In this document: positions 1-22,213 of the stretch, one piece after another
How positions within the stretch are numbered: position 1 is the stretch's first letter
How the letters are laid out: the number at the start of each line of letters is the position of its first letter
Source: a virus
Virus record (IMG/VR): IMGVR_UViG_3300042924_004185
Coordinates: 1-22,213 of that record
Reading direction: 5' to 3' (one strand)
Length of the DNA: 22,213 nt
Position numbers and translations under genes: made by a program
Notes under the pieces: model-generated
What the model saw: the letters and a program-made list of their open reading frames with translations, nothing else
What the model was told of the DNA's origin: nothing
The model's database searches: none

Positions 1-2
1 AG

Positions 3-1193
3 AAGCACGGGTTCGACCTGCAATCGCTGGCCGGATGGGAAATCAAGGCCACGGCGGAAACGGCGCGTCTCGCCGCTGAACAGAAGCGGGCCGCGCAGGC
101 GGGCCTTGAGATGTTCATCTCACTGAGCAAGATCACGACGGAGTTGCAGTCTCAGACCCCGCTCATCTCCACGGCGAGCAATCAGTGGGTCGGCTTCGCG
201 GGCTCGGTGCAGCAGAACACGACGGCGGCGAGCACGAGCACGGGCGGCTTCTTCGACAAGCTTAAAGGGCTTTTTGGCGGCGGCGGGGAAGGCGGCGGCG
301 GCAAGATGTCGCAGCTCCTCAACACGGTCGGGCCGCAGTTCGCGGGCGCGTTCCTTGGGCCGGGATCGGCGGGCGACAAGATGAAGGCGTTCGCCACGCA
401 GGCGGCGGGCACGCTCATGGGGATGATCCCCGGCGTGGGTCCGTGGCTCCAGCAGTTCTCCGGGCCGATCATCGAGGGCCTGACGAAGCTTGCCGGCAAG
501 GCGAAAGACCTCCTGTCGGGCATCTTCGGCGGGCCGTCTGCGACCGAGCGCGAACAGCGCACGCTGGTCAAGACGTTCGAGGAAGACCTCGCCTCGGCCC
601 TGACCGAGCAGCAGAAGCTCGAGGCGGGCGGCGAGTCATGGAAGGCGACGGTCATCCGCATCCGTGATGCCTACATCGCGCAGGGGCGGTCGGCGGCGGA
701 AGCGGAAGCCGACGCCAAGCGCCTGTGGGAATCGTCCACGAAGGGCGCGGGTGCCACGGCGGAAGTGATCGCCGACATCAAGCGGAAGATGGACCAGGCC
801 GCGGACGCGGGCGTCAACTTCGCGACTCGTGTGGGCGCTGCGATCGACGGCATCCCGCGTGACGTGGACGTGGATGTGAACTTCCGCCGCAACGGTGAAG
901 AGCGGGCCTACGCGGACACGCCCGGTTTCGCGACAGGTTCTGGCGGTATCAGAGATTTCGGCAAGGGCACGCTGGCCGTGCTGCACGGTCGCGAGCGCGT
1001 GCAGACGGAAGCGCAGATGAAGGCGGAACAGCGAGGCGGAAGTGGTGGCGGCGGAGTGTCGGTGCATGTGGACGCTCGGGGTGCGCTGCTTAACGATTAC
1101 CAGAGCCAGCAAACGCTGGCCGACATCGTTGGCGACGCAGTGATGCAGCGGCTCGGATTGCGCCAGTCCATCGGCGTGGCGGGGGCGTTCTAG
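3..1193 (+). CDS. Tail tape measure protein, C-terminal part (5' truncated)
   Basis: The reading frame is already open at the left edge, so the first bases continue a gene that starts outside the window; the ATG at 111 is internal. The visible ~396 residues begin with an Ala/Glu/Lys-rich helical stretch, then glycine-rich hydrophobic segments (GGGGEGGGG near the front, then a Gly/Pro/Leu-rich part like the membrane-active section of tape measure proteins), a charged helical part, and a C-terminus with 'GFATGSGGIRDFGKGTLAVLHGRERV'-type residues. A Gly-rich turn followed by a LHGRE box near the end is common in siphophage tape measure proteins. The family sets tail length inside the tail tube and helps DNA entry. 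The stop overlaps the next start by one base, placing it at the head of a tail operon. I am confident it is tape-measure-like; how much N-terminus is missing is unknown. Confidence 0.8.
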   Translation, partial: KHGFDLQSLAGWEIKATAETARLAAEQKRAAQAGLEMFISLSKITTELQSQTPLISTASNQWVGFAGSVQQNTTAASTSTGGFFDKLKGLFGGGGEGGGGKMSQLLNTVGPQFAGAFLGPGSAGDKMKAFATQAAGTLMGMIPGVGPWLQQFSGPIIEGLTKLAGKAKDLLSGIFGGPSATEREQRTLVKTFEEDLASALTEQQKLEAGGESWKATVIRIRDAYIAQGRSAAEAEADAKRLWESSTKGAGATAEVIADIKRKMDQAADAGVNFATRVGAAIDGIPRDVDVDVNFRRNGEERAYADTPGFATGSGGIRDFGKGTLAVLHGRERVQTEAQMKAEQRGGSGGGGVSVHVDARGALLNDYQSQQTLADIVGDAVMQRLGLRQSIGVAGAF

Positions 1194-2491
1194 TGGCCTA
1201 CGAGGCGCGCTCCGACGTGTGTCGGTCAGCCGTGACCTACTCCGGCCTGAGTTCGCGCACGTTCGGCCTGACGATTGGCGGCGTCAACCGTCTCGAGGAT
1301 GCGCGGCAGTCGGTCAACTTCACGCTGACCAAGAAGCTCGACAGCACGTCGTCTCTGGCCATGCGGCTCGGTGGCACGCGGCCGGCCGAAGGGGCCGACA
1401 TCATCCTGACGCTTGGCGGTGAGTTGTTGTTCGGCGGCACGGTGCAGCGTGTGCAGTCCGAGCAGAAAGGCCCGCTCCTGATGGAGTGGGACATCGCCGC
1501 CACGGATTGGTGGTGGCTGCTGAACCGCTACGCCTACGTCACGGGTCGATTCGCTGGCGGCGTGAACTCCGTTGTTGGGCGGATCTTGCACACCTACACG
1601 GACGGTGGATTCTTGCCTGGGTATCTACCACAGTCGCTTGGAAACGTGGACCTGACGTTTGATGGCGTTAGTGTGGGCGAAGCACTTAAACGGATAGCGA
1701 AGGGCGCGAACGCCGGCTCCGGCGCGTTCTTGCGTCTTACGCCGTTCAAGCGTGTGGATATTGCGACATCATTCCCGGATGGTGTGTCGCTGGCGCTGAG
1801 TGACGGGGCGAACCGCCAGCGAGTGGTGACAGAACGCATTCTCGACCAAGTGCGGACGCGGGTGATTGCGCTGGGCGCAGCCACGGGCGTCACCGCGAAC
1901 GTGTCGTCTACCGCCACCACGCTGCCCATCGAAGAGTGCGGCCTGTTCGCCTCGAGCGGCACCGTGTGGGTGGACGGCATGGGAGCCGTGACGTTTAGCG
2001 GGCGCTCGGTGGCGGCCGGGCCGGGCGAGTTGACCGGCGTGTCTGGGCTCGTGGCCGACGTGCCGCAAGGTGGCGCGGTGCGCGTGTATGCGCTGGCCGA
2101 AGACGGCGCGGCGCAGTCGAGCCTTGCGACCACGCTGGGCGGCGGGCGGTCAGGCATCGCCGTGCATACCGTCAGCAATGACGCGTGGTCCCTCGGGGAA
2201 TGTGAGGGCATGGCGGGCGCGCATCTCGCGCTGCTCAAAGACCCGCAGGTCTCGCTGACCGTGCAGGCGGTGGCGATGTCTGCCGCTGAGATGGAGCAGC
2301 AGGAGACAGGGGCGATTCTCACGGCCTCCGTGACAACGCCGCAAACCATCTCAGGGGACTTCAGGCTGCAGTCTGTGACGGTGCGCGCCTTTGGGCCGCT
2401 GTCTGACAGTCAACCGCGCTTCTCGGTATCGATTGCCGCCCGTAACACGGTCGGCGTGGATCTGTTCGACCTTCTCGGGACGCTGAGCTAA
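1193..2491 (+). CDS. Putative tail hub / baseplate-like protein
   Basis: 432 residues, GTG start sharing the last base of the tape measure stop. The front half has the pattern of tail-hub proteins (gp27/gp44-like): 'ADIILTLGGELLFGGTVQRVQ' reads as a beta strand followed by the F-G-G-x-[VI] box seen where hubs describe a 'field and its G.I correction', followed by a Trp-rich segment (DWWWLLNRYAYV) near residue 105 and 'SVGEALKRIAKGANAG', a helix typical of the hub insertion domain. The back half is Ala/Val/Gly/Thr-rich beta structure. It lies between the tape measure and the fibre, the place for distal tail, hub and tail-associated lysin genes. No peptidase or lysin motif was seen. An evolved distal tail protein is the alternative. 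Bases ~1690-1780 are less G+C rich than the rest. Confidence 0.6.
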   Translation: MAYEARSDVCRSAVTYSGLSSRTFGLTIGGVNRLEDARQSVNFTLTKKLDSTSSLAMRLGGTRPAEGADIILTLGGELLFGGTVQRVQSEQKGPLLMEWDIAATDWWWLLNRYAYVTGRFAGGVNSVVGRILHTYTDGGFLPGYLPQSLGNVDLTFDGVSVGEALKRIAKGANAGSGAFLRLTPFKRVDIATSFPDGVSLALSDGANRQRVVTERILDQVRTRVIALGAATGVTANVSSTATTLPIEECGLFASSGTVWVDGMGAVTFSGRSVAAGPGELTGVSGLVADVPQGGAVRVYALAEDGAAQSSLATTLGGGRSGIAVHTVSNDAWSLGECEGMAGAHLALLKDPQVSLTVQAVAMSAAEMEQQETGAILTASVTTPQTISGDFRLQSVTVRAFGPLSDSQPRFSVSIAARNTVGVDLFDLLGTLS

Positions 2492-3609
2492 TGGCCGCAT
2501 CAACCATCACACGCACCACCTGGACGAATGACACGGGCACGCCGTCCGTGCCTGTCGGCGACGGCACGATTATCAACAACGCCAGGCTGCAAGAAATATA
2601 CGCTGCGATTGATCAGATGTTAGCGGGTGCGGGAAGCTACGCCACGTTGTCGCTCGGCGGGCTGCTGGCTGTTGAGGGGTTCGGCAGTCACAGCTTCTCC
2701 GCTGGCGGCTCTGGCACGAATCAAATCATCATTCGCAACACCTCGGCGGGCACGGCGAACTTGGCGCAACTCGCGCTCGGCAACAATTCCAGCGTGACGG
2801 CCGCTGTGCTGCGGTCGCATTCCTCAACCTACACGAGCACCACGCTCTATAAGGCCGAGGGGCTGACCATCGAGGCGTCGCGCTCCGGCGGCATGGTGCT
2901 TGCCGCCACCGACGCCTCGGGCGTCATGACGTTCATGGCAGGCGGGGCGACGGAGCGCATGCGTCTTGACGCGTCGGGTCGTCTCGGGCTCGGCACGACC
3001 TCCCCGGCCGCAGGCGGGCTCACGGTGGCGACTGGGGCCATCACGAGCGGCTCAGCCCTCGGCGCGTTAAACCCGCTGCACCTGGTCATCGGTGGCGGTG
3101 GCACGACGCCGCAGGCGGGCATGGTCGCGTGGGGCGACGGCACCGGCTACAACCTCGACTTCGGCACGCGGTCGGGTGGCAACTTCAGTGCCCGCTACCG
3201 CATGACGGACAGCGGGCAGATGCAGTTCTCAGACGGCAGTGTCAGCGCGCCGTCCATTGCTTTCATCAACGACCTCGACACGGGCATCTGGTGGTCGGCC
3301 CCGGCCAGCGTGCCCAAGCTGTCAGCGTCAGTTGGCGGCAACGAGATTCTCCGCATCGAGTCGGAGAACACGCTGCACAAGCCACTCGTTCGAATCGTCG
3401 GGGGGCATTCCACCGACCACTGCGCCAAGCTGGTCGTTGAGCGTAAGTCGTCCGCCACCACGGCGCCTGGCGTCATTGCGTTGCAGGCGGCGAACGGCAC
3501 CACCTACTTCATCTATGCGCACACCGATGGCACGTTGCGCATGGGCACGACGGAACCTACGCCGACGAACGGCGAAGGGGTCGGCGGCAAAGTAGGGACG
3601 CAGACCTAG
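2491..3609 (+). CDS. Tail fibre / receptor-binding-like protein
   Basis: 372 residues, ATG overlapping the previous TAA (TAATG). The N-terminus (to ~residue 50) has short helices with 'DGTIINNARLQEIYAAIDQML', the type of attachment head often seen in phage fibres. The body is low-complexity Gly/Ser/Thr/Ala beta structure with the fibre signature 'ATERMRLDASGRLGLGTTSP' around residues 150-170 and a second box 'SAPSIAFINDLDTGIWW' (S-x-P-x-x-[AS]-F-x-x-D-x-x-T-G-[IM]-W) near 250. Both boxes are widespread in phage tail fibre and endosialidase-chaperone-type proteins. It would form a trimeric fibre at the tail tip and bind the host surface. The usual C-terminal intramolecular chaperone (peptidase S74) with its Ser/Lys dyad was not recognised; the protein ends soon after a Gly-rich segment. 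Confidence 0.75.
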   Translation: MAASTITRTTWTNDTGTPSVPVGDGTIINNARLQEIYAAIDQMLAGAGSYATLSLGGLLAVEGFGSHSFSAGGSGTNQIIIRNTSAGTANLAQLALGNNSSVTAAVLRSHSSTYTSTTLYKAEGLTIEASRSGGMVLAATDASGVMTFMAGGATERMRLDASGRLGLGTTSPAAGGLTVATGAITSGSALGALNPLHLVIGGGGTTPQAGMVAWGDGTGYNLDFGTRSGGNFSARYRMTDSGQMQFSDGSVSAPSIAFINDLDTGIWWSAPASVPKLSASVGGNEILRIESENTLHKPLVRIVGGHSTDHCAKLVVERKSSATTAPGVIALQAANGTTYFIYAHTDGTLRMGTTEPTPTNGEGVGGKVGTQT

Positions 3610-3627
3610 TTCCTGCGTTCACGGCGT

Positions 3628-3654
3628 GGTGGGCTACCCGCCAGTTCACTTTTT
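3628..3654 (+). terminator. Weak terminator-like hairpin after the fibre gene
   Basis: GGTGGG (3628-3633) can pair with CCCGCC (3637-3642) with one G-U pair and a 3-base loop; a five-T run follows at 3650-3654, seven bases after the stem. The loop is tight and the T run is displaced, so this is only a possible transcription stop at the end of the tail genes. Confidence 0.25.
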
Positions 3655-3670
3655 CCTGAAGGCTTAGGCC

Positions 3671-3757
3671 ATGAAGACCCTCGTTCACGCTCTCGTGTTT
3701 AGTCTGCTCAAGGCGCTGCTGGCCCGCGTCGAATCATTGGAGGCCGCGCGTGGATAG
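3671..3757 (+). CDS. Possible 28-residue hydrophobic peptide
   Basis: ATG at 3671, stop TAG at 3755-3757; translation MKTLVHALVFSLLKALLARV then ESLEAARG. The first half is a single hydrophobic helix, the second half charged. The stop overlaps the GTG start of the next gene by 8 bases, and it sits immediately upstream of the lysis-type genes, which fits the tight packing of this genome. The ribosome binding site is weak (AAGGC at 3659-3663). It could be a tiny membrane peptide or just a translated leader. Function unknown. Confidence 0.35.
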   Translation: MKTLVHALVFSLLKALLARVESLEAARG

Positions 3758-3998
3758 CCCGCTCGCCACACTCACGACGGAACAGGTCGCCGCGATCAAA
3801 GCGGCAATGGTGCCGTTGACGAAAGCGCGGATACTCGTCGAACGATCCGCGATGCGGCTGCAAGGCGCCAAGGCCGATATGCTCGACGCGCAAGATGCGT
3901 TCGACGCGATCTTCCATCCCATCTGTCACGCGCACGGCGTCGATCCGTCACGAGCCGTGCGACTCAATGACGACGGCACATTGACCGAGATCACGTAA
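3750..3998 (+). CDS. Small helical hypothetical protein
   Basis: 82 residues, GTG start at 3750 (TTGGAGG box at 3737-3743), stop overlapping the next ATG (TAATG at 3996-4000). The N-terminal ~55 residues are Ala/Lys/Glu/Arg-rich and look like one or two amphipathic helices or a coiled coil (TTEQVAAIKAAMVPLTKARI); the tail 'GVDPSRAVRLNDDGTLTEI' looks like a short beta hairpin. No enzyme motif. The place, between fibre and holin/lysozyme, is where many phages carry small proteins of unknown role. I do not recognise the family. Confidence 0.7.
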   Translation: MDSPLATLTTEQVAAIKAAMVPLTKARILVERSAMRLQGAKADMLDAQDAFDAIFHPICHAHGVDPSRAVRLNDDGTLTEIT

Positions 3999-4213
3999 TG
4001 GACGACCATCCGCCGCACGTCGTCACTCTGCGCGACTTCTTCGACGAGAAGTTCCGCGCGTTGTCTGCGCAGAACGAGCAGATCATCGAGTTGCAAAAAA
4101 TCACAAACGGGCGCGTGCGTGCAGCCGAGAAGGCCATCGCCGTGCTGTCGTGGGCGTATGGGCTCGGCGCGGCGGTGCTCGCGTGGATGGTGGTGCATCT
4201 GGTGCAGTCGTGA
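3998..4213 (+). CDS. Small coiled-coil plus membrane protein, holin or holin accessory candidate
   Basis: 71 residues. Residues 1-50 are charged and helical (RDFFDEKFRALSAQNEQIIELQ), followed by one hydrophobic segment at the C-terminus (about 'AYGLGAAVLAWMVVHLV', residues 53-69). This arrangement, N-terminal coiled coil with a single C-terminal membrane helix, resembles XhlA-type hemolysin/holin-accessory proteins. It directly precedes the lysozyme gene and overlaps it by a GTGA junction, so translation is likely coupled. It would sit in the cytoplasmic membrane and either form or assist the lesion that lets the endolysin out. A holin with one membrane span is acceptable but the assignment rests on shape and position. 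Confidence 0.6.
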   Translation: MDDHPPHVVTLRDFFDEKFRALSAQNEQIIELQKITNGRVRAAEKAIAVLSWAYGLGAAVLAWMVVHLVQS

Positions 4214-4629
4214 CAGACGCCGAGCGCGCCACACTGATCGAGGAGCTACGCCGGGACGAGGGCGTTGAGCCGTTTCCGTATACCGACACAGTGGGCAAGC
4301 TGACCATTGGCGTCGGCCGGAACCTGACGGATCGCGGCCTGTCCGACGACGAGATCGACTACCTGCTCCGGAGCGATATCGACCTCTGTATCGGCGACCT
4401 GAACCGGGGCGTGCCGTGGTGGGTCACGCTGTCGCCCGTGCGCCAGCGCGTCTTGATCAACATGTGTTTCAACCTCGGCTGGCCGCGTCTCCGGGGCTTT
4501 GTCCGCACGCTTTCAGCCATGCGGCGGGGCGACTTCACGACAGCGGCGGAAGGGATGCGTCTGAGCCTATGGGCGAAGCAAGTCGGCGCACGAGCGGAAC
4601 GACTGGCGCAGATGATGGAACGCGGGTAA
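4210..4629 (+). CDS. Endolysin, T4-type lysozyme (glycoside hydrolase 24)
   Basis: 139 residues from a GTG at 4210; I chose this start because it makes the GTGA overlap with the previous stop and gives a lysozyme of normal short length, while the upstream GTG at 4150 would read through the previous gene. The segment 'RRDEGVEPFPYTDTVGKLTI' carries the catalytic triad of T4 lysozyme: E17, D26 and T32, with the same spacing (9 and 6) as E11/D20/T26 of T4. 'GVGRNLTDRGLSDDEIDYLL' and 'VLINMCFNLGWPRLRGF' are further family features. The enzyme cuts the MurNAc-GlcNAc bond of peptidoglycan. There is no signal peptide or SAR segment, so it should need a holin, probably the preceding gene. Confidence 0.93.
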   Translation: MTDAERATLIEELRRDEGVEPFPYTDTVGKLTIGVGRNLTDRGLSDDEIDYLLRSDIDLCIGDLNRGVPWWVTLSPVRQRVLINMCFNLGWPRLRGFVRTLSAMRRGDFTTAAEGMRLSLWAKQVGARAERLAQMMERG

Positions 4630-4940
4630 CGTGTCGCGTGTGCCACGAACGGCCGGCGTTGCCGTCTCGAGCACGCAACCGGGATTGCCGCTGCGCGCGG
4701 TGCGTGCATCAGTCACCTGGAGGGCGGGCGCGGAATGCGCGCTACTACGCCGGCGAGGCGCGGAAGGCCGTCAACCGACGACACAATGCGCGGCGCATCG
4801 TGATCGGCCAAGAGTATCACTCGACGGCGCGAACCATCGAAGACGCACGGCGCATCAACGCGCACATCAAGGAGAGACTGCGTGAGCTTGTCGAGAGACA
4901 GTCGCACAGAAAAGAAGCTCAAGGCGCTCCGGCGCGCTGA
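4569..4940 (+). CDS. Small Cys4 (zinc-ribbon-like) protein with basic helical tail
   Basis: The frame shows 'VTCRVCHERPALPSRARNRDC' then CRCARC and a basic, Tyr/Arg/Lys-rich helix ending 'INAHIKERLRELVERQSH'. The Cys pairs and the RPA-L-S-R-R spacing match the protein at 7032 in this same window (TCSRCGVRPAKLSNRTRVC), supporting this frame over the overlapping frame 4631-4885. The start is uncertain: the nearest in-frame ATG is 4569, 61 bases inside the lysozyme gene, with GGAAGGG at 4548-4554 rather far upstream. The codon matching the GTG start of the paralogue is GTA here (4626). Likely a small zinc-binding, possibly nucleic-acid-binding protein; function unknown. Confidence 0.6.
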   Translation: MGEASRRTSGTTGADDGTRVTCRVCHERPALPSRARNRDCRCARCVHQSPGGRARNARYYAGEARKAVNRRHNARRIVIGQEYHSTARTIEDARRINAHIKERLRELVERQSHRKEAQGAPAR

Positions 4941-5211
4941 GTTCAGCCTACGGCAGACCTTCGAGCGGATCGACTGGACGGAGGACGTGCTGTATCCCGA
5001 GATCGAAGCGTTGAAGGCTGGCCGTCCCGTGCTGGGGCTGGAAGCGGGCGCGATGTTTGACCTTCAGGTGGCCGATGCTCATACGAATCGCCGTGCAGCC
5101 GAAACAGCCCCCGCCGCAGATGCCCGCGATTCGCGTGCAGCCCGCCCGCGTGCTCGTGCCAAGTCGCGCGCCCCGCGTGCTCGACTTCGACATCGAAAAC
5201 CGTCCGCTTAG
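4882..5211 (+). CDS. Hypothetical helical protein with Arg/Ala-rich tail
   Basis: GTG at 4882 preceded by a strong ribosome site (AAGGAGAG, 4868-4875). Residues 1-70 look real: basic N-terminus (RTEKKLKALRRAEFSLRQTF), then 'WTEDVLYPEIEALKAGRPVL' and an acidic segment. After about residue 65 the sequence becomes Ala/Arg/Pro-rich low complexity where it overlaps the next gene by 137 bases, so that part may exist only because of the frame constraint. It overlaps the preceding Cys4 gene by 59 bases. No family recognised; position ahead of an exonuclease-like gene suggests DNA metabolism but nothing in the sequence proves it. Confidence 0.5.
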   Translation: MSLSRDSRTEKKLKALRRAEFSLRQTFERIDWTEDVLYPEIEALKAGRPVLGLEAGAMFDLQVADAHTNRRAAETAPAADARDSRAARPRARAKSRAPRARLRHRKPSA

Positions 5212-5743
5212 TTATCTCGGCTCCGACTTCACGACGGGCGAAGTCACGGCCATCGCGTGGGCGTGGACGGATGCGCCGAACCGCGTCACGGTGCGTCTGC
5301 TTGGGGAGACGCCGCTGCGAGACATCCTCGCAGAGTTCGTGGCTGTCTATAACCACGCGGACATGGTGACTGGGCACTACATCACCGGCCATGACCTCCC
5401 GATGATCAACGGTGCGCTGATGGAGTGCCGGATGCCGGCGCTGCGCGATACCTGGGCGCAGGATACGAAGACCCAGATGATGCGCTCCAAGGGGCTGAGT
5501 CTGTCGCAGGAAAGCCTCGGCGCGATGTTCCGGCTCTCGAACAAGAAGGAGTCGATGAACCAGAGCCAGTGGCGGGCCGCGAACCGGCTCACGCCGGAAG
5601 GGCTGGCGGAGGTGCGGCGGCGCGTCGTGGGCGACGTGAAACAGCACATCGCGCTGCGCAAGGAACTGCTGGCGGCGGGGTATCTGGCCGCGCCGAGGAA
5701 GTGGTATAGCGGGACGTCTCGCGCCGAAGGATACACGCCGTGA
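5075..5743 (+). CDS. DEDD-superfamily 3'-5' exonuclease-like protein
   Basis: 222 residues from ATG 5075; a TTG at 5057 or a later GTG are other possible starts, because the first 33 residues are Pro-rich and overlap the previous gene. Motif ExoI is 'VLDFDIEN' (D39, E41). ExoII is likely 'GHYITGHDLP' (D107). ExoIII is likely D187 in 'VVGDVKQHIAL'. Members of this fold (RNase H-like, DnaQ/PolB exonuclease) remove nucleotides from 3' ends using two metal ions. The usual Tyr or His four residues before the last Asp is Arg here, so activity is not assured. The segment 'DTKTQMMRSKGLSLSQESLG' is the typical sub-domain between ExoII and ExoIII. Stop and next start form GTGA. Probable role in replication or recombination. 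Confidence 0.72.
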   Translation: MLIRIAVQPKQPPPQMPAIRVQPARVLVPSRAPRVLDFDIENRPLSYLGSDFTTGEVTAIAWAWTDAPNRVTVRLLGETPLRDILAEFVAVYNHADMVTGHYITGHDLPMINGALMECRMPALRDTWAQDTKTQMMRSKGLSLSQESLGAMFRLSNKKESMNQSQWRAANRLTPEGLAEVRRRVVGDVKQHIALRKELLAAGYLAAPRKWYSGTSRAEGYTP

Positions 5744-6087
5744 GGACTATCAAGGTCGAGACGTTCGACACGCTCATGACCGAGCTGCGCGCCGAACTCG
5801 CACGCGGGCGCGTGTTCCAGGCGGAAATCCAGAGCGACGGCGAGCTCGTGGAGGGGCTGTATGAGCCTAGCTCCGGGAACGTCTACGTGGACCCCGCGCC
5901 GAACGTCGTGGACACGCTGCTGCACGAGCTGCTGCACCGTCGCTATCCGCGATGGGGCGAGCGGCGCGTGAGCGACACGGCGCGGCGGCTCGTCACGGCG
6001 ATGAGCGACCAAGAGCGGCGCTGGTGGTATCGCGCCTATCGCAAAACGGCCAAGCGGATGACTCGGCCCGTGATGGTGGACTCCTAG
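5740..6087 (+). CDS. Small HExxH protein, putative zinc metallopeptidase
   Basis: 115 residues, GTG start overlapping the previous stop. The core is 'VVDTLLHELLHRRYP' with H62-E63-x-x-H66, the zinc-binding and catalytic box of gluzincin/SprT-like peptidases; E74 in 'WGERRVSD' is a possible third ligand eight residues on. Before it a two-strand segment ('LVEGLYEPSSGNVYVDP') fits the sheet that usually precedes the HExxH helix. It has no signal peptide, so it would act in the cytoplasm. Minimal-size phage proteins of this shape exist but their substrate is unknown to me. It lies between an exonuclease-like gene and a DUF1599-like gene in one rightward run. Confidence 0.6.
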   Translation: MRTIKVETFDTLMTELRAELARGRVFQAEIQSDGELVEGLYEPSSGNVYVDPAPNVVDTLLHELLHRRYPRWGERRVSDTARRLVTAMSDQERRWWYRAYRKTAKRMTRPVMVDS

Positions 6088-6102
6088 ATTCTGGAATCTC
6101 GA

Positions 6103-6399
6103 ATGGCAGACAATCCGCGCTTTGACTCGCTCCTACGGGAGATGCACGCACTACACGCCCGCAAGAATGCCGACTACGCGCAAGACGGCGACCCGCTGTC
6201 CAATTTCCGGCAGGCCGCGCAAGTCGCGGAAGGCTTTACCGGCGTCGATGCCGTGTTCGCGAGTCTTATCGGCGTGAAGCTGGCGCGCCTGCGGGAGCTG
6301 ACCAGCGCGGGCAAGACGCCGAACAACGAGAGCATCGCGGACACGCGGACGGACCTTGCCATGTATGCGGCGCTCTGGGCGAGCTATTACCGCGAGTAG
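6103..6399 (+). CDS. DUF1599 / nucleotide modification associated domain 1-like protein
   Basis: 98 residues, ATG 15 bases after the previous stop. The N-terminal half has 'MHALHARKNADYAQDGDPLS' followed by NF, the hallmark H-x-x-K-[NR]-x-D-Y-x...DP-x-x-NF box of DUF1599 (Pfam 'nucleotide modification associated domain 1'); the C-terminus carries 'DTRTDLAMYAALW', matching the family's closing D-x-x-x-Y helix. The fold is thought to be related to all-alpha NTP pyrophosphatases (MazG-like), with the acidic residues binding metal. In phages these proteins often accompany DNA modification or nucleotide metabolism genes. It is the last gene before a promoter region, so it ends the left transcription block. 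Confidence 0.75.
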   Translation: MADNPRFDSLLREMHALHARKNADYAQDGDPLSNFRQAAQVAEGFTGVDAVFASLIGVKLARLRELTSAGKTPNNESIADTRTDLAMYAALWASYYRE

Positions 6400-6404
6400 A
6401 GCAG

Positions 6405-6428
6405 CCATTACGTCGATCTGCGTAATGG
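6405..6428. promoter_or_regulatory. Perfect 8-bp inverted repeat (terminator or operator)
   Basis: CCATTACG (6405-6412), an 8-base gap, then CGTAATGG (6421-6428): both arms match perfectly. It follows the DUF1599-like gene by five bases and lies 36 bases upstream of a -35 box. A modest T-rich stretch follows (GTCTGTTTCTGG), so it could end upstream transcription, or bind a dimeric regulator. Confidence 0.55.
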
Positions 6429-6441
6429 GTCTGTTTCTGGC

Positions 6442-6479
6442 CTAAATCCGCAAAAGATTGTTGTTGACGCGAGATTTAG
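6442..6479. promoter_or_regulatory. Inverted repeat CTAAATC/GATTTAG around the -35 box
   Basis: CTAAATC (6442-6448) and GATTTAG (6473-6479) are perfect 7-base inverse copies with centres 31 bases apart, about three helical turns. The right arm lies in the promoter spacer and the left arm just upstream of the -35 box. This is the layout of a two-site operator; no matching regulator can be named. Confidence 0.4.
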
Positions 6480-6493
6480 CCAAGCGGTAGAAT
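6464..6493 (+). promoter_or_regulatory. Sigma70-type promoter driving the 6500-11645 operon
   Basis: -35 TTGACG (6464-6469), 18-base spacer, -10 TAGAAT (6488-6493). The first codon of the next gene begins at 6500, only six bases after the -10 box, where transcription would normally start. The local sequence is noticeably A+T richer than its surroundings, as expected for a promoter. Confidence 0.7.
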
Positions 6494-6499
6494 CCTTAC

Positions 6500-6649
6500 A
6501 TGGTCAACGCAAACGGCGCACGTTACGCCATCGACTCGACAAGCGGTAAAGCACGGATCGTCGTGGTGACGGCACGCGACATCAAGCCGGCCAAGGTTGC
6601 CATCTGCCAGTTGAGCGGCAAGGCGCGGATCGTGGAGGTGGCGCGATGA
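6500..6649 (+). CDS. 49-residue protein, first gene of operon, probably leaderless
   Basis: ATG 6500 to TGA 6647-6649; the stop overlaps the ATGs of the next gene. There is no ribosome binding site before the ATG and the promoter position predicts that the message starts at or next to it. The peptide has an internal repeat: SGKARIV at residues 15-21 and again at 39-45, encoded by two 21-base stretches differing only at wobble positions. With the hydrophobic 'KVAICQL' and 'IVVVTARDI' parts it could form two similar beta hairpins. No family recognised. Being first in the operon and small, it may be regulatory, but that is inference. Confidence 0.6.
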   Translation: MVNANGARYAIDSTSGKARIVVVTARDIKPAKVAICQLSGKARIVEVAR

Positions 6650-6885
6650 TGCAACATCAAGTCGGCCCCAACTACGTCGCTGGTGCGTCTCGCGTGGCCT
6701 CGGACATTGCGCTGTGCCACGCTCGGGCGCTTGCAAATACCAGCGCGTGCCCGGTTGGCATCTGGCACCGTGACGGCTGGCTGGCGGTGTCAGACGTCGC
6801 GCCGGACATCGACGACGACGACACGCGCGAGTCGGACGGGTGGGCCGTCTGCGCCGTGGTGGACCCTGACGGAGTGGAGTGGTAG
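6646..6885 (+). CDS. 79-residue hypothetical protein
   Basis: Starts MMQHQVGPNYVAG at 6646 (or the second ATG at 6649), within the upstream stop codon; GGAGGTGG at 6633-6640 is a good ribosome site. The protein has a helix in the first third (ASRVASDIALCHARALA), a Trp-containing beta segment (GIWHRDGWLAVSDV), an acidic stretch DIDDDD and ends 'VVDPDGVEW'. No known motif. The look is of a compact globular protein. Unknown function. Confidence 0.7.
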   Translation: MMQHQVGPNYVAGASRVASDIALCHARALANTSACPVGIWHRDGWLAVSDVAPDIDDDDTRESDGWAVCAVVDPDGVEW

Positions 6886-7035
6886 ATGTCGCACATGACC
6901 GCAAAGCCCACGCGGGCCGAGTTGCGCGCTATGGCGGCGCTGCTCGGTCGTCGCGGCGGGCTGAAGAAGTCGCAGCGCAAGACGGACGCGGCGCGGGCTA
7001 ACGCGAAGAGGCCGCGTCCCCGGAAAGCGGCGTGA
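6886..7035 (+). CDS. 49-residue basic protein
   Basis: ATG 6886 directly after the previous TAG, with GGAGTGGAGTGG upstream; stop overlaps the next GTG (GTGA, 7032-7035). The sequence is strongly basic: 'LLGRRGGLKKSQRKTDAARA' and a tail KRPRPRKAA. Such small Lys/Arg-rich proteins often bind nucleic acid, but there is no defined domain. It is coupled to the next zinc-ribbon gene. Confidence 0.6.
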   Translation: MSHMTAKPTRAELRAMAALLGRRGGLKKSQRKTDAARANAKRPRPRKAA

Positions 7036-7259
7036 CGTGTTCGCGCTGTGGGGTGCGGCCGGCGAAGTTATCGAACCGGACGAGGGTGTGCGCGGTGTGC
7101 CGCGAGTCGCAGCGGGCGATGTCGCGGGAAGTCGTGAAAGCCAAAGTCAGCGGGGCGACGGTGCAACTGCGGGCGACACCCGCCGCGCACGCCGCGCACA
7201 ACAGACACAGGGGGGCAGCATGGAGCGAGGCGAAACGACGGAACCGGACGGCGGAGTGA
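7032..7259 (+). CDS. Small Cys4 zinc-ribbon-like protein
   Basis: 75 residues from GTG 7032. N-terminal 'TCSRCGVRPAKLSNRTRVC' followed by AVC gives two CxxC pairs 14 residues apart, a compact zinc site. The rest is helical and basic and ends KRRNRTAE. It shares the Cys spacing and RPA-LS-R pattern with the protein at 4569. Probably a cytoplasmic nucleic-acid-binding or protein-binding zinc protein. The last 40 bases overlap the next small membrane gene in another frame. Confidence 0.65.
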   Translation: MTCSRCGVRPAKLSNRTRVCAVCRESQRAMSREVVKAKVSGATVQLRATPAAHAAHNRHRGAAWSEAKRRNRTAE

Positions 7260-7345
7260 TGCTCGTGGCGATGGCGGTCTGCACGCTCATCGCGTTCGTG
7301 ACGGGTGTGGTGGTGGGCTACGGCGCGGCGCTGGTGCTGCGGTAG
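7220..7345 (+). CDS. 41-residue single-span membrane protein
   Basis: ATG 7220 follows a strong purine box (AGGGGGG, 7209-7215), which decides the start over an in-frame ATG at 7259 that overlaps the previous stop. Residues 1-13 are polar, then one long hydrophobic segment 'MLVAMAVCTLIAFVTGVVVG' and a short end ALVLR. It should be a bitopic inner-membrane protein. Function unknown; it could be an accessory early protein or a small inhibitor. Confidence 0.55.
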   Translation: MERGETTEPDGGVMLVAMAVCTLIAFVTGVVVGYGAALVLR

Positions 7346-7353
7346 GGGGAGAC

Positions 7354-7590
7354 ATGGCGAAGTGTGAGAAGCGAGAGATCGTGCAGCCGACGCCGCCCGT
7401 GGAATACGTGCTCACGCTGACGGAGGACGAAGCGATGGCGGTGTATATCGCGCTCGGGCATTTCGGCGGCGATCCTGACCCGACCGCAAGCGTCTACGAG
7501 TCGCTTGGCGAGATTCGCATTAAGGCGCGCAAGACGTTCACTGTCGCTGTCGATGCTTTGACCGACTACCCGGTAGTGGTGAGGCGATGA
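7354..7590 (+). CDS. 78-residue hypothetical protein
   Basis: ATG 7354 with GGGGGAG at 7346-7352 close upstream, of the same type as several other starts in this window. After a polar N-terminus there is 'YVLTLTEDEAMAVYIALGHF' (strand then helix; an L-x-L-T-x-x-E-A pattern common in small actinophage and other phage proteins) then 'GGDPDPTASVYESLGEIRI'. No catalytic residues. ATGA overlap with the next tiny gene. Unknown function. Confidence 0.75.
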   Translation: MAKCEKREIVQPTPPVEYVLTLTEDEAMAVYIALGHFGGDPDPTASVYESLGEIRIKARKTFTVAVDALTDYPVVVRR

Positions 7591-7673
7591 CGGAGGCGTT
7601 TCTCCTCGTGCTCCTCATCTGCGCGTGGGCGTGGGTGTGTCAGGTGGCGGCGGAACTGTTCTTCGGGAGGTAG
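7587..7673 (+). CDS. 28-residue hydrophobic membrane peptide
   Basis: ATG 7587 overlaps the previous TGA (ATGA). The translation MTEAFLLVLLICAWAWVCQV then AAELFFGR is almost entirely one hydrophobic helix with three aromatic residues. The GAGG before the ATG (7581-7584) and the coupling support translation. A tiny membrane peptide of unknown role; too short for homology arguments. Confidence 0.5.
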   Translation: MTEAFLLVLLICAWAWVCQVAAELFFGR

Positions 7674-7675
7674 AC

Positions 7676-7873
7676 ATGGCTTCATGGTGGATTGACGCAC
7701 AGACCGACCGCGAGACGTTCTCGGCGGCGGTGCGGGCACAGATGCCCCGCTGGCAGGCGAACGAGAGCGAGATTAACAAGCAGATGGCGCGCATCTACAC
7801 GGCGCACATGGTGCTCGGCCAGGCCGCGCCGAAGGCCGGGTTTAGCTCGGGACTGCCGCAGGTGCGGGGATGA
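7676..7873 (+). CDS. 65-residue hypothetical protein
   Basis: I start at ATG 7676, two bases after the previous stop and next to GGGAGG (7665-7670), instead of the GTG at 7625 which would overlap the tiny gene before it. Sequence begins MASWWIDAQTDRETFSAAVR and continues as a charged helix (ANESEINKQMARIYTAHMVL), ending QVRG. A small, mostly helical protein. No motif recognised. ATGA overlap with the next gene. Confidence 0.65.
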   Translation: MASWWIDAQTDRETFSAAVRAQMPRWQANESEINKQMARIYTAHMVLGQAAPKAGFSSGLPQVRG

Positions 7874-8076
7874 GCGGCGACGACTTCGTGGAACGCGTGG
7901 GCGACATGCTGACCATCACGTTCGACGCGCTGTCTGGCGAGCGGCGCGTCACCGTCTCGGGCGACGTCGTGACCATCGACGACGTGCTCAAGCTGGTGGA
8001 GGACGCGATGCGCGGCGCGGGGTTCAATGTGCCGCACGAGTCGCTGCGACTCGTGAAGGAGGGGGATCATGAGTGA
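7870..8076 (+). CDS. 68-residue acidic hypothetical protein
   Basis: ATG 7870 in an ATGA overlap. Sequence pattern beta-rich in the middle (DMLTITFDALSGERRVTVSG) followed by a helix 'TIDDVLKLVEDAMRGAGF'. Net acidic. Nothing in it identifies a family. It is the first of two small genes immediately upstream of the Erf-like gene, all with overlapping ends, so they are likely co-translated. Confidence 0.7.
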   Translation: MSGDDFVERVGDMLTITFDALSGERRVTVSGDVVTIDDVLKLVEDAMRGAGFNVPHESLRLVKEGDHE

Positions 8077-8266
8077 CCGCTGGGTGATGGCGACCGACCC
8101 CCGCGAGGGCGAGTGGCCCGAACGGATGCCGTCCTACTGCCCGCATGGCGTGGACGAGAACGAGGCAGGCTGCGGGATTTGTTTGCGCGACGAACTGTCC
8201 GCGAGTGACGTGCTCGGCGCGGCGCTCGAGGTGATGCTCGACAAGATCGAAGGGGGAACGCGATGA
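8069..8266 (+). CDS. 65-residue protein with possible zinc site
   Basis: ATG 8069 preceded by GGAGGGGG (8057-8064) and overlapping the previous gene by 8 bases. 'YCPHGVDENEAGCGICLRDE' gives C-x-H and C-x-x-C, enough for one zinc. The start region has 'MATDPREGEWPERMPS' and the end is a helix 'LGAALEVMLDKIEGG'. Similar short CPHG...CGIC proteins occur in phages but have no known role. It overlaps the Erf-like start by ATG within its last codons. Confidence 0.65.
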   Translation: MSDRWVMATDPREGEWPERMPSYCPHGVDENEAGCGICLRDELSASDVLGAALEVMLDKIEGGTR

Positions 8267-8844
8267 AGGAATTGGCAACGGCGCTCGTGAAGGCGCAGGC
8301 GCGCATCGACGGCGCGAAGAAGGACAGCACGAACCCGCACTTCAAGAACAAGTATGCCGACCTCGGCGCGGTGTGGGATGCCTGCCGAGAGGCGCTGCAC
8401 TCCAACGGGCTCGGCATCGTGCAGACGCCGTGCCTCATCGAGGGACAGTGGGCGCTGGCGACGACGCTGGTTCACGAATCCGGCGAGCAGATTATCGGCT
8501 ACGTGCCGCTGCTGAACACGAAGGGCGACATGCAGGGCCTCGGCTCGGCCATCACCTACGCCCGCCGCTACGGACTCGCGGCCATCGTGGGGGTCTGCCC
8601 CGAGGACGACGACGGCAACGCGGCCAGCGGGAAGACGACGCCCCCCCAGCAGTCTGCGCCAGTGGCGGCACCCGACGGTTACGCGCAGTTCATCGCTGAT
8701 CTGAGGGCGGCGGCGAAGAAGGGCACCGCGGCGCTCAAGACCGAGTGGCTGGAATCACCGACGGAATTGCGCGCCCACATGACGCTAGTAGACGCCAAGG
8801 GATGGGAAGCCCTCAAGGACGACGCGGCGAAGGTGACGGCATGA
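8263..8844 (+). CDS. erf: Erf-family single-strand DNA annealing protein
   Basis: 193 residues, ATGA-type overlap and GAAGGGGG upstream. 'DSTNPHFKNKYADLGAVWDA' (residues 21-40) and 'AITYARRYGLAAIVGV' (96-111) are the two signature boxes of the ERF superfamily. The N-terminal ~120 residues form the conserved DNA-binding domain; then an acidic link (CPEDDDGNA), a Pro/Gln/Ala-rich linker, and a helical C-terminal domain. The protein anneals complementary single strands after resection and works with a 5'-3' exonuclease; the next gene encodes one. With the downstream SSB-tip-like small protein this forms a recombination set probably used for replication or genome circularisation. Confidence 0.93.
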   Translation: MKELATALVKAQARIDGAKKDSTNPHFKNKYADLGAVWDACREALHSNGLGIVQTPCLIEGQWALATTLVHESGEQIIGYVPLLNTKGDMQGLGSAITYARRYGLAAIVGVCPEDDDGNAASGKTTPPQQSAPVAAPDGYAQFIADLRAAAKKGTAALKTEWLESPTELRAHMTLVDAKGWEALKDDAAKVTA

Positions 8845-9497
8845 GACCGTTCCGCGTCATCGACGCCCCCCAGCGCAGTCAGGAGTGGTTTGCGGCCCGT
8901 CTCGGCCGACTGACCGCCAGCAACGCGAAGCACATCACGTCCACGCTCAAGAGCGGCGGCGAGCCAGCGGCGCGGCGGGATTTGCGGATGCAGTTGGTCT
9001 GCGAGCGCCTGACCGGCCAGCCCCAGGATGACGTGTTCGTCAACGAGGATATGCAGCGCGGCATCGACCTCGAGCCGGCGGCGTTCGCGGCCTACGAGGC
9101 GACGTCGGGCACGCTCGTCTCGCGTGTCGGTTTCCTCGCGGACTCGGAGCTGATGGCCGGCGCGTCACCCGATGGCGTGGTGAACGACTTCGCGGGGCTG
9201 CTGGAAATCAAGTGCCCGCGCCCGGCGAATCACGTCGGGTATCTGCGGGCTGGCGGGATTCCGGCGGGGCATCGCGCCCAACTGCTGCACCAGATGTGGT
9301 TGACCGGGGCGGGCTGGCTCGACTTCGTGAGCTACTGCCCGGCGCTGCCGGCGTCGATGCAGGTTTACATCGCACGGCTGGTGCGGGAAGACGACGAGAT
9401 CGCGGCGCACGAGGCGGCGGTGCGGAAGTTCTTGGCGGAAGTGGACACCGAAGAAGCGGCGCTCCGTGGGTGGAGCGTCATCAAGGAGACGGCGTAA
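8841..9497 (+). CDS. YqaJ / lambda-exonuclease-like PD-(D/E)XK recombination exonuclease
   Basis: 218 residues from ATG 8841 (ATGA overlap with the Erf gene); the in-frame ATG at 8745 lies inside Erf and is not the start. Motifs in order: 'RSQEWFAARLGRLTASNAKH' (12-31), the N-terminal box of the YqaJ family; 'GIDLEPAA' (74-81); 'ASPDGVV' with D111; 'LEIKCP' with E122 and K124, the catalytic D...ExK; and 'HRAQLLHQMWLTG' with a conserved Gln. The enzyme degrades the 5' strand of duplex DNA ends to leave 3' tails for the annealing protein. Pairing with Erf is a classical two-component phage recombinase arrangement. Confidence 0.92.
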   Translation: MRPFRVIDAPQRSQEWFAARLGRLTASNAKHITSTLKSGGEPAARRDLRMQLVCERLTGQPQDDVFVNEDMQRGIDLEPAAFAAYEATSGTLVSRVGFLADSELMAGASPDGVVNDFAGLLEIKCPRPANHVGYLRAGGIPAGHRAQLLHQMWLTGAGWLDFVSYCPALPASMQVYIARLVREDDEIAAHEAAVRKFLAEVDTEEAALRGWSVIKETA

Positions 9498-9718
9498 TGG
9501 CATACGAGAAGAACCCCGACGAGATCGGCGCGCTGTGGCTCAAGCGCGGCAACAAGGGACTCTACATGACCGGCGAGATCAACGGCCAGAAGGTGGTCTG
9601 TTTCGCTGGCAAGGGCGGCGAGGGCGACAAGCTGCCCGCGTGGCGCGTGAACATCAGCAGGCCGCAGGGCGAGCGCGCCCAGCAGCCTCAGGTGACGTCT
9701 GATGACGTGCCCTTCTAG
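9497..9718 (+). CDS. 73-residue protein with SSB-like C-terminal tip
   Basis: ATG 9497 within TAATG; in-frame upstream starts fall inside the exonuclease. Body: 'MAYEKNPDEIGALWLKRGNK' then 'GLYMTGEINGQKVVCFAGKG' and 'LPAWRVNISRP', a short beta-rich domain resembling DUF736-like small proteins (I-G-x-[LI]-W ... K-G-x-x-x-x-G-x-[IL]). After a polar Gln-rich linker it ends exactly in DDVPF, the same kind of acidic tip (DDDIPF) that bacterial SSB uses to recruit repair and replication proteins. Its position after Erf and exonuclease fits a recombination role. Too short for a full OB-fold SSB, so it may be a truncated SSB or a mimic of the tip. Confidence 0.7.
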   Translation: MAYEKNPDEIGALWLKRGNKGLYMTGEINGQKVVCFAGKGGEGDKLPAWRVNISRPQGERAQQPQVTSDDVPF

Positions 9719-9893
9719 CTGGGGGCCGTGCGGCACCTGCCGGCACGCCAACACGGAATACGCGCCCCCGCGCATGGCGTTCTGCGCGGCCCCGCCGAAT
9801 CAGGACTACCCCTTCGGCGGGCGGCGGATGCCGATCACCGAGGGCTGCACGCGCCACGAACCGAAGGGGGACGACGATGACGACCAGGCGTGA
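9702..9893 (+). CDS. 63-residue Cys-rich protein
   Basis: ATG 9702 lies 17 bases inside the previous gene. 'GPCGTCRHANTEYAPPRMAF' followed by C and later 'EGCTRHEP' gives four Cys plus a His, a likely small zinc-binding fold of the kind found in many phage ORFs (C-x-x-C-R-[HFY]...). The C-terminus is very acidic (GDDDDDQA). Overlaps the next gene by 17 bases. No function can be named. Confidence 0.65.
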   Translation: MTCPSSWGPCGTCRHANTEYAPPRMAFCAAPPNQDYPFGGRRMPITEGCTRHEPKGDDDDDQA

Positions 9894-10086
9894 CGAGTTC
9901 ATCGAGACCGTGCTCGATGCGGACCTCCAAGCGCGTCGTGAGCGCCACGAGGCGCGGCTGCGGGGCGAGCACGGGCGGATGGCGCAGGAGCGGGCGCGGG
10001 TGCGTGATGCGGCCATCGTGGCGCAGCGGGAAGCGCGGATCGCGACGTGGCGGGCCGTGGCACAGGCGCGGGAGGCGGTGTCATGA
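9877..10086 (+). CDS. 69-residue Arg/Ala/Glu-rich helical protein
   Basis: ATG 9877 with GAAGGGGG upstream. Almost the whole protein is an Arg/Glu/Ala-rich amphipathic helix (QARRERHEARLRGEHGRMAQ), probably a coiled coil. Stop in an ATGA overlap with the next gene. The chosen frame has fewer artefacts than the overlapping frame at 9890, and fits the spacing of neighbours. Unknown function; the composition alone could also arise from G+C-rich sequence, hence the moderate confidence. Confidence 0.6.
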   Translation: MTTRRDEFIETVLDADLQARRERHEARLRGEHGRMAQERARVRDAAIVAQREARIATWRAVAQAREAVS

Positions 10087-10304
10087 CCGGCGACGTCTGC
10101 GACTGCGGCATCTGCGAGGTGGAGACGTGCGACCTCTGCGCGGCCCCCGTGGCGTTCGTGGACGAGGACGGGGAAGCGTGGTGCCGGTCGTGTTGGGAGA
10201 GCTACCATGATGACGTGAACTTCGCAGCGTTCGAGCGCGAGCTGGCGGCGTGGCACGGCGGCTCGGCGTGGCCGTATACGACGCGCTGGGAGGAACCGCG
10301 CTAA
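10083..10304 (+). CDS. 73-residue zinc-ribbon protein
   Basis: ATG 10083 (ATGA overlap). 'VCDCGICEVETCDLCAAPVA' followed by 'WCRSCWESYHDD' gives seven Cys with two clear CxxC pairs (CDLC and CRSC) separated by about 17 residues with a 'FVDEDGEAW' hairpin between them, a typical zinc ribbon. The C-terminus is helical. Ends in TAATG overlap with the next gene. Likely small DNA/RNA- or protein-binding zinc protein. Confidence 0.7.
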   Translation: MTGDVCDCGICEVETCDLCAAPVAFVDEDGEAWCRSCWESYHDDVNFAAFERELAAWHGGSAWPYTTRWEEPR

Positions 10305-10672
10305 TGGTGTGCCCTGACTGCGGCTCAGAGTTCGACGAGGCGCTGGCCCTCGCCGCTGAGGAAGACCACAGCAGCGACCAGCGCAACGGCTACCACGCCA
10401 TGATCACGCCGCTGGCGCGTGCGCGGGGGTGGAGCTTGCAGGCGACGAAGTTCTACTTCCTCGGGCGCGTGTTCGGCTGGCACGAGTGGGAAGACCTGAC
10501 CGACGGCGTGATCTACCGCGTGCCGCGTGAGCCGCACACGTCCACGCTGTCGAAGCGGAAGTATTCGACGCTCATCGAGCAGACGATTGTGCTGGCGGCG
10601 GGCGAGGGGTTCGAGTTGATCCCGCCAAGCGAGTGGGCCGAGGAACAGCGGCGGAAACAGGAGGCGGCGTAG
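10304..10672 (+). CDS. 122-residue protein with CPxC N-terminus and phage helical domain
   Basis: Start ATG 10304 in TAATG. Begins VCPDCGSEFDEALALA (half of a zinc ribbon, no second pair seen), then 'NGYHAMITPLARARGWSLQA', 'REPHTSTLSKRKYSTLIEQT' and 'LAAGEGFELIPPSEW'. The pattern of a Gly-Trp/Tyr segment, then S-x-L-S-x-x-x-[YF]-S-x-L-I-E and a helix before L-x-P resembles small phage proteins found beside recombination and replication genes, though I cannot name the family. Cytoplasmic. The gene sits between the Erf set and an HNH gene. Confidence 0.7.
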   Translation: MVCPDCGSEFDEALALAAEEDHSSDQRNGYHAMITPLARARGWSLQATKFYFLGRVFGWHEWEDLTDGVIYRVPREPHTSTLSKRKYSTLIEQTIVLAAGEGFELIPPSEWAEEQRRKQEAA

Positions 10673-11113
10673 ATGCCCGCCCACATGACACTGGCGAAGC
10701 CCGCCACCGGCACCGCCCAGAAGCAGCGCCGCGCTCGTCGTCGGCAGATCGAGTCGCGGATGCTGATTGCGAAAGCCCGCGCCAAGCAACGCGATTACTT
10801 CCGCTGCCGGCGCTGTGGCGGCACGGGCTCGCTGTCGTGGCCGGTCGAGGCCGCGCACATCAAAAGCATGGGCATGGGCGGCGATGGCGGCGTCTACAGC
10901 AGCGACCAGCGCGATTACGTCACCCTCTGCCACGACTGCCACCAGGGGCCGCGTGGAGTTCACGCCGGGTTCATCGTTATTCGACCGCTCACGGATCGTG
11001 GAGGGGACGGGCCGGTCGAGTTCGTCAACTGCGACCCTCGTCGTGGTAAAATTGGCGGAGCAGTCAAGGCGCTGGTAACGCCCGAACTGCCCCTCAGCAC
11101 ACGACGCGGATAG
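10673..11113 (+). CDS. HNH endonuclease-like protein
   Basis: 146 residues, ATG directly after the previous TAG, GGAGGCGG upstream. Basic N-terminus, then 'FRCRRCGGTG' (C45, C48), 'VEAAHIKSMGMGG' (H62), 'DYVTLCHDCHQGPRGVH' (C86, C89, H90). Two CxxC pairs around an A-H-I box followed by an L-C-x-x-C-H helix is the treble-clef HNH nuclease layout. Such proteins nick or cut double-stranded DNA with one metal ion. In phages they act in packaging, as mobile endonucleases, or in recombination. The Asn of the HNH core is not obvious, so activity is likely but not certain. Last part is a poorly conserved tail. Confidence 0.78.
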   Translation: MPAHMTLAKPATGTAQKQRRARRRQIESRMLIAKARAKQRDYFRCRRCGGTGSLSWPVEAAHIKSMGMGGDGGVYSSDQRDYVTLCHDCHQGPRGVHAGFIVIRPLTDRGGDGPVEFVNCDPRRGKIGGAVKALVTPELPLSTRRG

Positions 11114-11126
11114 GAGCCGCGACGAC

Positions 11127-11645
11127 ATGCCTAGCGACCAGTCTATCCCATTCGGTTATTGCCAGTGTGGTTGTGGCCAGATTGCGCCACTCGCACCAGC
11201 GACTAGAACAGACCGTGGCGAGGTCAAAGGCCAGCCGCGTAAGTATGTGTTCGGGCATCGTAAGTTTACGCACCGTGAAGCGGTGGGTGGTGCCCTCGCA
11301 GCCCGCCGGAAACTGGCAGACACGTTATCCGCTCGATTCTGGGCGCGTGTGCGTGTCGGAAGCGCCGACGAATGCTGGATCTGGACGGCCGGGACGACGC
11401 GATTCGGGCACGGACGGACAAGCGCATTCGGTCGCGGACACCTAGCTCATAGAGTCGCGTGGTATCTGACCCACGGCGAGATCGGTAAAGACATGTGCGT
11501 GTGTCACCGCTGCGACAACCCGAGGTGCTGCAACCCGTCGCATTTATTCGTTGGCACGCACGCTGACAACGTAGCCGACATGGTGGCCAAAGGCCGTCAC
11601 GGAAAGCGGTGGAGCAGACACAACGGGCGCCAGCCGCCCAAGTGA
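11127..11645 (+). CDS. Free-standing HNH endonuclease (homing type)
   Basis: 172 residues, ATG 11127, AGGAG at 11112-11116. N-terminus 'CQCGCGQIAPLAP...FGHR' is a short Cys-rich piece common in phage HNH proteins. Core: 'DECWIWTAGTTRFGHGRTSA', 'LAHRVAWYLTHGEI' (H108, R109), 'VCHRCDNPRCCNPSHLFVGT' (H127, D130-N131-P132, C134, N136, H139), 'HADNVADMVAKGRH'. This is the classic beta-beta-alpha HNH family of mobile phage endonucleases. They cut one or both strands of related genomes lacking the gene. Codon choice is less G+C rich than neighbours, and the gene is last before a terminator-like hairpin, both fitting recent insertion. Confidence 0.9.
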   Translation: MPSDQSIPFGYCQCGCGQIAPLAPATRTDRGEVKGQPRKYVFGHRKFTHREAVGGALAARRKLADTLSARFWARVRVGSADECWIWTAGTTRFGHGRTSAFGRGHLAHRVAWYLTHGEIGKDMCVCHRCDNPRCCNPSHLFVGTHADNVADMVAKGRHGKRWSRHNGRQPPK

Positions 11646-11730
11646 ATCACCATCCGCCCTCCTACGAGAGTCGGGGCCGGGCGGCGTGACGCCAGAAACG
11701 CCGGGTGTGCCGGCGTGGGGTGGCCGTCCA

Positions 11731-11764
11731 GGTCCGAGTCGGGGCGAGTCGGACCAACTTTTCT
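11731..11764 (+). terminator. Rho-independent terminator-like hairpin after the HNH gene
   Basis: GGTCCGA (11731-11737) pairs perfectly with TCGGACC (11749-11755); the loop is 11 bases and the stem is followed by AACTTTTCT (11756-11764). A seven-pair G+C-rich stem and four Ts make a plausible terminator for the 6500-11645 operon. Confidence 0.55.
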
Positions 11765-11765
11765 G

Positions 11766-11793
11766 TTGCATCGAAATTAGGTTCATGCATAAT
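11766..11793 (+). promoter_or_regulatory. Sigma70-type promoter for the helicase-methyltransferase operon
   Basis: -35 TTGCAT (11766-11771), 16-base spacer, -10 CATAAT (11788-11793), in the most A+T-rich stretch of the region and just after the terminator-like hairpin. Start of transcription would be near 11800, leaving a leader of about 465 bases before the gene at 12265. The spacer is one base short of ideal. Confidence 0.5.
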
Positions 11794-12002
11794 GGTCGGG
11801 AACATCTCGGACGGCTAGGGAATGCATCCCGAAAAGGCGACCCACCATCGCCCTGCCGTCTGACTCATCCGGTGGCCGTGTCGGTGGACGCGGGCAACAC
11901 TCACAGTAAGACTCGTTCCACCACGCTTCACGAAGGCCGGGTCAGCCGGTTGAACGTGGGGCCGGGTCGGTGTAGCTGGGGGCCAGAGGCGCTGGCGGTG
12001 GG

Positions 12003-12023
12003 CGTGAGGACGATCCCCTCACG
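12003..12023 (+). promoter_or_regulatory. Leader hairpin 1 (perfect 7-bp stem)
   Basis: CGTGAGG (12003-12009), 7-base loop, CCTCACG (12017-12023). No T run follows, so it is an RNA structure or protein site, not a terminator. Confidence 0.4.
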
Positions 12024-12119
12024 AAGCAGGCTACACAGGCTCGTGATCGACGACGAAGTGACTGACCGAGTGACCGACCGACCGAGAGGGCAGACGCATT
12101 ACGCGGCTGAGCAGTGAAC

Positions 12120-12135
12120 GGAAGAACAGTCTTCC
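12120..12135 (+). promoter_or_regulatory. Leader hairpin 2 (perfect 6-bp stem, 4-base loop)
   Basis: GGAAGA (12120-12125), loop ACAG, TCTTCC (12130-12135). It stands 16 bases before the G-run tract. No T run follows. Confidence 0.4.
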
Positions 12136-12151
12136 TAGTAACTGCCCTTGA

Positions 12152-12174
12152 GGGAGGGAGGGAGCGAGGGAGGG
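12152..12174 (+). promoter_or_regulatory. Potential G-quadruplex in the leader
   Basis: Five GGG runs at 12152-12154, 12156-12158, 12160-12162, 12168-12170 and 12172-12174, separated by single As and once by AGCGA. This fits the G3+N1-7 quadruplex rule on the coding strand, so the mRNA leader could also fold it. It lies about 90 bases before the start codon of the helicase-methyltransferase. Confidence 0.5.
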
Positions 12175-12227
12175 AGCGGAGACGGGGAACGTGTCTTTGG
12201 TTTCTTTTTCGGGAATCTTTCGTGAAC

Positions 12228-12251
12228 GCGGCCGGTTGTTAGCGAGGCCGC
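12228..12251 (+). promoter_or_regulatory. Hairpin next to the ribosome site of the 12265 gene
   Basis: GCGGCC (12228-12233) pairs with GGCCGC (12246-12251), 12-base loop. The ribosome site AAGGGGGAG (12252-12260) begins immediately after the stem, so this structure borders the translation start and could modulate it. Confidence 0.4.
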
Positions 12252-12264
12252 AAGGGGGAGACGG

Positions 12265-14541
12265 ATGGATTACCAGGAGTTCCTCGCGGCCAAAGCGCTG
12301 CGAGTGGAAGCGGTCGGATTCGAGGCGGGGGCGTTCGCCGCTGACCTGTTCCCGTTCCAGCGCGACATCGTGTCGCTGGCGTGCAAGCTCGGACGGTTCT
12401 GCATCTGGGCTGATTGCGGGATGGGCAAGACGGCCATGCAACTCGAATGGGCGCGTCAGGTCTGCGAGCACACCGGGGGCCGCGTGCTCATCCTCGCCCC
12501 GCTGGCCGTGAGCCATCAGACCGTGCGGGAGGCGGAGAAGTTCGGCATTCACGGCGTGGCCTTCGCAGCGCGCCCCGGCGACACCGACGCCCGCATCGTA
12601 GTCACGAACTACCAGAAGCTTGACCACTTCGACCCGAAAGACTTCGTCGGCGTGGTGCTCGACGAGTCGTCGATCCTTAAGGCCGTGGACGGCAAGACGC
12701 GCTCGGCCATTCTCGCCGCGTTCTCGTGGACGCCCTACCGGCTGGCGTGCTCCGCGACCCCAGCCCCGAACGATTTCATGGAGCTGGGCAACCATGCCGA
12801 GTTCTTGGGCGTGATGACCCGCGAGGAAATGCTCGCCATGTTCTTTATCCACGACGGCGGGGACACGAGCCAGTGGCGCATCAAGGGCCACGCGCAGGGC
12901 AAGTTCTGGGAGTGGGTCTGCACGTGGGCGGTGACGATTCGGAAGCCGTCCGACCTCGGCTACGACGACGGCGCGTTCCTGCTGCCGACGCTTCAGATGC
13001 ACGAGCGGGTGGTCCACACGCCGCTGGACGCCATCACGGACGCCAATGGGCAGCACGGGCTGTTCGCTCATCAGGCGCTCACGTTGGGCGACCAGCGCGC
13101 CGTGCAGCGGTCGTCTCTGGACCTGCGCGTGGCCGAGGCTGTGGCGCTGGCGAATCAGCCGGGGCAGTGGATCGTCTGGTGCCATCTAAACGACGAATCG
13201 TCGGCGCTGGCGGCGCAGATTCAGGGCGCGGTGGAAGTCACGGGCGGCGACACCGACGAGCACAAAGAGGCGGCGATGCTCGGCTTCCAGCGCGGCGAGA
13301 TTCGCGTGCTGGTGAGCAAGGCGTCCATCTGCGGGTTCGGGATGAACTTCCAGAACTGCCATCAGGTCGTGTTCGTGGGCCTGTCGCATAGCTACGAATC
13401 GTTCTATCAGGCCATCCGGCGCGTGTGGCGGTTCGGGCAGGCGTCGGCCGTGGATGCCTACGTGGTCTACGACTGGGCCGAGGGGGCCGTGGTGGAGAAT
13501 CTGCGCCGCAAGGAGCGCGAATCCGGCGTGATGGCCGAGAGGATGGTGGAGATCATGCGGCAGACGACGATGGAGCAGTTGCAGCAGGTGCAGCGCACGG
13601 TGACGCCCTACATGGAGACGGTCACGAGCGGCGAGGGGTGGACAGCCTACCAGGGCGATTGCGTGGAGGGCGTGCGGCGGCTGGCCGACAACAGCGTGCA
13701 TTATTCGATCTTCTCGCCCCCGTTCGCCTCGCTCTACACCTACAGCAACAGCGACCGAGACATGGGCAACTGTAAGACCGGCGATGAGTTTGCCGCGCAC
13801 TTCGCGTTCCTTGTCAAGGAACTGCACCGCGTCCTCATGCCTGGCCGGCTGGTGTCCTTCCACTGCATGAACCTGCCACTGTCGAAGGCCCGCGACGGGG
13901 TGATCGGGATTCGGGACTTCCGGGGCGAGATGATCCGGCTGTTCGAGTCGGAAGGCTTCATCTTTCATTCCGAGGTCTGCATCTGGAAAGACCCCGTGAC
14001 CGCGATGCAGCGCACGAAGGCGCTCGGGCTGCTGCACAAGCAGATCGTGAAGGACTCGGCCATGAGCCGCCAGGGCGTGCCCGACTACCTCGTGACCATG
14101 CGGAAGCGCGGCGACAACCCGGAGCCGGTCGCCGGGAAGCTCGACGACTTTCGGGGCACGGATGGCCCGCGCATGACGGGCGACGCCACGCGGAACAGCA
14201 TCAACATCTGGCAGCGCTACGCTTCGCCGGTCTGGATGGATATCAACCCGTCCGACACGCTGCAATTCCGGAACGCCCGCGACAACGACGACGAGCGGCA
14301 CATCTGCCCGTTGCAGCTCGACGTGATTCGGCGCGGCGTGCAGCTCTGGAGCAACCCCGGCGATGTGGTGCTCTCGCCGTTCATGGGCATCGCGTCCGAG
14401 GGGCACGTCGCGCTGGAACTGGGGCGGGCGTTCATCGGGTTTGAATTGAAGCCGAGCTACTACGCCTGCGCGGTGGGCAACCTGAAGTCGGCGGAAGCGG
14501 CAGGGAAGGTGCCGACGTTGTTCGATGAGGTGACGGCGTGA
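12265..14541 (+). CDS. SNF2-like helicase fused to a beta-class DNA methyltransferase
   Basis: 758 residues, ATG 12265 after AAGGGGGAG. N-terminal half is an SF2/SNF2 motor: Q-like box 'FPFQRDIVSLA', Walker A 'ADCGMGKTA' (49-57, K55), DESS (133-136) in the DExx position, SAT (163-165), and C-terminal lobe with 'VLVSKASICGFGMNFQNCHQ' and motif VI 'QAIRRVWRFGQ' (382-392). After a helical link (~415-450) comes a methyltransferase in the beta order: 'YQGDCVEGVRRL', motif IV SPPF (484-487), then SAM motif I 'SPFMGIASEG' (704-713) and 'GFELKPSYY' (725-733). SPPF-type enzymes methylate exocyclic amines (N4-cytosine or N6-adenine). The motor may bring the methylase along DNA to modify the phage genome. 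Such fusions occur in phages; target site unknown. Confidence 0.88.
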   Translation: MDYQEFLAAKALRVEAVGFEAGAFAADLFPFQRDIVSLACKLGRFCIWADCGMGKTAMQLEWARQVCEHTGGRVLILAPLAVSHQTVREAEKFGIHGVAFAARPGDTDARIVVTNYQKLDHFDPKDFVGVVLDESSILKAVDGKTRSAILAAFSWTPYRLACSATPAPNDFMELGNHAEFLGVMTREEMLAMFFIHDGGDTSQWRIKGHAQGKFWEWVCTWAVTIRKPSDLGYDDGAFLLPTLQMHERVVHTPLDAITDANGQHGLFAHQALTLGDQRAVQRSSLDLRVAEAVALANQPGQWIVWCHLNDESSALAAQIQGAVEVTGGDTDEHKEAAMLGFQRGEIRVLVSKASICGFGMNFQNCHQVVFVGLSHSYESFYQAIRRVWRFGQASAVDAYVVYDWAEGAVVENLRRKERESGVMAERMVEIMRQTTMEQLQQVQRTVTPYMETVTSGEGWTAYQGDCVEGVRRLADNSVHYSIFSPPFASLYTYSNSDRDMGNCKTGDEFAAHFAFLVKELHRVLMPGRLVSFHCMNLPLSKARDGVIGIRDFRGEMIRLFESEGFIFHSEVCIWKDPVTAMQRTKALGLLHKQIVKDSAMSRQGVPDYLVTMRKRGDNPEPVAGKLDDFRGTDGPRMTGDATRNSINIWQRYASPVWMDINPSDTLQFRNARDNDDERHICPLQLDVIRRGVQLWSNPGDVVLSPFMGIASEGHVALELGRAFIGFELKPSYYACAVGNLKSAEAAGKVPTLFDEVTA

Positions 14542-14897
14542 CAGCGTTCGACGAGTTCTGGCAGCACTTCCCGCGCCGGGAAAAGAAGCAAGCCGCCCGT
14601 GACGCCTTTGCCTGGGCGATGAAGAAGCACAACGGGGACGGGCAGTTGCTCGCCCGCATCCTCGACACGATCTCGTGGCAGATCGTGATGCAGCCCGATC
14701 CGCGCTACTGGCAGATGGCCGACAAGTGGCTGCTCGGGATGCGCTGGGAAGATGAAAAGCCGCTCACGGCCGAGGAGCAGGCGCAGATGGCGCAGTTCCG
14801 GACGTGGCAGCAGGCGAACGCGCACGACGAGGCGGCGCGCACGGTCACGTTCGACATGTTCCAACGCTACGCGGCGGGGCAAAGGAGACGGGCATGA
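14538..14897 (+). CDS. Replication-protein C-terminal-like domain (RepO/DnaT-type)
   Basis: 119 residues, GTG in GTGA overlap with the helicase-methylase. Sequence 'FDEFWQHFPRREKKQAARDA' then a helix and 'PDPRYWQMADKWLLGMRWED' follows the pattern F-x-x-F-W-x-x-[YF]-P-R-[RK]-x-x-K-x-x-A...W-L-x-x-x-R-W-E-D that closes many phage replication initiator and helicase-loader proteins (O- or DnaT-like). Here it stands alone without the N-terminal winged helix. Possible role: loading the replicative helicase or binding single-stranded DNA at the fork. The assignment rests on pattern only; the partner helicase is not in the window. Confidence 0.65.
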   Translation: MTAFDEFWQHFPRREKKQAARDAFAWAMKKHNGDGQLLARILDTISWQIVMQPDPRYWQMADKWLLGMRWEDEKPLTAEEQAQMAQFRTWQQANAHDEAARTVTFDMFQRYAAGQRRRA

Positions 14898-15226
14898 TGA
14901 TTCTGGCGGTGCTCATCGGCGGGGTCGTCTGGCTGTCGTTCGTGGCGATGCTGCTCTACATGGGCTACGACATGTGGACGGTGAGCCAGCCTGACTTGGG
15001 CGACAGGATTACCGGTGCCATGCTCGTGGCATTCGGGCTGCTGGTGTTCGTTGGCCCTGTCGCGGCGTATCAGTCGAGCGTGGATGACCCTTACGCCAAT
15101 ACGCTCTGCGTGCGCGGCCATCAGGAGTGGCAGACCACATCCACGCCCGTGCTCGTCGGCAAGGTCATCGTGCCCACGACGTCTACGCACAAGGTGTGGA
15201 TGTGCGAGCAGTGGGAAGCGCGCTAA
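14894..15226 (+). CDS. Two-span membrane protein
   Basis: 110 residues, ATG 14894 with AAAGGAGACGGGC before it; ATGA overlap. First hydrophobic segment 'MMILAVLIGGVVWLSFVAML' at the extreme N-terminus, second 'AMLVAFGLLVFVGPVAAY' around 42-60, separated by a short polar loop; the C-terminal ~45 residues are soluble with two Cys (LCVRG, MCEQW) and 'VIVPTTSTHKVW'. Inner-membrane protein with the tail on one side. Function unknown. Alternative GTG start at 14804 would lie inside the previous gene. Confidence 0.65.
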   Translation: MMILAVLIGGVVWLSFVAMLLYMGYDMWTVSQPDLGDRITGAMLVAFGLLVFVGPVAAYQSSVDDPYANTLCVRGHQEWQTTSTPVLVGKVIVPTTSTHKVWMCEQWEAR

Positions 15227-15492
15227 TGCCCTTCCGTCAAGCCACCGGCCGCGAGACGTGCAACGACTGCCGCAGAAAGCTCGACCTGGGCGCGCCCGTC
15301 TACGTCGGGGACATCACGGGGATGAAGTGGTGCGAGCCCTGCGCGGCCGAGATGGGGCGCACGGTGGACGGCCCGGTGCCGCGTGTGACGGCCCTCGGGG
15401 GCATGGCGGGGATTCGGGAGGGGCTAGAGGCGCTGGCGCGGAAGTATCGGTTCACGCCGCCGCCGTCGTGGCACGAGAGGGGGGAGGAGTAG
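15226..15492 (+). CDS. 88-residue Cys4 zinc-ribbon protein
   Basis: ATG 15226 in TAATG overlap. 'ETCNDCRRKLDLGAPVYVGD' and 'MKWCEPCAAEMG' give two CxxC pairs 21 residues apart with a beta hairpin between, the look of a zinc ribbon. Its C-terminus has a short helix and 'FTPPPSWHERGEE'. Cytoplasmic. Probably binds nucleic acid or partner protein; no family name. The next ATG follows the stop directly. Confidence 0.68.
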   Translation: MPFRQATGRETCNDCRRKLDLGAPVYVGDITGMKWCEPCAAEMGRTVDGPVPRVTALGGMAGIREGLEALARKYRFTPPPSWHERGEE

Positions 15493-15855
15493 ATGGGGGG
15501 TCTGCGGGTGAAGTCACACCGCATCAAGTGCAAGCGGCCCGAGTGCGGCAAGATGTTCGAGGCGTGGCGGAAGACGCAGCGCTTCTGCTGCAATTCCTGT
15601 AGCGTGAAGGGGCGCGGCCCGGAGTGGTTCAAGGCGAACCAGGCCAAGATCACCGCCATCCGCAAGGCCAACGGCTACAGCCGCTTCATCAAGCGCATGC
15701 GGGCGGTGGGGCTGACGGACGCGCAGATCATGGCCGTGCGGAAGGAAGTGCTGACGGCTCGCGCCAACGCGCACACGGCCGGCAAGCGTCTGGGCTGGCG
15801 CGAGGCGCTGCGCGAAGCGCCGGAGATTAGCTGGCGGAAACGGCGGGCGGCATGA
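15493..15855 (+). CDS. 120-residue basic zinc-binding protein
   Basis: ATG 15493 right after the TAG, ribosome site GGGGAGGAG upstream. N-terminus 'IKCKRPECGKMFEAWRKTQR' followed by FCCNSC: a C-x4-C-G-x-x-F...Q-R-F-C-x-x-x-C zinc knuckle typical of phage and HNH-associated zinc fingers. Residues ~40-115 are basic helices (KITAIRKANGYSRFIKRMRA, LTDAQIMAVRKEVLTARANA). Looks like a DNA-binding protein. ATGA overlap with the next gene. No HNH nuclease residues seen. Confidence 0.7.
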   Translation: MGGLRVKSHRIKCKRPECGKMFEAWRKTQRFCCNSCSVKGRGPEWFKANQAKITAIRKANGYSRFIKRMRAVGLTDAQIMAVRKEVLTARANAHTAGKRLGWREALREAPEISWRKRRAA

Positions 15856-16031
15856 GCGACCGTCAAACATACGATGAACGGCGCGCCACGCTCGTGCCCT
15901 GCGCGTGCGGGCGTCTCGTGAGCAACCCGGCGGCATGTGTGTCGGCGGGGGCATGTCTGCTGGCGTGGCGGGAGACGCAGATCGCGGGGATTGCCGAGAG
16001 GCAGCGGGCGAGACGAGAGGGGGACGCGTGA
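15852..16031 (+). CDS. 59-residue Cys-containing protein
   Basis: ATG 15852 (ATGA), TGA at 16029-16031 overlapping the next GTG. 'TLVPCACGRLVSNPAACVSA' then 'GACLLAWRETQIA' and a basic end. Four Cys (CxC, C, C) could hold a zinc or be free. Small helical C-terminus. No function known. The overlaps on both sides support a real coupled gene. Confidence 0.6.
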   Translation: MSDRQTYDERRATLVPCACGRLVSNPAACVSAGACLLAWRETQIAGIAERQRARREGDA

Positions 16032-16357
16032 CTAAGAAACCAAAGGTGGCGGTGAATCAGCCCCGTGATGAATACCCGGTGAGCTTCGAGACGTTCAAAG
16101 CGCCGAGTTTTTACGCGCTGCACGCAATGAAGCAGGACGAACCATCGTGCTTTAACAGCGTTGTAAACGTGAGGAGATACCGAATCACTATCGAGCGCAT
16201 TGAGGAGCCTGATGAGATCATCAGAGAGCGCGTCCAAAAGCTGTGGGATCACGGAGACAACCATCACCATTGGAATGCGCTGAGGGCTGCGGGCAAGCAC
16301 GTCGGGTTGGATCTTGATATCAAAACGTTTGGGAGCAAGCGTGACGACCGACGATGA
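16028..16357 (+). CDS. 109-residue hypothetical protein with atypical base composition
   Basis: GTG 16028 in GTGA overlap; the frame is open further up to 15905 but the overlap decides the start. The sequence begins MTKKPKVAVNQPRDEYPVSF and includes 'VVNVRRYRITIERIEEPDEI' and 'KLWDHGDNHHHWNALRAAGK'. The mixed strand-helix pattern with charged residues looks like a compact domain of unknown family. The DNA is visibly more A+T rich than the genes on either side, which suggests later acquisition. The DH-x-x-x-HHHW cluster could bind metal, but there is no known motif. Confidence 0.62.
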   Translation: MTKKPKVAVNQPRDEYPVSFETFKAPSFYALHAMKQDEPSCFNSVVNVRRYRITIERIEEPDEIIRERVQKLWDHGDNHHHWNALRAAGKHVGLDLDIKTFGSKRDDRR

Positions 16358-16692
16358 TCAAGCGCCCCTCCACCGGCAACCGCTACCACGCCGTGGTCTG
16401 CGCCCTCTGCCGCGCCCACGGATGGCCGGAGCCTCTGGCTGAACAGCGGCTGATACCGGGCCGGCGCTTCTCATGTGATCTGGTGTGGCCTGATGCGCGC
16501 TTGGTTGTAGAGGTCCAGGGGGGTGTCTGGCTGCGTCGTGGCGGGCACACTGGGGGCAAGGCGCAGATCGACGACATGGAAAAGCTGAACCTAGTGCAGC
16601 TCGCGGGCTATCGCGTGCTCCAGGTGACGCCGCAGCAGGTGACGGATGGGACGCTGCGCGATCTGTTGTCGCGGGCGTTCCGGGCAGCGTAA
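16354..16692 (+). CDS. PD-(D/E)XK-type endonuclease-like protein (DUF559/Vsr-like)
   Basis: 112 residues, ATG in ATGA overlap. The core is 'RRFSCDLVWPDARLVVEVQGG' with D42 and E53-V-Q55, followed by 'GGHTGGKAQIDDMEKLNLVQ' and 'LAGYRVLQVTPQQV'. This is the order of the small restriction-like fold in DUF559/Vsr nucleases: strand with D, strand E-x-[QKD]-G-G, H-x-x-x-x..D-x-x-K helix, then G-[WY]-x-V-[LI]-x-[FV]. E-x-Q in place of E-x-K is normal in this group. The role may be nicking or structure-specific cleavage. It contains a lone CALC in the N-terminal helix. Two bases separate nothing; it ends before the next ribosome site. Confidence 0.7.
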   Translation: MIKRPSTGNRYHAVVCALCRAHGWPEPLAEQRLIPGRRFSCDLVWPDARLVVEVQGGVWLRRGGHTGGKAQIDDMEKLNLVQLAGYRVLQVTPQQVTDGTLRDLLSRAFRAA

Positions 16693-16702
16693 GGGGGAGA
16701 CG

Positions 16703-16876
16703 ATGACGAGAGACCCTCACGACAAGCCGGTCAATTCGATCATGCTCGCGCTGGCGATGCTGCTGGTGGCGGGCTACGTGGCGTGGCGCTTCTGCACCTG
16801 CTGCATCGACAGTTGGGCGGACTTCCGCGCCGGGCGCATCCCGCCGTGGATTCGGGAGATGTGGAGGACGCGATGA
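16703..16876 (+). CDS. 57-residue single-span membrane protein
   Basis: ATG 16703 after AAGGGGGAG (16691-16699), the same box as at 12252. 'NSIMLALAMLLVAGYVAWRF' is one membrane helix flanked by a polar N-terminus and a CTCC motif, with a basic/aromatic C-terminus 'RAGRIPPWIREMWRTR'. The positive C-terminus suggests it stays in the cytoplasm. Unknown role. Overlaps the DUF1353 gene by ATGA. Confidence 0.6.
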   Translation: MTRDPHDKPVNSIMLALAMLLVAGYVAWRFCTCCIDSWADFRAGRIPPWIREMWRTR

Positions 16877-17274
16877 CCGGTTTCCTCGGCCCGCTCGACC
16901 TGCGCCAGATCGGCCCGCGCCGCTGGATGACGCTCGATGACCTGGTGTTCCGCTCGTCGCGCTACGCCGGGTATTTCGTGGTCCCACGTGGATTCCAGAC
17001 GGACCTGGCGTCCATCCCGCCGGCGCTGTGGGGGCCGCTGCTGCCGCCCGTGGGCGCGCATGACCGCGCCGCCGTGCTGCACGATGCCGCCTACGCCCAC
17101 GCCCTGCGGACGCACCGAGGGGCGCGGATTCACTGCGCGAAACATGTGGCCGATGACCTGTTCTCGGAAGCGTTGCGCGCCGATGGCGTGCCCGGCTGGC
17201 GGCGCGTGCTCATGGTCGCGGCGGTGCGGCGGTTCGGGCGGCTGGACGCGCATCCGCTCCAGCCGCACGGGTGA
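16873..17274 (+). CDS. DUF1353 family protein
   Basis: 133 residues, ATG 16873 in ATGA overlap. 'YFVVPRGFQTDLASIPPALW' followed by 'GPLLPPVGAHDRAAVLHDAA' and Y is the signature of DUF1353 (F-x-T-D-x-A-S-[IV]-P ... A-A-[VIL]-L-H-D-x-[LA]-Y). The family is common in phages and prophages, often near tail, lysis or regulatory genes; the function is not established, though the HD pair suggests a metal-dependent site. Stop TGA abuts the stop of the facing leftward gene. No membrane or signal part. Confidence 0.8.
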   Translation: MTGFLGPLDLRQIGPRRWMTLDDLVFRSSRYAGYFVVPRGFQTDLASIPPALWGPLLPPVGAHDRAAVLHDAAYAHALRTHRGARIHCAKHVADDLFSEALRADGVPGWRRVLMVAAVRRFGRLDAHPLQPHG

Positions 17275-17505
17275 TCAGCGGTGATAGCGGGCGAGGACAG
17301 CCTTGCGCGCCGCCTCAGAGCGTTCCTCGGGGGTGCGGCGGGCATTGACGGCCTTGGCGCCGGCAGCACGTCCTGCGAGCGTCTGGAGGGCGAGACACAG
17401 GAGGGCCGCGGCCCCGTCCGAGGTGGACAGGGCGCGGTCGCGGGCGTAGGTGCGGATGGCGTCGCGAGTCTCGGGGGAGAGCCCGCGGATGAGGATTTGC
17501 GGCAT
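17275..17505 (-). CDS. FitA-like ribbon-helix-helix DNA-binding protein
   Basis: 76 residues on the minus strand. N-terminal 'MPQILIRGLSPETRDAIRTY' is a near-perfect FitA/Arc-type ribbon (MPQILIR-x-L) then helix one, with 'DRALSTSDGAAALL' as turn and helix two. The basic C-terminal 'RRTPEERSEAARKAVLARYH' helix matches the extra tail seen in phage and TA versions. RHH dimers bind paired operator half-sites and usually repress their own promoter; a dyad overlaps the promoter of this unit. FitA normally pairs with a downstream PIN toxin (FitB); none follows here. The upstream gene in the same unit encodes 65 residues. Likely transcriptional repressor or orphan antitoxin. Confidence 0.78.
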   Translation of the reverse strand: MPQILIRGLSPETRDAIRTYARDRALSTSDGAAALLCLALQTLAGRAAGAKAVNARRTPEERSEAARKAVLARYHR

Positions 17506-17526
17506 CTACTGGCCTGCCATGCGGCG

Positions 17527-17724
17527 TTATCCGATCAGAGCGCGAAACGCGGCCGACTGCTCGGGCGTCCAGCCTTGGCATTCGATCGAGTGCTGGATGT
17601 CGTCGCGCCACACCTGCATGACGTCGATGCCGGGATTGCGGCGGGCGTCTGCCTTCGTCGGGCGCGTGCGGCGGAAGTCGGCGGCAATGAGGATCATGTA
17701 GGCGGTGGTGGTGGTGGTCGTCAT
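17527..17724 (-). CDS. 65-residue protein, first gene of the leftward unit
   Basis: ATG at 17724 (minus), 21 bases before the ribbon-helix-helix gene. It begins MTTTTTTAYMILIAADFRRT then 'DARRNPGIDVMQVWRDDIQH' and ends 'ECQGWTPEQSAAFRALIG'. Seems a small helical protein with a short hydrophobic start; 'TPEQSAAFRAL' is helix N-cap like. I do not recognise it. By place it could be a toxin, an anti-repressor or an accessory peptide, but nothing in its sequence proves any of these. The longer frame upstream (to 18231) runs across the promoter and is not coding. Confidence 0.62.
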   Translation of the reverse strand: MTTTTTTAYMILIAADFRRTRPTKADARRNPGIDVMQVWRDDIQHSIECQGWTPEQSAAFRALIG

Positions 17725-17788
17725 GATGGTCTCGGCTCTCTGCCCTCTCGGGCTGGCGTCGCGGTCGTCAGTGACCGTCGATAAAGAG

Positions 17789-17817
17789 AGTCTATCTACG
17801 CGCTGAGCGCGTGTCAA
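17789..17817 (-). promoter_or_regulatory. Near-consensus sigma70 promoter for the leftward unit
   Basis: Read on the minus strand: -35 TTGACA (17817-17812, exact consensus), 17-base spacer (ideal), -10 TAGACT (17794-17789). Transcription would start around 17782, about 57 bases before the 65-residue gene. It is the strongest-looking promoter in the window. Confidence 0.8.
17798..17812. promoter_or_regulatory. Perfect dyad ACGCGC-TGA-GCGCGT in the promoter spacer (operator candidate)
   Basis: Arms 17798-17803 and 17807-17812 are exact reverse complements, separated by 3 bases. The dyad fills the spacer and touches the -35 box, the best place for a repressor. Half-site spacing fits a ribbon-helix-helix dimer pair, and such a protein is encoded in the same unit. 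Confidence 0.65.
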
Positions 17818-17862
17818 TAGGAATCGACCGGCCGCGCAAGAAAAAGTGCAGGAGCGTGCAGC

Positions 17863-18033
17863 ATGAAAAACAGGAGAGACGCGGCCCGCCGTCTCCGCTA
17901 CCAGCGGGGCCTCTGCGTCCACTGCCCCGGTAAACGCCACGGCGACTCTAGTAGGTGCCTCGCCTGCTGCGCGAAAGCGGCGGCATATCAGCGGCGCACT
18001 TACGTCAGAAAAAGACCACCGAAGGGGGCTTGA
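17863..18033 (+). CDS. 56-residue basic Cys4 protein
   Basis: ATG 17863 with CAGGAG at 17849-17854, ideal spacing; TGA at 18031-18033. 'RRLRYQRGLCVHCPGKRHGD' followed by SSRCLACC gives C-x-x-C and C-x-x-C(C), flanked by strongly basic helices (MKNRRDAARR, YQRRTYVRKRPP). This matches a small zinc ribbon, basic type, common in phages and probably nucleic-acid binding. It is the first rightward gene after the leftward cassette. No promoter of its own was found. Confidence 0.72.
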   Translation: MKNRRDAARRLRYQRGLCVHCPGKRHGDSSRCLACCAKAAAYQRRTYVRKRPPKGA

Positions 18034-18034
18034 C

Positions 18035-18889
18035 ATGGGATACACTATCGGCGTGCGTGGGGTGCTGACACTCGTCTGTCTGCTGGGGCTCGCGGCGACG
18101 GCGCACGCCCAGAAGCCGGTCGGCCTGTTCGACCATTCCTGCGACGTGCCGGCATGGTCCTCGTTCGGGCAGCTCGCCGAGTGGGATGACTTCTCGACCG
18201 CCGCTGATTGCTCGCGCCGCACGGGCCGCACATGGGTGCTCGTGCTGTTCCATGCGGACTACGACCACATCCAGTCCGTTCGCACGCGGGCACTTGAGAC
18301 GGGCCTCGCCCGCTACATCCTCGCCCTGACCTACCGCGAGGAGCCGTATCAGCACTACCGCCTCGGCCTGAGCTTGCCAGCCGCGCTGGAGGATCGTCTG
18401 GACGCGGCCCCTGATGCGGGCGCCGTCGAGCGCCTGCAGATGGTGCGCGACCACTGGAGCGAGGCGCACGCGACGATCCGTGCCGTGTGGCCGGGGCCGC
18501 TCGTGGCGTGGATCACGCCGTGGGTGAACGACTCGCTGGCCTACGGGGAGCCGCTGTATTCGCCGCTGCCTGGCAGCGTGGACGTGCTGGTGCTCGACCC
18601 CTACGCGACAGACGGTATGCCGTTTACCGCGTGGCAAGAAGTGGTGATCCAGTATGCGGTGAACACCACGACCCTCCCGATTGCGCTGGTGCCGCAGTGG
18701 TTCACGCAGCCGGGGACGTCGATTAGCCTCCAGCGGGACTTTGTGGCCGACTATCTGCGGTGGCTGCGTCATCCCCGCGTGGTGGCGCTGTGGGGCTTCC
18801 TGTGGGCGTCTCGGCCGGGACTCGTGGGATTGCGTGACCTGCCGGCGCTGCGAGCGTCGGTGGAGTCTGCGCTGAGGGGGCGGCAATGA
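18035..18889 (+). CDS. Exported protein with TIM-barrel hydrolase look
   Basis: 284 residues, ATG 18035 right after the zinc gene. Signal peptide: MGYTIGVRG then a hydrophobic core (10-22) and AHA-QK cleavage near residue 25. The mature part has alternating strands and helices: 'TWVLVLFHADYDHIQ', 'YILALTYREEPYQHYRL' (E102/E103), 'LVAWITPWVND', 'VDVLVLDPYATDG' (183-194), 'PIALVPQWF', 'VVALWGFLW'. Strands ending in E, W-V-x-D, D-P-Y and W are typical of glycoside-hydrolase TIM barrels, but no family could be assigned. It would act in the periplasm or outside, or be taken into the virion. ATGA overlap with the next structural-type gene. Confidence 0.7.
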   Translation: MGYTIGVRGVLTLVCLLGLAATAHAQKPVGLFDHSCDVPAWSSFGQLAEWDDFSTAADCSRRTGRTWVLVLFHADYDHIQSVRTRALETGLARYILALTYREEPYQHYRLGLSLPAALEDRLDAAPDAGAVERLQMVRDHWSEAHATIRAVWPGPLVAWITPWVNDSLAYGEPLYSPLPGSVDVLVLDPYATDGMPFTAWQEVVIQYAVNTTTLPIALVPQWFTQPGTSISLQRDFVADYLRWLRHPRVVALWGFLWASRPGLVGLRDLPALRASVESALRGRQ

Positions 18890-19587
18890 GCATCCCGAAC
18901 GGCAGGCACATCGTCGAGCAGTTGGCGGCGCAGTATCCGCAGGAGTGGTGGGACGCGCACCGCCCGAGCGGCGGCGGTCCCAAGACGGAAGCGTTCATCC
19001 GGCGTCTCGCCTGGGTGCTGCACTCCACGGTCGATCCGCGTTTCGGGCTGTGCGGCAAGCGCGGCAACCCGGCCGACATCAGTGACGACGCCCTCTGCTA
19101 CGACGGCGTGTCGCAGTTGGGCGACGTGGACCCGACACGCGGGGGCGTGCCGGTCACGGTGCTCGACGTCATCGGCGGCGCCGGTGGTCCGACTCCCACG
19201 GCGCAGTGGGGCGCCGCAGGCCCAGCCACGCCACGGCCGCATGCGGCGTGGGTGCGTCCGGAGCCGGTGGGCGGTGTGAGCAGTGGCGGCGGCGGCACCC
19301 CCCTTTCCGCGCCCCCTGTCCCCGCCCCCGGCCCGGACCTGACGCCCGTGCTCGTCAGACTGGAAGTGTTGCGCGTCACCGTAGACAGCATCGCGGCAAA
19401 GCTGGACGCCATAAAGAGTGCGGTGGAGAAAGCCGCACACGAGTCCGAGCAGGCCGCAGGACGCGCCAGCGACATCAAGGCACAGATCGCCAATCTCCCC
19501 GCGTCCAAGCCGTTCCCGCGCTACAAGGGCCGCGTGCCCAAGGCGTTCGGGGGCTCAACCGATGTGATCCTGACCCCCGAAGAGTAG
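18886..19587 (+). CDS. Phage structural-type protein with Pro-rich linker and coiled coil
   Basis: 233 residues, ATG in ATGA. N-terminal domain (1-~90) 'HIVEQLAAQYPQEWWDAHRP' and 'HSTVDPRFGLCGKRGNPADI' plus 'SDDALCYDG' follows the L-H-x-x-D-x-R-[FW]-G-x-x-G-K-R-G-N-x-x-D-I-S-x-D-A pattern of an unnamed phage family usually near tail/virion genes. A Pro/Gly/Ser-rich linker (about 110-150) leads to a C-terminal helix 'IAAKLDAIKSAVEKAAHESE' that should form a coiled coil. No enzyme motif. Likely virion-associated or cell-surface accessory. Confidence 0.65.
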   Translation: MSIPNGRHIVEQLAAQYPQEWWDAHRPSGGGPKTEAFIRRLAWVLHSTVDPRFGLCGKRGNPADISDDALCYDGVSQLGDVDPTRGGVPVTVLDVIGGAGGPTPTAQWGAAGPATPRPHAAWVRPEPVGGVSSGGGGTPLSAPPVPAPGPDLTPVLVRLEVLRVTVDSIAAKLDAIKSAVEKAAHESEQAAGRASDIKAQIANLPASKPFPRYKGRVPKAFGGSTDVILTPEE

Positions 19588-19590
19588 CCG

Positions 19591-19830
19591 ATGCCGCCGA
19601 TGCTCTCTGCTGCGCTGGGGTCGATCATCCGCTGGGCGCTGTCGCTGCTCGTGCCCTATCTCGTGTCGGCGGGCATCTGGACGGCGGATGAGGCGACGAC
19701 CTACGTGACGGGCCTGTCGCTGGCGATTGTCGCGCTCGTGTGGAGCTTGTGGCAGAAGTATCGGTCACGCCTGCGGTTCTTGGATGCGCTGGACGCGCCT
19801 CCTGGCACGCCGGAACGGTGGATTCAGTAA
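19591..19830 (+). CDS. Holin-like two-span membrane protein
   Basis: 79 residues, ATG 19591 three bases after the previous stop. First hydrophobic segment 'IIRWALSLLVPYLVSAGI' (about 12-29), then 'WTADEATTYVTG' and a second segment 'LSLAIVALVWSLWQKYRS' (about 42-58). The R-W-A-L...Y-L-V...W-S-L-W-Q-K pattern is frequent among small phage holins (class-II-like topology). The C-terminal 'RLRFLDALDAPPGTPERW' is cytoplasmic. This is a second holin-like gene, far from the endolysin; it could also be an accessory membrane protein. TAATG overlap with the next gene. Confidence 0.62.
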   Translation: MPPMLSAALGSIIRWALSLLVPYLVSAGIWTADEATTYVTGLSLAIVALVWSLWQKYRSRLRFLDALDAPPGTPERWIQ

Positions 19831-19940
19831 TGGGCCTCCCGTGGCGTCGTCTCGCCAAGAAGCTCGGCAAGTGGCTGCTGCGCAAGGCGAGCGAAGAAGC
19901 GCTGAAAGAGTTGCAGAAGCGCAAGGAGCAGGCGAAGTGA
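19830..19940 (+). CDS. 36-residue cationic amphipathic peptide
   Basis: ATG 19830 in TAATG; TGA 19938-19940 in GTGA with the next gene. Sequence MGLPWRRLAKKLGKWLLRKA then SEEALKELQKRKEQAK. It is one continuous helix: Lys/Arg and Leu/Trp alternate in the first half as in membrane-binding amphipathic peptides, the second half is charged coiled coil. Place right after a holin-like gene suggests a lysis accessory, which is inference. Confidence 0.55.
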   Translation: MGLPWRRLAKKLGKWLLRKASEEALKELQKRKEQAK

Positions 19941-20992
19941 CATTCGACCCGAAGATGGCGTTCGTCGAGTGCCCGAAGTGTGATAGCGCGTTCCATGTGG
20001 AGCGCATCAAGGGCTCGGCGTGGTTCTGCAACTGCTGCGCCCATCAGTTTGAGGCGTCGTCATCAGAGGCTGGGACCGCTCCCCGTCGCAATTCGGCGGC
20101 GGGCAGTGGAAGCTCTCGGGCGGCGCTTCAATTCGCTGCGATCCTCCTGCTGCTGATGCCCGCGCTGGCGTCGGCACAGGGCCGCGTGTTCTTCGAGCCT
20201 GGTGACGGCTCGTCGAAGGCCGTGACCGACTGCACGCCGACCACGACGTCTTGGGATGGCGTGCCGCATCGCAGCGGCTCGGCGCTGGAGTGCGGCTGGG
20301 ACGGCACGCTCGGCTGGCAGGACTCGGCCAAGACCCGCGAGCTCGAGCTCTCGGCGGTGCCGATGACGGCGGAACTGTTTGCGGATGCGTGGTTCCGCGT
20401 CGATGCGAACGTTGACCGCGTGGCGGGGTCGAAGCTGATGCGGTTCAGCTTCGGCGCGGCCGACGTGATCATCGCCTGCCAGTTCGAGCAGCAGCCAGAC
20501 GCCACGCTGTTCATGTCCGTCGGCGGTCAGCCGTCGTTCTGGGGCGGCACGGCGGCGAGTCAGTGCCGTCAGGGCTGGCAGCGCCTCCGCGTCTACATGT
20601 CGCGCACGCTGATCCGGCTGTGGCTGGGCGATGTGCTTCTGCGGGAGTGGACTGGTAGCTTCGCCGTCAACGGGATGGTCGCGTTCATGTCGAACTGGTC
20701 GGACAACGCGGGCTGGTCGCATGACGCGGCCAATCACGTCTACTGGCAGGGCGTGCAGGTATTCAGCGATGCCGGCACGGGTGGTGTCGGCTCGATGCGT
20801 GAGGGCGCGATGACGCAGGGTGGCGCGGTGACGCCTCCGGTCTCGAGCGCCACGTATACGTGCGCGGTCACGGGCACGCCGAGCAGCTACGCGGACGGCG
20901 ATGTCCGGCGCACGATCAGGTGCGACACGAACGGGCCGGTCACGTCACTCCCGGTCGGCGCGACGTTTACGGTGACGGTGCCCCGGAAATAG
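19937..20992 (+). CDS. Zinc ribbon joined to a signal/anchor segment and a lectin-like domain
   Basis: 351 residues from GTG 19937 (GTGA). Residues 1-40 form a zinc ribbon (C12, C15 in ECPKC; C31, C34 in CNCC). After a Ser/Gly/Ala-rich link comes 'RAALQFAAILLLLMPALASA' (61-80) followed by QG, a standard signal peptide with AxA cleavage. Then a concanavalin-like jelly roll: 'GSALECGWDGTLG', 'WQRLRVYMSRTLIRLWLGDV' and a final 'NHVYWQGVQVFSD' (the W-x-x-[LV]-[RK]-[VI]-Y ... D-G ... Y-[WV]-D-x-V-x-[VI] scheme). A Ser/Thr-rich tail follows. Sugar binding or virion decoration is likely. A zinc ribbon before a signal peptide is odd: no in-frame start lies just before the hydrophobic core. Confidence 0.68.
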   Translation: MTFDPKMAFVECPKCDSAFHVERIKGSAWFCNCCAHQFEASSSEAGTAPRRNSAAGSGSSRAALQFAAILLLLMPALASAQGRVFFEPGDGSSKAVTDCTPTTTSWDGVPHRSGSALECGWDGTLGWQDSAKTRELELSAVPMTAELFADAWFRVDANVDRVAGSKLMRFSFGAADVIIACQFEQQPDATLFMSVGGQPSFWGGTAASQCRQGWQRLRVYMSRTLIRLWLGDVLLREWTGSFAVNGMVAFMSNWSDNAGWSHDAANHVYWQGVQVFSDAGTGGVGSMREGAMTQGGAVTPPVSSATYTCAVTGTPSSYADGDVRRTIRCDTNGPVTSLPVGATFTVTVPRK

Positions 20993-20993
20993 C

Positions 20994-21665
20994 ATGGCGT
21001 TCGTTCAGCGCAACCAGACGCAGTTGTTCAGCGGCGGGCTGGCCTATGACTCGTCGGTCACGGCAGGGAATACACTGCTGGCGGTGTTCTCGGTCAGCGT
21101 GGGCACCGAAGTCAGCGTCACGAGCGTGAGCGGTGGCGGGACGTGGGAGAATGTCGGGCGCGTCGAGACGCCGGGCACGCCTCGTGAACTGTCACTCTGG
21201 GTCTGCTACTCCGCGACGGGCGGCTCCACGACGGTGACGCCATCGGTCTCTGGCACCTACGACGTGATCCGCACGTGGATCGGGGAATACGACGAGACGG
21301 GGCAGATTCTCGACCAGTATGCCGAGGCGGCAGGCACCGGCACCTCGCCGAGCAGCGGCGCGACGGGCACGACGACGGCGGCGGTCTCGCTGGTGATCGG
21401 CTGCTTTACGACCGAGTTCAACGGCGTCACGTTCACGGGGCCGGGCGCGCCGTGGACCACGCGACATGAGCAGGCCGACGAGCGTATTCACGTCATAGAC
21501 CAGAACGCGACGAGCGCGGCGGCGTTCACCGCATCGGGCACGTATAGCAGCAGCGACGGATGGGGCGCGATCTGCGCGACCTTCAAAACGGATGTCGTCA
21601 CTGCCAGCCCGCTCGTCGGTGGCGGGGCCACGGCTGGGCATCGGCGCAACAGATTGGCGGCATAA
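20994..21665 (+). CDS. Beta-sandwich virion-type protein
   Basis: 223 residues, ATG two bases after the previous stop. 'MAFVQRNQTQLFSGGLAYDS' then 'SVTAGNTLLAVFSVSVGTEV' and 'VTSVSGGGTWENV' follows the G-N-x-L-x-x-x-x-x...V-T-S-V-[ST]-x-x-G-x-T-W pattern of a Ser/Thr/Val-rich domain widespread in phage and bacterial surface proteins. Further strands (LSLWVCYSATGGSTTVTPSV) complete a fold like an immunoglobulin sandwich. It ends with a basic 'AGHRRNRLAA'. Probably a virion surface or tail component; no enzyme motif. Confidence 0.68.
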   Translation: MAFVQRNQTQLFSGGLAYDSSVTAGNTLLAVFSVSVGTEVSVTSVSGGGTWENVGRVETPGTPRELSLWVCYSATGGSTTVTPSVSGTYDVIRTWIGEYDETGQILDQYAEAAGTGTSPSSGATGTTTAAVSLVIGCFTTEFNGVTFTGPGAPWTTRHEQADERIHVIDQNATSAAAFTASGTYSSSDGWGAICATFKTDVVTASPLVGGGATAGHRRNRLAA

Positions 21666-21668
21666 CTC

Positions 21669-22213
21669 ATGGTCTATCTCGGAGATTTTGCCGTCGGCGC
21701 GACGGTGCAGCTCAAGTGGGCATCGAACGGCGCGAACGGGGCCAGCATCACGCGGGCGACGAACGGGTCGCTGCGCATCTACAAAGGCAGCTCGGTCACG
21801 CAGCGCACGTCGAGTGCGGGCATCACCGACACCGAGGACTTCGACTCGCTGACAGGCGTGCATCACGCGACGATTGACCTGAGCGACAACACCGACGCGG
21901 GCTTCTACGCGGCGGGCTCGGAATATCAGGTGGTGCTGCAGGGCGCGACGATTGACGGCCAGAGCGTCAATGCGGTGCTCGCGCATTTCTCGATCGAACG
22001 CTACGGCAACGTCTACGGCGCGCGCGTCTGGATGATCGATGACAACGCGGCCGGCACGCCGGCGGATCGCTATGTCGTCGCGTTCCTGAAAAACGGGCAG
22101 GCGCTGACGACGGGCATCACGTCGCCGCAGATTCGCGTCGTGCTCGCGTCGGATGGCTCCGACCTGTTCACGGGGCAGACGCTGACCGACTTCGGTGGTT
22201 CCATCGGCTACTA
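21669..22213 (+). CDS. Virion/tail beta protein, 3' end cut by window
   Basis: ATG 21669, frame open to the last base. 'MVYLGDFAVGATVQLKWASN' starts a pattern common in phage virion proteins: [VI]-x-L-G-D-F-x-x-G-x-x-[VI], 'LRIYKGSSVTQRTSSAGITD', 'DFDSLTGVHHATIDLSDNTD', 'FYAAGSEYQVVLQGATIDGQ' and 'HFSIERYG'. This unit reads like a beta-sandwich adaptor or fibre head that receives further domains downstream. At least 181 residues are visible. It follows another beta-sandwich gene by three bases, marking the beginning of a structural block at the right edge. Confidence 0.75.
   Translation, partial: MVYLGDFAVGATVQLKWASNGANGASITRATNGSLRIYKGSSVTQRTSSAGITDTEDFDSLTGVHHATIDLSDNTDAGFYAAGSEYQVVLQGATIDGQSVNAVLAHFSIERYGNVYGARVWMIDDNAAGTPADRYVVAFLKNGQALTTGITSPQIRVVLASDGSDLFTGQTLTDFGGSIGY

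Follow-up and report, generated by a model that had tools for sequence, protein, structure and literature searches.

Among described RNAs, the C4 antisense RNA of phages P1/P7 folds into three stems, has a loop that can pair with a ribosome site, and acts in trans (PMC5320573). C4 (RF01695) shares with the Rfam family int-alpA (RF02996) this combination of three stems and a ribosome-site-complementary loop, but the int-alpA RNA of the window gives no match to the C4 model, and the target in the family appears to be the adjacent gene in cis. According to PMC2988022, T4-type homing endonucleases (I-TevI, segB, mobE) are kept silent by hairpins over their ribosome-binding sites, which is likewise control of homing endonuclease translation by a phage RNA structure. 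There a simple hairpin is used whose formation depends on the promoter, whereas int-alpA would use a conserved junction and a loop with exchangeable partners. Translational riboswitches also combine a conserved core with alternative, mutually exclusive pairings by which the Shine-Dalgarno (SD) sequence is exposed or masked; unlike them, int-alpA has no known ligand, and the genes behind it do not belong to one pathway. int-alpA is an Rfam family without known function; in the literature searched, a single paper lists it, as an entry in a genome table, and none gives the accession RF02996. The comparison reported here yields a concrete candidate mechanism, in which one loop would have two mutually exclusive partners. 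This rule was derived by comparison, and the original description of int-alpA may already note a pseudoknot.

The window, that is the whole stretch of viral DNA analysed (22,213 nt), contains a long leader between two operons, the features of which are listed in the table.

Table. Features of the leader and of its flanking genes (window coordinates).
Feature	Position	Strand	Basis or remark
HNH_3 endonuclease gene	11127..11645	+	Pfam HNH_3 3e-13; PHROG endonuclease; 3' end adjoins the leader
Terminator-like hairpin of the upstream operon, then TTTTC	11731..11755	+	inverted repeat I6, 91% complementary
Promoter-like site TTGCAT (11766-11771), 16-nt spacer, CATAAT (11788-11793)	11766..11793	+	read from sequence
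int-alpA core: P1 11808-11815/11855-11862, P2 11818-11820/11828-11830, P3 11836-11840/11848-11852	11808..11862	+	RF02996, R1, fold
Loop L3, CCCACCA, predicted pairing loop	11841..11847	+	fold; family statistics
PK1, GGTGG, predicted first L3 partner (pseudoknot), offset 8 from P1 (family median 8)	11871..11875	+	complementarity
Hairpin P4, loop with predicted second L3 partner GGTGG (11883-11887), offset 20 (family median 22)	11876..11893	+	fold; family statistics
Remaining leader, without start codon at the usual place and without coding signal	11894..12264	+	frame and coding tests
G-run tract	12152..12174	+	fits simple G3N1-7 quadruplex rule
Long GA/CU hairpin, T-rich run at its end (terminator-like)	12165..12211	+	fold of 12140-12216, -31.4 kcal/mol
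TTTTCGGGA, 9-nt perfect complement of RNA core 11827-11835	12206..12214	+	inside inverted repeat I1
Hairpin directly 5' of the helicase SD	12228..12251	+	fold
Helicase-methyltransferase gene	12265..14541	+	Pfam N6_N4_Mtase, Helicase_C; PHROG 16
C-terminal part of primosomal / replication initiation protein	14538..14897	+	phrog_9327 positions 173-262 of 276

The preliminary description had read this region as a terminator-like hairpin, a promoter and a long non-coding stretch with further hairpins and tracts, and these elements were all recovered. The terminator-like hairpin forms 10 of 11 pairs (-17.6 kcal/mol including its flanks), ~465 non-coding nucleotides extend from a putative transcription start near 11800 to 12264, and RNA 11800-12270 folds better than each of 100 shuffled versions (z -3.25). 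A strict promoter scan listed no sites, the tabulated one included, and the promoter assignment therefore rests on reading and position. Both tracts are present, the GACC tract (~12060-12086, read from sequence) and the G-run tract, as is the hairpin at the ribosome site, which stops 2 nt ahead of the GGGGG. The word 'perfect' used for the hairpins holds approximately for those of the RNA and for the ribosome-site hairpin, and it fails for the terminator hairpin, which has one mismatch. The terminator scan additionally reported a terminator-like site at 12177-12199, within the GA/CU hairpin. Sequences fitting the simple G-quadruplex rule also occur in the window at 13897-13925 and 15397-15423 on the + strand and at 19312-19334 on the - strand.

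The leader starts with an int-alpA RNA. RF02996 matched 11808-11875 on the + strand with 44.5 bits (cut-off 35.8), spanning model positions 1-71 of 71, and this was the sole Rfam match in the whole window. The earlier suggestion of a riboregulator or small RNA is thus supported, as the promoter-proximal part belongs to a strongly covarying family and scores above its curated cut-off. The window RNA has the consensus P1-P2-P3 arrangement, the conserved junction (strands UA, GAAAA and CU) and the same CUAG, CGAAAAG and CCUG motifs as RF02996, and the last positions of the model cover PK1. A model of my own, R1, gave 58.4 bits, the window sequence being one of the 81 sequences from which R1 was built, and a search with R1 found no further int-alpA copies in the window. 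P1 to P4 all form in the minimum-energy fold. L3 matches both PK1 and a second copy of this target, each at the offset usual in the family (by the rule derived here), with predicted duplex energies of -9.0 kcal/mol for PK1 and -9.8 kcal/mol for the second copy; these matches are just 5 nt each, a length that ~10% of permuted pairs reach. The copy departs from the family in its surroundings: it does not lie between integrase and alpA (a site taken from the family name and not a criterion of the model) but between the HNH_3 and helicase-methyltransferase genes, and no gene follows at once, there being no start codon 27-43 nt past P1. A DNA similarity search in phages returned helicase and HNH pieces only and left the leader unmatched. 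A single close copy of the window RNA was found, nearly identical and located on a sister contig (L047), so that the covariation of the family comes from other relatives.

Relatives were collected from a loose pattern scan of viral contigs, a scan for the P2 type of the window (34 stretches) and a scan of bacterial and archaeal genomes (57 stretches). Filtering considered the pairing of P1 and of P3 and disregarded L3 complementarity; it left 110 unique cores, the counts for which include a few spurious-looking matches (L200, L085 and L099). In two batches of loci, 9 of 20 and 11 of 16 had at least one int-alpA match above the Rfam cut-off, and the set therefore consists of the Rfam family plus more divergent members. 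For A3, 81 of 86 selected cores were used (L093, L115, L127, L134 and L290 were left out). A pattern-free set retained 55 of 63 hits after removal of repeats, training cores and hits with too little downstream DNA.

The relatives share a common fold, a three-way junction with a near-invariant core. Covariation across related phages had been proposed as a check, and the helices do covary: alignment A4, with 105 distinct rows, has 91.0% paired cells, changes on both sides are seen in 14 of its 15 pairs, and 454 double-changed cells compare with 137.5 +- 10.2 after shuffling and with at most 132 in slid versions. In A5 (61 distinct rows, almost all of them retrieved solely by the model), all 15 pairs are changed on both sides, with 248 double-changed cells against 72.7 +- 7.5 shuffled and at most 65 in slid versions; both alignments were fitted to the structure of the model. 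Across the pattern-free alignment, conservation of the unpaired junction residues amounts to 85-100% (U 59/60, A 60/60, G 58/61, A 61/61 and A 60/60, followed by A 53/58, A 52/57, C 52/61 and U 57/58). TATAAT-like hexamers, resembling a -10 element in at least five of six positions, start 8-14 nt ahead of P1 at 52 positions over 164 members, where ~5 are expected, and many int-alpA RNAs therefore seem to begin at P1. The -10 hexamer of the window begins 20 nt ahead of P1.

The sequence of L3 is not conserved, and its complement is found, for most members, in a strand ~8 nt past P1 (PK1). Counting at least five contiguous Watson-Crick pairs within 25 nt, and taking downstream stretches swapped between members as the null, L3:PK1 complementarity was present in 86 of the 110 unique cores against 10.9 expected (maximum 18 in 100 permutations), and in 44 of the 55 pattern-free hits against 8.4 (maximum 15 in 200). 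The target occurs a second time ~22 nt downstream, mostly within a hairpin loop that bears the SD of the next gene. For this SD region (20-45 nt), complementarity was found in 48/110 cores (11.3 expected, maximum 23) and 36/55 pattern-free hits (10.1 expected, maximum 18). Beyond 60 nt the counts of the 110-core set are near chance, at 11 vs 9.2 and 14 vs 11.6; the pattern-free set is at chance level at 45-95 nt and shows 14 vs 7.9 (maximum 15) at 95-120 nt. A P4 stem of at least four pairs occurs in 50 of the 74 members with PK1 and ATG, where shuffling gives 15.1; in 54 of these 74, the second copy falls at least partly within the P4 loop. The P4 loops read as SD sequences, for example GACGAG or ACGGAG, and are followed by the start codon. 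Start codons, as chosen by script, lie at a median of 33 nt and mostly 27-43 nt past P1; among the 110 members there are 99 ATG and 3 GTG, the chance GTG of the window apart, and seven members have none.

Identical L3 bases serve both partners in 110 of the 116 members that have both, with PK1 giving the more stable duplex in 85 of the 116 (mean -8.4 vs -6.9 kcal/mol). Because L3 fits both PK1 and the SD region with the same bases, the int-alpA RNA most likely gates translation of the next gene in cis. Contig L102 carries two copies with two different L3 loops, each of which matches its own PK1 and SD, and this favours cis action. In L154 (4561-4660) the RNA directly follows an apparent stop codon, and an intrinsic-terminator-like hairpin with a T run comes right after PK1 in place of an SD; not all members therefore gate translation, and L154 is possibly a stand-alone small RNA form.

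In the mechanism that this comparison suggests, the three-way junction would present L3, which could pair either with PK1, the strand immediately 3' of the junction, or with the SD-bearing loop of P4. Pairing with PK1 would leave the SD loop free and allow translation of the gene, while pairing with the P4 loop would cover the SD and presumably represents the OFF state. The near-invariant junction is the probable site at which a protein or ligand sets the balance. The window has P1-P3, L3, PK1, P4 and the promoter-like site but no start codon after P4, and because of this the copy is best explained as the head of a former promoter-RNA-gene cassette, which would have been kept after loss of the gene and would now form the 5' end of the replication-operon transcript. 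I assign a probability of about 0.65 to this reading as a whole, the L3 switch in the family together with the window copy as a kept cassette head, on the strength of sequence comparison.

Since no start codon lies 27-43 nt past P1, the gate of the window cannot control an adjoining gene in the manner usual for the family. The preliminary description had considered a leader controlling the helicase-methyltransferase, which finds no backing: besides the missing start codon, the helicase gene lies 370 nt further on, and RF02996 occurs in only one of 50 records of helicase relatives, namely the sister contig. A conserved protein encoded in the leader, named there as a finding that would speak against an RNA, was sought and none was found. 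The longest leader frame, 77 codons from a GTG at 11884, is open and directly behind the RNA, as a small protein would require. Its codon score is at non-coding level (410 of 1159 stop-free non-coding stretches are as good), a PHROG search gave no match, its single viral relative is the near-identical sister contig, and it starts at offset 21, the wrong place compared with the start codons of the family; the candidate was rejected on the first three of these grounds, and a small protein here is very hard to credit. The sister contig shares the leader and lacks the HNH_3 gene, and the alignment diverges upstream of ~11640; the stretch 11127-11645 of the window and 3700-4370 of L047 form a homing-endonuclease-like polymorphism beside the nearly identical leader. 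The HNH_3 gene has a codon score of -0.03, while most other genes score 0.2-0.36.

It is also conceivable, though rather unlikely, that the leader is a functionless scar, in which the cassette lost its gene and the remainder is drifting. The unequal HNH content of the window and the sister contig and a leader without start codon or coding signal would suit this, as would the closest relative (L002, 79% helicase identity), in which, by reading of the sequence, an HNH-type gene stands directly before the helicase and such a leader is missing; against drift stands that the copy has every structural part and both partners of L3 in intact form and scores well above the cut-off. An RNA acting like C4, with the junction cut from the transcript and L3 directed in trans at other mRNAs, is improbable, since in one member after another L3 matches the SD region of the gene next to it, for which a cis element is the simpler explanation. 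Moreover, the C4 model was unmatched up to E 5 in 11500-12400, and by my own reading of the list neither TGGTGG nor GGTGGG occurs at SD spacing before a start codon in the window, so that no trans targets of L3 were found there. What speaks for such an RNA is that Rfam types int-alpA as 'Gene; sRNA', that C4 likewise has three stems and a ribosome-site-covering loop and is processed by RNase P (PMC5320573), that a terminator-like hairpin directly follows PK1 in L154, and that no gene adjoins the RNA in the window.

Some 50 nt ahead of the helicase gene, the T-run 12206-12214 is a 9-nt perfect complement of 11827-11835 in the core, where the conserved CGAAAA lies, and follows a strong hairpin; its pairing with the core could couple folding of the RNA to termination at the GA/CU hairpin, making the leader an attenuator of the helicase operon. 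By my own estimate ~0.1 such match is expected by chance in the leader, and the complement may be a chance match; because the relatives point to L3, and not CGAAAA, as the pairing loop, attenuation is kept as a weak rival with little to recommend it. A replication origin, which the preliminary description had also raised, would explain a long non-coding stretch ahead of replication genes. It is the least credible proposal, as GC skew climbs steadily through the region with no switch and the direct repeats in 11600-12300 are short and two-copy.

As regards the genes that the RNA precedes in other genomes, the Pfam families among 94 genes directly behind it were DUF1376 (13), HNH_3 (11), AP2 (7), NUMOD3 (5), GIY-YIG (4) and NUMOD4 (3); these were 94 of 103 downstream frames (A2), the chance frame of the window (L001) and eight long proteins being left out. 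By single PHROGs, 16 were assigned to HNH endonuclease and 15 to primosomal protein. For the second gene on (A7, 72 of 80 used), DUF1376 and HNH fell to 2 each and AlpA was found 3 times. In the pattern-free set, the 44 downstream genes (A6, 44 of 52 used, eight short or doubtful frames left out) were mixed, with DUF1376, HNH_3 and HNH at one member each among the 25 families listed, and the endonuclease and primosomal enrichment is therefore a feature of the first, phage-rich set rather than of int-alpA at large. The window contains seemingly only the C-terminal part of a member of the primosomal family whose genes in other phages often lie behind int-alpA RNAs (14538-14897).

Titles of the matches in the genome scan named Proteobacteria, Planctomycetota, Clostridia, Nitrospirae and others. 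In pattern-free searches with R1, carriers made up 21 of 274 genomes in the class of an Alteromonas genome (the genome at the centre is a known carrier and is counted), 19 of 199 in the phylum of a Planctomycetota genome (including the centre and the known carriers G082 and G098), and one of 199 in the phylum of a Clostridia metagenome-assembled genome (G109), that one being the centre itself. The comparison links int-alpA in phages to genes for homing endonucleases and for replication, and shows it in many groups. A wider proposal can be offered tentatively and with more doubt than confidence: int-alpA may be a widespread cis-acting sensor switch of phages and mobile elements, the junction of which would sense a protein or ligand common to very different hosts and shift L3 between PK1 and the SD loop, timing translation of homing endonucleases, replication-initiation and regulatory genes, with the window copy loosed from its gene at the head of the replication operon. 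If the junction senses something, it would constitute a new phage riboswitch or protein-sensing class. Two genomes (G634 and G672) each carry eight int-alpA copies, those of G634 including two in tandem 120 nt apart (L381 / L389 142-337), and one viral contig (L083) carries both an int-alpA and a GP20-b RNA, at 46-119 and 4621-4676.
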